This document shows positions 1 through 64,000 of a DNA stretch of 64,000 nucleotides, in pieces. The first letter of the stretch is position 1. Every line of letters begins with the position of its first letter. The notes beneath the pieces are model-generated. The model was not told the origin of the DNA and made no database searches. It saw nothing but the letters and a program-made list of their open reading frames with translations. The DNA comes from Salipaludibacillus daqingensis (GTDB taxonomy: Bacteria; Bacillota; Bacilli; Bacillales; Salisediminibacteriaceae), in the NCBI RefSeq assembly GCF_029891575.1, contig NZ_JARZHF010000001.1:496001-560000 (forward strand), read 5' to 3'. The translations under genes and the position numbers were made by a program.

Positions 1-2
1 TT

Positions 3-899
3 CTATTCGGAATGACAGTCATGAGACACGGGTTACTCATACGGTTCAAAGGAGTTGTTCCGTCACTCTTAATGAAATTCGTAAATAAACCTTGGAAAGG
101 ACTATTACTTGGAACCATAGCAGCAACATTTCTCCAAAGTAGCTCTGCTGTCATGGTGATAACTGTAGGTTTCGTTTCCGTTGGACTGCTTCCTTTTTAT
201 TATTCCATAGGTATCATGCTTGGTGCTAATATAGGAACTGTGACAACATTAGAGATTCTAGCTTTTGATTTATCATCATTTATTCTTCCATTATTAGCAT
301 TAGGAATTATTCTTCTATTTTCAAAGAAAGAAACTGGTTTCTCTTTCGGTTGCTTTTTTTTCGGACTATCGATGATGATCACTGCCATGACTGGATTTGA
401 GAGTTTAGCTTATCACCTTTCTTCTATTCCTAGTGTCTATGATTGGTTTATCTACACAAGCGAAAGAACAGGGACTGGAATTATTATTGGTACGATCCTC
501 AGTGCCATCGTTCAATCAAGCTCAGCTGTTACAGCAATGGCCATGAGTTTTATGGGAGAAAACTTACTCACGATAAAAACATCGATTGCTATCATGTTAG
601 GAGCAAATATTGGAACGTGCGTTACTGCATGGATAGCAAGTATCGGTGGTTCACCAGAAGCCAAATATACGGCATATGCACATATTTGGCTAAATATATT
701 AGGCGTCTTTTTCATTTTACCGTTTATAGGTATTTTCACAGCCCTTATTGTATTAACGAGCGATATACCATCTCAGCAGTTAGCTCATGCGGCTTTTCTT
801 TTTAACACAATTTGTTCTTTAGTATTACTCCCTTTTAGTAGACCTTTTGCAAATTTAATTATCAAAATTCACGGAGGTGAACCTTCCTTCAAACCTTGA
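3..899 (+). CDS. yqeW: Na/Pi cotransporter family protein (5' end cut by window)
   Basis: Membrane protein of the Na+-dependent phosphate cotransporter (NptA/PNaS) family. It carries the two inverted QSSSAV repeats typical of the family, near residues 40 and 170, each followed by a GANIGT motif, with about eight hydrophobic segments. The first ATG in frame is at 12, but the frame is open to the window edge and the upstream codons read L-F-G, as in the family's usual LFGM motif, so the true N-terminus lies outside. The position next to mtaB matches B. subtilis yqeW. The transported ion is inferred from the family. The symbol is by synteny. Confidence 0.85.
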   Translation, partial: LFGMTVMRHGLLIRFKGVVPSLLMKFVNKPWKGLLLGTIAATFLQSSSAVMVITVGFVSVGLLPFYYSIGIMLGANIGTVTTLEILAFDLSSFILPLLALGIILLFSKKETGFSFGCFFFGLSMMITAMTGFESLAYHLSSIPSVYDWFIYTSERTGTGIIIGTILSAIVQSSSAVTAMAMSFMGENLLTIKTSIAIMLGANIGTCVTAWIASIGGSPEAKYTAYAHIWLNILGVFFILPFIGIFTALIVLTSDIPSQQLAHAAFLFNTICSLVLLPFSRPFANLIIKIHGGEPSFKP

Positions 900-960
900 T
901 ATTACTCATGATTAACGTTTATACGAATACAAATAAACCCTATAAGTTGACGTCAAAAAT

Positions 961-988
961 AAAAAAGAGCACCTGTTTTAGGTGCTCT
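961..988 (-). terminator. Rho-independent terminator of the hrcA-mtaB operon
   Basis: Perfect 8-bp stem (GAGCACCT/AGGTGCTC, 967-974 with 980-987) followed on the minus strand by a run of Ts. It lies just past the mtaB stop and also faces the converging cotransporter gene. Confidence 0.85.
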
Positions 989-1001
989 CAATAATCATTA
1001 A

Positions 1002-2330
1002 TTAGACGAATTCCGGTTCTTTTACGACTTTTATAAACGAACCAGTATTATAAGGGTATCCAGCTTGATCAATTTTCACTTGAACAATTTCTCCAATAAA
1101 TCCTTTATGCAAAGGCACTTTCACTTTCATGTAATTATCTGTGTAACCAATTAAATAGTCTGGATTTGCTTGATCTTGTTCTTCAGGAATCATTTCTAAA
1201 ACTTCCCCTTCAAAAATAGAAGCATATTCTTTTGCTTGCTGATTTGAAAGTTCAATTAGTTTATGAACTCGCTCATTTTTCACTTCGTCTTCCACTTGGT
1301 CATCCATTCTTGCTGCAGGTGTACCCGTTCGCTTTGAATATGGGAAAACGTGCAGTTCCGAAAAACCTATTTCACGAATAAAATCAAAGGTTTCTTGAAA
1401 CTCTTCGTCTGTCTCACCCGGAAAACCTACAATGACATCTGACGTTACCGCAAGCCCTGGCAAGGCTTTTTTCAAACGATCTACTCTCTCTTTATAGAAA
1501 TCTGTTGTATATTTTCGTCTCATCCGTTTTAAAACCGTATTTGATCCGGATTGAAGAGGGACGTGCAAATGTCGAACAACCTTCTCAGACAGGTCAATCA
1601 CGTCAATAACAGCATCTGTAATTTGACTAGCTTCAATGGAAGATATACGAATCCTTTTTAGGCCATTGATTTTTTCTAAGTCAGCTAATAAATTGGCAAG
1701 GCTATAGTCTTTCATATCTTCACCATATCCACCTGTGTGAATACCGGTTAAGACAATCTCTTTATACCCCGCTTCCACAAGCTGCGTTGCTTGCTGCAAA
1801 ACATCTTCAGGTTTTCTTGAACGCATCAACCCTCTTGCCCATGGGATAATACAAAACGTACAGAAGTTATTGCACCCTTCTTGAATTTTCAATGAAGCTC
1901 TTGTTCGATCTGTAAATGATGGCACATCTAGCTCTTCATAAACTCGAGCTTTCATGATGTTACCAACTGCGTTAATTGGTTCTCTTTTTTCTTGGAATTC
2001 TTCAATATAAGGTAAAAGTTTGTGGCGATCTTGCGTGCCTACAACAATATCTACTCCTGGAATTGCCATTACTTCCGCGGGTGATGTTTGCGCATAACAA
2101 CCCGTCACACAAACAACAGCATCAGGATTTTTTCGAATCGCTCTGCGAATCACTTGTCGACTTTTCTTATCACCTGTATTTGTAACTGTACACGTATTGA
2201 TGACGTATACATCAGAAATTTGATCGTATTCAGTTTTTTCATAACCTGCCTGCTGAAACAGTTGCCAAATAGACTCTGTTTCATAGTGGTTAACTTTACA
2301 TCCTAATGTATGAAAAGCGACCGATGGCAT
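1002..2330 (-). CDS. mtaB: tRNA (N6-threonylcarbamoyladenosine(37)-C2) methylthiotransferase MtaB
   Basis: Radical-SAM enzyme that adds a methylthio group to t6A at position 37 of ANN-decoding tRNAs. The N-terminal UPF0004 domain starts at HTLGCKVN. The radical-SAM cysteines are CNNFCTFC near residue 145, and a TRAM domain closes the protein. Three starts are possible (GTG 2339, ATG 2336, ATG 2330). I chose ATG 2330 because the GGGG ribosome binding site then has normal spacing and the N-terminus aligns with B. subtilis YqeV. About 442 residues, usual for the family. It overlaps or abuts rsmE and is the last gene of the hrcA stress operon. Confidence 0.93.
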   Translation of the reverse strand: MPSVAFHTLGCKVNHYETESIWQLFQQAGYEKTEYDQISDVYVINTCTVTNTGDKKSRQVIRRAIRKNPDAVVCVTGCYAQTSPAEVMAIPGVDIVVGTQDRHKLLPYIEEFQEKREPINAVGNIMKARVYEELDVPSFTDRTRASLKIQEGCNNFCTFCIIPWARGLMRSRKPEDVLQQATQLVEAGYKEIVLTGIHTGGYGEDMKDYSLANLLADLEKINGLKRIRISSIEASQITDAVIDVIDLSEKVVRHLHVPLQSGSNTVLKRMRRKYTTDFYKERVDRLKKALPGLAVTSDVIVGFPGETDEEFQETFDFIREIGFSELHVFPYSKRTGTPAARMDDQVEDEVKNERVHKLIELSNQQAKEYASIFEGEVLEMIPEEQDQANPDYLIGYTDNYMKVKVPLHKGFIGEIVQVKIDQAGYPYNTGSFIKVVKEPEFV

Positions 2331-2335
2331 TTTCA

Positions 2336-3088
2336 TCACCCCAACAATTCAAAATGATATGATATGGCAGCTAAGCCATATAATGGAGCTGTTTCACTCC
2401 GTAATATTCTTGGCCCAAGGGCACAACTAATGGCTCCATTCTCAACCATCAATTCCACTTCCCGATCAGAAAAACCTCCTTCAGGTCCTACCACAAATAA
2501 AAGAGAGTCTCCTTGTTTCATTTGTGACAGTGTATGATGGAAACGACTTTTCTCATCATTCTTTGCCTCCTCTTCATATGCAAGGATGACATAAGAATAT
2601 GAATGGAATAGGTGAACTAGCTGTTTCAAAGTTTGGATTGCTTCAACTGGTGGGACAAACTGACGATGAGATTGTTCACTTGCTTCTTTAGAAATCTTAT
2701 TCCATCGTTCGATTTTTTTCCTACCTTTTTTTTCATCCAACTTGACAATGGATCTTTCTGCTTGAAAAGGTATAAATGAAGCAGCGCCTAATTCTGTACC
2801 CTTTTGGATAACTAATTCAAGTTTATCCCCTTTAGGCAGTCCATGCGCGATTGAAACGTTTATTGGCAATTCTACTTGTTTAGTCATAGGTTCCACTATA
2901 ACCGCTTTAACAAAGTTAGGCATCACTTCAGTAATTTTGCATAAATAACATTTCCGTTCATTATCACAGCAAATAACCAAATCGTCGATAGCCATTCTCA
3001 TGACACGGCTAATATGTTTTGCGTCTTCGCCATTAATCATAACATAACCATCATCGAAATGTTCTTTACTCAAAAAATATCGTTGCAT
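2336..3088 (-). CDS. rsmE: 16S rRNA (uracil(1498)-N3)-methyltransferase RsmE
   Basis: SPOUT-class methyltransferase that makes m3U1498 in 16S rRNA. The C-terminal knot region is visible as VGPEGGFSDRE near residue 200 and LGPRILRSETA near 225. The N-terminal PUA-like part begins MQRYFLSKEHF. At 250 residues it is the usual length. It lies 8 bp downstream of prmA and its stop overlaps the possible upstream starts of mtaB, so these genes are likely translationally linked. Confidence 0.94.
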   Translation of the reverse strand: MQRYFLSKEHFDDGYVMINGEDAKHISRVMRMAIDDLVICCDNERKCYLCKITEVMPNFVKAVIVEPMTKQVELPINVSIAHGLPKGDKLELVIQKGTELGAASFIPFQAERSIVKLDEKKGRKKIERWNKISKEASEQSHRQFVPPVEAIQTLKQLVHLFHSYSYVILAYEEEAKNDEKSRFHHTLSQMKQGDSLLFVVGPEGGFSDREVELMVENGAISCALGPRILRSETAPLYGLAAISYHFELLG

Positions 3089-3096
3089 GATTTCAC

Positions 3097-4038
3097 CTAC
3101 TCTGGTTTTTTAGCGACTAGCGCTAACCAATCTTCCATCTCCACTACCTCATCAATCTCAAAACCAGCAGATTGAAGAGCTCCTTTAACTAAGTCCCGTT
3201 TTGTTTGAATGATGCCTGATGTAATAATTTTACCGCCATTTTTCAATGTGGCAAAAGCATCATCAGCCATTTTAACAATAACTTCAGCCAAAATATTTGC
3301 AACAATTAAATCAGGCGAAGAACCGACGCCTTCCAGCAAATTATTTTGCCGAACGGTCACGATGTCGTCCACGTGATTTAATTTAACATTCATAGTAGCT
3401 GATTCAACGGCTACTTCATCTAAATCTAGCGCGTCAACGTTTGCTGCTCCTAGTTTTGCAGCAGCAATGCTTAATACACCAGAACCTGTTCCAACATCAA
3501 TCACTGATTGCCCTTTTTTCAAATGGCGTTCTAACGACTGTACACATAAAACTGTTGTTGGGTGAGTCCCTGTGCCAAAAGCCATACCTGGATCAAGTTC
3601 AATGACTAACTCTTCATCGTGAACACGTTTATAGTCTTCCCATGAGGGCGTAATTGTAATATGAGAAGAAATCTTCACTGGCTTATAGTATTTTTTCCAT
3701 GCTGTTGCCCAGTCTTCTTCATTCACTTCACTTACTGTGACTTTGTTTTTACCAATATCAATATGATGGACAAGGAGTTGGTTAATGGCCTCTTTGATTT
3801 CTTCTATCGATTCTCCTACGAAACTATTAACGGGAAGATATGCCTTTAATAAAACACCTTCGGTAGGGTAATCTTCCGCAGAGAGCTCGTAAATTTCACC
3901 AAACTTCGTTTCCCAATCTCGATTTAAATCTTCCGGATCTTCAATAACTACACCGCTTGCGCCAGATTCGTGTAAAATATTACTTACTGGTTCCACTGCC
4001 TCTTGGGTAGTATGAATACAAACTTCTGACCATTTCAT
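3097..4038 (-). CDS. prmA: Ribosomal protein L11 methyltransferase PrmA
   Basis: Trimethylates ribosomal protein L11 using S-adenosylmethionine. An N-terminal L11-binding domain is followed by a class I methyltransferase fold: VIDVGTGSGVLSIAAAKLG is the SAM-binding motif I near residue 180, and the active-site region reads VANILAEVI. Its 313 residues match the family. It sits between dnaJ and rsmE exactly as in the B. subtilis hrcA operon (yqeT), and probably shares its transcript. Confidence 0.95.
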   Translation of the reverse strand: MKWSEVCIHTTQEAVEPVSNILHESGASGVVIEDPEDLNRDWETKFGEIYELSAEDYPTEGVLLKAYLPVNSFVGESIEEIKEAINQLLVHHIDIGKNKVTVSEVNEEDWATAWKKYYKPVKISSHITITPSWEDYKRVHDEELVIELDPGMAFGTGTHPTTVLCVQSLERHLKKGQSVIDVGTGSGVLSIAAAKLGAANVDALDLDEVAVESATMNVKLNHVDDIVTVRQNNLLEGVGSSPDLIVANILAEVIVKMADDAFATLKNGGKIITSGIIQTKRDLVKGALQSAGFEIDEVVEMEDWLALVAKKPE

Positions 4039-4064
4039 GTTACCAACTCCTTAGCCTTCATTGA

Positions 4065-5183
4065 TTAACCGAAACTTTTAAATGCTCTTTTTACTTTTGC
4101 AAAGAAATTATCGCTTTGTTCATCTGGTGCTTCATTTCCGCTAACTTCAGAGAACTCACGCAACAACTCTTTTTGTCGTTCTGATAATTGTTTCGGTGTA
4201 ATGACTTTCATTTGAATGTGCTGATCACCCTGTCCCATCCCTCGAACATTTGGTATTCCTTTTCCACGAAGACGGAAATGAGTTCCTGTTTGTGTTCCAG
4301 CAGGCACTTTAAGTTTTACTTTTCCTTCAAGAGTTGGCACTTCTATCTCATCACCTAATGCAGATTGGACGAATGTGATTGGCATTTCACAGAATATGTC
4401 GTCTCCATCTCGTTTGAAAAACTCATCTGATTGCACGTTAAATACAACAAAAAGATCACCTGGAGGGCCTCCATTAGCACCTGGTTCACCTTGTCCTGCT
4501 ACACGAATTTGTTGGCCTGTATCAACGCCTGCAGGTATTTTAATATGAATTTTCTTACGTTTCTTCACTTTTCCTTGACCGCCACACGTTCGGCACTTGT
4601 GTTTAATGAATTGACCTGTACCCTCACAATGATGGCAGACACGACGATTCACGACACGACCAAATGGCGTGTTTTGTTCCACATTTAACTGTCCAGAACC
4701 ACCACAATGAGTACATGTTTCTGGATCTGTTCCTTTTTTAGCTCCTGATCCATCACATGTTTCACACGTTTCTTCTCTCGGAATTTCAATATCTGTTTCT
4801 TTTCCAAAAACAGCTTCTTTGAATTCTAGAGTCATTGTATACTGCATATCTGCACCCTGGCGTGGTGCGTTCGGATCTCTTCTTCCGCCGCCACCAAAGA
4901 ACATATCGAAAATATCACTAAAGCCACCAAAGTCACCGCCACCAGCTCCTCCAAACCCTTGATTTGGATCAGCATGACCGAATTGATCATAATGTGCTCG
5001 TTTTTGATTATCACTCAACGTGTCATACGCTTCTTTTACTTCTTTGAATTTTTCTTCTGCGTCCGCTTCTTTATTCACGTCCGGATGGTATTTACGAGCT
5101 AATTGTCGATAAGCTTTTTTAATTTCTGGTTCCGATGCTCCTTTTTCAACCCCAAGGACATCATAAAAGTCTCTCTTGCTCAT
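4065..5183 (-). CDS. dnaJ: Chaperone DnaJ (Hsp40)
   Basis: Co-chaperone that delivers substrates to DnaK and stimulates its ATPase. Domains in order: J domain with the HPD motif (YHPDVN, about residue 35), a Gly/Phe-rich linker (residues 75-105), four zinc-finger CxxCxGxG repeats ([32 protein letters not shown]), then the C-terminal substrate-binding domains. ATG 5183 is preferred over GTG 5192 because GGGAG lies 8 nt upstream, giving 372 residues. A strong terminator separates it from dnaK, so its level may be set lower than that of dnaK. Confidence 0.97.
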
Positions 5184-5282
5184 TCTGCTCACTCCCGAGT
5201 TTAATCCATAACGAATATCTTATCATTCACAAGTCTAACAGGCAAGGTACGAAAACGCATTACCTAACCTGCTTTTCGTGAA

Positions 5283-5319
5283 AAAAGTCAAAGTCAAGAA
5301 AATCCTGACTTTGACTTTT
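5283..5319 (-). terminator. Strong intra-operon terminator between dnaK and dnaJ
   Basis: Perfect 14-bp inverted repeat (AAAAGTCAAAGTCA and its complement) around a 9-nt loop. On the minus strand it is followed by a T-rich run. It lies in the 147-bp gap after dnaK and should terminate or attenuate transcription before dnaJ; the long stem could also protect the upstream mRNA 3' end. Confidence 0.8.
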
Positions 5320-5339
5320 CAGTTAAGAGTTACGTTTAA

Positions 5340-7175
5340 TTATTTTTTATCTTCGTCTTTTACTTCTTCGTACTCTGCATCAACAACATCATCTTCAGCA
5401 TCTGCTTCTTGACTTCCGTCTCCTTGCTCTGCTTGAGCTTGTTGAGCTGCTTGCTCATACAATTTCGTTGTGAGTTGAGTCACAATCTCTTGAAGCTCAT
5501 CTTTTGCAGTTCGAATTGCTTCTATGTCTTCTCCTTCAAGAGCTGTTTTCACTTTTTCTTTCGCTGTTTCTGCTTTTTCTTTATCCTCAGCATCAACGTT
5601 GTCTTCGCCAAGATCTTTTAATGTTTTTTCTGTTGAGAATACAAGTTGATCTGCTTCGTTACGAAGATCTACTTCTTCACGACGCTTCTTGTCCTCTTCT
5701 GCATTTTCTTCTGCATCTTTTACCATTTGATCAACTTCTTCATCAGAAAGACCTGAAGAAGATGTAATCGTAATCGACTGCTCTTTGTTTGTTCCTAGAT
5801 CTTTCGCACGAACATTAACAATACCATTAGCATCGATATCAAACGATACTTCAATTTGTGGCACACCACGAGGTGCTGGTGGGATATCATTTAACTGGAA
5901 ACGTCCCAATGTTTTATTATTGGCAGCCATCTCACGCTCACCTTGAAGAACATGAATATCAACAGAAGGCTGGTTGTCTGAAGCTGTTGAGAAAGTTTGT
6001 GACTTACTTGTCGGAATTGTTGTATTTCTTTCAATAAGTTTTGTGAATACGCCACCCATTGTTTCGATACCTAAAGATAATGGAGTTACGTCAAGTAAGA
6101 CAACGTCTTTCACATCTCCAGTAAGAACTCCAGCTTGAATAGCAGCACCTAACGCAACTACTTCATCAGGATTTACACCTTTGTGAGGGTCTTTTCCTGC
6201 AACTTTCTTAATTGCTTCTTGCACAGCTGGAATACGAGTAGAACCACCAACTAATACAACTTTATCCACTTCTCCTGCTGATAAGCCAGCATCCTTTAAT
6301 GCTTGACGAGCAGGTCCCATTGTTCTCTCAACAAGATGTGAAGAAAGGTCTTCAAACTTCGCTCTCGATAGCGTTAACTCCAAGTGTTTAGGTCCAGACT
6401 GGTCTGCTGTGATAAACGGTAGACTAATTTGTGTTTGTGATACACCAGACAAGTCTTTTTTCGCTTTTTCAGCTGCATCTTTCAAACGCTGAAGTGCCAT
6501 TTTATCTTGAGAAAGGTCAATACCGTTGTCTTTTTTAAACTCTGCTACTAGGTGATCGATAATAACTTGGTCAAAGTCATCCCCACCTAATTTGTTATCT
6601 CCAGAAGTTGATTTCACTTCAAAGAAACCATCGCCAAGTTCTAGAATAGATACGTCAAACGTCCCGCCACCTAAATCATATACAAGAATCGTTTGATCTT
6701 CTTCTTTCTCCATTCCATAAGCTAATGCAGCTGCAGTAGGCTCATTGACAATACGCTCTACTTCTAATCCCGCAATTTTACCAGCGTCTTTTGTTGCTTG
6801 ACGTTGAGAGTCATTGAAATAAGCAGGAACAGTAATGACTGCTTTCGTTACCGTTTCCCCTAAGTATGCTTCTGCATCTGACTTTAATTTTTGCAAAATA
6901 ATCGCAGAAATTTCTTGTGGTGTATAATCTTTACCTTCAGCTTCTACTTTGTGATCTGTACCCATATGACGTTTAATCGATGTAATCGTATTTGGGTTTG
7001 TAATCATTTGACGTTTTGCTACTTCCCCTACTTGGCGTTCACCGTCTTTGAATGACACGACAGAAGGGGTTGTTCTTGCACCTTCTGCGTTTGCAATAAC
7101 CGTGGATTCTCCACCTTCCATTACTGCTACACAAGAGTTTGTTGTACCTAAATCAATTCCAATTACTTTACTCAT
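5340..7175 (-). CDS. dnaK: Chaperone DnaK (Hsp70)
   Basis: ATP-dependent chaperone for nascent and stress-denatured proteins. The N-terminal actin-like ATPase shows [10 protein letters not shown] (residues 5-14), [12 protein letters not shown] near 170 and [10 protein letters not shown] near 310. The substrate-binding domain and helical lid follow, ending in an acidic EEVKDEDKK tail, the usual Gram-positive DnaK terminus. 611 residues, normal length. Preceded by grpE (31-bp gap) and followed by a terminator before dnaJ. Regulated through the CIRCE element upstream of hrcA. Confidence 0.98.
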
Positions 7176-7206
7176 GAAAAAATCCTCCTATTCATTGCAT
7201 ATGTAA

Positions 7207-7800
7207 TTATGCATTTACTTTTACCATTGCTGGTCGTATGACACGATCTTTTAACATATATCCTTTTTGCATTTCTTCTACCACAACATTAGGTTCGTAC
7301 TCATCAGATTCTACTTGCATGACAGCCTGATGAACGTGTGGATCGAAAGGTTGGCCAACTGAATCAATGGCTTCAATACCTTCATTTTTTAGTGCTTCTT
7401 TCATTTGGCGATAAACCATTTCCATTCCTTGTAATAAACTTTTCGTTTCATCACTTTGGGCATCGATTTTCATCCCTCTCTCGAAATTATCAAGAGCTGG
7501 CAATAAACTTTCAGCCAAACTTTGTGATCTATATTTAGCCGCTGACTCTTTTTCTTGCTGTGTGCGACGTCGGAAATTATCATAATCAGCTTGAAGTCGT
7601 AACATTCTATTTGTCGTTTCTTCAAGTTTCTGCTCTAGCTCTTGCTGAACGGTTGAAGACGACTCATCTTCAGGCTCGATTACTTCTGCCTCTGCCTCAA
7701 CAACATCTTCATCAGCGGACTGTTCTACTTCTTCAACCTCTTCAGTAGTCTCTTCTGATACTACCTCTTGGTCTGTCTCACGTTTTGTTTCGTTTTGCAC
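7207..7800 (-). CDS. grpE: Nucleotide exchange factor GrpE
   Basis: Releases ADP from DnaK. A long acidic N-terminal region (residues 1-55, many Glu/Val) precedes the coiled coil and the C-terminal beta-domain ([27 protein letters not shown]). An upstream in-frame GTG at 7809 overlaps the AAGGAGG ribosome binding site, so the start is taken as GTG 7800, 8 nt after that site, giving 197 residues. Second gene of the hrcA operon. Confidence 0.96.
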
Positions 7801-7852
7801 GTATTTCACCTCCTTAAAAAAATCAGATTTTCAATTTTAGTCATTATTTTTA

Positions 7853-8884
7853 CTATTTCTTCTGATGCCACGCCGTTAATATCTTGGTCATATCTTTAGA
7901 TAAATAATCCATGATACTGATTACACGTGGGTATTCCATTCTTGTCGGCCCTAATATACCGACCGTCCCCATATGTTTTCCATCAAGAGAATAGGTCGCA
8001 GTAATAATTGTACACTCATCAAACGGCTCGAATCGGTTTTCTTCCCCGATTTTAATCGTTAACCCTCGATCTTCTGATCGAAACAGTTTTGATACGAGAT
8101 TATCTTCCTCAAAAATATTCAAGATGTTTCTTACCCGTTCCACGTTATTAAATTCGGGCTGTGCAAGAATATTTGTTTTCCCGCCGTAAAACACCTTTCC
8201 ACTTTGATGGGTATGAAAAACATCTCCAAGCATTTGAATCATCGATTCATACTGGTTAACATATCGTTTTAACAAAGATGAAATTTCTGCAGATAACTTC
8301 TCTTGTAATTGAACAAGGGGAACTCCTCGAAGTTTTTCATTCAAGATGTTAACTACCTTTTCCAATTCTTCCCCCTTTAAATCACCTGGAAACTGGACGG
8401 TTTGGTTTTCGACATGCCCTGTATCTGTGACAATAATAGCAACTGCTTGATTATTTGAAATTGGAATCAATTGAATTTGCTTTAATGTCGATTCAAATAC
8501 TTCTGGACCTAAAACAATCGAAGTATAACTTGTTAAGCTAGAAAGAACTTTGGCCGATTGTTTTATTAGTTGCTCAAACTCATTAAACCGACTATCTAAG
8601 ACGGTTTGAATGTCAGACATTTCTCCTTTCGTTAATTCACTTGGTGAAAGAAGATGATCAACATAATATCGGTATCCTTTTTGAGAAGGTATTCTTCCAG
8701 CAGAACTGTGAGGTTTTTCTAAAAAACCTAACTCTTCTAAATCAGACATTTCATTTCGAATAGTAGCAGGGCTATAGCTCACTTCATCACGTTTCGACAC
8801 ACTTCTTGATCCTACAGGTTCCGCATTTGTAATATAATCATCAACAATTGCTTTTAGGATCAGTAACTGACGCTCTGTCAACAT
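7853..8884 (-). CDS. hrcA: Heat-inducible transcription repressor HrcA
   Basis: Represses class I heat-shock genes by binding CIRCE; its activity depends on GroEL. An N-terminal winged helix starts at MLTERQLLILKAIVDDYI, with the recognition region around SYSPATIRNEMSDLEELGFL. A GAF-like middle and C-terminal domain follow. ATG 8884 is preferred to an upstream start because a GGGGGG site sits 6 nt before it; that gives 343 residues. A perfect CIRCE lies 14 bp upstream, so the operon is autoregulated. Confidence 0.97.
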   Translation of the reverse strand: MLTERQLLILKAIVDDYITNAEPVGSRSVSKRDEVSYSPATIRNEMSDLEELGFLEKPHSSAGRIPSQKGYRYYVDHLLSPSELTKGEMSDIQTVLDSRFNEFEQLIKQSAKVLSSLTSYTSIVLGPEVFESTLKQIQLIPISNNQAVAIIVTDTGHVENQTVQFPGDLKGEELEKVVNILNEKLRGVPLVQLQEKLSAEISSLLKRYVNQYESMIQMLGDVFHTHQSGKVFYGGKTNILAQPEFNNVERVRNILNIFEEDNLVSKLFRSEDRGLTIKIGEENRFEPFDECTIITATYSLDGKHMGTVGILGPTRMEYPRVISIMDYLSKDMTKILTAWHQKK

Positions 8885-8898
8885 AAATATCCCCCCTG

Positions 8899-8925
8899 TT
8901 AGCACTCTTCATCAGCGAGTGCTAA
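8899..8925 (-). promoter_or_regulatory. CIRCE operator (HrcA-binding site)
   Basis: Perfect consensus inverted repeat: TTAGCACTC (8899-8907), 9-nt spacer, GAGTGCTAA (8917-8925). It sits between the presumed promoter and the hrcA ribosome binding site. It was the only CIRCE I found in the window. Confidence 0.97.
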
Positions 8926-8929
8926 ATCT

Positions 8930-8966
8930 ATAATATAAGTTACCAAAGAAGGATTCCAGTTGTCAA
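8930..8966 (-). promoter_or_regulatory. Probable SigA promoter of the hrcA operon
   Basis: On the minus strand a perfect TTGACA (8961-8966) is followed by AT-rich sequence up to CIRCE. The -10 is unclear: TGGTAACTT lies 16-18 nt downstream and could be an extended -10, while TATATT/TATTAT are about 25 nt away. The -35 and the context are convincing; the exact -10 is not. Confidence 0.5.
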
Positions 8967-9001
8967 CGGAGAGAATTCATAAAATGAAAAAAATTTATCT
9001 T

Positions 9002-10144
9002 TTATTCGCCTAATAAGAACTTCTCAAACACTTCATTTCCTAATAAAAGCCCTTTATTAGTAAGTTTCACCCTGCCTTTATCTTCTTCTAATAAAAGATT
9101 TTTTTTTAATTTTTCAATGACTTGAGGGAAAACTTCATAAACATCTTTTCCGAATTTTTTTTGAAATTCTTGGATAGAGACGCCATTTCTTTTCCTTAGT
9201 CCCATAAACATCTGCTCTTCCATTTTTTCCATTGTTGGTACAACATGTTCTTCGAAGTAAGGTAATTCATTATTTTTCAGTGCGTTCATATATTTTGGTA
9301 ATGGACCATGATTGGCTCTACGAACTCCATCCATATAACTATGAGCCCCAGCACCAATGCCATAGTATTCTTCATTATTCCAATATGTTAAATTATGAAG
9401 ACTTTGCCGACCTTCTTTAGCGAAATTACTAATTTCATAATGATGAAATCCGTTTTCATTCAGTTTTTCCAGCATATATTCATACATTTCTGCTTCCGTT
9501 TCTTGTCCTGGCATGGGAAGTTTACCCTTTCTAAGCAATTGATAAAACACCGTTTTCTCTTCTACTTTTAACGAATAAGCACTGATATGTTGAATTGGCA
9601 TCTGACATACGATCTCTAACGAACTTTTCCATTGCGACATCGTTTGTCTTGGTAAGCCAAACATCATGTCGATTGAAAGATTATTGATCCCCACTCGCCT
9701 TGCTAGTTCAACTGTTTTTTCCACATCTTTCGCTTCATGATCTCGATTTATCGCCTTCAATAAATTTTCATCAAATGTTTGAGCACCTATACTTAACCGG
9801 TTCACACCCATCTCGTAAAGCATAGCCATTTTCTCTTCATCTGCGCTACCAGGATTCACTTCTACTGTAAATTCCACATTTTCTGCAAGAAAAAAATGCT
9901 GTTTCACTTTTGCTAACAAATATTGTAGTTGATGTGTAGATATAGATGTAGGAGTTCCTCCACCGATGTAAATCGTCGAAATACCTTCGTCTGTAGGAAA
10001 AGAATGGACTGTTTTTTCCATTTCGCTAGCACATAGCTCTAAATACTCATCTATCGGTTGATTTTTTAAGAAAAATTTATTGAAATCACAGTAATGACAA
10101 ATTTGCTCACAAAAAGGAACATGAACATAAAGGGACTTCGGCAT
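9002..10144 (-). CDS. hemW: Radical SAM heme chaperone HemW (often annotated HemN-like)
   Basis: HemW family, a radical-SAM protein that binds heme and is thought to insert it into target enzymes. The cluster motif is CEQICHYCDF near residue 15. The fourth cysteine found in true coproporphyrinogen dehydrogenase HemN is replaced by Phe (CDFNKF), which separates HemW from HemN. The IGGGTPT motif is near residue 60, with a C-terminal HemN_C-like domain. ATG 10144 has an AGAGG site 8-9 nt upstream, giving 380 residues; an upstream in-frame start adds only seven residues. It follows lepA, as in B. subtilis. Confidence 0.92.
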   Translation of the reverse strand: MPKSLYVHVPFCEQICHYCDFNKFFLKNQPIDEYLELCASEMEKTVHSFPTDEGISTIYIGGGTPTSISTHQLQYLLAKVKQHFFLAENVEFTVEVNPGSADEEKMAMLYEMGVNRLSIGAQTFDENLLKAINRDHEAKDVEKTVELARRVGINNLSIDMMFGLPRQTMSQWKSSLEIVCQMPIQHISAYSLKVEEKTVFYQLLRKGKLPMPGQETEAEMYEYMLEKLNENGFHHYEISNFAKEGRQSLHNLTYWNNEEYYGIGAGAHSYMDGVRRANHGPLPKYMNALKNNELPYFEEHVVPTMEKMEEQMFMGLRKRNGVSIQEFQKKFGKDVYEVFPQVIEKLKKNLLLEEDKGRVKLTNKGLLLGNEVFEKFLLGE

Positions 10145-10176
10145 ATGACTCGACCTCTCTTTCATAAAACGGGGAA

Positions 10177-10199
10177 AGACCGCAGGCTGCCTGCGGTCT
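10177..10199 (-). terminator. Hairpin between lepA and hemW
   Basis: Perfect 10-bp stem (AGACCGCAGG with complement) around a 3-nt loop, just after the lepA stop. The T-run is short (TTT then CCCC), so it may attenuate rather than fully stop transcription into hemW. Confidence 0.55.
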
Positions 10200-10209
10200 A
10201 ATAGTCCGT

Positions 10210-12036
10210 TTACTTATTTTCATCCATACTAAGAACTGACATAAACGCTTCTTGTGGTACTTCGACATTACCAACAGTTTTCATTCGTTTTTTACCTTCT
10301 TTTTGTTTTTCGAGCAATTTACGTTTACGAGAGATATCGCCTCCGTAACATTTTGCTAATACATTTTTTCGCATCGCTTTAATGGTTGATCGTGCGATAA
10401 CCTTTTGACCAATAGTTGCTTGAATTGGGACTTCGAATTGTTGACGCGGAATTAATTCCTTTAACTTCTCTACAACATTTTTCCCTCTCTCATAAGCACT
10501 GTCTCGATGGACGACGATAGAAAGAGCGTCAATTTTATCCCCATTCATTAAAATATCCATTTTAACTAAATTGCTTTCTTTGTAATCGATCAATTCATAG
10601 TCAAACGATGCATATCCTTTCGTACTCGATTTCATCGTATCAAAAAAGTCGTAAACAATTTCAGATAAAGGTAGTTCATATATGAGATTAACCCGATTGG
10701 CATCAAAATATTTCATGTCAATATAGTTGCCACGTTTTCTTTGACAAAGCTCCATAACAGGACCAACGTATTCATTTGGGACCATTACTTCTGCTTTCAC
10801 GTAAGGTTCTAGTACATATTCTATTTTTTGGGCTTCTGGCATTTCAGATGGGTTATCAATCCTTAACGTTTCACCGTCTGTTTGGAACACTTCATACACA
10901 ACACTTGGTGCTGTAGTTATAAGATCGATATTAAATTCTCGTTCGATTCGCTCTTGAATAATCTCCATATGAAGCAATCCTAAAAATCCACAACGAAATC
11001 CAAACCCTAGCGCTTGGGAGGTCTCCGCCTCAAATTGCAATGCTGCATCATTTAACTCAAGTTTTTCTAACGCTTCTCTTAATGCGATATAATCATTTGT
11101 GTCAACAGGGTATAATCCGCAAAATACCATAGGATTAAGCTTTCGATATCCAGGCATCGCTTCTGCCGTTTGTCGATGAGCGTGAGTCACCGTATCACCA
11201 ACACGACTGTCGCTGACGTTTTTAATCCCAGCGATCATATATCCAACATCACCTACGGTTAATTCATCCTTGTTAACAGGCTTTGGAGTAAAAACGCCAA
11301 TTTCTTGCACTTCAAATTCTTTTTCTGTTTGCATCATCTTAATTTTTTCTCCAGGCTTTACGGTTCCTTCCATGATACGGATATAAACAATGACACCCCG
11401 GTAAGGATCATAAAGAGAATCGAAAATCATTGCTTTTAAAGGTGCCTCAGGATCACCAGAAGGTGCTGGCACATTTTTCACAACAGATTCCAAAATTTCT
11501 TCAATGCCGACCCCATTTTTAGCAGATGCTAACAAAGCCTCATCCATGGGAAGACCAATAACGTCTTCTACTTCTTGTTTCACTCGTTCCGGTTCCGCAC
11601 TCGGTAAGTCAATTTTATTTATAACCGGTAGGATTTCCAAATCGTTATCCAACGCTAAATAAACATTAGCTAACGTTTGTGCTTCAATACCTTGAGCAGC
11701 GTCGACAATAAGCAGTGCCCCTTCACATGCAGCCAAACTTCTGGACACTTCATAAGCGAAATCTACATGCCCTGGTGTATCAATAAGGTGGAAAATATAC
11801 TCTTCTCCATCATTAGCTTTGTACGTTAATTGAACAGCATTTAGTTTTATCGTAATGCCTCGTTCACGCTCAAGATCCATCGCATCCAACATTTGGTCTT
11901 TCATTTCACGCTGGGTTAATGCACTCGTTTTTTCTAATATACGATCAGCCAACGTAGACTTGCCATGGTCGATGTGAGCAATTATCGAGAAATTACGAAT
12001 CTTATCTCGTCTTTTAATGCGGTCTTCAGGTTTCAT
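10210..12036 (-). CDS. lepA: Elongation factor 4 (LepA), ribosome back-translocase GTPase
   Basis: Translational GTPase that acts on stalled or mistranslocated ribosomes. G1 is AHIDHGKST (residues 20-28), G3 DTPGHVD near 88, G4 NKIDLP near 140. EF-G-like domains II, III and V and the LepA-specific C-terminal domain ([26 protein letters not shown] region) follow. 608 residues, standard. ATG 12036 is supported by family alignment at [20 protein letters not shown]. Lies upstream of hemW, as in B. subtilis. Confidence 0.98.
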
Positions 12037-12206
12037 TTCACTATCACTCCTACGAACTCCGTTTTACACTATCCATCATTATAGCAAGAATAATAGCGAA
12101 CGTTCAAACATTACTTTTTTGAACCTACTTTATTTAGTAGCTCATAAGCCATGTTCAAGAATTGATCAAGGGATAGAATATAGAAAAAATGAATCCTTTT
12201 AAGAAA

Positions 12207-12596
12207 CTAATTACCATCAATTACAGAGAACATTTTTTGAAATACTGTTTCAAAAGCCCCCGCCGTGCGTAACCCTATTTCGGAAAACAAAGGACTTGAT
12301 TCTTGATTTGATTCCGTTGATTTATCTATAAACGTCGGTAATTGTTCTTCAAGAAATTCATGAATTTCTTCATTTCCTTCTTGATAGACGACCAATCCCT
12401 CATCTTCTTCCATCTCAATGATATGAGGTTGATTATCTTTCACCTTAAAACGTTGTTCCGTGCTTGGCTCCTCTTTTTTTAAATGAAATCGTTCACTAGT
12501 AAAATCAACATCCTGATCGGAGTAAAGAATTCCTAAGATAAAACCAAACATCAATATGGAACAAAAAATGATAGCTCTCGTCAGCAACTGCCCCAT
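12207..12596 (-). CDS. yqxA: YqxA-like sporulation-associated membrane protein (DUF3679)
   Basis: A 129-residue protein with one N-terminal membrane segment (residues 6-25) followed by an acidic soluble region. It lies 15 bp downstream of spoIIP and upstream of lepA, the position of yqxA in B. subtilis. Sequence conservation in this family is low, so the symbol rests on length, topology and synteny. Function unknown; co-transcription with spoIIP suggests a role in sporulation. Confidence 0.7.
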   Translation of the reverse strand: MGQLLTRAIIFCSILMFGFILGILYSDQDVDFTSERFHLKKEEPSTEQRFKVKDNQPHIIEMEEDEGLVVYQEGNEEIHEFLEEQLPTFIDKSTESNQESSPLFSEIGLRTAGAFETVFQKMFSVIDGN

Positions 12597-12611
12597 CTTA
12601 ATACCCCTTCC

Positions 12612-13787
12612 TTACTCTTCATTTTTTTGCTTCCAGTAATAATCACTGAATACTTCTGCAAACACTTCCACTGATCGGTAAACTTCTTCTAGCGAATTTT
12701 CGACTCCACCAAACTCAACTAAAATAGAATTTTCTGAAAGATCTTGATTATACACACCATTTCGTCCACTTCCACTTACAGGAGGAGCAAAAATCCCACG
12801 ACTTAATCCGTAATAATCTTCTTGCAATTTATCATGTAAATCATTTGCTAATTGTTTATTAAGTTCAAAATCAGGGTTATTCTCCCCGATAACAAATAAC
12901 GTTTTTGCATACGTTTCCCCATCAATATCTACCGTCGTTATGTCTCTAGGTTTAGAGTCACGATGCAAATCAAAGAAAAATTCAATCGTTTCATTTTCTG
13001 CTTTCGCACCCTCCACTATTTCCCGGGACATATCATATGATTGACTATATTGCCAACTTCGCTCATCTAATTTGGCCCCGATATCGCTTGTGTCTACATC
13101 TGCATGAATACCGTGTTTTGCTAATTCAATTCCTAAACGTTCTCCAGCTAAAGTGATATTGACACTATCATGAAAAGGTTCACTTGTATTTTGTAATTCT
13201 GGTAAAAAAGATTCTCGATTATGGCTGTGAATAATATGGACTGTAACAGGTAAATCCTCTATATCTTCCGTTTCAGAGACGGATCTCTTCAGGTCTGCTA
13301 ATTCATCTAACCTTTCTGTTGAAGCATCTCTTTCTGCTAACAGTACTTCCATTGGTGGGGCTGATTCGACAGGCATATTTGTATAATCTGCTCCTGCTCC
13401 CGCAGTAACAATTCGTCCATCAAACAGAGAAAAGCCAGGTAATTCCCTTCCTAATAAACTTCTCGGATCATCAGGGTTTAAGTTCGTCATCAATTCAAAT
13501 ACAACTGGTGCAAATGAGGGAGGAACGTGGTCTTCTGGCAATGACTGTTGAAAATACCGGTTTTCATTAGCTAATAAATACACGAGTGATTCCACAGGGA
13601 TTTGATTACTTAGTTGATTTAGGGAATCAGACGATAAACTGTAATCTGAATCGAAGGCTGTCAATGTTGCGGTAAAGAAAAATAGGGACATGACTCCAAT
13701 CACTAATGTGATTATTTTTTGTTGAAGACTTGGCTTTTTTTTCCAATGTAACTTGCTCGAACTTTTTCCATATGTATATCGAGACAT
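12612..13787 (-). CDS. spoIIP: Stage II sporulation protein P (SpoIIP)
   Basis: Peptidoglycan amidase/endopeptidase of the SpoIIDMP complex that drives engulfment of the forespore. One transmembrane segment near residues 25-45 anchors it. The catalytic domain shows VHIIHSHNRESF (His near residue 190), FFDLHRDS near 270 and a late conserved Glu in LVEFGGVENS. 391 residues, normal. Sits downstream of gpr after a hairpin and upstream of yqxA, the usual Bacillus order. Confidence 0.95.
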   Translation of the reverse strand: MSRYTYGKSSSKLHWKKKPSLQQKIITLVIGVMSLFFFTATLTAFDSDYSLSSDSLNQLSNQIPVESLVYLLANENRYFQQSLPEDHVPPSFAPVVFELMTNLNPDDPRSLLGRELPGFSLFDGRIVTAGAGADYTNMPVESAPPMEVLLAERDASTERLDELADLKRSVSETEDIEDLPVTVHIIHSHNRESFLPELQNTSEPFHDSVNITLAGERLGIELAKHGIHADVDTSDIGAKLDERSWQYSQSYDMSREIVEGAKAENETIEFFFDLHRDSKPRDITTVDIDGETYAKTLFVIGENNPDFELNKQLANDLHDKLQEDYYGLSRGIFAPPVSGSGRNGVYNQDLSENSILVEFGGVENSLEEVYRSVEVFAEVFSDYYWKQKNEE

Positions 13788-13881
13788 GAAAATGTCACCC
13801 TCTCTAAATGCTTGTCCATAGTAAATATCTATGCAAAAAGAGAGGATGTAGAACTTTCTATCTTGAAACTCGATACTCTAG

Positions 13882-13925
13882 AACCCCCCACTTTCAGATT
13901 TCGGAAGAAATTAAGTGGGGGGGTT
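13882..13925 (-). terminator. GC-rich hairpin between gpr and spoIIP
   Basis: A 12-bp stem (AACCCCCCACTT with AAGTGGGGGG plus one extra G) immediately follows gpr. The following T-run is poor, so it may reduce rather than block read-through into spoIIP. Such a strong stem would keep the two genes' expression distinct. Confidence 0.65.
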
Positions 13926-13932
13926 ATTCATT

Positions 13933-15048
13933 TTAATGAGTATAGGCACCAACGTTATCTTGGTTCACTTGAGAATGAAGTGCAGTGTTTAATCCTTGCG
14001 CTAATAAGTTCGCCATGTCTTCTATAAATTCGTCTACTTCCTTTGGTGTAACCATTAAATTATGACCAAGAGGCGATAAGACTTCTTGAATAAGCTGACG
14101 TTTTTCGTTTTCTTGTAATGTACCTACGATACCTAAATATAACTCCCTCTGCTTCTCTTCTGGTAAATCTTCTTCTGTTAACTTACGCTTCTCTCCAAAG
14201 GTCATCCCCGCTGGAGCTAAAGCGCGTTTCGGTTGATTACTCTCTTTGGATTCTTTTCCAAAATGTTTTAATAAATAGTCAATCGTATCGCTTGTGATAG
14301 AGACCGCATCAACAACGGTCGGAACCCCGATAGCGATCACAGGTATACCTAAAACCTCTTCTGATAACTCTTTTCGTTTGTTACCAACCCCTGAACCTGG
14401 ATGAATTCCAGAATTTGAGATTTGAATCGTTGTATTCACACGTTCAACAGAACGAGCGGCCAAAGCATCTATCGCAATGATAAAGTCTGGTTTGACTTTT
14501 TCTACAACTCCAAAAATAATGTCACTCGTTTCAATCCCAGTTAACCCCATAACGCCTGGGGAAATCGCACTAACTGGCCGGAATCCTTCTTGAACATTTT
14601 CAGGTTGTAATTCAAAGAGGTGTTTCGTTATCAAAAGATTATCAGTGACAAGCGGTCCTAAAGAATCCGGGGTAACATTCCAATTACCTAAACCTACTAC
14701 TAAACACGTTGCCTCTTCTTTAATCCCAAGAGATGTTAAAAATTGATTAAATTCCTTCGCAAATATTTTTTCTGCTTTCGCTTGTAATTCTGTGTCTTTT
14801 TGTCTGATCCCATCTATTTGTAGCGTCAAATACTTCCCTGGTTTTTTTCCTATTTGTTCCGCTGCTTTTTCTTCAATAGTGACATACGTAATATCCACAC
14901 CGTCTTGTTCTCGTTTATCTAACTTGACTCCATCTATTGTTTCGTTTGACTTTTCCTTTTGTTTATCTCCTTTTTCTCGAGCTAACGTGTGTGCTTCAAC
15001 AGCTAAATCTGTTCGAACTTGATATTCATCCAGCTCCAAGTCTTTCAT
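13933..15048 (-). CDS. gpr: Germination protease Gpr
   Basis: Aspartic-type protease that degrades small acid-soluble spore proteins during germination. It is made as a zymogen; the N-terminal stretch ending near [12 protein letters not shown] is typical of the propeptide and its processing site. Conserved core blocks include [16 protein letters not shown] near residue 125, and two Asp-rich motifs ([22 protein letters not shown]). 371 residues, normal. Upstream of spoIIP and divergent from rpsT, as in B. subtilis. Forespore-specific expression is expected from the family; I could not place a convincing SigG promoter. Confidence 0.96.
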
Positions 15049-15111
15049 TGCAAAAATCCCTCCGCTTCATTTTTATGTGTTACTTGAACTAGCCACCTCA
15101 GTAAAATGTTA

Positions 15112-15140
15112 TTGCATTTTAAATATCATTTTGGTACAAT
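15112..15140 (+). promoter_or_regulatory. SigA promoter of rpsT
   Basis: TTGCAT (15112-15117), 17-bp spacer, TACAAT (15135-15140), ending 59 bp before the rpsT start. Good match and ideal spacing. Confidence 0.75.
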
Positions 15141-15199
15141 CCTTATTGTTGCACGCAAAACCAAACGTTATTACGGTTGCATCGAGGAGGTGAACAAAG

Positions 15200-15466
15200 A
15201 TGGCAAACATTAAATCTGCTATCAAACGTGGTCGAACTATTGAAAAGCAACGCGCTCAGAATGCTTCATTTAAATCCGACCTTCGTAGATCAATCAAAGT
15301 CTTTAACACGAAAGCTGAAGAAAAAGATGTTGAAGGAGCAAAACAAGCATTCCTTTCAGCTACTAAGAAATTAGATAAAGCAGCTAACAAAGGCATTTTC
15401 CATAAAAATGCAGCAAATCGTCAAAAGTCTAACTTGCAAAAGCGCTTAAACGAGATCTCTGCATAA
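15200..15466 (+). CDS. rpsT: 30S ribosomal protein S20
   Basis: 88-residue basic protein beginning [18 protein letters not shown], the standard S20 start; binds 16S rRNA early in 30S assembly. A GAGGAGGTG ribosome binding site precedes ATG 15200. Monocistronic on the plus strand between gpr and holA, with its own promoter and terminator. Confidence 0.98.
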
Positions 15467-15515
15467 TCTCTTTTCTATTGAAAGATATTAGAGGAAAATA
15501 ATCACATTTAAAATC

Positions 15516-15553
15516 AAAAAGGCAATCACTATAATCGGTGATATGCCTTTTTA
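15516..15553 (+). terminator. Terminator of rpsT
   Basis: Hairpin with AAAAAGGCA and TGCCTTTTT arms plus an inner TCAC/GGTGA pairing, ending in a T-run on the plus strand. Confidence 0.85.
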
Positions 15554-15607
15554 ATTTGCCCGAAAATGGAATGTACATACTAAACAATGAAGGAAAATTG
15601 GCAAAGA

Positions 15608-15640
15608 AATCGGGACAGCATTGTAAATGCTCTCCCGTTT
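15608..15640 (-). terminator. Terminator of holA
   Basis: Hairpin CGGGA-x-AGCATT / AATGCT-x-TCCCG with one mismatch and a 3-nt loop, just past the holA stop, followed on the minus strand by ATTTCTTT. Confidence 0.75.
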
Positions 15641-15646
15641 AATCTC

Positions 15647-16672
15647 TTATTTCACAGGTTGACGTTGGAGTAAAAATAACTCCACTCCTAACTCATCTTT
15701 CATTTGTCCTGTTTTTATTTTAAAGTCAAGATCAGCTAACTGATCGATGAGTTGTAATAATTCTTCATTACGAAATTTTTGGACTTGTCGCGCTGCTAAC
15801 TTGACAACATAGGGGTGTAATTTAAGTTGAGCAGCGATGACTTTTTCTCCATATCCTTGTTGTGTAAGTTGTTTTACTTGGTATAAAATTCTAAATTGAC
15901 GAACCATTAACGAAAGGATCTTAAGGGGAGCTTCTTTTTGTTTTAATAAATCTTTGTAAATTTTTAATGCTTGGTAAACTTGGCATTTGACAACCCCGTC
16001 TACTAATGCAAAGATATCATGCTCTAGCGATCGTGCCACAAGATCATCCACGTTAGCCTCAGTAACGATTTCTCCTTCTCCTACATGAATGGCTAGTTTT
16101 TTTATTTCTGATGCCATAACCATCAAGTCTGCACCTGTAAGAGTAAGCAGTCTTTCTTGAGATCGAGAATCAAATTGAACGTGATACTCCGCTGCTTTCT
16201 CCACCATCCATTGCCTCAATTCTTTTTCTTCTAACGGTCTGCCTTCCATAACGGATGCCTGTTTTTTCATGCTTTTTACTAATTTTTTTCTTTCATCTAA
16301 TTTTTCATAAGGAGCTTGAACGATAAAAATGGTCTCTTCTGCAGGATGGTCTATGTACGATACAAGTTTACTTAAATCATGCTCTACTTTAGACGTGTTT
16401 TTTTGTGTTGAAAAAAAGTAAGCATCTTTAAGAAAAACGACCCGCCTTCCTCCCATAAATGGAAATGTATAAGCTTCCTCCACAGCTAATTCCACTGGAT
16501 GCTCATTCATGTCGAATTTTGAAAGGTTAAATTCTTGCTCTTCTTTTGAGAGGGCTTGTGACATAATACGCTGAATAATATCCTCAATTAAATATGTTTC
16601 GGAACCATATAATAAATATAAAGGTGTTAATTTCCCTTGATTTAATTCTTTTAAAATTTTTACATAGGACAA
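15647..16672 (-). CDS. holA: DNA polymerase III subunit delta
   Basis: Clamp-loader subunit that opens the beta clamp; AAA+-like fold without a functional P-loop. The N-terminus TPLYLLYGSETYLIEDI and FLKDAYFF are typical of the family. 341 residues. The start is TTG at 16672, 6 nt after a GGAGAGG site. Corresponds to B. subtilis yqeN, between rpsT and yqzM/comEC. Confidence 0.93.
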   Translation of the reverse strand: MSYVKILKELNQGKLTPLYLLYGSETYLIEDIIQRIMSQALSKEEQEFNLSKFDMNEHPVELAVEEAYTFPFMGGRRVVFLKDAYFFSTQKNTSKVEHDLSKLVSYIDHPAEETIFIVQAPYEKLDERKKLVKSMKKQASVMEGRPLEEKELRQWMVEKAAEYHVQFDSRSQERLLTLTGADLMVMASEIKKLAIHVGEGEIVTEANVDDLVARSLEHDIFALVDGVVKCQVYQALKIYKDLLKQKEAPLKILSLMVRQFRILYQVKQLTQQGYGEKVIAAQLKLHPYVVKLAARQVQKFRNEELLQLIDQLADLDFKIKTGQMKDELGVELFLLQRQPVK

Positions 16673-16727
16673 GCTTGACCTCTCCTCTCTTCACACTTCT
16701 CTTGTATTTTAACATAGGCTTGAGAGG

Positions 16728-16762
16728 AAAGAAAAAAGGGAAATAGCAAAATTGCCATTCCC
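16728..16762 (-). terminator. Terminator-like hairpin in the holA-yqzM gap
   Basis: GGGAA plus GGCAA arms with a one-base bulge (16736-16760), followed on the minus strand by TTTTTTCTTTCC. It would end a minus-strand transcript coming from comEC across yqzM. The rest of the 368-bp gap (16673-17040) has no convincing gene. Confidence 0.55.
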
Positions 16763-17040
16763 CATTTATGATAAACGCCACCAGCAAATACCTAGGACAT
16801 TTACCGGCGACGATAATCATTTGATTGTAATGATATCTTATCCTATGCACGCTTATTATATAGGTGACAACTATTAGGAAATCAAAAATAATGGTTATCC
16901 ACTTCCAAAAAAGCCTATACTTATTCCATTTATTATGTTTACAATAGGGTTTAACATATTTTGTGAAAATGGGTTAAGTTGATTTGTGGATTTTTTCAAA
17001 AGAATGTCTTATACTAAATAAGTGACAGGGGGGATAACGA

Positions 17041-17172
17041 ATGAACGAATTTGAAAAAGATGTTCAAACAAAACGGAATGACTTTATAGATAGTGCAATT
17101 GGCTTTGTCGTTGTATTTGGTTTTTTTGCAACAATTTTTATTATTGCCCAAGTCATAGACCTGTTAACGTAG
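17041..17172 (+). CDS. yqzM: YqzM family small membrane protein
   Basis: A 43-residue protein starting MNEFEKDVQTKRNDFIDSAI, followed by one transmembrane helix (residues 20-41). It closely resembles B. subtilis YqzM as I recall that sequence and occupies the same place between holA and comEC. A GGGGGG ribosome binding site lies 8 nt before ATG 17041. Function unknown. It is oriented opposite to its neighbours and has its own terminator. Confidence 0.88.
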   Translation: MNEFEKDVQTKRNDFIDSAIGFVVVFGFFATIFIIAQVIDLLT

Positions 17173-17202
17173 GTTTTCTAGGTCTACATACATCCACATC
17201 CG

Positions 17203-17230
17203 ACACGTCCTTTTTTTAAAGGCGTGTTTT
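17203..17230 (+). terminator. Terminator of yqzM
   Basis: ACACG-bulge-CCTTT pairs with AAAGG-CGTGT, followed by TTTTTAATTT on the plus strand. It reaches the comEC stop codon. Confidence 0.7.
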
Positions 17231-19536
17231 TAATTTGTCCGTCTAATAAATGGACTAATTTTGTACTCACCATTTTTCAATGCCAATGTAATGGCCCCAT
17301 GTTTATCCGTTCTGTAAATATCTACACCTTGTTGTTCTAGCCTTTCAGTTACTTCAAGGTGAGGATGACCAAAACGGTTGTTCTCACCGGCAGAAATTAA
17401 TCCAATGTTGGGAGCAAACTGCTCAACGAATGCATCTGTAGTTGAAGATTGACTACCGTGATGAGCAACTTTTAAAATATCAAAAGAAAGATCAGGGTAA
17501 TTTTTTAGAAGTTGTTGTTCACTTGTCTCTTCAATATCACCAGTAAATAATAACGACACATCGTTCAATACGGCAAATAAAACTATCGAACGGTCATTTT
17601 CTGATAGTTCAACGTTAAGGTCATCAGGACCTAAAATGAAAAAAGATTGATTATCTATATTCCATCGTTGTCCTTTTTTCACGAATGAAATCGGAACATC
17701 ATTTTCCTTCAAACATGTAAGCACCGTCTTAGCTTCATTATCTAAGTTGTTTCCTTTAGGATAAAGAACTTGTTTAACCTTAACAGCACTTGAAATATAG
17801 CATGCTTCCCCAATATGATCCACATGACCATGCGTTAAAAAAAGATAATCAACCTTTGCAATACCTTTGCCTTTTAAAAAGGGTTCGACCGCATATTTCC
17901 CTGGACCTGAAGATCTTTTGACATCTCTATCTTCTTTATCCCACTGCACTATTCCACCAGTATCAATTAAGTAAACTGCCCTTCTGTAAGGCAACTCAAT
18001 AAGAATAGCATCGCCTTGTCCCACATCGATCATCGTTACATATGCTTTCCCATCGACATACGGTAAGACCCAATGGATAAAGAACATGCTACTGAGAATC
18101 ATCATTCCCAAACAATATCTTTTTTTCTCAAATAGAAGAAAACTCCCGATAATTGCAATGAACATGAGTAACATCATTTTCTCAGATGGTCTTCCAAAAA
18201 CCACCACACTCCACGGTACATTTGTAGCTAAAGTTAATAGCTGATCCATTAATTGTAAACTCCTTGAAGCAAGCCAATAACTCCCCTCCGAGACGATCGG
18301 GAATATACTTTGACATATAACGGTAATAAAAGACAAAGGTAGAACCCATAAAGATATAAACGGAATAAACAAGACATTCATCGGTAACGTAAAAAGAGAA
18401 AGTTCAAAGGAGTGATAAAAGGTAAATGGAAGTGTTACAAGCTGTGCTAATGCTGAAACTTTTACAATTGTATAGATAGGTGATTTTGACTTTAAAAAAG
18501 AAGTGGAAAGTAATAGGGAAAAACTTGTTAAGAAAGATAGTTGAAAACCGAGATGGTACATGTAAAAAGGGTTTATCATTAATAATAATAATCCGACGAT
18601 TCCCACGACATCTACTGCTTTTATTTTCCAATTAAATGTGACCACTAGTAAAAACACCATGCACATCATCGATGCTCTTAAGACAGAAGGTGCTCCACCA
18701 GCTATGAAGATATATACGGGCAAAAAACAAAATAAAAGGAAACTTGACCACTCTCTCGTGATACCTATTCGATATAACATAAAATAGAACGAGAACGTTA
18801 CTAAACCGACATGCAATCCTGATACAGCCAGTAAATGAAGGATGCCTAATTCGCGATATTGGTTTATTTTTTCCTCGTTCATATACGATCGATCTCCAAA
18901 TACAAGAGCTGTTATTAATGCAGAAGTTTCTGAATCATCCTTTCTTAATAGTTTTTCTATTCCACGAGTTCGCAAGTTGTACATGGCGTTCCGCCACACA
19001 TTGTTACTTTTTTCACAATTTATTTCATTATTATTTATTCGTATGATCCAATGAATCCTTTGTTCAAATAAATATTTTTTATAATCAAATGAATACGGAT
19101 TTTTAACTGAGGAAGGTTGTTCTAATTTACCTTTTAGAACACATTTATCATTGATCGACGCAGGTGCGTTTTCCCCTTTTACATGAGGATAAAATAGCTG
19201 AATTTTTTCACCGTGTTCAAGTACCAAATGAAAAGACCAGTCTCGTTCAGAAGAAGTTAATTGAGGGGGTGTGTAAACGGATCCTTGAAATTCTGTTTCT
19301 GAACCTAACAATCTCGTTTCATGTTGATTAATGACATATGTTCCATACATAAAAAATAGGAAGCCAACGGATAATTGCGCAACAAAAAGAACTCGTGATT
19401 TCTTTTCAGATAATTCGTTAAGATAAGGAAATAAACCAATCAAGAGGAACGTGACTGCCCAGATCTGGTTACTATTAAATGCAAACAACAAACCACTCAT
19501 AGCAAAAAACATGGCACAATATAACCGCCAAGACAT
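17230..19536 (-). CDS. comEC: DNA internalization competence protein ComEC/Rec2
   Basis: Polytopic membrane channel that imports single-stranded DNA during transformation. Short N-terminal membrane segments, an extracellular loop, the Competence domain with multiple helices (about residues 205-490), then a metallo-beta-lactamase-like nuclease domain with THGHVDHIG near residue 570 and the late HHGS motif. 768 residues, full length. It is third in the comEA-comEB-comEC order, as in B. subtilis. No disruption seen, so the DNA-uptake channel appears intact. Confidence 0.96.
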   Translation of the reverse strand: MSWRLYCAMFFAMSGLLFAFNSNQIWAVTFLLIGLFPYLNELSEKKSRVLFVAQLSVGFLFFMYGTYVINQHETRLLGSETEFQGSVYTPPQLTSSERDWSFHLVLEHGEKIQLFYPHVKGENAPASINDKCVLKGKLEQPSSVKNPYSFDYKKYLFEQRIHWIIRINNNEINCEKSNNVWRNAMYNLRTRGIEKLLRKDDSETSALITALVFGDRSYMNEEKINQYRELGILHLLAVSGLHVGLVTFSFYFMLYRIGITREWSSFLLFCFLPVYIFIAGGAPSVLRASMMCMVFLLVVTFNWKIKAVDVVGIVGLLLLMINPFYMYHLGFQLSFLTSFSLLLSTSFLKSKSPIYTIVKVSALAQLVTLPFTFYHSFELSLFTLPMNVLFIPFISLWVLPLSFITVICQSIFPIVSEGSYWLASRSLQLMDQLLTLATNVPWSVVVFGRPSEKMMLLMFIAIIGSFLLFEKKRYCLGMMILSSMFFIHWVLPYVDGKAYVTMIDVGQGDAILIELPYRRAVYLIDTGGIVQWDKEDRDVKRSSGPGKYAVEPFLKGKGIAKVDYLFLTHGHVDHIGEACYISSAVKVKQVLYPKGNNLDNEAKTVLTCLKENDVPISFVKKGQRWNIDNQSFFILGPDDLNVELSENDRSIVLFAVLNDVSLLFTGDIEETSEQQLLKNYPDLSFDILKVAHHGSQSSTTDAFVEQFAPNIGLISAGENNRFGHPHLEVTERLEQQGVDIYRTDKHGAITLALKNGEYKISPFIRRTN

Positions 19537-19639
19537 GATGACCTCCTATCTAATAGAAAGGTGTTTTTGAATGTTGGAATGAAACGTAACAGGTAAATTT
19601 TATGAGGTATGGTGGAGAGGAAGAAAAATCTTCCTCTTA

Positions 19640-20206
19640 TCAAGTAGAGGTGTATAAACGATTTGCTTGTTCTCTCAAGGTTTCCATTTCATTTTGCTCT
19701 AGCCCTTTTTTCTCAAGTTTAGCTAACAGTTCTGCTGTAAAAGATAGTTTTTCTTTATTTTTAGTATCCAAAATCATTTCTTCTAATTCCACTTGTTCAA
19801 CCGTCACATTTGCTTGGTTGAATAATTCCAAAGCAAATTCATGGTTCTTGTAATCTTGACCGTAGTAAACTTTTTTGATTCCAGCTTGAATAAGTGATTT
19901 ACAGCAGTTTAAACATGGAAAGTGAGTGACGTATATTTCTGCTCCTTCTGTTGGAACACCGAACTTGGCACACTGAAGAATCGCATTAATCTCTGCGTGG
20001 ATCGTCCTTACACAGTGGTCTTCAATTAAATAACACCCTTCATCCGAACAGTGTTTCCCACCTGAAATGGAGCCATTATAGCCACCCGCTATAATCCGTT
20101 TATCTCTAACTATTGTCGCTCCAACCATTAGTCTCGTACACGTGCTTCGTAAAGCTAGTAAATGACTTTGCGCCATAAAATATTGATGCCAAGAAATTCG
20201 TTCCAT
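19640..20206 (-). CDS. comEB: dCMP deaminase ComEB
   Basis: Zinc-dependent deoxycytidylate deaminase in the late-competence locus. Zinc and catalytic motif HAEINAILQC near residue 70; second zinc motif PCLNCCKS near 100. ATG 20206 (MERISWHQYF) is preferred over an in-frame start 19 codons upstream because AAGGAGG lies 8 nt before it and it aligns with B. subtilis ComEB; 188 residues. The C-terminus is extended and rich in Glu/Lys. A role in transformation itself is doubtful in B. subtilis. Confidence 0.94.
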   Translation of the reverse strand: MERISWHQYFMAQSHLLALRSTCTRLMVGATIVRDKRIIAGGYNGSISGGKHCSDEGCYLIEDHCVRTIHAEINAILQCAKFGVPTEGAEIYVTHFPCLNCCKSLIQAGIKKVYYGQDYKNHEFALELFNQANVTVEQVELEEMILDTKNKEKLSFTAELLAKLEKKGLEQNEMETLREQANRLYTST

Positions 20207-20301
20207 ATATGTATATCCTCCTTCTTTACATTTTTCATTTTCTTCTTTCATTAGTTTAGACAAGTTTTTGTCTCCCCGTCAACGTAGAATTTACACTTAT
20301 C

Positions 20302-20922
20302 CTACTTTATTATGATTTGATCGCGTATCGCCTCTAATGTTTTTTCCCCTATTCCAGGAACTTGAGTGATATCTTCTTCCGTTTTAAACGGTCCATTTTC
20401 GTCTCTATATGAAACAATAGCTTCTGCTTTTGCAGGACCGATTCCAGGTAACACGGTCAGAGCTTGAGCATCAACTTGGTTGATTAACACACCTCCTTCC
20501 TTGCCAGCAGAGTTAGAGGTAGTAGTTGTCGCCGAAAATATAGGTTCTTCATCTTCGTTCACTGAAGGTACGTAAATAACCATCTCATCATAACAACGTT
20601 CCGCTAAATTAATCATTGATTCATTTGCCTCACTCGTAAATCCACCTGCTTTCATGACAGCATCGTGTACTCGATCTTCTTCAAACATCTGATAAATCCC
20701 TGGAGATATCACCTCTCCTTTAATATCAATCATCACATTTACTTCTACTACATCTTCTTCCGTTTGTTCAGTACTTTCTTCTTCCCAAGGTAAAAAAACT
20801 TCTTCCTGCATATCGTCTTCATTAAAATTCAAATAAAAGAATCCAGCTAACAAGATAAAGACTCCACCTACAAAAACAATATAAGGTCCTTTACCTGATA
20901 AAAAATCTTTGAGGTTTTGCAT
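20302..20922 (-). CDS. comEA: Competence DNA receptor ComEA
   Basis: Membrane-anchored protein that binds double-stranded DNA outside the membrane. One N-terminal transmembrane helix (residues 13-30), an acidic linker, an SLBB-like domain (about 60-115), a Ser/Thr linker, then paired helix-hairpin-helix motifs (LTVLPGIGPAKAEAIV near 155 and ITQVPGIGEKTLEAI near 185). 206 residues. First gene of the comE operon. Confidence 0.95.
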   Translation of the reverse strand: MQNLKDFLSGKGPYIVFVGGVFILLAGFFYLNFNEDDMQEEVFLPWEEESTEQTEEDVVEVNVMIDIKGEVISPGIYQMFEEDRVHDAVMKAGGFTSEANESMINLAERCYDEMVIYVPSVNEDEEPIFSATTTTSNSAGKEGGVLINQVDAQALTVLPGIGPAKAEAIVSYRDENGPFKTEEDITQVPGIGEKTLEAIRDQIIIK

Positions 20923-21063
20923 GATTCTCCTCCTTTAAAACATGAATTGATTTTTATTTCATACATATAGAAAGTGGAACAAAGTATTAAACGGAAATGG
21001 TTATTCCAACTCTATTCGATGGAAAATCGAACAGGATGATGATCGAAAGGGGCGAAAGTATTT

Positions 21064-21900
21064 ATGAAAGAGTTAGGTTTTATCGGCACTGGAAATATGG
21101 GGAGCTTAATCATTGAAGCAATGATTAGAGGAAAAAAAATACCATCAAAAAATATTCATATGACAAATCGCACGTTGGAAAAAGCTAAAAATATTCAGAA
21201 ACGTTATCCAAAAACATCTGTTTATAAAAATTCATTAGACATTGTAAAACACTCTGACTGGGTTTTCATTTGTTCAAAACCTTTAGAAATGGTTGCTATT
21301 ATTGATGAAATTTCTAACCATTTAGAGCCTCGTCACGTGATTATTACCATAACAAGCCCAATGGAAGTAGAGGATACAGAACAATTGGTACCCACTACAC
21401 CTGTTGTTCGATTTGTACCAAGCATCGTTAACCTTGCCTTAGAAGGTCCATCATTAATTACATTTAGTAATCGATGCTCCACGACATTGAGAGATGAATT
21501 GTGGGAATTATTTTCGAGTATATCTTCTCCGATTATTATCAACAACTCGATTACACGTGTTGCTTCAGACTTAGCTAGTTGCGGACCTGCATTTTTAAGT
21601 TTCCTAGTTGAGAGCATGATCAAAGGAGCTGTAGATGAAACAGAAATCGACGAAAAAACTGCAACAAACATTACTGAGTCGATGATTATAGGATATGGGG
21701 AATTGCTACGACAAAAACATTTCAGCTTAGCAACGCTAAGGGAACGAGTCACTGTTGCAGGAGGTGTAACAGGCATAGGTTTAAATGTACTTCAAAAAGA
21801 GGTTGGGTTCATGTTTCATGAGTTATATCAAGAAACAGCGAAGAAATACAAAGAAGATCGTCGAGGAATATCAAATCAATTACAAAAGAAAAAGAGCTAG
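21064..21900 (+). CDS. comER: ComER, pyrroline-5-carboxylate reductase-like protein
   Basis: Divergent from comEA, as in B. subtilis. Belongs to the ProC family by the N-terminal Rossmann motif (IGTGNMGSLI, residues 6-15) and the conserved C-terminal block VTVAGGVTGIGL. The canonical ProC C-terminal signature is only partly kept, and a role other than proline synthesis has been proposed for ComER in sporulation. 278 residues. The GAAAGGGG site is 11 nt from ATG 21064, a little far. Confidence 0.9.
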   Translation: MKELGFIGTGNMGSLIIEAMIRGKKIPSKNIHMTNRTLEKAKNIQKRYPKTSVYKNSLDIVKHSDWVFICSKPLEMVAIIDEISNHLEPRHVIITITSPMEVEDTEQLVPTTPVVRFVPSIVNLALEGPSLITFSNRCSTTLRDELWELFSSISSPIIINNSITRVASDLASCGPAFLSFLVESMIKGAVDETEIDEKTATNITESMIIGYGELLRQKHFSLATLRERVTVAGGVTGIGLNVLQKEVGFMFHELYQETAKKYKEDRRGISNQLQKKKS

Positions 21901-21918
21901 GAACTTCTAGCCCTTTTA
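21891..21918 (+). terminator. Terminator of comER
   Basis: AAAG-x-GCTAG pairs with CTAGC-x-CTTT with one mismatch, overlapping the comER stop and followed by TTATT. Confidence 0.65.
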
Positions 21919-21946
21919 TTATACAATAATTACAAATTATTGCCCA

Positions 21947-22678
21947 CTATTTTTTCACCGCTTTGAAAAAGATACGATCGTCGTCATCTTCTACATCTTT
22001 ATTACCAAAATCAGCAGTCATTTCAATTTGATAAAAACCAGCTTCTCGCAACCATTGTTCATAGTTTATCGGGGCAAAGGTCCGCTGATATTGTTCTTCA
22101 TCCATTCGCTCATAGTAACCATTTTGTTTTTTAACAAAAAACGTTAACGTATGGTTCACACTCAATACTTGATCTCCAGGTTCACAAAACCACATGTAGG
22201 AAAGGGAGTCGCTATTTTCACCGTAAAGTTGGTCATCGAAAATATGGTCCATTTTAAAAGGTGAGTGAACATCAAACAATAACACGCCACCTTTTTTCAA
22301 AGCGGAAGCGAGGTGGAGAAACGTTTGCTTCACCTCATCTGCTTCTCTCAAATAGTTTAATCCATCACAAAATAATGTAATACCATCAAGGTCTTTAAAT
22401 CCTGTTAGAGTTCTCATATCTTGTAATATAAAATCTACTGTAACATCTACTTTGCGCGCTTTCTCTTCAGCAATAGTAAGCATATCTTGCGACAAATCCA
22501 CACCTACGATGTCATATCCTTTTTTAGCAAGCATGAGAGAAAAAGTTCCAGTTCCACAAGCTAAATCCAACACTCGACCTCGCTTATCTAAATATTTCTC
22601 AGCATAACCAAGCCATGAATCATACGGAGCGTCTTCCATGAGAAGATCATACAACGAAGCAAAGTGATCATGGTTCAT
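21947..22678 (-). CDS. yqeM: Class I SAM-dependent methyltransferase (YqeM)
   Basis: SAM-binding motif LDLACGTGTFSLMLAKKG near residue 40 and acidic motif VGVDLSQDML near 60. 243 residues. Last gene of the yqeG-yqeM run, 24 bp after rsfS. The substrate is unknown; the symbol rests on homology and synteny. Confidence 0.9.
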   Translation of the reverse strand: MNHDHFASLYDLLMEDAPYDSWLGYAEKYLDKRGRVLDLACGTGTFSLMLAKKGYDIVGVDLSQDMLTIAEEKARKVDVTVDFILQDMRTLTGFKDLDGITLFCDGLNYLREADEVKQTFLHLASALKKGGVLLFDVHSPFKMDHIFDDQLYGENSDSLSYMWFCEPGDQVLSVNHTLTFFVKKQNGYYERMDEEQYQRTFAPINYEQWLREAGFYQIEMTADFGNKDVEDDDDRIFFKAVKK

Positions 22679-22702
22679 GATACCACTCTCTTTCTCTATA
22701 GA

Positions 22703-23059
22703 TTATGCCTGCAATATTTCTTGCAAATCAACAGTAGGTGCATCTCCCCATAGCTTTTCTAAATTGTAATATTCTCGTTCATCTTTATGAAAAACATGGA
22801 CAATGACATCATCTAGATCAATCAATACCCACCGTGCTTCATTAATCCCTTCAAGTCTCTTAACATCGAGCCCCGCTAGTGCTGCTCTACTTTTCACTTC
22901 TCGAGCAATTGCTTCTACTTGTGTTTCAGAATTACCATGACATATCACAAAATAATCCGCTACTAAGGAAACATCCCCCATGTTTAATGTAACAATTTGA
23001 TGAGCCTGTTTATCATCTGCAGCCCTTACAGCTAAATCTAATTTTTCCTTTGGTTCCAT
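22703..23059 (-). CDS. rsfS: Ribosomal silencing factor RsfS
   Basis: Binds L14 on the 50S subunit and blocks subunit joining when nutrients are scarce. The domain is marked by VADYFVICHGNSETQVEAIA near residue 33, RWVLIDLDDVIVHVF near 75 and YNLEKLWGDA near 98. 118 residues, full length. Six bp after yqeK. Confidence 0.96.
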   Translation of the reverse strand: MEPKEKLDLAVRAADDKQAHQIVTLNMGDVSLVADYFVICHGNSETQVEAIAREVKSRAALAGLDVKRLEGINEARWVLIDLDDVIVHVFHKDEREYYNLEKLWGDAPTVDLQEILQA

Positions 23060-23065
23060 AAATTA

Positions 23066-23644
23066 CTAACCTCCACGTTTTTTTAATTTTATCACAAAAT
23101 CATTATAAGCTTGGAATGTATCTGGATAAATTCCAATCGACTTATTACTTAAGTAACCGATTGTATTTTTTAATGATTCCAAACAAGCGACATCAAGATC
23201 TTGTTTTGATAATTCCCTCGTTGTTATTGCTTCAGGAAATGTCCGGCCTGGCTCAATATAATCGGCTAAAAATACAACTTTTTCTTCCAACGTCATACTA
23301 GCTCGTCCGGTTGTGTGATAACGAATAGCCGATAAAACTATCTCGTCATCTATGTTTAATTCTTGTTTAACGAAAACAGAGCCTACAAACGAGTGTAATA
23401 ATTCATCGCCATAATCTAACAGGGCTATCGGTAAGGTGCTATCCTTTAAAACCTTGTCTCTCATTTCTACAGATGAGCGATACTTCGCATAATCGTGTAA
23501 AATGGCGGCTAATCTTATTTTCTCTATATCCCCGCCATAACGCTCCGCTAATAATGTAGCCTCTTCCACTACTCTTTTCGTATGTTCATATCGGCGAGGT
23601 TTCAAAGCATGACGAATAACTTCAAATGCTTGTTTCTCATTCAT
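23066..23644 (-). CDS. yqeK: YqeK, HD-domain diadenosine tetraphosphate hydrolase
   Basis: HD-superfamily phosphohydrolase; the family splits Ap4A symmetrically to ADP. The metal-binding residues are visible as KRVVEEA near residue 22 (His just before), ILHDYAKY near 48, and AIRYHTTG near 105. 192 residues. It overlaps nadD by 8 bp, pointing to translational coupling. Confidence 0.93.
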   Translation of the reverse strand: MNEKQAFEVIRHALKPRRYEHTKRVVEEATLLAERYGGDIEKIRLAAILHDYAKYRSSVEMRDKVLKDSTLPIALLDYGDELLHSFVGSVFVKQELNIDDEIVLSAIRYHTTGRASMTLEEKVVFLADYIEPGRTFPEAITTRELSKQDLDVACLESLKNTIGYLSNKSIGIYPDTFQAYNDFVIKLKKRGG

Positions 23645-24215
23645 ATAACCGATTCTCCTTTATATACGAAAAAACTTCATTCGTTAATAAAAATTTATTC
23701 ATAGAATGATTTTTGATTTTATCTCGAATATAACTAGATGATAATTCTAAGCTAACTTCATCTAAAAGAAGGATTTCTTTGAACTCCTCGATATTAGTTG
23801 GAACAGCAAAACCTGGGCGAACAAGAACAATGAACGATATCATCTTTTGTAATTTATCCGCTTTATACCACTTATGAAAGTTTATTAAGCTGTCTCCACC
23901 CATTATAAACGAAAAATGACAATTTTGCTCTTTATTAAGCAGTTCTCCGACAGTATCCACTGTGTAAGATGGTCCTGTGCGATCCATCTCCATTTTCGAA
24001 AGTTTATAAGCAGGATGGAGTTGGACCATTTTAGACACTAACTCCATACGTTGCTCTTCAGAAGTGTCTGAAGATAGTTTTTTATGAGGTGGGATTCGAT
24101 TTGGTAGCCACCATATTTCGTCTAGTTTCCCTTTTAGCCTCGCTTCTTCTGCCATTATCAAATGACCGACATGCGGAGGGTTAAACGTACCGCCTAACAA
24201 GCCTATTCTTCTCAT
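23637..24215 (-). CDS. nadD: Nicotinate-nucleotide adenylyltransferase NadD
   Basis: Makes deamido-NAD from nicotinate mononucleotide and ATP. N-terminal nucleotidyltransferase motif GGTFNPPHVGH (residues 7-17), and the late motif SSSYIRDKI near 165. ATG 24215 is preferred to the ATG two codons upstream because GAGG then has an 8-nt spacing; 192 residues. Overlaps yqeK and follows the RNA-binding yqeI. Confidence 0.95.
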   Translation of the reverse strand: MRRIGLLGGTFNPPHVGHLIMAEEARLKGKLDEIWWLPNRIPPHKKLSSDTSEEQRMELVSKMVQLHPAYKLSKMEMDRTGPSYTVDTVGELLNKEQNCHFSFIMGGDSLINFHKWYKADKLQKMISFIVLVRPGFAVPTNIEEFKEILLLDEVSLELSSSYIRDKIKNHSMNKFLLTNEVFSYIKENRLYE

Positions 24216-24237
24216 TACCATCGCCTCGCCTTGTATA

Positions 24238-24534
24238 TCACTTTGACGGAAGGTCTATTTTCTTATTCTCTGATGATTCTTTGTAAAAAATTATTGTACT
24301 TCCAATGATTTGAACGACTTCTGATTTTGCTCCAATAGCAATAGACTTTGCTACCTCATGTTTCTCTTCCTCACAGTTTTGTAAAATACTCACTTTGATT
24401 AGTTCTCTTGCTTCAAGAGCTTCAGCCACTTGTTTTATCAAGTTTTCATTTACACCTGCTTTTCCAACTTGAAAAATCGGTTTAATATGATGCGCTTCTC
24501 CGCGTAAGAAACGTTTTTGTTTCCCAGTTAACAT
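24238..24534 (-). CDS. yqeI: YhbY-type ribosome assembly RNA-binding protein (YqeI)
   Basis: A 98-residue CRM-domain protein: starts MLTGKQKRFLRGEAHHIKPI, with the GKAGVNENLIKQ turn near residue 25. This family associates with pre-50S particles. It overlaps the aroE end by 7 bp and precedes nadD. Confidence 0.93.
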   Translation of the reverse strand: MLTGKQKRFLRGEAHHIKPIFQVGKAGVNENLIKQVAEALEARELIKVSILQNCEEEKHEVAKSIAIGAKSEVVQIIGSTIIFYKESSENKKIDLPSK

Positions 24535-25370
24535 GATAATCCTCCTAGTTTTTCCTTTACTTTACTGCTCATGACATCTCTTGGAGCAGATTGTCCCGTC
24601 CATTTTTCAAAAGCTAAAGCCCCTTGATTAACAAACATTTCTAATCCATTTTGAATGATAGCTCCTCTTGCTTCTGCATCTTTTAGCCACCTTGTTTTTG
24701 AAGGCGTATAAATTAAGTCACTAACGACAACGCCTTTAGCAATCATTTCTAAGGATAGCGGCATCTGGTCTACATTAGGAGTCATGCCAATTGAAGTCGT
24801 ATTTATAATAAGATCAAATTCAGTTAATCGAGCTTGCGCTAACGAGATGGGTAATCCGGAGGAATTTGTTAAACCGGAACATTCTTCTGCCAGATCATTA
24901 GCTTTCTTTTCTGTTCGATTAGAAATCACTAATTCCTTGACACCGTTCATCGCCATCGTCACAGCCACTCCTTTGGCCGCTCCACCTGCCCCGAGAATCA
25001 GGACACGCATATCCTTTAGAGCCTTAGGAAGCACCGGTAAGAGCGCCTGAAGATACCCTTGTCCATCAGTATTGTATCCGATCAATTTGTTATCTTTATG
25101 AACGATCGTGTTAACTGCTCCTATTTGCCTTGCTACAGGATCAATCTCATCTAAATATTCCATGACGGCAACTTTATGTGGGATTGTCACATTCAATCCT
25201 TTAATACCTAGCGCTCTGACACCATCTATCGCTTGCTTCACTTGCTCTTCTTTCACTTCGAAAGCCAAGTATGTTCCATCAATACCACACTCTTTAAAGG
25301 CCGCTTCATGCATTGCTGGAGAAAGACTATGAGCAATCGGATGCCCTATGACACCATAAACTTGTTTCAT
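24528..25370 (-). CDS. aroE: Shikimate dehydrogenase AroE
   Basis: NADPH-dependent reduction of 3-dehydroshikimate. Substrate site GHPIAHSLSPAMHE (residues 9-22) and NVTIPHK near 60; NADP-binding LILGAGGAAKGV near 130; NRT near 153; C-terminal MFVNQGALAFEKWTG. 280 residues. Lies between yqeH and yqeI as in B. subtilis. Confidence 0.97.
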   Translation of the reverse strand: MKQVYGVIGHPIAHSLSPAMHEAAFKECGIDGTYLAFEVKEEQVKQAIDGVRALGIKGLNVTIPHKVAVMEYLDEIDPVARQIGAVNTIVHKDNKLIGYNTDGQGYLQALLPVLPKALKDMRVLILGAGGAAKGVAVTMAMNGVKELVISNRTEKKANDLAEECSGLTNSSGLPISLAQARLTEFDLIINTTSIGMTPNVDQMPLSLEMIAKGVVVSDLIYTPSKTRWLKDAEARGAIIQNGLEMFVNQGALAFEKWTGQSAPRDVMSSKVKEKLGGLSC

Positions 25371-25400
25371 CCATTCTCCCTCCTTCTGTCAAAAATATGA

Positions 25401-26513
25401 TTAAAAAATAGACGACCTCATACTTACATGCACTCCTTTAGGAGCGTAAGTTCTAACGACGGCCCCAGTTCCGCTTACCGTTACCCAGCCTAAACCTGAA
25501 AAAACGATATCTGTTTTACCGGTTGGTAGCTTCCACTCTTTTTCTGTCAATTTAGGAAAAGTAGATCCTGTATTTGGTGGCGACAACATCTCTCCTATAT
25601 GCTGTTCATATAAAGTATCCGCTTTTTCCGATTTTGTACGGTGAATCGTTAGGTCATTAGACAAATAAACAACAAAAGATTGAGGATCTCCGCTCACAAA
25701 ATCGATCCTAGATAATCCACCAAAAAACAATGTTTGTTCTGGCTTTAGTTGGAATATTTTAGGTTTCACTTCTTTTCTAGGCGTAATCACTTTCAGTTCT
25801 TCTTTGTTTAACAAGTGCGCCATTTGATGGTGATTAATAATTCCTGGAGTATCATACAACTTAGCCCCGTCGTCTAATGGAACATCAATCATATCCAGCG
25901 TCGTTCCTGGGATATTAGACGTAGTAATAAGCATGTCATCTTCGGCTCCAAATTCCTTCAACAGCCGATTGATAAATGTTGATTTACCTACATTTGTACA
26001 ACCGACAACATAAACATCTTTTCTCTCACGTAATTCCTCAATCAGATTTGCCACTTCCATTATTGCTTCACCTGTTTGAGCACTCATTAAATGAACATCA
26101 GCGGCTTTCAAACCATATTCTTTTGCAGCTTTTTTCATCCATTGAATAACTTTAGGTCGTTTCACTGATTTTGGTAGTAGATCCACTTTATTTCCAACGA
26201 GGAGAACAGGATTTTTACCAACAAAGCGGTGAAGTCCTGGTAACCAACTACCGTCAAAATCAAATATATCAACTATTTTTACTATCAAAGCTTCTTTATT
26301 TCCAATTTCATTTAATATTTTCAAGAAATCATCATCTGTCAGGGATACATCTTGTACTTCGTTATAGTGTTTCAATCGAAAACACCTCTGACAAATAATA
26401 ACCTCTCTCTTTAAAGCCGATGGTGGTGCGTAACCTAACTGATTTTTATGTTCTGTTTGTATCTTCACTCCACATCCAGAACAAATTACTTGTTGTCGTT
26501 CGATTTCTCCCAT
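25401..26513 (-). CDS. yqeH: Ribosome biogenesis GTPase YqeH
   Basis: Circularly permuted GTPase needed for 30S assembly. An N-terminal zinc finger (CSGCG, then CQRC) is followed by the permuted G motifs: G4 VGNKVDLL near residue 110, G1 VGCTNVGKSTF near 175, and DTPG near 225. The C-terminal RNA-binding domain follows. 370 residues. The start ATG 26513 has GGGG 8 nt upstream and overlaps the 3' end of yqeG by 28 bp. Confidence 0.97.
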   Translation of the reverse strand: MGEIERQQVICSGCGVKIQTEHKNQLGYAPPSALKREVIICQRCFRLKHYNEVQDVSLTDDDFLKILNEIGNKEALIVKIVDIFDFDGSWLPGLHRFVGKNPVLLVGNKVDLLPKSVKRPKVIQWMKKAAKEYGLKAADVHLMSAQTGEAIMEVANLIEELRERKDVYVVGCTNVGKSTFINRLLKEFGAEDDMLITTSNIPGTTLDMIDVPLDDGAKLYDTPGIINHHQMAHLLNKEELKVITPRKEVKPKIFQLKPEQTLFFGGLSRIDFVSGDPQSFVVYLSNDLTIHRTKSEKADTLYEQHIGEMLSPPNTGSTFPKLTEKEWKLPTGKTDIVFSGLGWVTVSGTGAVVRTYAPKGVHVSMRSSIF

Positions 26514-27016
26514 TCAATTAACCCCTTTCGTTTCATTGCGCTAAATACTTTTTGTTCAATTCGACGGTTGAACTTTGTTAATAGACCATCTGTTTGTGCG
26601 ACCGGAACAACTAAAATTGTTTGAAATCCACCTCGGTTGCCACCAAGGATATCTGTTAATAATTGATCACCAATCACTACCGTTTCTTCTCTTTTAAGAT
26701 TCATTAATTTACATGCTGTTTTAAATGCCTTGCTTAAAGGCTTACGGGCGCTATGAATAAATGTAATTTTATGTGGATCGGCAAAATGTTTCACTCGCTT
26801 CTCATTATTATTTGAAACGATAACGATTTGAAAACCACTATCTCTTAATTTTTCAAACCACGCAATAAGATCCTCTGTCGCATCTTCTCGATCCCACTCA
26901 ACCAATGTATTATCAAGGTCAGTAATGATTCCTTTTATCCCTTGTTCCTTTAGTTCTTCCATTGAAAGTTCAAAAACTGATTGAACATATTTATCCGGAA
27001 TGAATTTATTTAACAC
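26486..27016 (-). CDS. yqeG: HAD-superfamily (class IIIA) phosphatase YqeG
   Basis: 176-residue phosphatase: DxDxT motif TDLDNTLVEWD near residue 36, VSNNNEKR near 73, VIGDQLLTDILGG near 120. Substrate not known. First gene of the minus-strand run down to yqeM; its upstream region carries the DnaA-box cluster shared with sda. Confidence 0.93.
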   Translation of the reverse strand: MLNKFIPDKYVQSVFELSMEELKEQGIKGIITDLDNTLVEWDREDATEDLIAWFEKLRDSGFQIVIVSNNNEKRVKHFADPHKITFIHSARKPLSKAFKTACKLMNLKREETVVIGDQLLTDILGGNRGGFQTILVVPVAQTDGLLTKFNRRIEQKVFSAMKRKGLIEWEKSNDNK

Positions 27017-27155
27017 GTATTTCCCCCATTTCTTATTTCCAACACATAACCATTAGAGTTCCTCATCTATAATACCTATATTTTATCAATGATTTCAAAC
27101 GTTTAAATGATATTCTTAAATAATTACCCTTTTTTTGAAAAGAATTTCGACATTT

Positions 27156-27272
27156 TTTTACACACCAAAAAAATGTGGATAACTTTTTGCACAGTATTCC
27201 TTCTTTATTACCATCAAAAACGAAAAGATATAAACAAGCTATCCACAGATTAGGTAGTTCAACTGTGGACAA
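27156..27272. promoter_or_regulatory. DnaA-box cluster between yqeG and sda
   Basis: One perfect DnaA box (TTATCCACA, minus strand, 27174-27182) and four one-mismatch boxes: CTATCCACA at 27239-27247 (+), TTGTCCACA at 27264-27272 (-), TTTTGCACA at 27185-27193 (+) and TTTTACACA at 27156-27164 (+). Five boxes in 117 bp. The cluster lies just upstream of the sda promoter. From memory, this intergenic region is also a DnaA-bound cluster in B. subtilis. Confidence 0.85.
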
Positions 27273-27280
27273 CAATTGAT

Positions 27281-27309
27281 TTGAGAAGGTTTTTCATTCA
27301 TGATACTAT
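27281..27309 (+). promoter_or_regulatory. Likely SigA promoter of sda
   Basis: TTGAGA (27281-27286), 17-bp spacer, TACTAT (27304-27309). The nearest DnaA box ends 8 bp upstream of the -35, well placed for DnaA control. Confidence 0.6.
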
Positions 27310-27415
27310 CAATTCAATCAAATAAAAAGAATAAATAAATATCATTTATATATTGTTTGGTAGCTGGTGTAAACATTTTTTTCTATAAAGAAAAACGATG
27401 GGGAGGTAATGTAAC

Positions 27416-27571
27416 ATGAAGAAAAATGGAGCTTTGCGTGATTTATCAGATGAATTATTAATGGAGACATTTGTAAAAGCAAAAGACTTGAACTTAGCTG
27501 ATGATTTTGTAAACCTTATCGCTGAAGAATTAGATCGTCGAGCGATTTATCGTAAAAAAATACATCTATAG
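27416..27571 (+). CDS. sda: Sda, inhibitor of sporulation kinase (checkpoint protein)
   Basis: A 51-residue protein whose core (LRDLSDELLMETFVKAKDLN, then FVNLIAEELDRR) closely follows the B. subtilis Sda helical hairpin. Sda binds the dimerization domain of KinA/KinB and blocks Spo0A activation when replication initiation or DNA integrity is disturbed. GGGGAGG lies 9 nt before ATG 27416. Upstream DnaA boxes and the neighbouring yqeG repeat the B. subtilis arrangement. It is short enough to be missed by automatic callers. Confidence 0.93.
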   Translation: MKKNGALRDLSDELLMETFVKAKDLNLADDFVNLIAEELDRRAIYRKKIHL

Positions 27572-27590
27572 CTGTCTTCATTCAAGGCAA

Positions 27591-27818
27591 TTATTCCTCT
27601 CCTTCCCTTTGTTTAACTGGCACCACTTTAATATATTCTCTCGGCTGAAACTTCGGAGTAGTTGGCCATCTGTCACCTAAGTGTAATCCTTGATACTGTT
27701 CTTGCTCATGTTCATAATCAATTATCGCTTTTGTTAGAATAACATGGCCGGCTGCTCCTGCTATTAAAATGATTAGAAAAATAGCAATAGATACTGTATA
27801 TTTTGTTTTATTTTTCAT
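27591..27818 (-). CDS. Small single-pass membrane protein, unknown function
   Basis: 75 residues: a basic N-terminus, one transmembrane helix (about residues 8-30), then a soluble tail rich in Glu, Gln and Pro with KVVPVKQREGEE at the end. The AAGGAGGG site 6 nt before ATG 27818 supports real translation. It converges on sda and diverges from mrpA. I do not recognise the family. Confidence 0.65.
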   Translation of the reverse strand: MKNKTKYTVSIAIFLIILIAGAAGHVILTKAIIDYEHEQEQYQGLHLGDRWPTTPKFQPREYIKVVPVKQREGEE

Positions 27819-28162
27819 CCGTATCCCTCCTTAGTAACAGGTTGGTACGGTTTTTTTATTTTTATACTATTTTATTCAGACTATAATTATATAATATAGA
27901 ATTTATTGGGAATCCTATCTCATAGAAAAAAACTCTTAAAGGACCAGTAAAAAAAATTTTTTATAAATTTTTATCAGTTCCTTCATATTAATTATCATTG
28001 ATGAATCTATAAGTACAACTCTTAAAAGGATGCAAGGACCTGAATTTTATATTATAATTTGACTTACGCTTCATACATAAGTTTGCACCTTTATCCATTT
28101 TGTCAATTTAATTCGTATTATGTCGCTTTACTACTGTTGTTCTACAAAAGGAGGTTAATCAC
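27819..28162 (+). other. AT-rich leader/promoter region of the mrp operon
   Basis: 344 bp without a gene. It holds a near-exact 13-14 nt direct repeat (AACTCTTAAAGGA at 27931-27943; AACTCTTAAAAGGA at 28017-28030), a candidate -10 TATAAT at 28053-28058 without a clear -35, and several AT palindromes. No known riboswitch pattern was recognised with confidence. Confidence 0.5.
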
Positions 28163-30586
28163 TTGTCAACGCTTCACTTCGTAGCTTTAATACCATTTAT
28201 TGCGGCGATTTTTATCCCGCTTGTTTATCACAAATTTCGTCATATCCATACTGGGTGGTTTATTTTACCGATACCACTCGTTTTATTTGTTTATTTGATT
28301 TCTTACTTACCGACTAGTGATGCTCCAATGGCTACTGTTAAAAATTCAGTCCCTTGGGTTCCTTCACTAGACATTCACTACACTGTATTTTTGGATGGAT
28401 TAAGTTTATTGTTTGCTTTATTAATTACTGGAATTGGTACACTCGTCGTTCTTTATTCCATCTACTATATTGCTAACAAAAAAGATGAACCTCTCAATAA
28501 TTTTTACGTCTATTTATTGATGTTCATGGGTGCCATGTTAGGTGTCGTCTTATCAGATAACCTAATTGTCATTTATGTATTTTGGGAAGTAACTAGTCTT
28601 TCCTCCTCTTTATTAATTGGTTACTGGTTTCATAAAGAGAAATCACGTTATGGAGCGCAAAAGTCCTTATTAATTACTGTTACCGGTGGTTTCGCAATGC
28701 TGTCTGGTTTTACACTTCTCTATGTTATGACAGGCACATTCAGCATTTCGGAAATAATCGCATTAGGTGATGTTATTGTTGCTAGTCCGTTATTTATACC
28801 AGCAATGATTCTCATACTTTTAGGAGCATTCACAAAATCTGCTCAATTCCCATTCCATATATGGCTTCCAGATGCTATGGAAGCACCAACTCCGGTCAGC
28901 GCATACTTACACTCTGCTACGATGGTTAAAGCAGGTATATATTTAGTAGCTCGACTAACACCTGTTTTTGGTGGACAAGCGGAATGGTTCTGGATTATTA
29001 CTAGCTTTGGTCTATTCACATTACTGTGGGGATCGATTTCAGCAGTAAGACAAAAAGATTTAAAAGGGATACTTGCTTTTTCAACAGTCAGTCAACTGGG
29101 ATTGATTATGAGTTTGCTTGGTTTAGGTTCAGCAGCCTTTCACTATGATGTAGTAGACGGACAGTCTGTTTATACCGTTGCTATATTAGCTGCCGTTTTT
29201 CACCTTGTTAACCACGCCACGTTCAAAGGCAGTTTGTTTATGATTGTTGGTATTATTGATCACGAAACAGGAACGAGGGATATTCGGAAATTAGGCGGGC
29301 TTATGTCCATCATGCCGATTACATTTACAATATCGTTAATAGGTATTGCTTCGATGGCTGGATTACCTCCATTTAATGGCTTCCTCAGTAAAGAAATGTT
29401 CTTTACCGGAGCATTAAATAGTACTACGATTGACGTATTTAATGTGCAAACACTTGGATTTATTTTTCCAATAGTAGCATGGGTCGCTAGTGTTTTCACT
29501 TTCGTCTATTGCATGATTATGTTGTTCCGTACATTTACTGGTAAACACCAACCTGAAAAACTGGAGAAAGAGGCCCATGAAGCACCAATGGGACTGTTGA
29601 TCTCACCAATTGTTCTTGGATCTCTCGTTGTTGTGTTTGGTTTCTTTCCAAACCTTTTAGCTTACACGATTATTAACCCTGCCATGCAGGCGATTCTTCC
29701 TGGCTTATTAGAACCGGGAGAACAGTTTTATGTGAATATCTACCATTGGCATGGATTAAACCCTGAATTATTTATGACAATGGGTGTCATATTTTTTGGG
29801 GCATTCATTTTCTTGAACGCTCGTAAATGGCAAGAAACTGCTTTTTATTTAAAGGAAAGAGATCCATTGAATACTATTTATGACAATGGCCTCGTTGGTT
29901 TAATTAAAGGTTCGACAGCTGTAAATGATGTACAAATGACTGGACGATTGAGAGATTACTTTTCGTTTATGTTTGTTTTCCTAATTCTCATCATGGGATA
30001 TATGTTATGGAAAACAAATGCGATTGCGATTGATTTAGCAAATACGGCTCACATTTCACCGTATATGTATCTCATCTCACTCTCTCTCGTTATAGCTACT
30101 CTTGCCGTTCCTTTCGTAGCAAAAAGAATTTCAGCAATTATTTTAGTTGGGGTTATTGGCTTCCTTATTGCCCTATTGTTTGCTGTTTTCCGAGCACCAG
30201 ACTTAGCACTTACACAATTATTAGTAGAGACGGTAATCGTTGTGTTGTTTTTACTCGTGTTTTACCATTTACCGGAGTTGAAAAAAGAATCATTCAAACC
30301 GGCCTTCAGAATTTCGAATTTCTTAATTTCTATTGGCGTCGGCCTTGTTGTGACACTTACAGCCCTTAGTGCACATGCTTTCAGTCACGAAAATCCAATT
30401 AGTCCTATTTCAGATTACTTTGTAGAAAACGCCTATGCGTTAGCTGGAGGACAAAATATCGTCAATGTTATTTTAGTTGATTTCCGTGGTTTAGATACAT
30501 TACTGGAAGTTCTTGTCCTAGGGATCGTTGGTCTCGGTGTGGTCGTGTTAATTAAATACAAAGCGACAAAGGGGGAAGACATATGA
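28163..30586 (+). CDS. mrpA: Na+/H+ antiporter subunit MrpA
   Basis: Largest subunit of the seven-protein Mrp antiporter, related to NuoL of complex I. About 20 membrane segments. The proton-channel core contains the Glu/Lys residues of antiporter-like subunits (VFWEVTSLSS near residue 137, KSAQFPFHIWLPDAMEAPTPVS near 225), and the extra C-terminal MrpA region is fused to an MbhE-like part. 807 residues. The start is TTG 28163, 8 nt after AAAGGAGG. Stop overlaps the mrpB start (ATGA). Confidence 0.97.
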   Translation: MSTLHFVALIPFIAAIFIPLVYHKFRHIHTGWFILPIPLVLFVYLISYLPTSDAPMATVKNSVPWVPSLDIHYTVFLDGLSLLFALLITGIGTLVVLYSIYYIANKKDEPLNNFYVYLLMFMGAMLGVVLSDNLIVIYVFWEVTSLSSSLLIGYWFHKEKSRYGAQKSLLITVTGGFAMLSGFTLLYVMTGTFSISEIIALGDVIVASPLFIPAMILILLGAFTKSAQFPFHIWLPDAMEAPTPVSAYLHSATMVKAGIYLVARLTPVFGGQAEWFWIITSFGLFTLLWGSISAVRQKDLKGILAFSTVSQLGLIMSLLGLGSAAFHYDVVDGQSVYTVAILAAVFHLVNHATFKGSLFMIVGIIDHETGTRDIRKLGGLMSIMPITFTISLIGIASMAGLPPFNGFLSKEMFFTGALNSTTIDVFNVQTLGFIFPIVAWVASVFTFVYCMIMLFRTFTGKHQPEKLEKEAHEAPMGLLISPIVLGSLVVVFGFFPNLLAYTIINPAMQAILPGLLEPGEQFYVNIYHWHGLNPELFMTMGVIFFGAFIFLNARKWQETAFYLKERDPLNTIYDNGLVGLIKGSTAVNDVQMTGRLRDYFSFMFVFLILIMGYMLWKTNAIAIDLANTAHISPYMYLISLSLVIATLAVPFVAKRISAIILVGVIGFLIALLFAVFRAPDLALTQLLVETVIVVLFLLVFYHLPELKKESFKPAFRISNFLISIGVGLVVTLTALSAHAFSHENPISPISDYFVENAYALAGGQNIVNVILVDFRGLDTLLEVLVLGIVGLGVVVLIKYKATKGEDI

Positions 30587-31008
30587 GAAATACACCGGTT
30601 CAGCTTCATGTTATCACTCGAATCGTTGCGTTTATCATTCTTGCCTTCTCCGTATTTCTTTTTTTCGCCGGTCATAATAATCCAGGCGGAGGATTTATCG
30701 GGGGATTAATGACTGCATCAGCATTGATCTTGCTTTACTTGAGTTTTGACCTAAAAACAATCAAACGGGTCATACCTTTCAATTATTCAAAAGTCATTGC
30801 ATCTGGTTTACTGCTAGCGATTGTAACTGGGATTATTGGGATGTTTTTCGGCTTCCCATATCTCAAACAGTTCTTTGATTATTTCCAAGTTCCAATTCTT
30901 GGTGAAATAGAATTAACAACAGCCCTACCTTTTGATTTAGGTATCTATTTAGTTGTTGTAGGGTTTACACTTCTTGTGATTTTAACGATAGCGGAGGATG
31001 ATAGCTAA
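30583..31008 (+). CDS. mrpB: Na+/H+ antiporter subunit MrpB
   Basis: 141-residue membrane protein with four hydrophobic segments and the conserved HNNPGGGFIGGL block near residue 28. Overlaps mrpA by 4 bp and ends in TAATG shared with the mrpC start. Required for a functional Mrp complex in the plasma membrane. Confidence 0.96.
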   Translation: MRNTPVQLHVITRIVAFIILAFSVFLFFAGHNNPGGGFIGGLMTASALILLYLSFDLKTIKRVIPFNYSKVIASGLLLAIVTGIIGMFFGFPYLKQFFDYFQVPILGEIELTTALPFDLGIYLVVVGFTLLVILTIAEDDS

Positions 31009-31346
31009 TGGAAATATTAATGATATTAGTAATTGGCGTCCTCTTTACTGTAGCAACCTATATGATTTTAACGAAAAGTTTGCTTCGAGTGATATTAGGG
31101 GTCGTTATTTTATCCCACGGAGCTCACTTATTGCTATTAACGATGGCCGGTTTAAACCAAGGCTCCCCGCCACTATTAGGTGAAGACGCAGCTTCGTATG
31201 CTGATCCCTTACCACAAGCATTGATTTTGACAGCAATTGTCATCGGTTTCGGGATCACTGCTTTTATGCTCGTGCTGGCTTATCAAACATATAAAGTGCA
31301 TAAAACAGATAACTTCGATGAATTAAGGGGAACTGAAGATGACTAA
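31008..31346 (+). CDS. mrpC: Na+/H+ antiporter subunit MrpC
   Basis: 112 residues, three membrane helices, homologous to NuoK (SHGAHLLLLTMAG near residue 35; PLPQALILTAIVIGFG near 65). Start codon overlaps the mrpB stop; the end overlaps mrpD by 8 bp. Confidence 0.96.
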   Translation: MEILMILVIGVLFTVATYMILTKSLLRVILGVVILSHGAHLLLLTMAGLNQGSPPLLGEDAASYADPLPQALILTAIVIGFGITAFMLVLAYQTYKVHKTDNFDELRGTEDD

Positions 31347-32820
31347 TTTACTCATACTACCAATACTTATACCAATGCTCATGGGTGTCATTCTAATCTT
31401 CTTCAAGGACTCTAAAACCATTCAACGTATCGTCAGTACCATTAGCGTGGTGCTTATGCTTATCATCTCTAGTTACATTACCTATACAGTTTATGTAGAT
31501 GGAATCCAGACGATTGAACTAGGGGATTGGCCAGCCCCATTTGGCATTGTCCTTGTTGCAGATTTACTATCAAGTTCACTCATTGCTCTTTCTAGTTTGT
31601 TAGCTTTAGTTTGTTTGTTTTTTGCATTTCAAACTTTCTCTGCTGAAAGAGAGCGTAACTATTTTCATCCATTTTTCATGTTTTTAATGGTTGGGGTTAA
31701 CGGCTCATTTCTAACCGGTGACTTGTTTAACCTATTTGTCTTTTTCGAAGTCATGCTAATCTCTTCCTTTATTCTCATTTCTATGGGTAGTAAACGATAC
31801 CAGCTGAGGGAATCTTTAAAATACGTCATTATTAATACGGTTTCTTCTATGCTTTTCATTGTAGCTATTGCTTACATTTATGGAATTACTGGAACGTTAA
31901 ACATGGCTGATATAGCTGTAAAAATTTCAGAATTAGAACAAACCGGTGTTGTTTCTGTTATAGCTGTCGTATTTTTATTCGTATTCGGAACAAAAAGTGC
32001 GATCTTCCCTCTATATTATTGGTTACCTCACTCCTACTATGCACCACCTGCAGCTATCGCAGCATTGTTTGGTGGGCTATTAACCAAAGTAGGTGTGTAC
32101 ACTATCATGAGAACATATACGTTGATTTTCCCTCATGATGAAACAGTTTTCCAAATTTTACTTATCCTCGGTGGCTTAACGATGTTTATCGGGGTACTAG
32201 GAGCCGTTTCACAGTTTGATTTCAAGAGAATACTTGCTGTTCATATTGTTAGTCAGGTTGGTTACATGATAATGGGGATAGGAATTTTCACAAACCTAGC
32301 CATAGCTGGAACGTTTTTCTTTCTCGTTCATAACATCATTGTAAAATCTGCACTGTTTCTGTTCGCTGGCGTTACTGAAAAAATTACAGGAACCTCACAT
32401 TTAAAACAAATGAGCGGGGTGTTAAAAACTCACCCTTATGTAGGTTGGCTTTTCTTTATCACAGCTATTTCCTTAGCTGGGATTCCACCTTTAACTGGAT
32501 TTTTTGGTAAATTTGCATTAATCGTAGCTGGTTTTGAGGCTGGACACTATTTCGTCATTGCAGTGAGTTTAGTGACAGGCGTTTTAACACTCTTTTCGAT
32601 GTGGAAGATTTTCATGACCTCTTTCTGGGGTGAAGTGAAGTTTGCCGATCCAGAAGGTGAGAATAAGAAGGTTGGAAAACTTTTAATTCCAATCCTACCA
32701 TTAGTTGCGTTGACAATTATTCTAGGGCTTGCAGCTGAACCGTTTATGCAGTTTTCACTTGAACTTGCTGACCAATTAATGGATCCTTCCCAATATATTA
32801 ATTCTGTGCTTAAGGAGTAG
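31339..32820 (+). CDS. mrpD: Na+/H+ antiporter subunit MrpD
   Basis: 493-residue polytopic protein related to NuoM/NuoN, a proton-translocating antiporter core. Conserved charged motifs: VFFEVMLISSF near residue 135, FGTKSAIFPLYYWLPHSYYAPP near 215, and the helix around HNIIVKSALFLFAG near 330. Full length, no disruption. Confidence 0.97.
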   Translation: MTNLLILPILIPMLMGVILIFFKDSKTIQRIVSTISVVLMLIISSYITYTVYVDGIQTIELGDWPAPFGIVLVADLLSSSLIALSSLLALVCLFFAFQTFSAERERNYFHPFFMFLMVGVNGSFLTGDLFNLFVFFEVMLISSFILISMGSKRYQLRESLKYVIINTVSSMLFIVAIAYIYGITGTLNMADIAVKISELEQTGVVSVIAVVFLFVFGTKSAIFPLYYWLPHSYYAPPAAIAALFGGLLTKVGVYTIMRTYTLIFPHDETVFQILLILGGLTMFIGVLGAVSQFDFKRILAVHIVSQVGYMIMGIGIFTNLAIAGTFFFLVHNIIVKSALFLFAGVTEKITGTSHLKQMSGVLKTHPYVGWLFFITAISLAGIPPLTGFFGKFALIVAGFEAGHYFVIAVSLVTGVLTLFSMWKIFMTSFWGEVKFADPEGENKKVGKLLIPILPLVALTIILGLAAEPFMQFSLELADQLMDPSQYINSVLKE

Positions 32821-32825
32821 TTGCC

Positions 32826-33302
32826 ATGGCCTTTCAAATTTTATTAAACATTGGTTTAGCTTTGATTTGGATGTTACTTAGAAACGAGTATACAATGGTT
32901 GAGTTCATGCTTGGATACATTGTTGGTGTCGTTCTATTATATATCCTTAGGCGATTCTTATTTTTTGATTTCTACTTCCGAAGAGTCATCGCCTTATTTA
33001 AACTATTATTTCTATTTACGTACAAATTAGTGTTGTCAAATATTGACGTTACAAAAATTGTATTAAGTCCGAAAATGAACATTCAGCCCGGAATTATTGC
33101 GGTTCCGACGAAGTTAAAAACAGATTGGGAAGTGACGTTATTAGCAAACTTAATTTCACTTACACCCGGCACATTAACAATGAACTTCTCTGAAAATGGT
33201 CGAACTCTTTATGTCCATTCGATTCACGTTCCTGATAAAGAAAAAGCGATCAAAGAAATTCATGAGTCATTTGAAAGAGCGATAATGGAGGTGACTCATT
33301 AA
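32826..33302 (+). CDS. mrpE: Na+/H+ antiporter subunit MrpE
   Basis: 158 residues; two or three N-terminal membrane helices then a soluble C-terminal domain with LANLISLTPGTLTMNF near residue 108, the MrpE signature. AAGGAG lies 8 nt before the ATG. The stop overlaps the mrpF start. Confidence 0.96.
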   Translation: MAFQILLNIGLALIWMLLRNEYTMVEFMLGYIVGVVLLYILRRFLFFDFYFRRVIALFKLLFLFTYKLVLSNIDVTKIVLSPKMNIQPGIIAVPTKLKTDWEVTLLANLISLTPGTLTMNFSENGRTLYVHSIHVPDKEKAIKEIHESFERAIMEVTH

Positions 33303-33583
33303 TGTTACTAACAGTATCTCTCATTGTTCTCATCATGATGTCTATCGCCATCCTCATTGCTACGATTCGTGCCGTTATCGGTCCTAGTATGTCTGATCGG
33401 GTCGTTGCGTTAGATACGATTGGTATCAATCTTATTGGGTTTATTACGATTATCATGCTTGTTCAGCAGACACTTGCTTACTCGGAAGTTATTTTAGTTC
33501 TTGCTGTATTAGCGTTTATCGGTTCTGTCGCTATTGCTAAATTCATTGAAGGGGGTGTGGTCCTTGATAGAGATCGTCATTAG
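33302..33583 (+). CDS. mrpF: Na+/H+ antiporter subunit MrpF
   Basis: 93 residues, three membrane helices with the conserved RAVIGPSMSDRVVALDTIG block near residue 23. Overlaps mrpG by 20 bp. Confidence 0.96.
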   Translation: MLLTVSLIVLIMMSIAILIATIRAVIGPSMSDRVVALDTIGINLIGFITIIMLVQQTLAYSEVILVLAVLAFIGSVAIAKFIEGGVVLDRDRH

Positions 33584-33914
33584 CATTTTATTGCTCACTG
33601 GAGGAAGCTTAAGTATTTTAGGTGCCATCGGTCTCATTCGATTTCCTGATGTATACGGGCGATTACATGCAGCTACTAAAAGTGCCACACTCGGTGTTAT
33701 AAGTGTTATCTTTGGAGTGTTTCTCTACTTTTTATTTATAGAAGGTATGTTTGTAGGTAAGCTCCTGTTAACGATTGTATTTTTATTTTTAACTGCTCCA
33801 GTTGCGGCCTTTATGATTGCACGCTCTGCCTATAACGTGAACGTGAAAATGTGGGATAAAAGCATTCAAGACGACTTAGCTGAAGCAACAAAAAAACAAA
33901 AAGCAAAATCCTAA
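33564..33914 (+). CDS. mrpG: Na+/H+ antiporter subunit MrpG
   Basis: About 116 residues, three membrane helices; GAIGLIRFPDVYGRLHAATKS near residue 22 is the PhaG/MnhG signature. I chose TTG 33564 because the GGGGG site is 8 nt upstream and the N-terminus then matches the family; an in-frame ATG at 33534 would add ten residues that only shadow mrpF. Last gene of the operon. Confidence 0.93.
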   Translation: MIEIVISILLLTGGSLSILGAIGLIRFPDVYGRLHAATKSATLGVISVIFGVFLYFLFIEGMFVGKLLLTIVFLFLTAPVAAFMIARSAYNVNVKMWDKSIQDDLAEATKKQKAKS

Positions 33915-33924
33915 AAAAGATTTG

Positions 33925-33959
33925 ACGTGGTTCATCAAAGATGAGCCACGTCTTTTTTG
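33925..33959 (+). terminator. Terminator of the mrp operon (bidirectional)
   Basis: 13-bp stem (one G-U pair) with a 3-nt AAA loop, followed by TTTTTT on the plus strand and preceded by AAAAAA, so it can work in both directions. Confidence 0.9.
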
Positions 33960-33999
33960 TTTAATTTTATCTATCGTAATTAGATGTGGAATAAAACAA

Positions 34000-34125
34000 T
34001 CATTCCTTTACCATAGCCCATGTCTTCACTAGAAGAGGCACCGAAGCAAGTAACAATTTTACCTCACTCCTCGCAAAGCGTTCGATGAATTGGAGATTTT
34101 TGTTATTGTTTCCTGGGACACTCAT
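34000..34125 (-). CDS. Possible 41-residue small protein (uncertain)
   Basis: In the 532-bp gap between mrpG and glcF an ATG at 34125, preceded by AAGG 6 nt upstream, opens a 41-codon frame ending KTWAMVKE. It has a short amphipathic or hydrophobic stretch near residues 24-34. No homologue is recognised and no promoter is clear; the bidirectional mrp terminator would end its transcript. It could be chance. Confidence 0.25.
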   Translation of the reverse strand: MSVPGNNNKNLQFIERFARSEVKLLLASVPLLVKTWAMVKE

Positions 34126-34295
34126 TACGACCTTATGTGGAATTTTATTTTTCCTAAATGGATCTTTCTAGAACTCAGTGCTCTTATTTTAGCTGAAAGG
34201 CACTAAGCGAGGTTGATAGCGCCTTTCATTTGCTATTATTCGCACTATAATACCTTAATGTCGATAAATAGAGAAAGCATCGTTTCGAACTTTAT

Positions 34296-34358
34296 AAACG
34301 TTACCCCAGTTAAACTCTGAACGAATAACGTTTCCTTCCTCCATTCAAGGAAGGAAAC
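34296..34358. repeat. Two inverted repeats in the mrpG-glcF gap
   Basis: AAACGTTA (34296-34303) with TAACGTTT (34326-34333), loop 22 nt; overlapping it, GTTTCCTTCC (34330-34339) with its perfect complement (34349-34358), loop 9 nt. Neither is followed by a T-run, so they look more like structured or binding sites than terminators. Confidence 0.5.
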
Positions 34359-34380
34359 AATGATCTTTTCAAACACAACA

Positions 34381-34416
34381 AAGAGACTACCGAAGTAACC
34401 TTTTCGATAGTCTCTT
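34381..34416 (-). terminator. Terminator of glcF
   Basis: Arms AAGAGACTACCGAA and TTCGATAGTCTCTT pair over about 14 bp (one wobble) around an 8-nt loop; minus-strand T-run follows. Confidence 0.8.
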
Positions 34417-34446
34417 TTATCATAGGCAATATTCCGTTTAAATCTA

Positions 34447-35796
34447 CTATACCTTTTGCAATTGTTTCTCTTTATATTTTACAGCTTCAGCAAGTAAGTC
34501 AACAATATGAACAGCTTTCATTGTTTTTTGTTTCCCTTCACGCTCTACGCCAAGTTTCATTTGTAATAGGCAACCTGGGTTCGCTGTTACAATTGTTGCT
34601 GCTTTTACTTCATCGACTTTGGCCATTTTATGATCTAAAATCTGCATAGACATTTCTTGTTCGATAATGTTATATGTTCCAGCCGAACCACAACATTGAT
34701 CTGCATCTTTCATTTCCATAAACTGAGTACCTTTAATAGATTGTAATAACTTCCTTGGCGCTGAAAAAGTTCCTTGGACATTACGTAAATGACAAGAATC
34801 TTGATACGTAATGATTTGAGGATCTAATTCCATTTCTGGTAATCCTACATCAAGAAGAATTTCACTAATGTCTTTCACTTTAGCAGAAAATGCCTCTGCT
34901 CTTTGTTTCCATTTTGGTTCGTCTTTCAAAATATGACCGTAGTCAACGAGAACCGCTCCACATCCTCCTGCATTAGAAACGATGTGATCAAATTCTCCTT
35001 CTTCAAAAGCGACAATATTCTTTTTCGCAAGCTCTTTTGCCGTATCCATTTCTCCACTATGAGCATGCAATGCTCCACAACAATTTTGTGTTTGTGGGAT
35101 CACAACATCACAATTTGCTTTTTTCAACAAATATAATGTGGAATCATTTGTTTCCATAAACATCGTATCCATCAAACAGCCTGAGAAAAAGGCTACTTTC
35201 TTTTTCACTACTCCTTCTGCTTCCACATGGCTTGGACGATTTTTTAACTGTTTTGGCGATGCAATAGACGGCAATACTCTTTCCATCGTACTAAGATGTT
35301 TGCCAACAATCCCTGTCATTTTTGTCGCTCTAGCAACTTTTTGAACACCACTATTTTGATAGAACCATAACAATCCATTTAATCCTCTCATCCGACTTTG
35401 ATGAGGAAAGAGTTGATTAAATATCAAACTTCTAAACATTTTTACAGGAGGAGAGTACTTCTTTTTTGTTTGTAAAATATCTAAGGCTTGCTCTAGCAAG
35501 TGACCATATTTTACTCCTGATGGGCAAGCAGGTTCACAAGCGCGACAGCCAAGGCATAAGCTTAGCTGCGCCTCAAAGTCTTCGTCTGGCTCCATCTTTC
35601 CATCAACGACAGCTTTCATCAGCGCAATACGCCCTCTTGGAGAAGCGGCTTCATTTCCTTTTGTCTCTATATAAGTTGGACACGACGGAAGACAAAAGCC
35701 ACAACGCATACAGTTTAATAACTCGTCATAATCCATTTTCTCTTTGAAGTCTTTTTTAATTTGTTCATTTCGCTTCATATCTGTTGTGACACTCAT
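34447..35796 (-). CDS. glcF: Glycolate oxidase iron-sulfur subunit GlcF
   Basis: Electron-transfer subunit paired with GlcD. Two ferredoxin-like clusters at the N-terminus (CMRCGFCLPSCPTY near residue 29; CLGCRACEPACPSG near 82) and two CCG-type cysteine-rich domains (QNCCGALH near 238; DQCCGSAGTYN near 368). 449 residues. Start overlaps the glcD stop by 4 bp, so the pair is co-translated. Corresponds to B. subtilis ysfD. Confidence 0.93.
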   Translation of the reverse strand: MSVTTDMKRNEQIKKDFKEKMDYDELLNCMRCGFCLPSCPTYIETKGNEAASPRGRIALMKAVVDGKMEPDEDFEAQLSLCLGCRACEPACPSGVKYGHLLEQALDILQTKKKYSPPVKMFRSLIFNQLFPHQSRMRGLNGLLWFYQNSGVQKVARATKMTGIVGKHLSTMERVLPSIASPKQLKNRPSHVEAEGVVKKKVAFFSGCLMDTMFMETNDSTLYLLKKANCDVVIPQTQNCCGALHAHSGEMDTAKELAKKNIVAFEEGEFDHIVSNAGGCGAVLVDYGHILKDEPKWKQRAEAFSAKVKDISEILLDVGLPEMELDPQIITYQDSCHLRNVQGTFSAPRKLLQSIKGTQFMEMKDADQCCGSAGTYNIIEQEMSMQILDHKMAKVDEVKAATIVTANPGCLLQMKLGVEREGKQKTMKAVHIVDLLAEAVKYKEKQLQKV

Positions 35797-37205
35797 TTCT
35801 CAACCACCACCCGTTTACGTGTATCCTTTGCAAAAATCTTACCTGGGTTCATAATATTATTCGGATCAAAAGCTTGCTTAATGGCAAACATAGCATCTAC
35901 ACCCGTTTCTCCAACTTTCCAAGATAAATACGGAGATTTCATTACCCCAACACCGTGTTCCCCTGTAATTGTTCCACCTAATTCGATCGCTTTTTTAAAA
36001 ATCTCTTCGAAAGACTTTTCCACTCGCTTCATTTCTTCCTTATCACGAGCATCAGTCATACAAGTTGGGTGGAGGTTTCCGTCTCCGGCATGACCAAACG
36101 TACAAATTTGAACATCATTTTCTTTGGCAATTTTTTCAATTGCTCTTACCATCTCCGCTATTTTAGATCGAGGAACAGTTGCGTCTTCAAGGATAGTTGT
36201 TGGTTTCATTCTAGCAAGTGCCGATAAAGCTGTTCGTCTAGCGGCAGTTAATGCCGCGCCTTCTTCTGGTGTAGAAGCTATTTGTACAGAAATAGCATTC
36301 GTTTCACGGCAGATCTCTGCAATTTTTTCTATGTCACGTTCAACCACTTCTGCAGGACCGTCTTGTTCAATCAATAGAACTGCCCCTGCCTCTGTCGGTA
36401 ATCCAATCTTTGCAAAGTCTTCCACTACTTGAATCGTTGGTTGATCTAAAAATTCAAGAGTCGCTGGGATGATTCGGTTTGCGATGATTTTCGATACCGT
36501 GTTCCCCGCTGCTTCTAGACTGTCATAAAGAGCTAACATAGTCTTTTTTGTTTCAGGAATAGGAATTAGTTTAAGTGTAGCTTCTGTGATTATTCCTAGT
36601 GTACCCTCAGATCCAACCATAAGACGAGTTAAGTCATACCCTGCTACATCTTTGGCAAGTTTTCCCCCTGTTTTAACAATATCTCCGTTTGGCATAACAA
36701 ACTCTAAGCCAATAACATAGTCACGGGTAACACCATATTTCAGTCCTCTTAATCCTCCAGAGCATTCCAATATATTCCCTGCAATCGTTGATATTTTCAT
36801 AGAGCCTGGGTCTGGTGGATAAAATAAGCCCTTTGCTTCCGCTGCTTCAATAAGATCTAACGTGATTACTCCCGGTTGAACGGTTATCGTCAAATTTTCA
36901 TCATCAATTTCTAAAATTTCTGACATATGATTGAATATCATGACGATTCCACCTTCTAGTGGTGTCGTTCCAGCACATAAATTCGTTCCTGACCCTCTCG
37001 GAACAATTGGAACACCATGACTATTACATACTTTCACAATTTCAGAGACATCTTGTTTATTTCTCGGTTTAATCACAGCATCAGGAATCGCCTGATAATC
37101 AGGTGTAGAATCATAAGAATAAACAATCAAATCTTGCTGAGAGTCTTTTACATTCTCACCTCCGACAATGTCCACCAATTTTCCCCTTACTTCTTTCGTT
37201 AACAT
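35793..37205 (-). CDS. glcD: Glycolate oxidase FAD subunit GlcD
   Basis: FAD-linked oxidase that converts glycolate (or D-lactate) to the keto acid. The PCMH-type FAD domain has VPRGSGTNLCAGTTPLEGG near residue 65 and PGSMKISTIAGNI near 128; the C-terminal domain has GHAGDGNLHP near 370 and GGTITGEHGVG near 408. 470 residues. Upstream partner of glcF; no glcE, as in B. subtilis ysfCD. The regulator next door is CdaR-like. Confidence 0.92.
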   Translation of the reverse strand: MLTKEVRGKLVDIVGGENVKDSQQDLIVYSYDSTPDYQAIPDAVIKPRNKQDVSEIVKVCNSHGVPIVPRGSGTNLCAGTTPLEGGIVMIFNHMSEILEIDDENLTITVQPGVITLDLIEAAEAKGLFYPPDPGSMKISTIAGNILECSGGLRGLKYGVTRDYVIGLEFVMPNGDIVKTGGKLAKDVAGYDLTRLMVGSEGTLGIITEATLKLIPIPETKKTMLALYDSLEAAGNTVSKIIANRIIPATLEFLDQPTIQVVEDFAKIGLPTEAGAVLLIEQDGPAEVVERDIEKIAEICRETNAISVQIASTPEEGAALTAARRTALSALARMKPTTILEDATVPRSKIAEMVRAIEKIAKENDVQICTFGHAGDGNLHPTCMTDARDKEEMKRVEKSFEEIFKKAIELGGTITGEHGVGVMKSPYLSWKVGETGVDAMFAIKQAFDPNNIMNPGKIFAKDTRKRVVVEK

Positions 37206-37267
37206 GATACTTATCCCCCTTATTAAAGTTTACCTACATTCGAAATAGTATAGTTTAATTATAAAAA

Positions 37268-37325
37268 AATAAAACGTCTTCATCTATGTTGAAACATACA
37301 AATTTCAACGATGAAAACGCTTTAT
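37268..37325 (-). terminator. Hairpin between cdaR-like gene and glcD
   Basis: Outer arms around GATGAA/TTCATC and inner GTTGAAA/TTTCAAC form a long stem, followed on the minus strand by TTTTATTTTTTTAT. It separates the regulator transcript from glcDF. Confidence 0.75.
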
Positions 37326-37335
37326 TATTGTAACT

Positions 37336-38469
37336 TTATCTAAATTCGTTCTGGAATGAAAGAGCTAAATAAAATGAAACAAGCTGTTCCGTATCTTTTA
37401 AAGATCTCCCAGTTAACTCTTGAACTCTTTTCAAACGATAGTGAAGCGTATTAATATGAATATGGAGTAATTCTGCTGTAATTTTTGCGTTTAGCTGAGA
37501 TTGCATATAAACGTTCAATGTATAAATCAATTCTTTATCATTTATAATCTCTCCAAGGATATTATCGACCATTTGACTTCTCGTTTGATCGGTTATTTCC
37601 GCTAACGCAATGTCCAATGATAAGTCTTCATAATACATGATTTTTTGCTGTTTTTTAGACGCTCGCAATGCTTTCTTTGCATCTAAATATGACTGATGTA
37701 AATCCTGAGGATGTGGAGCAAGTTTCCCTACTCCAATAAATAACTCTAATTTTTGTTCTCGGTCTACTTCACGCTGACATTCTAGCAACTTTCTTTTTAA
37801 CGTACTCATATCTTCGGTTTTTTCAATACATTTTAATAAAACAAATCGGCCGTTTCCCCATCTAACAACCAAATCTTCTAAATTAAAACTAAACTGGTTA
37901 CGTATTTGCTCTATCACTTCGCTTTCAATCAATCGATCATGCCCTTTATCTAATTCTTCTGCACTTAACTCAAATAAAACGCATACTCTCGGAAGAAACA
38001 TTGATATTCCTAAGATTTCTGCACGATCCATAAAATCTTGATCTAATTGAATGAGTTGAGCCCATTCATATACAAACGTTTCAAGTCCTCGATACTTGGA
38101 TTCCAATCGCTCACTTGAATGTGCTTCCTGTATGATTAACTCTGTCATTCTTTGAATTAATTGGCCAAACTGAACAACCCTTTCTGGTTCACCAGTTATA
38201 CCGATCACTCCGACAACATCTCTAGAAATGATAATTGGTAAATTCAATCCGGCCTTAACACCTTGTAATTTAGAAACATCTTCTTTTCTAATATGAAATG
38301 CTTTTTTCTGCTTTATCGAAATAAATGCTCCTTCATGAAAATCGCCTATTCGAGTTTTATCACTAGCTGCGATAATTACGCCTCTATCATCAACGACAAT
38401 GACTTCTTCATTAACAATATGTGTCACTTCATCCACAATTCGATGCGCTAATGAGGAGAGTAGTTTCAC
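37336..38469 (-). CDS. CdaR-family transcriptional regulator (YsfB-like)
   Basis: 377 residues. N-terminal sugar-diacid recognition domain (residues 1-130, beginning LAHRIVDEVTHIVNEEVIVVDDRGVI), a GGDEF-like middle region, and a C-terminal PucR-type helix-turn-helix (LLHIHINTLHYRLKRVQELTG near 335). The start is GTG 38469, 8 nt after GGAG that lies inside the psd 3' end. Its position next to glcDF matches B. subtilis ysfB, so it probably activates glycolate oxidase in response to glycolate or a related acid. Confidence 0.88.
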   Translation of the reverse strand: MKLLSSLAHRIVDEVTHIVNEEVIVVDDRGVIIAASDKTRIGDFHEGAFISIKQKKAFHIRKEDVSKLQGVKAGLNLPIIISRDVVGVIGITGEPERVVQFGQLIQRMTELIIQEAHSSERLESKYRGLETFVYEWAQLIQLDQDFMDRAEILGISMFLPRVCVLFELSAEELDKGHDRLIESEVIEQIRNQFSFNLEDLVVRWGNGRFVLLKCIEKTEDMSTLKRKLLECQREVDREQKLELFIGVGKLAPHPQDLHQSYLDAKKALRASKKQQKIMYYEDLSLDIALAEITDQTRSQMVDNILGEIINDKELIYTLNVYMQSQLNAKITAELLHIHINTLHYRLKRVQELTGRSLKDTEQLVSFYLALSFQNEFR

Positions 38470-38474
38470 TTACA

Positions 38475-39260
38475 TCACTCCATCCATGTGCCGATAGATT
38501 CTCCTTGCTTCACTTCTAATTCTCCTTGCAAGATAGTGTTGTTAAATGCCATAACATTTTCTTCGAACAAAAGAATCACGGTAGATCCGAAGGAAAAATA
38601 GGCCATTTCTTCCCCTTTATCTACCGTACTTTCTAACTGAGATGGATGGACACTGTTAACATTTAAAGCCCCCACTTTGACGATAGCAACACGCTTGTGC
38701 CGATGCTCTAGTTCCGTTATTAAACGATAATTCGTCGCTAGAGGTTCTTGCCCATAAAAAAGACCCATCGAGTTAACTGGTTCAGAATAGGTCCCTAACG
38801 CCCAGCGTCGGATGATTTTGCCTTTACAAGGACTGTGTATACGATGATAGTCTTTGGGGGATAAATACAGGACACAATAATGACCGTTTTTAAAACGATC
38901 TACGGCAGAATCAAGCCCTAGCATAGTCTGCAAAGAATGCGACTTCCCTTTAACAAGAAATTGTTTATCTTTCGTTATACGTCCAGCTTCTTTCAATACT
39001 CCATCGACGGGACTAATGATATCATCCGTTCGTGTTGAGACAGTTCGACTATTTTCTTTTAACTGTCTAGTAAAGAACTCACTTAATGATGAAAAGCGAT
39101 TCATATCTATAGCTAACTCCTCCGTGTTAATGTTAAATGTTCTAACAAAGGAAGGAATAAGCCACTTACTTGCTTTTGATTGAGTGAACCTTCTTAAAGT
39201 AGCAGTATACATTCTGTTATGAGTTAATTCTAGCATGAGATGATATAACTTTTTCTTCAT
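38475..39260 (-). CDS. psd: Phosphatidylserine decarboxylase proenzyme
   Basis: Makes phosphatidylethanolamine. The self-cleavage site is visible as FGST (in YFSFGSTVILLF near residue 228), where Ser becomes the pyruvoyl group; the usual LGST has Phe instead of Leu. DYHRIHSPCKGKI near 132 holds the conserved His. 261 residues, membrane-associated. Five bp upstream of the cdaR-like gene, whose ribosome binding site is within psd. Confidence 0.93.
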   Translation of the reverse strand: MKKKLYHLMLELTHNRMYTATLRRFTQSKASKWLIPSFVRTFNINTEELAIDMNRFSSLSEFFTRQLKENSRTVSTRTDDIISPVDGVLKEAGRITKDKQFLVKGKSHSLQTMLGLDSAVDRFKNGHYCVLYLSPKDYHRIHSPCKGKIIRRWALGTYSEPVNSMGLFYGQEPLATNYRLITELEHRHKRVAIVKVGALNVNSVHPSQLESTVDKGEEMAYFSFGSTVILLFEENVMAFNNTILQGELEVKQGESIGTWME

Positions 39261-39634
39261 GTAATATCCTAATCTCCTTCTTTATAACTTATAGATTAAT
39301 CTGTAGCTCTATCATATATGGTATAATTAGCTTTTATTATCATTTCATTTTATACTTTATTTAACTTACATTTTTTATTCTCTAATATGCGTACTCCCAA
39401 TATATCTATTCATTATTTTAACATTATCTCTCTTAAAGATCACTGATATTTCCATTAAAAGCATCACGATCGTCTTCCTAATATATGGGGGGCTTTTTTT
39501 ATCAAAGTTCTGTCCAATCAAAGTCTAGATGATTACCTTTATTAAGTCGAAAAAAGAAGATATCAACTACTTTTTTATAGAAAAAATTATTTATACAAAG
39601 ATAAGATGAAACATTTTAGTGGAGGTGGAAACGA
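39261..39634. other. AT-rich divergent intergenic region
   Basis: 374 bp between psd and the nucleotidyltransferase fusion. Several promoter-like TATAAT/TATGAT hexamers occur but none has a convincing -35 at the right distance. No gene seen. Confidence 0.4.
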
Positions 39635-42223
39635 ATGCAAATTATATTATCTCATACCAATTTAGATTTCGATGGATTAGCATCTATGATTGCAGCCAAA
39701 AAGATATATCCTTTAGCTGAAATTGTATTACCTTCAAAACTTTCTCCAGAAGTGGAACATTTCCTTGCTATCTATAAAGATACTTTTCCATTTCAAAGGA
39801 AAAAAAACATACGTTTTGATCGAGTTCGAGAAGTTATTTTAGTTGATGCAAGTGATCCTAAACGAACGGGTGATTTTAATGAATGCCTCCCCAAATCTAT
39901 TTCGTACATCGTTTATGATCACCATCCTGCGACAGATGGGACTGTTTACTTCTCAGAAGGAACAATCGAAAGTGTTGGAGCAACAATCACCTTGTTAGCA
40001 GAAAAATTAATGGAACAGAAAATTACGATTTCTCCTTTTGAAGCAACAGTGTTTTCTTTAGGAGTTTACTCCGATACTGGCGCTTTTACATATCCACATA
40101 CAACTGCGCGAGACCTTCAAGCTGGGGCATATTTTATGGAACAAGGTGCAAACCTTCTTGTTGTTGATCAGTTTAGGGAAGCTCCTTTAAAAGAAGATCA
40201 GCAGAAACTTTATCAACAGCTATTAGATAATAGCGATCTTATATCGATCGATGGAATTGATATTTGTATTGCCACGCATGCTCAAAAACAGTATACCGGC
40301 CATTTAGCTTCCGTGACGAGGAAACTATTACAAATTACCGGTGCTGATGTCGTATTTTCTATTGCTGAAATGGGACACAAAACATTTATCACGGTAAGAG
40401 CAACGTCAGATAGAGTAAACGTCTTACCTTTAATCTACTCTCTTGATGGAGGAGGGCATGAAAAAGCCGCTGCAGCAGTAGTCCGAAATCAAACTTCCGA
40501 AGACATCTATAAAATTGTAAAGAAGAATCTTCCGCAAATTGTAAAACCTTCGTTAATCGCTAAGGACATGATGTCTTGTCCTGTAAGAGTTATTGCACCA
40601 CAGACAACAATTGAAACAGCGTCAAAAATGCTATATCGCTACGGACACACAGGCTTTCCAGTCGTAGAAGATGACAAGCTAATCGGAATTATTTCTAGAA
40701 GAGATGTAGATAAAGCACTTCACCATCAGTTAGGGCATGCTCCTGTGAAAGGATATATGAGTCACCAACCAATCACTATAGGATTGAATGAGAAAATCGA
40801 ACAAATTCGTGAGTTAATGATTGAGGATCGTGTAGGAAGATTACCCGTTGTTGAAAATGGTCAACTAGTAGGTATTGTATCCAGAACAGATGTTATCCAA
40901 GCAATGCACGGTAAAAAAGGAGTCAACATTACATTTTCTCCGTCTTCCGCCGCTCCACTGAAACGACAACTTATTCAAACAATGAGAAGACATCTTTCCC
41001 CAACCATTTATCAACTATTGGAAATCATAGGAGAAGAAGCCGGAAACTTATCGATGAGAGCTTACCTTATCGGTGGCATGGTAAGGGATCTATTATTAGA
41101 AAAAGAAAATGAAGACATGGATATTGTTGTAGAAGGAGACGGTATTTCTTTAGCCCTTCATTTACAAAACATATATGGTGGAAAAGTAAGAAAACATGAC
41201 GAATTTCGAACAGCTACATGGAAACATCCATCAGGATTCAAAGTGGACCTTACAAGTGCAAGAACAGAATATTATGATTTCCCAGCTGCCCTTCCTAAAG
41301 TAGAAATGTCTACAATAAAAGAAGACTTATTTCGAAGAGATTTTACAATCAACGCGATGGGAATTTGCCTTCACAAAGACGAATTTGGTGAACTGATTGA
41401 TTACTTCCATGGTTTCGAAGATTTACGAAAAGGAAAACTTAGAGTTCTCTATAATTTAAGTTTTGTCGAAGATCCAACAAGGATTCTTCGCGCTATTCGA
41501 TTTGAAAGTCGCTTTCAATTCAGAATGGATGCACAGACAGAGCGTTTAGCCACGCAATCTGCTAATAACCTTCAGTCTGTTTCTAAACCTCGCTTATCCA
41601 GTGAGTTAGTTCGCTTATTTTATGAAGAAGATCCAAGTTATGGAGTAGAAAGAATACAAGAACTATCTCTTACTAAATTTATGATTCCAACCCCTACTTC
41701 TGAACGAGAAGCTAAAGAACACGTAAAACTTTTACACACATGGCATAAGAAGTTTGTCACAGAAAAAATAACCGTTAATCGGTCCATTTGGATTTGTTAT
41801 TGGTTTATACTTACTTCGAAAAAGGTAAAGGAACAAACAAGCATCCAGCGGTATTGTTTAACAAAAGAAGATTTAAAAACGTTACATGCTCTAGAAGCTC
41901 TAGTATTGAATAGAAACAATTATTCCTTTGAAAACATATCTAAAACCAAATTACACGAGATGTTTGCATCATATCAACTTGAACCTTTGGTAAGTTTTTT
42001 TACGATCCTTAAAATGAAGGACAAAAAGCATTTATTCCATTACTTGCTTGAACGAGAAAAATTAGACCGTAAATTAGCAGGGGATGATTTGATAGAAATT
42101 GGCTTAACACCAAGTCCTTTATTTCGAGAAATTCTCTTCTATGGAGAAACAGTACAATTGGAGTTCCCTTCTATTACGAAAGAGGAACTATTAGAAAAGG
42201 TCAAAACTACATTTTATCTTTGA
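39635..42223 (+). CDS. DHH/DHHA1-CBS-CBS-tRNA nucleotidyltransferase fusion, likely A-adding enzyme
   Basis: 862 residues. An N-terminal DHH phosphoesterase domain (HTNLDFDGLAS near 7, DHHPATDG near 93) is followed by DHHA1 (GGGHEKAAAAV near 270), two CBS domains (about 308-365 and 372-430), then a class II nucleotidyltransferase head: GGMVRDLLL near 478, the metal-binding MDIVVEG near 498, RRDFTINAMG near 568, and EDPTRILRAIRFE near 612. The same architecture occurs in bacteria that split CCA addition between a CC-adding and an A-adding enzyme, as reported for B. halodurans. So this one probably adds the terminal A. The DHH part may hydrolyse short RNAs; the CBS pair may bind nucleotides. 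Confidence 0.85.
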   Translation: MQIILSHTNLDFDGLASMIAAKKIYPLAEIVLPSKLSPEVEHFLAIYKDTFPFQRKKNIRFDRVREVILVDASDPKRTGDFNECLPKSISYIVYDHHPATDGTVYFSEGTIESVGATITLLAEKLMEQKITISPFEATVFSLGVYSDTGAFTYPHTTARDLQAGAYFMEQGANLLVVDQFREAPLKEDQQKLYQQLLDNSDLISIDGIDICIATHAQKQYTGHLASVTRKLLQITGADVVFSIAEMGHKTFITVRATSDRVNVLPLIYSLDGGGHEKAAAAVVRNQTSEDIYKIVKKNLPQIVKPSLIAKDMMSCPVRVIAPQTTIETASKMLYRYGHTGFPVVEDDKLIGIISRRDVDKALHHQLGHAPVKGYMSHQPITIGLNEKIEQIRELMIEDRVGRLPVVENGQLVGIVSRTDVIQAMHGKKGVNITFSPSSAAPLKRQLIQTMRRHLSPTIYQLLEIIGEEAGNLSMRAYLIGGMVRDLLLEKENEDMDIVVEGDGISLALHLQNIYGGKVRKHDEFRTATWKHPSGFKVDLTSARTEYYDFPAALPKVEMSTIKEDLFRRDFTINAMGICLHKDEFGELIDYFHGFEDLRKGKLRVLYNLSFVEDPTRILRAIRFESRFQFRMDAQTERLATQSANNLQSVSKPRLSSELVRLFYEEDPSYGVERIQELSLTKFMIPTPTSEREAKEHVKLLHTWHKKFVTEKITVNRSIWICYWFILTSKKVKEQTSIQRYCLTKEDLKTLHALEALVLNRNNYSFENISKTKLHEMFASYQLEPLVSFFTILKMKDKKHLFHYLLEREKLDRKLAGDDLIEIGLTPSPLFREILFYGETVQLEFPSITKEELLEKVKTTFYL

Positions 42224-42421
42224 AAATGATCATTTGTATATGCTGCTTTTTCTCATTGATAGACGAAATTGTGATAATGATATTATTGCAAAAACTTATT
42301 TCTTGATCTTAAAATTTTAGTAACCTATAATACAAAATGTACAAGATTATAAAGATACACTCATTGACTCGAAGCTCATTTCGTATCTATTTGTTTTAAA
42401 GGATGATTCAAACAACCTCAA

Positions 42422-42443
42422 TCAAGTGAAGAAATTCACTTGA
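42422..42443 (+). terminator. Perfect hairpin, possible terminator of the nucleotidyltransferase gene
   Basis: 9-bp perfect arms TCAAGTGAA/TTCACTTGA with a GAAA tetraloop, followed by CATTTTCTTC. It lies 200 bp after the stop and just upstream of ykuU, so it may instead be a control site of ykuU. A TTGACA hexamer overlaps its right edge (42440-42445). Confidence 0.5.
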
Positions 42444-42483
42444 CATTTTCTTCACATAATGCCAAAATGTATTATGTATTAAA

Positions 42484-42498
42484 TGATAATAATTATTA
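42484..42498 (+). promoter_or_regulatory. Fur/PerR-family operator upstream of ykuU
   Basis: A 15-bp 7-1-7 element, TGATAATAATTATTA. It differs at one position from the Fur consensus and at two from the PerR consensus. It ends 21 bp before the ykuU start, a repressing position. Fur and PerR cannot be told apart from sequence alone. Confidence 0.7.
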
Positions 42499-42519
42499 AC
42501 AACAAGGAGAGATTCAGAT

Positions 42520-43065
42520 ATGTCCGAAAAAAGAATGGTAGCAAAACAGGCACCGAGATTTGAAATGGATGCGGTAATGCCTAATAAAGAATTCAATAAA
42601 GTATCATTAGAGGAAAACATGAAAAATGATAAATGGACAGTTCTTTTCTTCTATCCAATGGACTTTACTTTTGTATGTCCAACAGAAATTACTTCCCTTA
42701 GTGATCGATTTGATGAATTTGAAGATTTAGATGCTGAGGTAATTGGTGTATCCACAGATACAATTCATACTCACCTTGCATGGATTAATACAGATCGTGA
42801 TAGCAATGGTTTAGGTGATCTACTCTACCCATTAGCTGCTGATACGAACCATACTGTCGCTCGAGACTATGGTGTTCTTATTGAAGATGAAGGTGTAGCT
42901 TTACGAGGATTGTTCATCGTAAGTCCAGAAGGGGAATTAATGTATTCTGTCGTCAACCATAATAACATTGGTCGTGATGTAGATGAAACGTTAAGAGTCC
43001 TTCAAGCACTTCAAACTGGCGGACTTTGCCCTGCAAACTGGAAGCCAGGTCAAGCTACTTTATAA
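42520..43065 (+). CDS. ykuU: 2-Cys peroxiredoxin YkuU
   Basis: Peroxide-reducing thiol enzyme, 181 residues. The peroxidatic Cys is in FYPMDFTFVCPTEI (near residue 52) and the resolving Cys in GGLCPANW (near 170). It is strikingly similar along its length to B. subtilis YkuU as I recall it. AAGGAGAG precedes the ATG. ykuV follows after a terminator and may supply reducing power. The Fur/PerR-like box suggests induction by peroxide or iron limitation. Confidence 0.94.
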   Translation: MSEKRMVAKQAPRFEMDAVMPNKEFNKVSLEENMKNDKWTVLFFYPMDFTFVCPTEITSLSDRFDEFEDLDAEVIGVSTDTIHTHLAWINTDRDSNGLGDLLYPLAADTNHTVARDYGVLIEDEGVALRGLFIVSPEGELMYSVVNHNNIGRDVDETLRVLQALQTGGLCPANWKPGQATL

Positions 43066-43092
43066 TGAATGAAGACTACAACTCAATAAGAT

Positions 43093-43121
43093 GAAATCGT
43101 CCTTTTGGACGATTTCGTTTT
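43093..43121 (+). terminator. Terminator of ykuU
   Basis: 10-bp perfect stem GAAATCGTCC/GGACGATTTC with TTTT loop, followed by GTTTTG. Confidence 0.85.
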
Positions 43122-43182
43122 GTATGATATAACTAGTTTAATCAAACGATAAAATATTAAGTATATAGAGGAGTGTCAACAA

Positions 43183-43632
43183 ATGAAACTTCGTGAAGAG
43201 ATGCCAGAATTAACTGGTGCTACGAAATGGTTAAATGGAGAATTATCTAAAGATGAATTAGTAGGTGACAAACCAACACTTATTCATTTTTGGTCAGTAA
43301 GTTGCGGATTATGTAAGGATGCTATGCCTGACGTTAATGAATTCCGCGATGAATATGAAGACGAATTAAATGTGATGGCTGTTCATATGCCACGTTCTGA
43401 GAAAGACTTGGATATGAGTGTCATTCAAGCAACTGCTCAAGGACATGACATTACACAACCTATCTTCGTAGATAGTGAACACAAATTAACAGATGCTTTC
43501 GAAAATCAATATGTGCCTGCTTATTATGTTTTTGATGAAAAAGGACAACTTCGACATTTCCAAGCTGGCGGAGGTGGCATGAAAATGCTCCGTAAACGTG
43601 TCAATCGTGTCCTTGGAATTGAAGCAAAATAA
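43183..43632 (+). CDS. ykuV: Thiol-disulfide oxidoreductase YkuV
   Basis: 149-residue thioredoxin-fold protein of the TlpA/ResA group without a signal peptide, so cytoplasmic. Active site SCGLC (B. subtilis YkuV has CHLC in the same place) near residue 45, with the cis-Pro region YVPAYYVF near 108. Lies just downstream of ykuU with its own ribosome binding site. A partnership with YkuU is inferred from gene order. Confidence 0.93.
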   Translation: MKLREEMPELTGATKWLNGELSKDELVGDKPTLIHFWSVSCGLCKDAMPDVNEFRDEYEDELNVMAVHMPRSEKDLDMSVIQATAQGHDITQPIFVDSEHKLTDAFENQYVPAYYVFDEKGQLRHFQAGGGGMKMLRKRVNRVLGIEAK

Positions 43633-43643
43633 ATATAAAAATA

Positions 43644-43687
43644 AAAAGGACAAAACAGTTTTAATCGTTAAACGTTTTGTCTTTTTT
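43644..43687 (+). terminator. Terminator of ykuV
   Basis: AAAAAGGACAAAAC pairs with GTTTTGTCTTTTTT (one G-U), loop 16 nt, T-run on the plus strand. Confidence 0.75.
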
Positions 43688-43706
43688 TATATTTACTTTC
43701 CGCATT

Positions 43707-44786
43707 TTATAAAATGGAATCATGATACAAAAAAACTTCTTTAATATTTAACATACGATTCTCTCGCATATCAATAAACATAGAATCTAATTCTATTAAA
43801 GGTCGATTTATTTCTTCTTTAAACAGTTGAACAATCTTTGCTCTTCTTCCATCATCCAGTTCAATTTCATGCCCAATATATCCACTAAGAATATGTTCCA
43901 CAAAAGGAAATACAATCTCACCATTTAGCTTTCCTCTATATACTTCTTGAATAAGTTCGTCAAGAGCGTCAAATGGCAAAAGTTTTTGTCTGTACACACG
44001 TTCTGAAGATATGGCATCATACGTATCAGCAACTGCAATAATTTGAGTAAGGAATGGAATATTTTCTTTCAACCCAAATGGATATCCAGAACCATCTAAC
44101 CGTTCATGATGACAAAGGGTGCCATTTAAAATACTTTCATCAATTCCCTCCATCTGTTGAAGGATATCTTTTCCGTAAGACGGGTGTTTTTTTACTTCCG
44201 CAAATTCTTCCACCGTTAGCTTCGTTTCTTTATTTAAAATATGTAACGGCACTTTCATTTTTCCAATATCATGTAAAAAGCCAATTTCACCTAATTTAAT
44301 TGTATCTGAAAAGGGTAACCGTAAAATTTTCCCGATTGTAGCTGACATTAATCCCACATTTATACTATGCCGGTAAGTATACTCATCGTGGCCTTTGATG
44401 TGACGAAGCTCTAAAAAAATATTCGGTCCATGTAAAACTTTTTCAAGAAGAGGTTTAAAAGGTACCATAAACTCTTGTAATTGTGGTACTTCCCTTGAAA
44501 TTGCTTCGTGAAAAAGTCTTTTCACTTCAATTAAATTTTCATTATATTGTGCTGATATTTCCTTTTTAAAAGCAAAGATTTGTTTCGTTTGCTCTTCAAT
44601 TGGTGATTCCAATTGAGGCTGTAACTCTATGTTATCAATTTGATGATTTTTCAAGATCGTCAAATGCCAATGAGTTAATACTGTCCCTTTTCGAAGTAAA
44701 AAATGTCCCGATGCTGAAACCACATCATTAGCTAATGATCTCCCAACAATAGAATGATTCCACTTCCCTCGGTCACACAATTCCAT
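43707..44786 (-). CDS. HD-GYP domain protein, putative cyclic-di-GMP phosphodiesterase
   Basis: 359 residues. A 120-residue N-terminal region of unclear fold is followed by an HD-GYP domain: HSINVGLMS near 137, the HD pair FLHDIGKMKVP near 168, HHERLDGSGYP near 224, and VADTYDAISSER near 250. The GYP triplet is present (SGYP). The family hydrolyses cyclic-di-GMP; some members act on other dinucleotides. Monocistronic on the minus strand, no ligand domain recognised. Confidence 0.88.
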   Translation of the reverse strand: MELCDRGKWNHSIVGRSLANDVVSASGHFLLRKGTVLTHWHLTILKNHQIDNIELQPQLESPIEEQTKQIFAFKKEISAQYNENLIEVKRLFHEAISREVPQLQEFMVPFKPLLEKVLHGPNIFLELRHIKGHDEYTYRHSINVGLMSATIGKILRLPFSDTIKLGEIGFLHDIGKMKVPLHILNKETKLTVEEFAEVKKHPSYGKDILQQMEGIDESILNGTLCHHERLDGSGYPFGLKENIPFLTQIIAVADTYDAISSERVYRQKLLPFDALDELIQEVYRGKLNGEIVFPFVEHILSGYIGHEIELDDGRRAKIVQLFKEEINRPLIELDSMFIDMRENRMLNIKEVFLYHDSIL

Positions 44787-45082
44787 ATACCCACCTCATT
44801 TTAACTCTTATTTTGGAATTTATTTCTATATGGTTATAATATAACATAATAAAGACCCATAATATTACTTAAAATCAAAATTTATAGATAGTGATCAGGA
44901 CTTTATAACCATTAGTTAATATTGTTATATTTATCACTTGAACCATATGAAAATAGTATAGACGTCTGATTAACCAATACTATTATAGATAAAATCACCC
45001 TCTATTATAGAATTTTTTTGCATCTGTTAAATCTCTGTGGTACGTTTAATTTGATGGTATTTACTTTGAAAGGATGATAACA

Positions 45083-45790
45083 ATGAGCGTACATATCGAT
45101 GCAAAACAAGGAGATATTGCAGAGTCTATTTTGCTACCTGGAGACCCATTACGAGCAAAATACATTGCAGAAAATTTTCTAGAGGATGTCACTTGCTATA
45201 ATGAAGTCCGTGGAATGTTAGGTTTTACAGGAACATACAAAGGTAAAAGAGTTTCTGTACAAGGGACAGGAATGGGAGTCCCTTCTATTTCTATTTATGT
45301 TCATGAATTAATTAACAGCTATAATGTGAAAAATTTAATCCGAGTAGGAACTTGCGGAGCAATTCAGAAAGATGTAAAAGTAAGAGATGTGATTCTTGCT
45401 ATGAGTGCAACGACAAACTCAGGCGTAAACAGACATCAATTTAAAGGGATGGATTTTGCACCTACTGCAAATTTCGACCTTTTAAAGAAAGCATACGATG
45501 GTGCGAAAGAACATAATATGAGCGTAAATGTAGGAAGTGTGTTTACAAGCGACGTTTTCTACAATGATGATAAAGAAATTATTCCTTTATTAGCTTCTCA
45601 CCAAGTACTTGCAGTTGAAATGGAAACCTCAGCTCTATACACAATAGCAGCACGTTTTGGTGTAAATGCATTATCAGTTCTAACTGTCAGTGACCACATT
45701 TTAACTGGGGAAGAAACAAGTTCTCAAGAGCGGCAAGAAACATTCAATGAAATGGTTGATGTTGCTCTTACTGCAGCTATTGCAGAGTAA
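45083..45790 (+). CDS. deoD: Purine-nucleoside phosphorylase DeoD
   Basis: Hexameric trimeric-type phosphorylase that cleaves purine (deoxy)nucleosides. N-terminus [22 protein letters not shown] fits the family; phosphate site [11 protein letters not shown] near residue 20; [10 protein letters not shown] near 178; catalytic Asp in TVSDHI near 203. ATG 45083 has GAAAGGA 8 nt upstream and gives 235 residues; an earlier in-frame ATG at 45074 adds only three. Confidence 0.96.
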
Positions 45791-45802
45791 TTAGCTCAGA
45801 AA

Positions 45803-45838
45803 TAAAGAGGCTGTCACATTGAACAGCCTCTTTATATT
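45803..45838 (+). terminator. Terminator between deoD and lplJ (converging genes)
   Basis: 12-bp perfect stem TAAAGAGGCTGT/ACAGCCTCTTTA, 8-nt loop, then TATTTT. Confidence 0.85.
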
Positions 45839-45861
45839 TTAAGTACCCCACGCATGATTTA

Positions 45862-46848
45862 TTAATAAATCAACTCAATAAACCCTTCTCGAGAAATTCT
45901 CCCGAAATAAAATGTCATATCCAAATTGGCTAAAGCATCATGAATAGCATTTTTCTCATATTTAACGTCGGTCAACAGTTCTTCTACATCACTGACATCT
46001 CCAACGCCAAAGAAATCGCCAAATATTTTGCACTCTTTAATCGTACCTTTAGACACATTGAGGCGAACATCAATGGTTCCTGCATCAAACCGTTTCGAAC
46101 GTTGCAAATCAAACTTCGGTGATTTCCCATAGTTCCATTCCCACTTCTTATAACGATCCTGTGAGATCTTTTCTATTCCTTTCCAATCTTCTTCTGTTAA
46201 TGTATATTTTTCCATTTGCCCATCTGAAAAAATATAGTCTAACAGCACTTTTTTCAACTCATCTACTGTGAGCTTGTCTTCAAGAAATTCGTTGATGTTT
46301 GCTACTCGACTGCGAATCGATTTGATCCCTTTAGAGCGAATTTTTTCTTCATTCACATTCAGCGCATCAACAGCTTTTTCGATCTCTGAGTCTAACAATA
46401 ACGTTCCGTGACTGAACATTCGACCTTTTGTTGTGTATTGCGCATTACCCGAAATTTTTCTCTCACCTACGTGAATATCATTTCTTCCACTAAGTTTTGC
46501 TTCCACACCTAGCTTTTCCAATGCTTGTGTCACCGGTTCTGTGAACTTTTGAAAGTTAGAGAAACTGTCTCCATCGTCTTTCGTCAAAAAACTAAAGTTC
46601 AAGTTACCTAAATCATGATATACCGCTCCACCTCCAGAGAGACGCCTTACGATATGAATACCTTCTTTATCAACGTAATCTTTATTAATTTCTTCGATTG
46701 TATTTTGATTTTTCCCAATAATTATCGATGGTTCATTTACATAAAAAAGTAAATAAGTATCATCAATTGGAAGATTTCTTAATGCATATTCCTCAATTGC
46801 TAAATTAATCGTAGGGTCTGTAATATTTTCATTATCAATAAATTTCAT
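45862..46848 (-). CDS. lplJ: Lipoate-protein ligase LplJ
   Basis: Attaches free lipoate to E2 subunits and GcvH through lipoyl-AMP. Signature RRLSGGGAVYHDLGNLNFSF near residue 70 and KISGNAQY near 133, with the LplA C-terminal accessory domain. ATG 46848 is chosen over an upstream in-frame start because GAGGAGG is 8 nt before it and the N-terminus MKFIDNENITDP fits the family; 328 residues. Close to B. subtilis LplJ. Confidence 0.93.
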   Translation of the reverse strand: MKFIDNENITDPTINLAIEEYALRNLPIDDTYLLFYVNEPSIIIGKNQNTIEEINKDYVDKEGIHIVRRLSGGGAVYHDLGNLNFSFLTKDDGDSFSNFQKFTEPVTQALEKLGVEAKLSGRNDIHVGERKISGNAQYTTKGRMFSHGTLLLDSEIEKAVDALNVNEEKIRSKGIKSIRSRVANINEFLEDKLTVDELKKVLLDYIFSDGQMEKYTLTEEDWKGIEKISQDRYKKWEWNYGKSPKFDLQRSKRFDAGTIDVRLNVSKGTIKECKIFGDFFGVGDVSDVEELLTDVKYEKNAIHDALANLDMTFYFGRISREGFIELIY

Positions 46849-46953
46849 GAAATATCCTCCTCGTCCAAATTCTATCGTCATTATCTTATCACATCTTAGC
46901 ATGAAAAATTAAATGGTTTGCAAAGGTATAGGAGTGGAGGATAGATCTATAGT

Positions 46954-46984
46954 AAAAAAGAGCACACGTCACTATGTGCTCTTT
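46954..46984 (-). terminator. Terminator of sigK
   Basis: 10-bp perfect stem AAAGAGCACA/TGTGCTCTTT with an 8-nt loop; TTTTTTAC follows on the minus strand. Confidence 0.88.
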
Positions 46985-46996
46985 CATTTTTCATTG

Positions 46997-47725
46997 TTAT
47001 GTTTCCTTGTCTTCCGTGCGATATGCAGCCTTTTGATGACGATAAAATTCATGAAATAACTTCATCAACGCTCTTTTTTCAATTCGAGAAACGTAACTTC
47101 TTGATATGCCTAAATCTTTTGCTATTTCTCGCTGCGTTTTCTCCTTTTTCATATCCAATCCAAATCGTCCAACAACCACTTCTTTTTCTCGTTTATTTAG
47201 TACATGAATATATTGATATATTTGCTGCTTCTCCATCTTCAACTGAATTTGATCAACTAGGTCCTCCGTTTCTGCTTGGAGAACATCCATCAGGCTTATT
47301 TCATTTCCTTCTTTATCTTGCCCAATCGGATCATGCAAAGAGATATCCTTGCGAACTTTCTTCAAAGCACGAAGGTGCATTAGGATTTCATTCTCAATAC
47401 ATCTTGCTGCGTAAGTTGCCAATTTTGTTCCTTTCCCTGAAGAGTAACTTTCGATCGCCTTGATAAGGCCAATCGTTCCGATAGAGATAAGATCTTCCGT
47501 ATCTTCATTTGTATTCTCAAACTTCTTGACGATGTGTGCCACTAGTCTAAGGTTATGTTCAATAAGTAAATGTCTTGCCTCTTCATCCCCCTCTTGCATA
47601 AGTTCAATGTATTTCTTTTCATCCTTCTGACTGAGTGGTTGCGGAAACGCATTGTTCCTCACAAATGATACAAAAACGAGCAGTTCCTTTACAAAATGTG
47701 TGACCGCAACAAGTATACTGGACAT
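46997..47725 (-). CDS. sigK: Sporulation sigma factor SigK precursor (uninterrupted)
   Basis: Late mother-cell sigma factor, 242 residues, made as pro-SigK with a hydrophobic N-terminal pro-sequence (about residues 1-20) removed by SpoIVFB. Region 2 is [17 protein letters not shown], then [18 protein letters not shown]; region 4 helix-turn-helix is [20 protein letters not shown]. The frame is continuous, unlike B. subtilis 168 where the skin element splits it. AGGAG lies 9 nt before the ATG. A SigE-like -10 (CATATATAT) is upstream without a clear -35. Confidence 0.96.
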
Positions 47726-47888
47726 GCATCCACACTCCTCCTTTTGTCTCGTGATTCATATATATGCCTAGGAAAAGTTTTCTGTGTCTGTCTACTCCTA
47801 ATAATTAACGATGACGTTTTTATAAATTATTGGCACTAAAAAACCTTCCTAATAAAAGAAAGGTTTTAAAGAAATATTTGAATTTTAG

Positions 47889-49913
47889 TTAGTTCACCTT
47901 AAACCGGTTGATGACTTTTTCTAAATCTATCATTGTCATTTCTAGATTTTCTGACAAGCTGCCTAACTCCTCGGCTGCTGCAAATTGTTCTTCCGTTGTT
48001 GCACTAACCTCTTCTGTAGCAGCAGAAGTGACTTCTGTGATCGCGCCCATATCAGAAATGGATTTCTCAACCTTCTCTTTTGTCACGTTCATTTTTTCAA
48101 TCGATTTCTCCATCGATTGAATAGCTTGAAAAATATCATCTGTGTCTTGGATAATATGGTCAAAAGAAAGCTGCGTTTCTTTCACAGACTCCGTCTGTTC
48201 TTCAAATAAGTTTACGGACGTTTGCACAAGCTCAACGGAGTTACTTGTCTGACCTAATATCTTTTTAATGATTTCTTCTATTTTTTTCGTTGAAGATTTT
48301 GACTGCTCAGCTAGCTTCCTTACTTCATCTGCAACAACAGCAAAACCTCTTCCGGCTTCGCCTGCACGGGCTGCTTCAATACTCGCATTCAGTGCTAATA
48401 GATTTGTTTGATCACTAATGTCGTTGATCATGGAAACAACGCCTTGAATCCCTGTTACTTCATTGCTTAATTTCTCAATCGTATCTTTTATTTGAATAAT
48501 ATTGTCACCGACACGATGATTTTTCATTGTTAACACTTCCATTTGATTCACGGAGTGTTGGCTGGACTTTTTCGTATTTGTTGCTGCACGAGATACATCA
48601 TCAACATTTTTTTCTACATCAGCTATTTCATAAGACAACCCTTGCATTTCCGTCGTTGTCTTCTCAGAATAATCTACTTGTTCCATCGCTCCATTTGCTA
48701 CATCTTCAATCGAACCTGCAATTTGATCCGCTGTTTGAGAAGATTGAATCGAGATCGTTTTTAATTGTTCTGCGCTTTTCACTGCACTCGTTGACATTTT
48801 TTGATTTTCCAAAATAATATCTTTTATGTTCAACAACATATTGTTAAAGCTCGAGCCTAATTGTCCAATTTCATTATTCCCAATCTCTTCAGTTCGAACC
48901 GTTAAGTCCCCTTGTTCTGCTTTTTTCATCAAATGGACGATTTTATCGACCGGTTTCGTAATCGTAAATGTGATAAACACTCCGATTAAGCTAGCCACCA
49001 AAGCAAAGATAACAACTAGGATGACAACATACTGAATCATATCGTTCATTTCTTGCATTAACGCAGATTTTGGCGTAGAAATGACTACTTGCCAATCATT
49101 TGATGTCATATGAGATGACATAATAGACTGTTCATTTTCATTATTTAAAACGTACTCACTACCTACTTCTTCAGACATACTACTTGCAACTACATGATTA
49201 GTTGAATCGATAATATAAATTTCTTTCTCTGCAATATCTTCATCTACACGAAATACTTCATCAAATAAAGAAGATTCAATTTGAAGGACGACTGTTCCAT
49301 CAATCCCATTTCGAAACACATAAATATAGTCAGACGATTCATCTAGTCCCGCTACCCAAGCAATATTTCTCTCTTGAATAAACGCTTCTACTTCTGGATT
49401 TATTATTTCATCGACATTCATTCCTACGGACGTTCTTCCTAACACTTCGCCATCCGTTCTTTGATAGAAAAAATGTTCAAGGTGAGAGGTACTGTTTGCA
49501 ATGGAAGAAAAGAAGTCTGCAATTTCTCGTTTTGTTTGGAATTCTTCTCCTCCATCAAGTTCATCAAAATCTTGTGTTAATTCTTGATAGAAACTTTGAT
49601 CAGAAAAAGGTCTCATCGTTATATCTTCTATTTGTTCAATCGTATGGTTAATATTTTCTGAAATTTGAAAGCCAACATCTTCACTCATTTCTGAAACTTT
49701 TTCTTCTAGTGTATTTTTTGACACACTATAAACGAGTGTAGCTATGATAATGCTCGGAATGACACTCAGTAAAATAAATGATAATAGCAATTTATACTTC
49801 AATGATAACTGTCTTTTCCCTTCTTGTTTCACAATCGTTTTTCTTTGCTCTTTTTTCTTTCCCTTAAACAAACTCAAATGAGGTAATTTAATGTTGAACT
49901 TCTTAAGACCCAT
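47889..49913 (-). CDS. Methyl-accepting chemotaxis protein with dCache-type sensor
   Basis: Transmembrane chemoreceptor of 674 residues. Basic N-terminal cytoplasmic tail, TM1 near residues 40-60, extracellular double-Cache sensor (about 65-285), TM2 near 295, HAMP (about 315-370) and a long signalling domain with the hairpin tip region [19 protein letters not shown] near 515. It ends without the C-terminal pentapeptide of E. coli receptors. ATG 49913 has GGGG 6 nt upstream; ATG 49931 has none. The ligand is unknown; B. subtilis McpA/B/C-like receptors sense amino acids or pH. Confidence 0.92.
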
Positions 49914-50296
49914 TTTTTGTCCCCATCCCATCAGATATTTTTAATGCTTAGCTTTCTCACCACAAGATTATTAATTTATTTAATTATGTATGTAAAGACT
50001 ACCCTTAGCACCAGAACCCTCTGAATATGAAAGCGTTTTAAATTTATTAATGACTAAAGGAAGGTGATAATAGTCCCCCTTATATAGTATCAAATGAACG
50101 AAATACTGTCTATAAATTTTTTAGATTATATTAAAGAACGAGTATAATCGTTGAAAGTCTTATTCCCTTTTAAAACAAATCCCCAGAGCCTTTCGATCAT
50201 CACAAAGAGACGCCATCCGTTACAGTAACTAATCGGATAAAAATCAACAGTTCAATTACACTTTAGAGGTTCCTAAAATGTTAACTGATCTAACTT
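49914..50296. other. AT-rich region upstream of the chemoreceptor; cre-like site
   Basis: This gap holds a CcpA cre-like element, TGAAAGCGTTTTAA at 50028-50041, with one or two mismatches. It is suitably placed to act on the minus-strand chemoreceptor gene. No SigD promoter was found for the receptor and no gene is seen here. Confidence 0.4.
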
Positions 50297-50326
50297 TTTA
50301 CAACTTTTCTTTCCTTAGTGTATAAT
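50297..50326 (+). promoter_or_regulatory. SigA promoter of the aldo/keto reductase gene
   Basis: TTTACA (50297-50302), 18-bp spacer, perfect TATAAT (50321-50326), 77 bp before the start codon. Confidence 0.7.
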
Positions 50327-50403
50327 TGGAGGAAATGTTATTATTATCGTTTATCCTTCTTCTTTTTCTATTTGAAGGATACTAAATTTAGAGGAGTGAT
50401 TTG

Positions 50404-51228
50404 ATGGACTTTGTAACACTAAATAATGGATTAAAGATGCCACAACTAGGATTTGGCGTTTGGCAAGTAGAAGATCAAGAAGCTGTTAAAGCGGTTTCAA
50501 CCGCGTTCGAAACAGGGTACCGCTCCATTGATACTGCAATGATTTACAAAAATGAACGAGGAGTTGGCGAAGCAATAAAACAAAGTTCATTACCAAGAGA
50601 AGAACTTTTCATCACGACGAAAGTTTGGAATGCAGACCAAGGCTACGACAATACTCTTAAAGCATTTGAAGAAAGCTTAGAAAGATTAGGCTTAGATTAT
50701 GTTGATTTATATTTAATTCATTGGCCAACACCAGAATTTGATAACTACGTTGATACATATCGTGCAATGGAGAAATTATACAATGACGGTCGAGTCAAAG
50801 CGATAGGGGTTTGTAACTTTGATATTGATCATTTGCAGCGATTATTAGATGAATGCGATGTAAAGCCAGCAGTTAACCAAGTAGAATGTCATCCATTCTT
50901 AGCTCAAAATGAACTGAAAACGTTTTGTAAAAAACACGATATCTTTTTAGAGGCATGGAGCCCATTGATGCAAGGTGGGGAAGTTCTAAATCACCCTGTT
51001 GTGCAAGGCATTGCTAGAGACCATCAAAAAACAGGGGCTCAAGTCATTATCAGGTGGCACCTTCAAAACGATTCCATCGTGATTCCTAAGTCCGTGACAC
51101 CTTCTCGAATTGAAGAAAATTTCCAAGTATTTGACTTTGAATTAAGTGATGATGAAATGGAAATCATCAACCACTTAGATCGTGGGGAACGGAAAGGTCC
51201 TAAACCTAGTGAAATGAACGTGAGATAA
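50404..51228 (+). CDS. Aldo/keto reductase (AKR5 type, YvgN/YtbE-like)
   Basis: NADPH-dependent carbonyl reductase acting on aldehydes such as methylglyoxal in related Bacillus enzymes. Catalytic tetrad visible: Asp in SIDTAMIY with its Tyr (near residues 44-49), Lys in TTKVW (near 75), His in LIHWP (near 108). The cofactor site IPKSVTPSRIEEN is near 227. ATG 50404 has GAGGAG 7 nt upstream; a TTG directly before it is a poorer choice. 274 residues, with its own promoter and terminator. Confidence 0.92.
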   Translation: MDFVTLNNGLKMPQLGFGVWQVEDQEAVKAVSTAFETGYRSIDTAMIYKNERGVGEAIKQSSLPREELFITTKVWNADQGYDNTLKAFEESLERLGLDYVDLYLIHWPTPEFDNYVDTYRAMEKLYNDGRVKAIGVCNFDIDHLQRLLDECDVKPAVNQVECHPFLAQNELKTFCKKHDIFLEAWSPLMQGGEVLNHPVVQGIARDHQKTGAQVIIRWHLQNDSIVIPKSVTPSRIEENFQVFDFELSDDEMEIINHLDRGERKGPKPSEMNVR

Positions 51229-51251
51229 CGTTAAATAGAGAAAGTCGTTTT

Positions 51252-51282
51252 AAAAAGCCAAGCAAATGTGCTTGGCTTTTTT
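51252..51282 (+). terminator. Terminator of the aldo/keto reductase gene
   Basis: 13-bp perfect stem AAAAAGCCAAGCA and complement with a 4-nt loop and a T-run; may also serve the converging STAS gene. Confidence 0.9.
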
Positions 51283-51317
51283 ATGTACAATCATTTTAAA
51301 ATATAGTAGTTAAATGC

Positions 51318-52145
51318 TTAACTGATGATTTCTGCATCCTCTAAAGCCCGTTGAACATTCGAAGTAATGGTAACTTTTTCAAAATGAATGTTTTGCTGAA
51401 TAACCGTCATGGCAATGTTTGATTGTACTCCAGCGAGGGTAATATTAACACCAATCAGGCTTAAAGATTGAATGGTCGCATTCAAATAAGAAGCCACAAT
51501 ATTATCTATTTTAGGAACACCAGACATGTCAAATATGAGTCGATTGATTTTTCTTTGTTGACATTGCTCTAGTGTTTCATGCATAAGGAGCTGACCTCGT
51601 CGTTCATCTATTTTTCCAATTAAAGGGCAAATCGCTATCTTTTCAGTAATATTTATGATGGGAACAGACAACTCATTCAGTTTTTCATAATATTGCAATT
51701 CTTTATCTTTCGCTGCTTGAACGTGAGCAGTTAATACTTCTTTCACAGCTTCATTGATTTCTTTATTTAATAAATCATGGACATGCAAAAGCTCGTTTGT
51801 CGATAGATCGAAACGATCTTGGGCTTCCTTTTGAAACATCGTCCAGATCGTTGTAGACATTTCATAAAGACCATCTATTATTGCACTTACCGATATATTT
51901 TGAGCAAGGCCTAACTGATCAGCTTCTGTGTCTATGAGTAATTCATCCTTCTCTAGCTTCGAAACTTCATTAACTAAATGATTTTGAAAACGATGAAGAA
52001 AGTGCAAGAATATATTTCTTAGTTGATCTGTATCTTGATGATGAGCCATACTGCTGTGCATCATCACTTTATTAATAAGTTCATTTTCATTTTCAATAAC
52101 ATGATTTACAATCGTTTGCGACATTTGATTCATACTTCTTTTCAT
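51318..52145 (-). CDS. RsbR-family STAS-domain protein
   Basis: 275 residues. A helical N-terminal sensor-like domain (1-150) is followed by a STAS domain (about 160-270) with IAICPLIGKIDERRG near 170 and DMSGVPKIDNIVAS near 205. The Ser in DMSG sits where RsbR proteins carry the phosphorylated Thr/Ser. RsbR paralogues form stressosomes that control SigB. No rsbS, rsbT or SigB genes are nearby, so it is an orphan subunit. It diverges from the HxlR regulator. Confidence 0.85.
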   Translation of the reverse strand: MKRSMNQMSQTIVNHVIENENELINKVMMHSSMAHHQDTDQLRNIFLHFLHRFQNHLVNEVSKLEKDELLIDTEADQLGLAQNISVSAIIDGLYEMSTTIWTMFQKEAQDRFDLSTNELLHVHDLLNKEINEAVKEVLTAHVQAAKDKELQYYEKLNELSVPIINITEKIAICPLIGKIDERRGQLLMHETLEQCQQRKINRLIFDMSGVPKIDNIVASYLNATIQSLSLIGVNITLAGVQSNIAMTVIQQNIHFEKVTITSNVQRALEDAEIIS

Positions 52146-52268
52146 GAATGACGTTATCTCCTTTTAGTATCTGCCTTTGCCTCATCTATTACTGGGGTCA
52201 TTACTAGTTTGTCACATTCTATCCATAGATGTAAGAAGTATATTTTAATATACCTAGGAGGAACACTT

Positions 52269-52652
52269 ATGAAAATCAATCAAATCAAAGCAATTAAAGC
52301 AACTCTCAATATTGTTTGTGGAAAATGGAAAGCACCTATTTTATTGGTTCTAGTAGAGAAGGAATTACGATTCAGTGAAATAAAAAATAGTTTACCTAAA
52401 ATCAATCATCAAACATTGATAAAGCAGTTAAAACAATTAGAAAAGGATGGGCTTATTTCTAGGACATCCTACCAAGAAGTTCCGCCGAGAGTAGAATATC
52501 GATTAACAGAGTATGGCGCTGAGTTAGAAGAACTGTTAAACGATATGATGACGTGGGGAGAAAAACATTTAGAAATGAACAATACCATTTTAGAAGAAGA
52601 TGAAGTCATTTATGATCGACACGAATTAGATGGAGAAATGTCTCACCAATAA
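52269..52652 (+). CDS. HxlR-family transcriptional regulator
   Basis: A 127-residue winged-helix protein: VCGKWKAPILLVL near residue 16 and LPKINHQTLIKQLKQLEKDGLI near 42 are typical of HxlR proteins. The early Cys in IVCGKW aligns with the redox-sensing Cys of HypR/YodB-type members. ATG 52269 has a perfect GGAGG 7 nt upstream; a longer in-frame start at 52209 lacks one. The target is unknown; a divergent STAS gene is adjacent. Confidence 0.9.
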   Translation: MKINQIKAIKATLNIVCGKWKAPILLVLVEKELRFSEIKNSLPKINHQTLIKQLKQLEKDGLISRTSYQEVPPRVEYRLTEYGAELEELLNDMMTWGEKHLEMNNTILEEDEVIYDRHELDGEMSHQ

Positions 52653-52693
52653 AAAAGCTTGCAATGGAGTTATCCTCCGTTGCAAGCTTTTTA
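52652..52693. terminator. Bidirectional terminator between the HxlR gene and dapF
   Basis: Stem of about 18 bp (AAAAAGCTTGCAA-T-GGAG with complement, one wobble) around a 5-nt loop, with A and T runs on both sides. Confidence 0.9.
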
Positions 52694-52706
52694 GTCGTGC
52701 ATGAGA

Positions 52707-53675
52707 TTAAATCATTGTTTTAGCTGCAGTAGCCAATTTGTCATAAAGGGCTATTTCATCATCGAATATCGTTTGATCAAAAATTTCAGCAGATTCTGGG
52801 CTTGAGAAATCAAACTCAACAGATGCTTCGTATTCATAAGTTGCGTTCCCTCGGAGTCGAATGAAATATTGACCATGATCATCATTCTTTACGACACATT
52901 CCACCATTCCGCCAGGGTTTAAGACGAGGATTTTCTCATTAAACTGCGTTAAACCTAACATACAAGAAACAAGAGAAGATGCTGACATGGCTGTTCCACA
53001 AGCATTTGTTAATCCTACTCCACGTTCAAAAGTTTGCACAAAGATTCGACCTTCTCCTAAATTTTTAACGAAGCTCACATTTACGCCATTTGGTAAAATA
53101 TCCGTTAACGAATTCGCTTGTTCTCCAACATCTTTCACTTCATCTGCTTTCACTTCATCCACAACTGTTACAATATGAGGATTAGGCACACTCAAAGCAG
53201 TAAACTTCAGATGAGAAGGAAGGCCTTTAATTAGCTGGTTAATGTGGTCCTTTTGCTCAGAAACAAGGGGAATGGTTTGTGTACTTAGCGAGACAGGTTC
53301 AATGGCCACTTCATAAGTAAGAATTCCTTCAAATAATTCTTCCACATGAGCCACTTCTAAATCAGCTTTCATTGTTTCGATATTCAATTTTTCTTTTCCT
53401 AAACGTTCTGCAACATATCTAGCGACACATCTTAATCCATTCCCGCACATCTCTGCCTCTGATCCATCAGTGTTAAACATACGCATTCTCGCATCAGCAT
53501 GTTCACTCTTTTGAATAAATAATATCCCATCAGAGCCAATAATTTTATCTCTTCCTGCTAGCTCATTGGAAAGAACTACTCGTTCTTCTTCTGTGAAGTC
53601 GTATTGACCATCCATTTCATCAATAATAATAAAATCATTTCCAGAACCATGGCACTTTAAAATATCTATCTTCAT
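52707..53675 (-). CDS. dapF: Diaminopimelate epimerase
   Basis: Interconverts LL- and meso-diaminopimelate for lysine and peptidoglycan. Substrate motif CHGSGNDFIIID near residue 8; the two catalytic Cys are in MCGNGLRCVARY (near 75) and TNACGTAMSAS (near 220). ATG 53675 has AAGGAGAG 8 nt upstream; the 12 extra upstream residues are unlikely. At 322 residues it is longer than the usual 270-290, with a C-terminal extension, and the second Cys motif is GLTNACGTAM rather than GET-ACGTG, a variant form. Confidence 0.9.
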   Translation of the reverse strand: MKIDILKCHGSGNDFIIIDEMDGQYDFTEEERVVLSNELAGRDKIIGSDGILFIQKSEHADARMRMFNTDGSEAEMCGNGLRCVARYVAERLGKEKLNIETMKADLEVAHVEELFEGILTYEVAIEPVSLSTQTIPLVSEQKDHINQLIKGLPSHLKFTALSVPNPHIVTVVDEVKADEVKDVGEQANSLTDILPNGVNVSFVKNLGEGRIFVQTFERGVGLTNACGTAMSASSLVSCMLGLTQFNEKILVLNPGGMVECVVKNDDHGQYFIRLRGNATYEYEASVEFDFSSPESAEIFDQTIFDDEIALYDKLATAAKTMI

Positions 53676-53765
53676 GTTAACTTCTCTCCTTAAAAACATT
53701 ATTCTCTTCATATCCCCTTATGATAATCGGTTTTGCTTATTAAGACAACGGTTGAGATCTTGACC

Positions 53766-53960
53766 TCAGATCCTCTTAGATGATGATAGATTTGAAATCG
53801 ACTCTCTTTTAAAAAAAGCAGTCATGCACTGCACCGCTCCCCACCCGTTCATTATTTCATCCATTTCTACTTCATTAACTTCAATCCCATTATTTTATAA
53901 CAATGATTTCGTATCTGGGCATCCAGTTAGCATGACGATATTCCCAGGCTCTAAAGTCAC
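53766..53960 (-). pseudogene. Dimethylarginine dimethylaminohydrolase (DDAH) C-terminal remnant
   Basis: A frame from 53960 reads VTLEPGNIVMLTGCPDTKSLL, a TAA (53897-53895), then NNGIEVNEVEMDEIMNGWGA and QCMTAFFKRE. This resembles the C-terminus of DDAH/arginine-deiminase-fold enzymes, where GCPKTK and a HCMT catalytic-Cys motif are expected. Only about 64 codons remain; the front is missing, one stop is internal, and the His before the catalytic Cys is Gln. The new 5' edge abuts the terminator of the selenoprotein gene. Confidence 0.7.
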
Positions 53961-53968
53961 AAAAACAA

Positions 53969-53997
53969 AAAACAACTTTCAAAAAGAAAGTTGTTTT
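53969..53997 (-). terminator. Terminator of the HesB-like selenoprotein gene
   Basis: 12-bp perfect stem AAAACAACTTTC/GAAAGTTGTTTT, 5-nt loop, then TTTTTTGTTTTTG on the minus strand. Confidence 0.85.
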
Positions 53998-54010
53998 CCT
54001 TATATACCTA

Positions 54011-54295
54011 TTAACAGCAGTCACTCTGATTACCAGTCATGACTAGACCACCGCCATCTGGGGTTTCTTGATACTCAAGCGCCATTCCACCAGTCTGTCC
54101 ATGAATCACTTTGTCGAATGCAACTTGAATGCCGTTTACTTCTTCCACTACATCTTCATCTGTTGGCTCATCCAGAGCCAAACCTAGTTGAGGTCCGCCT
54201 CAACCCATACCTGCCATGAAGATTTTGATGTTTTTCGCACCATGTTCATTCATGATTTCTTGAATATACCCTTTTGCTTTGTCTGTAATATTCAT
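54011..54295 (-). CDS. HesB/IscA-like selenoprotein (in-frame TGA at codon 32)
   Basis: Reading from ATG 54295 (GAGGTG 5-7 nt upstream), the frame runs 95 codons to TAA 54013-54011 with a single TGA at 54202-54200. Around it the protein reads MAGMG-[TGA]-GGPQLGLALDEP. Family members have Cys there (GCGGP). The frame continues 62 sense codons with typical HesB-like sequence and ends SDCC, keeping the C-terminal cysteine pair. A SECIS-like hairpin follows the TGA. I interpret the TGA as selenocysteine. HesB-like selenoproteins are known in other bacteria. The role is probably Fe-S or redox-linked; the substrate is unknown. The alternative is a pseudogene with one nonsense mutation. Sec machinery is not in this window. 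Confidence 0.82.
54163..54181 (-). promoter_or_regulatory. Bacterial SECIS-like hairpin
   Basis: In the mRNA, UUGGCUC pairs perfectly with GAGCCAA around a 5-nt loop, UGGAU. The stem begins 18 nt and the loop 25 nt after the UGA, and G is the second loop base. Both fit the loose bacterial SECIS rules (loop 16-37 nt after UGA, G in the first two loop bases). The codons involved also encode normal family residues. Confidence 0.65.
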
Positions 54296-54366
54296 ATTTT
54301 CACCTCTATTTATTTTCAAATCAAGGCTATTTTATCAATAAAACAAAGCAAATTCAACGAGGTTGC

Positions 54367-55281
54367 TCATTCTAGACTTAATCCGTTGATAATTGTCTCA
54401 GCATTGTGACGAATCATCTTAAGGTACGTCTCCGCACCAGAGCCTTCTTGCCCAATGGCGTCTGTATACACTTCTCCAGCAATTTCAACTCCAGCATTGT
54501 CTGAAACAGTATCCATATAACGCTGATCTACGGTAGATTCAACGAATACGGCTGGTATTTCCTCGTCTTTAATAACGTCAATTAACCGATTAATTTGACC
54601 CGTTGTTCCTTCTTCATGTGAATTAATTTCCCAAATACCTTCCGTATGAAATCCATAATCTGCTCCAAAATATTTAAACGCATTTTCACTGACAATAATT
54701 GTTCGATGTTCTTCAGGAACGTCATTTACATTATCTTCAATCCATTGATCTAACTCATCTACTTCTTCTAAAAATGCATCAGCATTAGCTCGGTACTCCT
54801 CTTCACCATCCGGGTCACGGGCAACTAAGTCTTCTACTAAGTGATCTACATAATAAGTAGCATTTTTTGGACTTAACCAAGCATGAGGATCCGTTCCATC
54901 TTCTCCTTCCAGAGGTATTTCCGTAATTCCCTCTGATAAAGTAACAACTTCTGTGTCAGAAGCATTATCCACAACTTTTTCTAACCACTCTTCTAGTCCC
55001 AATCCATTGACATAAAACACTTCAGAATCGCTGACATTACGGAAATCACTCGGTACAGGCTCATATTCATGAGGTTCTTCTCCAATAGGAACGATGTAAT
55101 CTATCTCTCCTCGATCCCCCATTACTTCTCCAATAATATCTGCTAACACAGAAAAACTTGTCGTCACATATAAACCTTCTTCAACAGAAGTGTTGGATTG
55201 TTCTTGCTCATTACCATTGCCACAGCCAACTAAAACCCCACTAATAAACACGATTGAAAATAGCCATTTCCATTTGAACAT
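54367..55281 (-). CDS. Metal ABC transporter substrate-binding lipoprotein (ZnuA/MntA type), copy 1
   Basis: 304 residues. Lipoprotein signal with lipobox SGVLVGCGN (Cys 20), then a cluster A-I (TroA-like) fold. Likely metal ligands: His in EEPHEYEP near residue 68, His in DPHAWLSP near 132, Glu/Asp in the VFVESTVDQRY region near 240 and Asp in YTDAIG near 268. No His-rich loop is present, which favours Mn2+ over Zn2+. No permease or ATPase is adjacent. About two thirds identical by eye to its neighbour at 55622-56533. Own promoter with an MntR-like operator. Confidence 0.9.
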   Translation of the reverse strand: MFKWKWLFSIVFISGVLVGCGNGNEQEQSNTSVEEGLYVTTSFSVLADIIGEVMGDRGEIDYIVPIGEEPHEYEPVPSDFRNVSDSEVFYVNGLGLEEWLEKVVDNASDTEVVTLSEGITEIPLEGEDGTDPHAWLSPKNATYYVDHLVEDLVARDPDGEEEYRANADAFLEEVDELDQWIEDNVNDVPEEHRTIIVSENAFKYFGADYGFHTEGIWEINSHEEGTTGQINRLIDVIKDEEIPAVFVESTVDQRYMDTVSDNAGVEIAGEVYTDAIGQEGSGAETYLKMIRHNAETIINGLSLE

Positions 55282-55415
55282 TCGTTTTCATCTCTCCTTT
55301 AAAATAGTTATATAATTTTCAAATTTTATTTTCGAATTTAACATATGAACCGGTGTAAAAAGTGTGCACCAATCAAATGAAGTTGTTATTATGTTATTTT
55401 TTTAGCTATAACTAT

Positions 55416-55480
55416 AAAAGTTGCACTAAGGAAACTTTATTGTTAATTTGTATTATACATAGTGGACTGAAGGATGTAAA
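55416..55480 (-). promoter_or_regulatory. Promoter and MntR-like operator of metal-binding protein copy 1
   Basis: TTTACA (55475-55480), 17-bp spacer, TATAAT (55452-55457). Twelve bp downstream over the start site is a DtxR/MntR-type imperfect palindrome (55416-55439): arms AAAAGTTGCA and GGAAACTTTA around CTAA. Confidence 0.8.
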
Positions 55481-55570
55481 GGATTATAATTTATCGATAC
55501 ATTTTAATATATAATATCGATAAACTTCCTAAGTTTTGAATTGACTTATATCTTGCTAAACGATAAGAAA

Positions 55571-55596
55571 AGCATTCCAACCTATGTTGGAATGCT
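55571..55596 (-). terminator. Terminator of metal-binding protein copy 2
   Basis: 11-bp perfect stem AGCATTCCAAC/GTTGGAATGCT with a 4-nt loop; TTTTCTT follows on the minus strand. It separates the two paralogues into independent transcripts. Confidence 0.88.
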
Positions 55597-55621
55597 TTGG
55601 TCTACTAACACTTATATGTTA

Positions 55622-56533
55622 TTATTCCGTTGATAAACCGTCAATAAACGTTTCCGCATTGTGTCTGAGCATTTTAAGATAACTGTCTGCTCCTGACCCT
55701 TCTTCTCCTATGGCATCGGTATATACTTCACCTGAAATAGGCACATCTGTGTTTAAAGAAATTGTCTCCATATAGCGATGATCTACCGTTGTTTCAACAA
55801 ACACTGCTGGTAATTCATTATCCTTAACCACATCAATCACACGGTTGATTTGTTGTGTTGTTCCTTCATCATGAGAATTCAGTTCCCAAATCCCTTCCGT
55901 TTGTAGACCATAATCTTCTCCAAAATACTTATAAGCATTCTCACTCACAACAATGATTCGATGATGCTCTTCTATTTTTTTAACTTCTTCTGAAATCCAT
56001 TCATCTATTTCGTTTAGTTGCTCTATATATTCTTCTGCTCTCTGTTGATATTCTTCTTTGCCCTCAGGATCTCGTGAAATAAGATCCTCTAAAATATTTT
56101 CAATATAAATGATTCCACTCCTAGGGCTCAACCATCCGTGCGGATCTTCTCCGTCTTCCCCAACTAATTGTATAGGATCGACTCCATGTGATAGTTCTAC
56201 AATAGGTGTATCGGAAGCATTTGAAACTACTCTTTCCAACCACTCCTCCAAGCCCATCCCATTAACATAAAATACATCAGCATCACTGACATTCTGGAAA
56301 TTGCTTGGTCTTGGTTCATATTCTTCAGGTCCTTGACCAATCGGCACGATATATTCGACGGTTCCTCTATCGCCTAAAATTTGATCGGTCATGTCTGCTA
56401 ATATCGAAAAACTAGTCTTTACGTACAACCCTTCATTTTCGTTTCCCTGTCCTCCTTCAGCTTCACAACCTATCATTAAAAGAATTGAAAAAATGAAACT
56501 CAAGAATAAAAAATCTATACGTACGTTTCTCAT
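55622..56533 (-). CDS. Metal ABC transporter substrate-binding lipoprotein (ZnuA/MntA type), copy 2
   Basis: 303 residues, paralogue of the 54367-55281 gene. Lipobox ending at Cys 23 (LLMIGCEAEGG). Ligand regions parallel copy 1: DPHGWLSP near residue 130, VFVETTVDHRY near 238, YTDAIG near 265. In the first ligand loop, copy 1 has EEPHEYEP but this copy has QGPEEYEP, so the usual first His ligand is replaced by Glu. That should change metal preference or affinity. Controlled by its own MntR-like operator. Confidence 0.9.
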   Translation of the reverse strand: MRNVRIDFLFLSFIFSILLMIGCEAEGGQGNENEGLYVKTSFSILADMTDQILGDRGTVEYIVPIGQGPEEYEPRPSNFQNVSDADVFYVNGMGLEEWLERVVSNASDTPIVELSHGVDPIQLVGEDGEDPHGWLSPRSGIIYIENILEDLISRDPEGKEEYQQRAEEYIEQLNEIDEWISEEVKKIEEHHRIIVVSENAYKYFGEDYGLQTEGIWELNSHDEGTTQQINRVIDVVKDNELPAVFVETTVDHRYMETISLNTDVPISGEVYTDAIGEEGSGADSYLKMLRHNAETFIDGLSTE

Positions 56534-56589
56534 TAAATCACAACCTTTGTATGTTTTTGTGCATGCATTACTTTTTTTCTTAGACGAAT

Positions 56590-56654
56590 AAAAGTTTCCC
56601 TAAGGAAACTTTTATGTTATTTCAAATTATACTGTTCCTGTGATTATGTGTAAA
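56590..56654 (-). promoter_or_regulatory. Promoter and MntR-like operator of metal-binding protein copy 2
   Basis: TTTACA (56649-56654), 17-bp spacer, TATAAT (56626-56631); 12 bp downstream a perfect palindrome (56590-56613) with arms AAAAGTTTCC and GGAAACTTTT around CTAA. Same layout as copy 1, with a more perfect operator. Confidence 0.85.
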
Positions 56655-56685
56655 GATGACTTCACTATATGTCATTTTTTAGACA

Positions 56686-56721
56686 CAAAAAACCTCCACT
56701 AACTTCGTAGCTAGTAGAGGT
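56686..56721 (-). terminator. Terminator of the PRC-barrel gene
   Basis: 12-bp stem with two G-U pairs (ACCTCCACTAAC with GCTAGTAGAGGT), 6-nt loop, then TTTTTTG on the minus strand. Confidence 0.85.
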
Positions 56722-56737
56722 CTTTCTAAAGAAGCAT

Positions 56738-57466
56738 TTATTTACGAAAGTGAAGCCATAATTGCCCTTCTCTTTCATCTGTTAAGTCTAATTCTGTTCG
56801 ATACTCAGGTGCACTCTCAATTTGATCCCGAGTGACGTTAATTCTTATCCTTGCTGCCGCCCACTCGATCTGTTCAATCCATTGTGGAGAGATCAACACT
56901 TTTTTTCCACCTGGAAGGTATTTATTCGTATCTACAACGAAATATTTTATGCGAAATGACGATTCATCAAGGAGCATATCATCGATTTTTCCAAAAGACC
57001 CATCTTGGACTGCTAGTTCATAATTCGTCACATGTTTTGCTTGATGTACATGTGTTTCTTCCTCTTCTAGATCTGATTCCAAGATTTGAACTTCTTGTTG
57101 CGCCATATCTCTCGCTGTATTTGCCGTTCCCCAAGCACCACTCCCAATCCAATAAGGATTCATCCTGTAATATAAGCTAAAATCTTTCTCATACTTTCTT
57201 GTCACAGGTTCATCTCCTGGATCTGGCGCCTTTTGTGCATCGTCTTTTGAAATACCGAGTCGGATCACTTCGTCCGTGTGGTTCATTTTATCAATGGAAG
57301 CAGGTGAAACAAATAATTTTTCCGATAAAAATGTTGCTCCAGTTTTAACAACAAGGTAGCGAACGATCCACATTTCTTCATCAAAATAAACATCTGTTAC
57401 TTTACCGATCTCACCATCGTTTCCAAATACCGTATAAGACGACAACCAATTATAATGTAATAGCAT
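56738..57466 (-). CDS. PRC-barrel domain protein
   Basis: 242 residues with two PRC-barrel-like repeats: residues 1-75 (FGNDGEIGKVTDVYFDEE) and about 150-225 (VQDGSFGKIDDMLLDESSF). A Tyr/Trp-rich linker lies between them. The family is implicated in RNA processing and photosystem assembly elsewhere; similar two-barrel proteins are common in halophilic bacteria but uncharacterised. Monocistronic; no signal peptide or membrane segment. Confidence 0.8.
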   Translation of the reverse strand: MLLHYNWLSSYTVFGNDGEIGKVTDVYFDEEMWIVRYLVVKTGATFLSEKLFVSPASIDKMNHTDEVIRLGISKDDAQKAPDPGDEPVTRKYEKDFSLYYRMNPYWIGSGAWGTANTARDMAQQEVQILESDLEEEETHVHQAKHVTNYELAVQDGSFGKIDDMLLDESSFRIKYFVVDTNKYLPGGKKVLISPQWIEQIEWAAARIRINVTRDQIESAPEYRTELDLTDEREGQLWLHFRK

Positions 57467-57531
57467 AGAACCAACCTTTCTTAAAAGTGGGTATAAATGT
57501 CTTTTCCCACGATAAGAAAAATAAAAACCTC

Positions 57532-58347
57532 TTAGCGGTTATTGTTAAGAAGAGTGAGCATCATCGATTGTTGCTGATTCGCATGCATGAGCATCGTCAT
57601 CGATACTTGCTGAAGCAACTGATGCTTGATGAACCCCATCATCTCTGTTGCAATGTCTGCATCACGAATTCTTGATTCAGAAGCTGTTAATTGAACGTCA
57701 TAGTTAGTTAAGTGATTATACGTATGCTCTAACCGATTCTCATAAGCCCCAAGTTTGGAACGAGCGGATGACGTCAATTGAATCGCTTTATCTACCATAT
57801 TAAGCGCCTCATTGGCCCCTTCTCTAGTAGAAAGATCGATCGCATCCATTTCTAAATTGGTGATGCTAGTGTTCGGAAGTTCAATCGTCATATACTGACC
57901 TGCGTTGGCGCCGGTTTGTAACCGTATTTCACCACCTTGATGAAGTTTTTTTGTATTAAATTCAGTACTGATTGCTATCGCATCTATCTCTTTTAATAAT
58001 TGTTCCACCTCTTTCTGTATTGCTTGTCTATCTTCTAGCGTATTCGTATCATTAGCTGCCTGAACACTAAGTTCTCTTACCCTCTGTAAGATAGCTTGTT
58101 GCTCATTTAATCCACCTTCTGCTGTTCTTAGTAAAGATACACCATCTAGCACATTTCTTTGGGCTTGCTGAATACCACGAATTTGTGCACGCATCCTCTC
58201 AGAAATCGCCAGACCAGCAGCATCATCTGCAGCTCGATTAATTCTTTTACCCGAAGATAACCTCTCCATATGCTTCATCGTTAGATTTTGATGAATTCCC
58301 ATATGTCTTAACGTAAATCGCTGCATCATTCCGATATTTCTCAGCAT
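57532..58347 (-). CDS. Divergent orphan flagellin
   Basis: 271 residues. The conserved N-terminal flagellin helix is present (MERLSSGKRINRAADDAAGL near residue 28, then RAQIRGIQQAQRNVLDGVSL) and the C-terminal helix region (LGAYENRLEHTYNHL, ESRIRDADIATEMM). The extreme N-terminus is atypical: MLRNIGMMQRFTLRHMGIHQ instead of the usual MRINHNI-type start. The C-terminus is Met/Gln-rich. No fliD, fliS or csrA nearby. It may be a minor or specialised filament subunit. Preceded by a SigD -10 box. Confidence 0.88.
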   Translation of the reverse strand: MLRNIGMMQRFTLRHMGIHQNLTMKHMERLSSGKRINRAADDAAGLAISERMRAQIRGIQQAQRNVLDGVSLLRTAEGGLNEQQAILQRVRELSVQAANDTNTLEDRQAIQKEVEQLLKEIDAIAISTEFNTKKLHQGGEIRLQTGANAGQYMTIELPNTSITNLEMDAIDLSTREGANEALNMVDKAIQLTSSARSKLGAYENRLEHTYNHLTNYDVQLTASESRIRDADIATEMMGFIKHQLLQQVSMTMLMHANQQQSMMLTLLNNNR

Positions 58348-58381
58348 CCCTCTTCTTCCTCTCTCCGTTCATCTCTTCTTT

Positions 58382-58408
58382 ATATCGGCAAAACAAAGAT
58401 AATATCTG
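58382..58408 (-). promoter_or_regulatory. SigD-type promoter of the orphan flagellin
   Basis: Perfect SigD -10 GCCGATAT (58382-58389, minus strand), 35 bp before the start codon. The -35 at 15-bp spacing is CAGA, a weak match to TAAA. Confidence 0.7.
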
Positions 58409-58548
58409 AGAGTTTGTAAAAATATTTTTACAGCTCATCGAATTTATTTATTCTAATCATTTTCTTGTCAAAGTGTTCATGCCTACATAACATAATATTA
58501 GGCTCTGTCCCTTTCGAATGAATCACGAAAACTTATTGATATGTAAAA

Positions 58549-58572
58549 GAACTCAGGCATTAACCTGAGTTC
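58549..58572 (-). terminator. Terminator of malL
   Basis: 9-bp perfect stem GAACTCAGG/CCTGAGTTC with a 6-nt loop, followed by TTTTAC on the minus strand. Confidence 0.85.
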
Positions 58573-58593
58573 CTCCAAACAAAACAAACTTTT

Positions 58594-60288
58594 CTACTTT
58601 TTCACGTGATATACGCGAACCTCGTAAGGTTTTAATAAAAACTCATTTGACTGAACCTCGTCACGATCTACCTTATAATTAGAAATGAACAGCGATCGGT
58701 CTCCTTCTCTAAATTCAGCAGGAATTTCCACGCGAGGTTTTCCATCATAGAAATTGCAATAAACGAGCAACGTTTCGTCAGCTAATTCTCGTTTATAAGC
58801 AAATACATCTTCATCATCTTCCATCAATACATCAAAGCTACCATATACAACAACGTCATGATTATGTCGAAGGTTGATCAAGTTTTGATAATAGTAAAAA
58901 ATGGACTCACTATCTTCTAAAGCTTGTTTCGCATTAATTTCTCGGTAATTTGGATTTACTTTAATCCAAGGGGTACCTGTTGTAAATCCTGCATGATCGG
59001 AATCATCCCACTGCACAGGTGTTCTTGCATTGTCACGACCTTTAATATGAATTTTTTTCAATAACTCTTCGTTTGATAATCCCTCTTCACGCTTCTCATT
59101 GTACATATTCAGCGTCTCGATATCTTTATATTCGTCAATCGATTCAAAAGCGACATTTGTCATTCCTAATTCTTCACCTTGATAAATATATGGCGTTCCT
59201 CTCATCATATGCAGGAGGGTAGCTAACATTTTTGCCGACTCTTCACGATATTTCCCATCATGACCAAATCTAGAAACCATGCGAGGTTGGTCATGGTTAT
59301 TCATGTATAAACTGTTCCACCCTTGTTTTTCCAATGCCTTCTGCCACTTAACTAAGTTCTCACGAAGATCAGCAAGATTTAATGGTCGAAGATCCCATTT
59401 ACCTCCAGGACCGGAGTCAAGATCCACATGTTCAAATTGGAATACCATATTCACTTCTTCGTTTTCTTCCTTCGTGTAATCGACAGCTTCCTTCGGTCCA
59501 ACCCCAGGCATTTCTCCTACTGTCATGACATCGTAATCTTTAATGGCTTCTACGTACATCTCATGAAGAAACTCATGAATTCGTGGGCCATTCATGAAAT
59601 GCTCCCCACCATTCACGTATTTTTTACCTTCAGGATTATCCGCATCCGGCAACCCAGGAGTTTTCGAAATAAAGTTAATGACGTCCATACGAAAACCATC
59701 AACTCCTTTATCTAACCACCAGCGCATCATATCATAAACTTCCTGACGGACAGTTGGATTTTCCCAATTCAAGTCAGGCTGTTTTTTAGAAAAAATATGC
59801 AAGTAATATTCTTCTGTTGTTTCATCATATTCCCACGTTGATCCACTGAAAGCTGATTCCCAGTTGTTAGGCTCTGAACCATCTTCTTTACCTGGGCGCC
59901 AAATGTAATAATCTCGATATGGATTATCCTTTGATTTTCGTGATTCAACAAACCACTTATGCTCATCGGAAGAATGGTTTACAACGAGATCCATAATGAT
60001 TTTAAGACCTCTTTTATGCGCTTCTGCTAATAATTGATCCCAATCTTTCATCGTTCCAAACTCATCCATAATATTTTGATAGTCGCTAATATCATAGCCA
60101 TTATCATCATTTGGTGATTTATAAACAGGAGACAACCAAATGACATCCACACCTAATTTTTTTAAATAATCAAGTTTTTCAATAATGCCCTGAAGATCAC
60201 CAATTCCATCCCCATTGCTATCATTGAAACTTCTCGGATAAATTTGATAAACGACACTTTCTTTCCACCATTGTTTTGACTGTTGCAT
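58594..60288 (-). CDS. malL: Oligo-1,6-glucosidase / alpha-glucosidase (GH13)
   Basis: 564-residue intracellular glycoside hydrolase. GH13 regions: I DLVVNHSS near 98, II GFRMDVINF near 198 (nucleophile Asp), III VGEMPG near 254 (acid/base Glu), IV NNHDQPR near 325. The Val after the nucleophile is typical of alpha-1,6-active GH13_31 enzymes, so isomaltose-type substrates are likely. GGAGG lies upstream of the start. Follows its LacI regulator by 18 bp. Confidence 0.9.
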   Translation of the reverse strand: MQQSKQWWKESVVYQIYPRSFNDSNGDGIGDLQGIIEKLDYLKKLGVDVIWLSPVYKSPNDDNGYDISDYQNIMDEFGTMKDWDQLLAEAHKRGLKIIMDLVVNHSSDEHKWFVESRKSKDNPYRDYYIWRPGKEDGSEPNNWESAFSGSTWEYDETTEEYYLHIFSKKQPDLNWENPTVRQEVYDMMRWWLDKGVDGFRMDVINFISKTPGLPDADNPEGKKYVNGGEHFMNGPRIHEFLHEMYVEAIKDYDVMTVGEMPGVGPKEAVDYTKEENEEVNMVFQFEHVDLDSGPGGKWDLRPLNLADLRENLVKWQKALEKQGWNSLYMNNHDQPRMVSRFGHDGKYREESAKMLATLLHMMRGTPYIYQGEELGMTNVAFESIDEYKDIETLNMYNEKREEGLSNEELLKKIHIKGRDNARTPVQWDDSDHAGFTTGTPWIKVNPNYREINAKQALEDSESIFYYYQNLINLRHNHDVVVYGSFDVLMEDDEDVFAYKRELADETLLVYCNFYDGKPRVEIPAEFREGDRSLFISNYKVDRDEVQSNEFLLKPYEVRVYHVKK

Positions 60289-60306
60289 GTTTTCTACCTC
60301 CTAAAT

Positions 60307-61338
60307 TTAACGAGAAAAAACACCTTTTGTATTTTCTCGAATGACTACCGATTTCCTTTCGACTACTTCATGTTCCATATCAATATTTCGTACAGGAGTT
60401 TTCGTATTTTCACGGATTGACAATAGCAATGATACCGCTCGTTTTCCCATTTCATCAATTGGTTGAGAAACCGTCGTTAAGGGTGGAACGGCCATTTCTG
60501 CTGCCATTGTATTATCATAGCCAAGAACACAAAAATCATCTGGAACACTTAATCCTTGTTCATAAGCTTCAGATAATACGCCTACTGCCATTTCATCACT
60601 AGTGGCAAAAACAGCAGTAAAAACTTCCTTCGATGCAAGTAATTGACGAAACCCTTCTTTCCCAGATGGAAAACGAAAATCCCCATAATAGACTAGCTTT
60701 TCATTTACACGTAACTCATGGTCACACATCGCTTTTCGAAAACCATCATTTCGGGTTTTTCCAGCGATCAAGTCGTCCAAGTCACCCCCAATAAAAGCAA
60801 TATCTTCATGCCCCATTTTTATTAAATAACTTGTCCCATCATATGCTGCATTATAATCATCTACTTTTACATAAGGAAATGGGTGGGTTAACGATTGTGT
60901 AGATACAAAAACAACTGGAGATGCCATATCTTCTAGCAATTGACCTTGTGCCTCTGAAAGCTGGTCGCTTGCATAAATCATTCCATCCACTTGTTTTTCT
61001 TTCAATACTTGTATATCTTGGATGACTCTTTCTTCCTTTGAGTCCGTATGGCAAACAAATAAACTATAGTTTTCCTGTCTAGCTGCCGTTTCCATTCCTT
61101 GTAACAACTTCGATGCGAACAGTCCAGATAGTTTTGGAAGTAAGACACCAATCGTTCTCGTTTCCCTTCCAACTAAACCGCGGGCAATCGCGTTTGGGGA
61201 GTATCCTAGATCTTCAATACTTTTCAACACTAGCTGTTTCGTTTTTTCACCGTATCCTGTTTGCCCATTAACAATCCTTGATACAGTGGCAATCGATACT
61301 CCTGCGTGTTTAGCTACATCTTTAATTGTTATACCCAC
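60307..61338 (-). CDS. LacI/GalR-family repressor of malL
   Basis: 343 residues. N-terminal helix-turn-helix IKDVAKHAGVSIATVSRIVN (residues 4-23) with hinge helix SPNAIARGL near 50; periplasmic-binding-protein-like effector domain from 60 on. The start is GTG 61338, 8 nt after AAAGGAG. A 12-bp palindrome in its leader is a probable autoregulatory operator. Co-transcribed with malL, suggesting control by an alpha-glucoside. Confidence 0.92.
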   Translation of the reverse strand: MGITIKDVAKHAGVSIATVSRIVNGQTGYGEKTKQLVLKSIEDLGYSPNAIARGLVGRETRTIGVLLPKLSGLFASKLLQGMETAARQENYSLFVCHTDSKEERVIQDIQVLKEKQVDGMIYASDQLSEAQGQLLEDMASPVVFVSTQSLTHPFPYVKVDDYNAAYDGTSYLIKMGHEDIAFIGGDLDDLIAGKTRNDGFRKAMCDHELRVNEKLVYYGDFRFPSGKEGFRQLLASKEVFTAVFATSDEMAVGVLSEAYEQGLSVPDDFCVLGYDNTMAAEMAVPPLTTVSQPIDEMGKRAVSLLLSIRENTKTPVRNIDMEHEVVERKSVVIRENTKGVFSR

Positions 61339-61356
61339 GATAAAATCTCCTTTAAC

Positions 61357-61368
61357 GTAAACGTTTAC
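61357..61368. promoter_or_regulatory. LacI-type operator
   Basis: Perfect 12-bp palindrome GTAAACGTTTAC with the central CG typical of LacI/GalR operators, 19 bp upstream of the regulator's start. Confidence 0.8.
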
Positions 61369-61389
61369 TCATTTGAATTTAACATAAGA

Positions 61390-61403
61390 GGGAAACGTTT
61401 TCA
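61390..61403. promoter_or_regulatory. CcpA cre-like site
   Basis: Minus strand reads TGAAAACGTTTCCC, matching the cre pattern except at the last position. It lies between the lacI-malL and yuxL starts, so it could affect either direction. It might instead be a second LacI operator. Confidence 0.6.
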
Positions 61404-61476
61404 AACAGAAACTTATTTCGGTTCTCGAATTTTTTTGGTAGAATTGAAAGAAGATTCTGATTGGAGGAAATGAACT

Positions 61477-63465
61477 ATGACAAAACAAGCGCTTTCTGTA
61501 GAAGATCTTAGAAATATTCACGTGCTGAATGACCCTCAGTTAACTCCTGATGGAGACACATTTGCATTTGTTCGCCAATTTATTTCTGAGGACGATGAGT
61601 ACATATCTCATTTGTTTCTTCAAAAAACAAATGAAGACATTGCTACACAATGGACTTTCGGAGACGGAAAAGTCATGTCTCCCCGCTTTTCACCAGACGG
61701 CAAGTGGATTGCATTTACTTCCGTTCGCGGAACCAAAACTCCTCAACTATACTTACTTTCTTTATCTGGCGGCGAAGCGAAACAAGTAACAAATTTACCA
61801 AACGGGGTAAGTCAACCTTTGTGGTCTCCTGATTCATCAAAAATTTTGTTTGCCACTTCTTTTGAAAAAGGAGACCTTCCTGAAGAAGAAAAAGAAGACG
61901 AACCAGCCAAGGATGAAAAATCTAAACCTTTAGTCGTTGAAAGATTGAAATATAAATCTGACGCTGCTGGTTATTTAGATAAAAAAAATAAACAACTAGC
62001 ACTTTACCATCTTTCTAGTGCAAAGATTGACTTTTTAACGAATGATGAGTTTGATCATGAACCTTCTGGATGGTCTCCTACTAGCACATCTATCACTTAT
62101 TTTTCTAACAAAGAAGGAGACGAACACTTAATTTCAGATATTTATTTATTTCATTTGGAATCAAGAAAACATCAACGATTAACCGATGGGCAAGGTATGT
62201 TCACACATGGGACTTTCTCTCCTGACGGACAAACACTCGCTTGTTTCGGTCATGAAAAAGAATATGCCGGAGCAACTCACGGGAAAGTATGGTTAATTGA
62301 CTTAATGTCACGAAGGAAAAAGTGCCTTACAAACGATTGGGATGTGAACGTAGGCGATTCTATGATAGGGGATATTCGCTCTGGTGGTTCTAACCCTGGA
62401 CCTGTTTGGTCAAAAGAAGGTAACGCAATTTTTATTTTAGCAAGTCAATGGGGAAATACAGACCTTTTTCAGATTTCAACTACGGGTGATATTGATCCAG
62501 TTACATCAGGGAATCACCACGTGTTTGGGTTTAGCCTAGACGAAAGCAATGACTCTGTTTTGTTAGGAATTAGTTCTCCCGTTGATCCTGGTGAACTTTA
62601 TATGTATTCTTTTGACAACAACCATTCTCCTGAAAAAAAGACATCAATGAACGAACATTTTATAAAAAATACTTCCTTACAATACCCTGAAGAAATTCGT
62701 TTTAAAGGAAAAGATGGTTGGTCTCTTCAAGGTTGGCTTTTGAAACCTAATGGCTATGAAGAAGGAAAGACGTATCCTGGAGTGCTTGAAATCCATGGAG
62801 GTCCTCATGCAATGTATGGAAATACATTTTTCCATGAGCTTCAGCTATTAGCAGCAAAAGGATATGCTGTATTCTACTCAAATCCAAGAGGAAGCCATGG
62901 CTACGGTCAAACGTTTGTGAATGCATGTCGCGGTGATTATGGTGGCATGGATTATCAAGATATCCTCTCCTTTACGGATGCGATAGTTGAAACTTACCCA
63001 TGGATAGATAAACAACGTTTAGGTGTCACAGGAGGCAGCTATGGAGGTTTCATGACAAACTGGATCGTTGGTCATACGAATCGTTTTAAAGCTGCCGCAA
63101 CGCTTCGATGTATCTCTAATTGGACTAGTTTTTACGGGGTTAGTGACATTGGCTATTTCTTTACAGAGTGGGAGGTAGGTACAGATGTACTCAAAGATCC
63201 AGACAAACTTTGGGACCACTCCCCTTTGAAGTACGTCAATCAAATAGAAACACCTTTATTAATTATGCACGGTGAAAAAGACTTCCGCTGCCCTATTGAA
63301 CAAGCAGAACAATTATTCGTAGCATTGAAACACCGTGGCAAAGAACCGAGGTTCGTCAGGTTCCCTGAAGCGAATCATGAACTTTCACGCAGTGGCCCAC
63401 CACACCTTCGTTTTGCTAGACTAGAAGAATTAACAAATTGGTTTGAAAAGCACTTGTCATACTAA
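61477..63465 (+). CDS. yuxL: S9-family serine peptidase (YuxL-like acylaminoacyl peptidase)
   Basis: 662 residues. N-terminal beta-propeller made of SPDG-type repeats (FSPDGKWIAF, WSPDSSKILF, FSPDGQTLACF; residues 20-390) and a C-terminal alpha/beta hydrolase. Nucleophile Ser in TGGSYGGFMTNW near 516, Asp in MHGEKDFRCP near 600, His in EANHELSR near 632. Oxyanion region HGGPHAMYG near 440. No signal peptide, so cytoplasmic. Very like B. subtilis YuxL. A TGGTAGAAT extended -10 lies upstream. Confidence 0.93.
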   Translation: MTKQALSVEDLRNIHVLNDPQLTPDGDTFAFVRQFISEDDEYISHLFLQKTNEDIATQWTFGDGKVMSPRFSPDGKWIAFTSVRGTKTPQLYLLSLSGGEAKQVTNLPNGVSQPLWSPDSSKILFATSFEKGDLPEEEKEDEPAKDEKSKPLVVERLKYKSDAAGYLDKKNKQLALYHLSSAKIDFLTNDEFDHEPSGWSPTSTSITYFSNKEGDEHLISDIYLFHLESRKHQRLTDGQGMFTHGTFSPDGQTLACFGHEKEYAGATHGKVWLIDLMSRRKKCLTNDWDVNVGDSMIGDIRSGGSNPGPVWSKEGNAIFILASQWGNTDLFQISTTGDIDPVTSGNHHVFGFSLDESNDSVLLGISSPVDPGELYMYSFDNNHSPEKKTSMNEHFIKNTSLQYPEEIRFKGKDGWSLQGWLLKPNGYEEGKTYPGVLEIHGGPHAMYGNTFFHELQLLAAKGYAVFYSNPRGSHGYGQTFVNACRGDYGGMDYQDILSFTDAIVETYPWIDKQRLGVTGGSYGGFMTNWIVGHTNRFKAAATLRCISNWTSFYGVSDIGYFFTEWEVGTDVLKDPDKLWDHSPLKYVNQIETPLLIMHGEKDFRCPIEQAEQLFVALKHRGKEPRFVRFPEANHELSRSGPPHLRFARLEELTNWFEKHLSY

Positions 63466-63470
63466 GTAAT

Positions 63471-63516
63471 AAAAAGAGTCTGACCATCCTAGATAGGATT
63501 AGTCAGACTCTTTTTT
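63471..63516. terminator. Bidirectional terminator after yuxL
   Basis: 14-bp outer stem (AAAAAGAGTCTGAC and complement) plus an inner ATCCT/AGGAT stem; A and T runs on both sides serve the converging HPr-like gene too. Confidence 0.9.
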
Positions 63517-63518
63517 AC

Positions 63519-63761
63519 TTATTTTTTAAATAATCCAGCTTCAACAATCTCATTAATAAATCCTTCGTCTACTTCTCCCTCGAAGTCAAATTCTACGACT
63601 TGATCAGGTTGCAAGGAAAGAGCTAATAGACCGAGTAAACTTTTGGCATCAATAACCCAATGGTCTTTTTTGATAAGTATTTTACCTGGATACTTACTAG
63701 CACTATTAACAAGAATACTTGCAGATTCTGCGAAAATTGGTTTCTTTACTGTAAGATTCAT
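63519..63761 (-). CDS. HPr-like protein lacking the active-site histidine (Crh-like)
   Basis: 80 residues with the HPr fold pattern. At the position of HPr His15 (normally HARPA) it reads FAESAS, so phosphotransfer from Enzyme I is not possible. The regulatory Ser46 region is kept in form (DAKSLLGLLALSL versus NAKSIMGLMSL). This resembles Crh, a CcpA cofactor phosphorylated on Ser46 by HPr kinase, but the sequence is more divergent than Crh. A role in carbon control is inference. Confidence 0.75.
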   Translation of the reverse strand: MNLTVKKPIFAESASILVNSASKYPGKILIKKDHWVIDAKSLLGLLALSLQPDQVVEFDFEGEVDEGFINEIVEAGLFKK

Positions 63762-63922
63762 CTAAACACCTCCGACCGATTTATTTCATCATTATACCTA
63801 ATATTAACTTTTTAGCCAAGTGTGTTTATTAACTACAATTACTGAAAAGACCTTTTAACCGAATTTTTTTTAAATGTTTGATATGATAGGATTAACAGAT
63901 TAGCTAAGGGGATGACCGGAAA

Positions 63923-64000
63923 ATGCAAAACATACCTGAATCAACAAAAAAATACTTTCAACAAAAAAAAGCAACCATTTTAGATTATAATTCCTATAAA
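63923..64000 (+). CDS. Start of an unidentified gene (3' end cut by window)
   Basis: ATG 63923 opens a frame of 26 codons reading MQNIPESTKKYFQQKKATIL to the window edge. The AAGGGG site is about 11 nt upstream, slightly far. An overlapping ATG at 63912 hits a stop. Hydrophilic N-terminus; too short to identify. Confidence 0.5.
   Translation, partial: MQNIPESTKKYFQQKKATILDYNSYK

Follow-up and report, generated by a model that had tools for sequence, protein, structure and literature searches.

A predicted HesB-like selenoprotein with a covarying SECIS hairpin in Salipaludibacillus daqingensis and related Bacillales

A short hesB/iscA-like frame in Salipaludibacillus daqingensis is interrupted by one TGA, and the question is whether this codon marks a decaying gene or encodes selenocysteine (Sec). 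The locus lies in the 64,000 nucleotides analysed here (the window; G000:C1:496001-560000, where G000 is the window's own genome, a 4.58 Mb assembly in 27 contigs). An earlier note on this DNA had described an otherwise intact gene with a ribosome-binding site, a terminator and a C-terminal CC pair, and had proposed that Sec replaces a cluster-ligand cysteine. The features of the locus are listed below.

54011..54295, minus strand: predicted hesB-like selenoprotein gene, 94 residues, Sec at codon 32, ATG at 54295, stop TAA at 54013-54011
54200..54202, minus strand: in-frame UGA (Sec32); the same alignment column holds the GCSG cysteine in IscA-type proteins and Cys in 17 Cys homologues
54163..54181, minus strand: predicted SECIS stem-loop UUGGCUC-UGGAU-GAGCCAA, 7 bp, 25 nt from UGA to loop
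54014..54019, minus strand: codons of the C-terminal Cys93-Cys94, with the Cys93 column conserved in 90% or more of the 43 Sec proteins aligned
54301..54306, minus strand: ribosome-binding site GAGGTG, read from the sequence
54357-54329, minus strand: promoter-like match from a motif scan
53967..53999, minus strand: intrinsic terminator-like hairpin with a T run, 14 pairs

The reading frame bears out the earlier description. The protein reads MNITDKAKGYIQEIMNEHGAKNIKIFMAGMG-U-GGPQLGLALDEP...SDCC (minus strand, 54295-54011). The TGA at codon 32, flanked by MAGMG and GGPQLGLALDEP, is its sole interruption; there is no frameshift, and the terminal CC is present. Codons 32-35 give UGGP, a UxGP motif with Sec as U. 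Both expression signals in the earlier description, the ribosome-binding site (54306-54301) and the terminator (53999-53967), are found. Between 53600 and 54500, two terminator-like sites were detected against 0.4 expected, and six promoter-like matches, including the one listed, against 2.7 expected. Purifying selection persists downstream of the TGA: dN/dS after this codon is 0.063, 0.050, 0.106 and 0.121 in comparisons with relatives L025, L026, L028 and L030, and before it 0.084 (L025) and 0.122 (L030), with no computable value for L026 and L028; all values are rough because synonymous sites are near saturation.

A search for selA, selB, selD and a selC tRNA, which the earlier note had suggested, recovered all four in less than 7 kb of the window's genome.

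C12:72437-73825: selA, 525 bits
C12:77026-78882: selB, 364 bits
C12:74924-75850: selD, 406 bits, with its own single in-frame TGA
C12:79143-79235: tRNA-Sec, 61.2 bits, anticodon tca (ARAGORN)

Among the 20 tRNA-Sec matches listed, this one alone exceeds the Rfam gathering score. The selD TGA (L016 10850-11959) stands in an SGUGCK context, read as AG-stop-GCK, and is followed by a different hairpin; the SECIS covariance model built on the HesB genes misses this site.

The interrupting codon recurs widely. In a sample of 100 genomes (own, genus, family and order) searched with P0001, and excluding weaker matches outside the listed rows, TGA-bearing frames occur in at least 44 genomes among the matches listed, and selA is above cut-off in 63. 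The two coincide in 42 genomes; two have the TGA copy only, 21 selA only and 35 neither (Fisher p 4e-10, uncorrected for kinship). The two genomes with a TGA copy and no selA, G033 and G034, are assemblies 80% and 76% complete, and the 21 of 63 selA genomes without a TGA copy lack one among the matches listed. A total of 66 loci from the listed rows gave 48 Sec ORFs, the window's included, and 17 Cys ORFs; L077 was dropped for want of a match. A single TGA occupies the aligned position in all 48 Sec ORFs, with identity to the window protein down to 33%, the 47 other loci having been chosen because the search listing showed one TGA. A scan of the named genomes gave two loci. The earlier note would have counted random stops and frameshifts in close relatives against a selenoprotein. 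Instead, the same TGA recurs, and no internal TAA or TAG appears in the P0001 rows among the matches listed; one Sec ORF of the 48, L053 from a 76%-complete assembly, loses its frame close to the C-terminus. Because the same TGA is present in many genomes, a base-calling error at this codon appears very unlikely.

Sec use is also less exceptional here than the earlier note assumed when it called selenoproteins rare in Bacillaceae. This fails for the window's GTDB family: of its 35 genomes in the sample, 28 have selA above cut-off and 27 a TGA copy among the matches listed. Bacillus subtilis is not among the controls giving a selA signal, so Sec may be rare elsewhere in Bacillaceae. NCBI places Salisediminibacterium halotolerans in Bacillaceae. 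A 2006 survey counted three selenoproteins of three families in Bacillales (PMC1794560).

The hairpin past the UGA was assessed comparatively. Its stem begins 18 nt past the UGA, columns 22-28 pairing with 34-40 as counted from the start of the UGA. Across 47 distinct Sec rows (48 minus one duplicate), pairing is kept in 95.7% of 329 cells, and double-sided changes occur in five of the seven pairs. None of 500 shuffles of these rows matched the observed pairing or covariation score, one of 500 matched the number of pair types, and structures slid along the rows pair at 51.1% or less. The same columns in the 17 Cys rows are 38.7% paired, with 377 of 500 shuffles equal or better. The Leu codon nine residues past the UGA is CTG in 48/48 Sec ORFs versus 2/17 Cys ORFs. 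Folding of the window's 52 nt by themselves is unremarkable, being equalled or bettered by 28 of 200 shuffles (z -1.13), and their whole fold of -14.1 kcal/mol covers two hairpins together. A published bacterial SECIS model describes a 3-9 nt loop with a G within its first two positions, a 4-16 bp stem, a spacing of 16-37 nt and an energy of -7.5 kcal/mol or lower (PMC13188914, section 5); the window hairpin (loop UGGAU, 7 bp, 25 nt) agrees with it in stem, loop and spacing. Judged from the alignments, the hairpin is a covarying SECIS-type element specific to the Sec genes relative to their Cys homologues.

Cys homologues add a further line of evidence. Aligning them around codon 32, as had been proposed, places Cys in the U32 column in 17 ORFs. 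Five family genomes that lack selA and are at least 99% complete (G001, G005, G006, G014 and G022) hold Cys copies (L087, L088, L080, L085 and L082, respectively) and no TGA copy among the matches listed. The clade of the window gene comprises 29 rows, all Sec (support 90/86, below the program's star), so that the Cys homologues are paralogues on this tree, with no Sec-to-Cys swap inside the clade. Two Cys copies (L082 and L085) share a group, at support 83/65, with two Sec copies (L062 and L065), and all four lie beside arsA. The 65-row tree implies four label changes by parsimony. The Cys and Sec states may have a single origin on this tree, which is poorly resolved, so that changes between them are not datable.

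Taken together, the window gene very probably encodes a HesB-like (A-type-carrier-like) selenoprotein whose UGA32 is decoded as Sec through a SECIS element by the cell's own machinery. SelA, SelB, SelD and tRNA-Sec of the window's genome would read UGA32, directed by the hairpin immediately downstream. The earlier proposal of Sec insertion thereby gains the support of the sel genes and tRNA-Sec, the recurrent UGA and the SECIS covariation, from which insertion in the cell is inferred. A degenerate iscA-like gene or a sequencing error, with the TGA as a random stop, is scarcely credible: a table 11 translation of the frame does hold a stop, and L053 also loses its frame near its end, but 48 ORFs with an aligned TGA, constraint past it, the covarying hairpin and the selA association all speak against decay. 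UGA read-through is known in bacteria, and a near-cognate tRNA might read the codon without selenium, or a 31-residue peptide might be the product. This is highly improbable, however, as the SECIS-type hairpin and the selA association indicate Sec, homologues carry Cys at the UGA position, and the residues past the UGA are constrained. Conservation, covariation and the selA association led to the rejection of the pseudogene, sequencing-error and near-cognate read-through explanations.

How the protein relates to described families was examined with profile models. NF038090 (53.7 of 85 bits, residues 1-85, E 2e-14) and TIGR01911 (46.9 of 66.35 bits, residues 3-84, E 3e-12) rank highest among the models of their library and cover almost the full length of the window protein, both under the curated cut-off; PF01521 (21.9 of 26.3 bits) misses its gathering score. 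The scan covered 43 of the 48 Sec proteins; L027, L034, L035 and L043 were omitted as exact or near duplicates of retained rows, and L053 for its lost frame. At E <=0.001, NF038090 matches 43/43 and TIGR01911 42/43. The best scores are 62.5 of 85 bits for NF038090 (L064, E 3.8e-17) and 61.0 of 66.35 bits for TIGR01911 (L060, E 1.2e-16), and none of the 43 reaches either curated cut-off. The likeness to TIGR01911 (HesB_rel_seleno) and NF038090 (IscA_HesB_Se) consists of a nearly whole-length profile match with Sec at UxGP, and the difference lies in the scores of all 43 proteins. Because its scores fall under both Se-linked cut-offs, the window gene is not filed inside either model. By these scores, it adjoins the curated HesB-like models, and its kind, a bacterial selenoprotein, is a known one. 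HesB-like selenoproteins have long been described in bacteria, as the earlier note stated; they were tabulated as 90 proteins from 86 organisms (PMC5029168, Table 3) and are listed with TIGR01911 and the motif UxGP (PMC13188914).

Among solved A-type Fe-S carriers, the window protein resembles 2apn (HI1723), 1nwb (AQ_1857), 1s98 and 1r94 (YfhF/IscA), though weakly (E 1e-5 to 0.01). Three of these alignments were displayed, and in each U32 occupies the column of the GCSG cysteine. The idea that the UGA replaces a cluster-ligand cysteine therefore holds for the position, and a ligand role would follow from the alignment. IscA bears a C-terminal cysteine motif; the window protein differs in having an adjacent terminal CC pair. 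A Methanococcus maripaludis HesB-like selenoprotein was identified by mutagenesis and 75Se labelling, and its disruption mutant still fixed nitrogen, its function being called unclear (PMC11097638). That protein is archaeal and is likened to the window gene by family name alone.

The SECIS covariance model recovered a further candidate in the same genome. Besides the window gene (71.1 bits), it matched G000:C7:255825-255875 (27.7 bits, E 6e-4), followed by three matches with E of at least 0.66. The C7 match opens with a TGA within a 91-residue frame.

G000:C7:255699-255971, minus strand: P0002, second IscA/HesB-like Sec candidate, 91 aa, AGGAGG site (loci L097/L102)

P0002 scores 25.2 bits against PF01521 (cut-off 26.3), with one relative at 35.4, and matches NF038090 at E 0.0018; no NCBIfam model is above cut-off. 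It matches 23 of the 100 genomes and is TGA-bearing in 22, of which 21 have selA above cut-off (the exception being G034). In the remaining genome, G022, the match is the Cys copy already found with P0001. Two of the 22 show a TAA as well, and L104, the one of these that was read, ends there. A CTCTGGA core is kept in 12/12 P0002 loci read (relatives L103-L113 included), and the SECIS model detects 11 of the 12 at E <=0.05. Of 19 sources that carry Cys, the model also matches six, and the top score among these, 22.2 bits, exceeds those of four of the 11 P0002 loci; weak scores alone are thus no proof, and the conserved TGA weighs more. L075 and L076 (in G042 and G067) are IscA-like frames of divergent sequence that contain a TGA together with a CUGGA hairpin, and L075 has a slightly better score against TIGR00049 than against NF038090. 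L005 (G000:C3:290809-291060), which matches PF01521 weakly and contains an in-frame TAA, is possibly a decayed A-type-carrier gene.

Gene neighbourhoods were compared for clues to function. The window gene has the following neighbours.

54367..55281, minus strand: PF01297 lipoprotein, upstream, a metal-binding component of ABC importers that is closest to Mn/Fe-type proteins
52707..53711, minus strand: dapF, diaminopimelate epimerase

Counting the window, 18 window-clade loci out of 29 have the PF01297 lipoprotein upstream. Elsewhere this place is taken by another gene, for instance one resembling a glycosidase or a PRC-barrel protein, and in the window ORFs similar to each of these types and to the lipoprotein follow one another (the glycosidase name and the matching are by eye). 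The lipoprotein was considered as a functional clue and set aside as weak evidence, since an inherited neighbourhood explains its recurrence. Tandem PF01297 lipoproteins lie at 54367-55281 and 55622-56533 of the window. No ABC permease or ATPase was seen by eye among the ORFs listed for 50-64 kb of the window.

Outside the window clade, arsenic genes are frequent neighbours. With linkage defined as arsA, arsD or ACR3 in the fetched flanks (tblastn E <=1e-6), 14 of 17 Cys loci are linked (L058, L078-L088, L090 and L092). Of the 19 Sec loci that fall outside the window clade, eight are linked (L060-L065, L068 and L074). None of the three genes occurs within the fetched flanks of the 29 window-clade loci. 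The window genome's own Cys paralogue (within L101, G000:C5:82000-101500) follows an ArrA-like molybdoenzyme cluster in the order hesB(Cys)-arsD-arsA; the ArrA-like match scores 1080.8 bits against a cut-off of 1600. Ars operons containing HesB-like genes are in print (PMC4562236, PMC8779447), namely orf7 of the Bacillus sp. CDB3 ars1 operon and a gene of Exiguobacterium aurantiacum. These are likened to the present genes by family name alone, and related Cys and Sec copies here likewise adjoin arsA or arsD. The excerpts of these sources mention no Sec in the CDB3 and Exiguobacterium genes, and the window-clade loci, in contrast to them, are not ars-linked. The accessible excerpts of the open-licence literature contain neither a Sec form in an ars operon nor the subfamily of the window gene.

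These contexts bear on what the selenoprotein might do. In the IscA fold, Sec32 would stand where the first ligand cysteine is otherwise found. It would form a soft-metal site, probably together with Cys93/94, and the likely role of the protein would be to bind iron, another thiophilic metal or an Fe-S cluster. Functions involving manganese, iron, metalloids or Fe-S clusters are all inferred. The protein might instead bind a metalloid, for example arsenite, working with ArsD/ArsA or alongside them, and take no part in Fe-S work. The ars-linked Cys and Sec loci, the position of the own Cys paralogue and the published ars operons point in this direction, but the lack of such genes in the fetched flanks of the window clade argues against it, and this role for the window gene is rather doubtful. 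The protein might also act in redox chemistry, with Sec as the attacking residue, and most uncharacterised selenoproteins are considered likely to have redox functions (PMC13188914); here, however, the motif is UxGP, neither UxxC nor CxxU, and Sec sits at the aligned GCSG cysteine position of IscA-type proteins, making a redox role unlikely. Returning to the soft-metal site, a wider reading is put forward tentatively, as possible and no more than that. The window gene may belong to an overlooked group of IscA-fold selenoproteins in Bacillales, two of them in the window's genome, with Sec as a soft-metal or metalloid ligand. Some Sec and Cys members might work with ArsA/ArsD in arsenite export, and P0002, with Sec in every clear match and no NCBIfam cut-off reached, might represent a second branch.

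Plasmid records illustrate how such genes are annotated. P0001 matches 19 plasmid records, five of which have no listed gene under the match. Four of the 19 were examined, two without a listed gene (both Cytobacillus) and two annotated. The Cytobacillus plasmids NZ_CP107028.1 (L114 4001-4279) and NZ_CP097350.1 (L115 2501-2779) bear a HesB-like gene with the TGA, the same SECIS hairpin and arsenic-related genes nearby, and the two annotated records hold Cys copies. The expectation that gene callers break or miss these genes is borne out in the two Cytobacillus records, with the caveat that the plasmid gene table is incomplete and omits pseudogenes, so a missing entry may hide a pseudogene call.

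The window gene illustrates the loss of such genes from annotation, and Sec use is common among the sampled genomes of its GTDB family of Bacillales. The comparative SECIS model has already yielded a further candidate gene, P0002. Relatives of either type, Cys or Sec, that neighbour genes for arsenite export would offer testable handles on the function of HesB-like selenoproteins.
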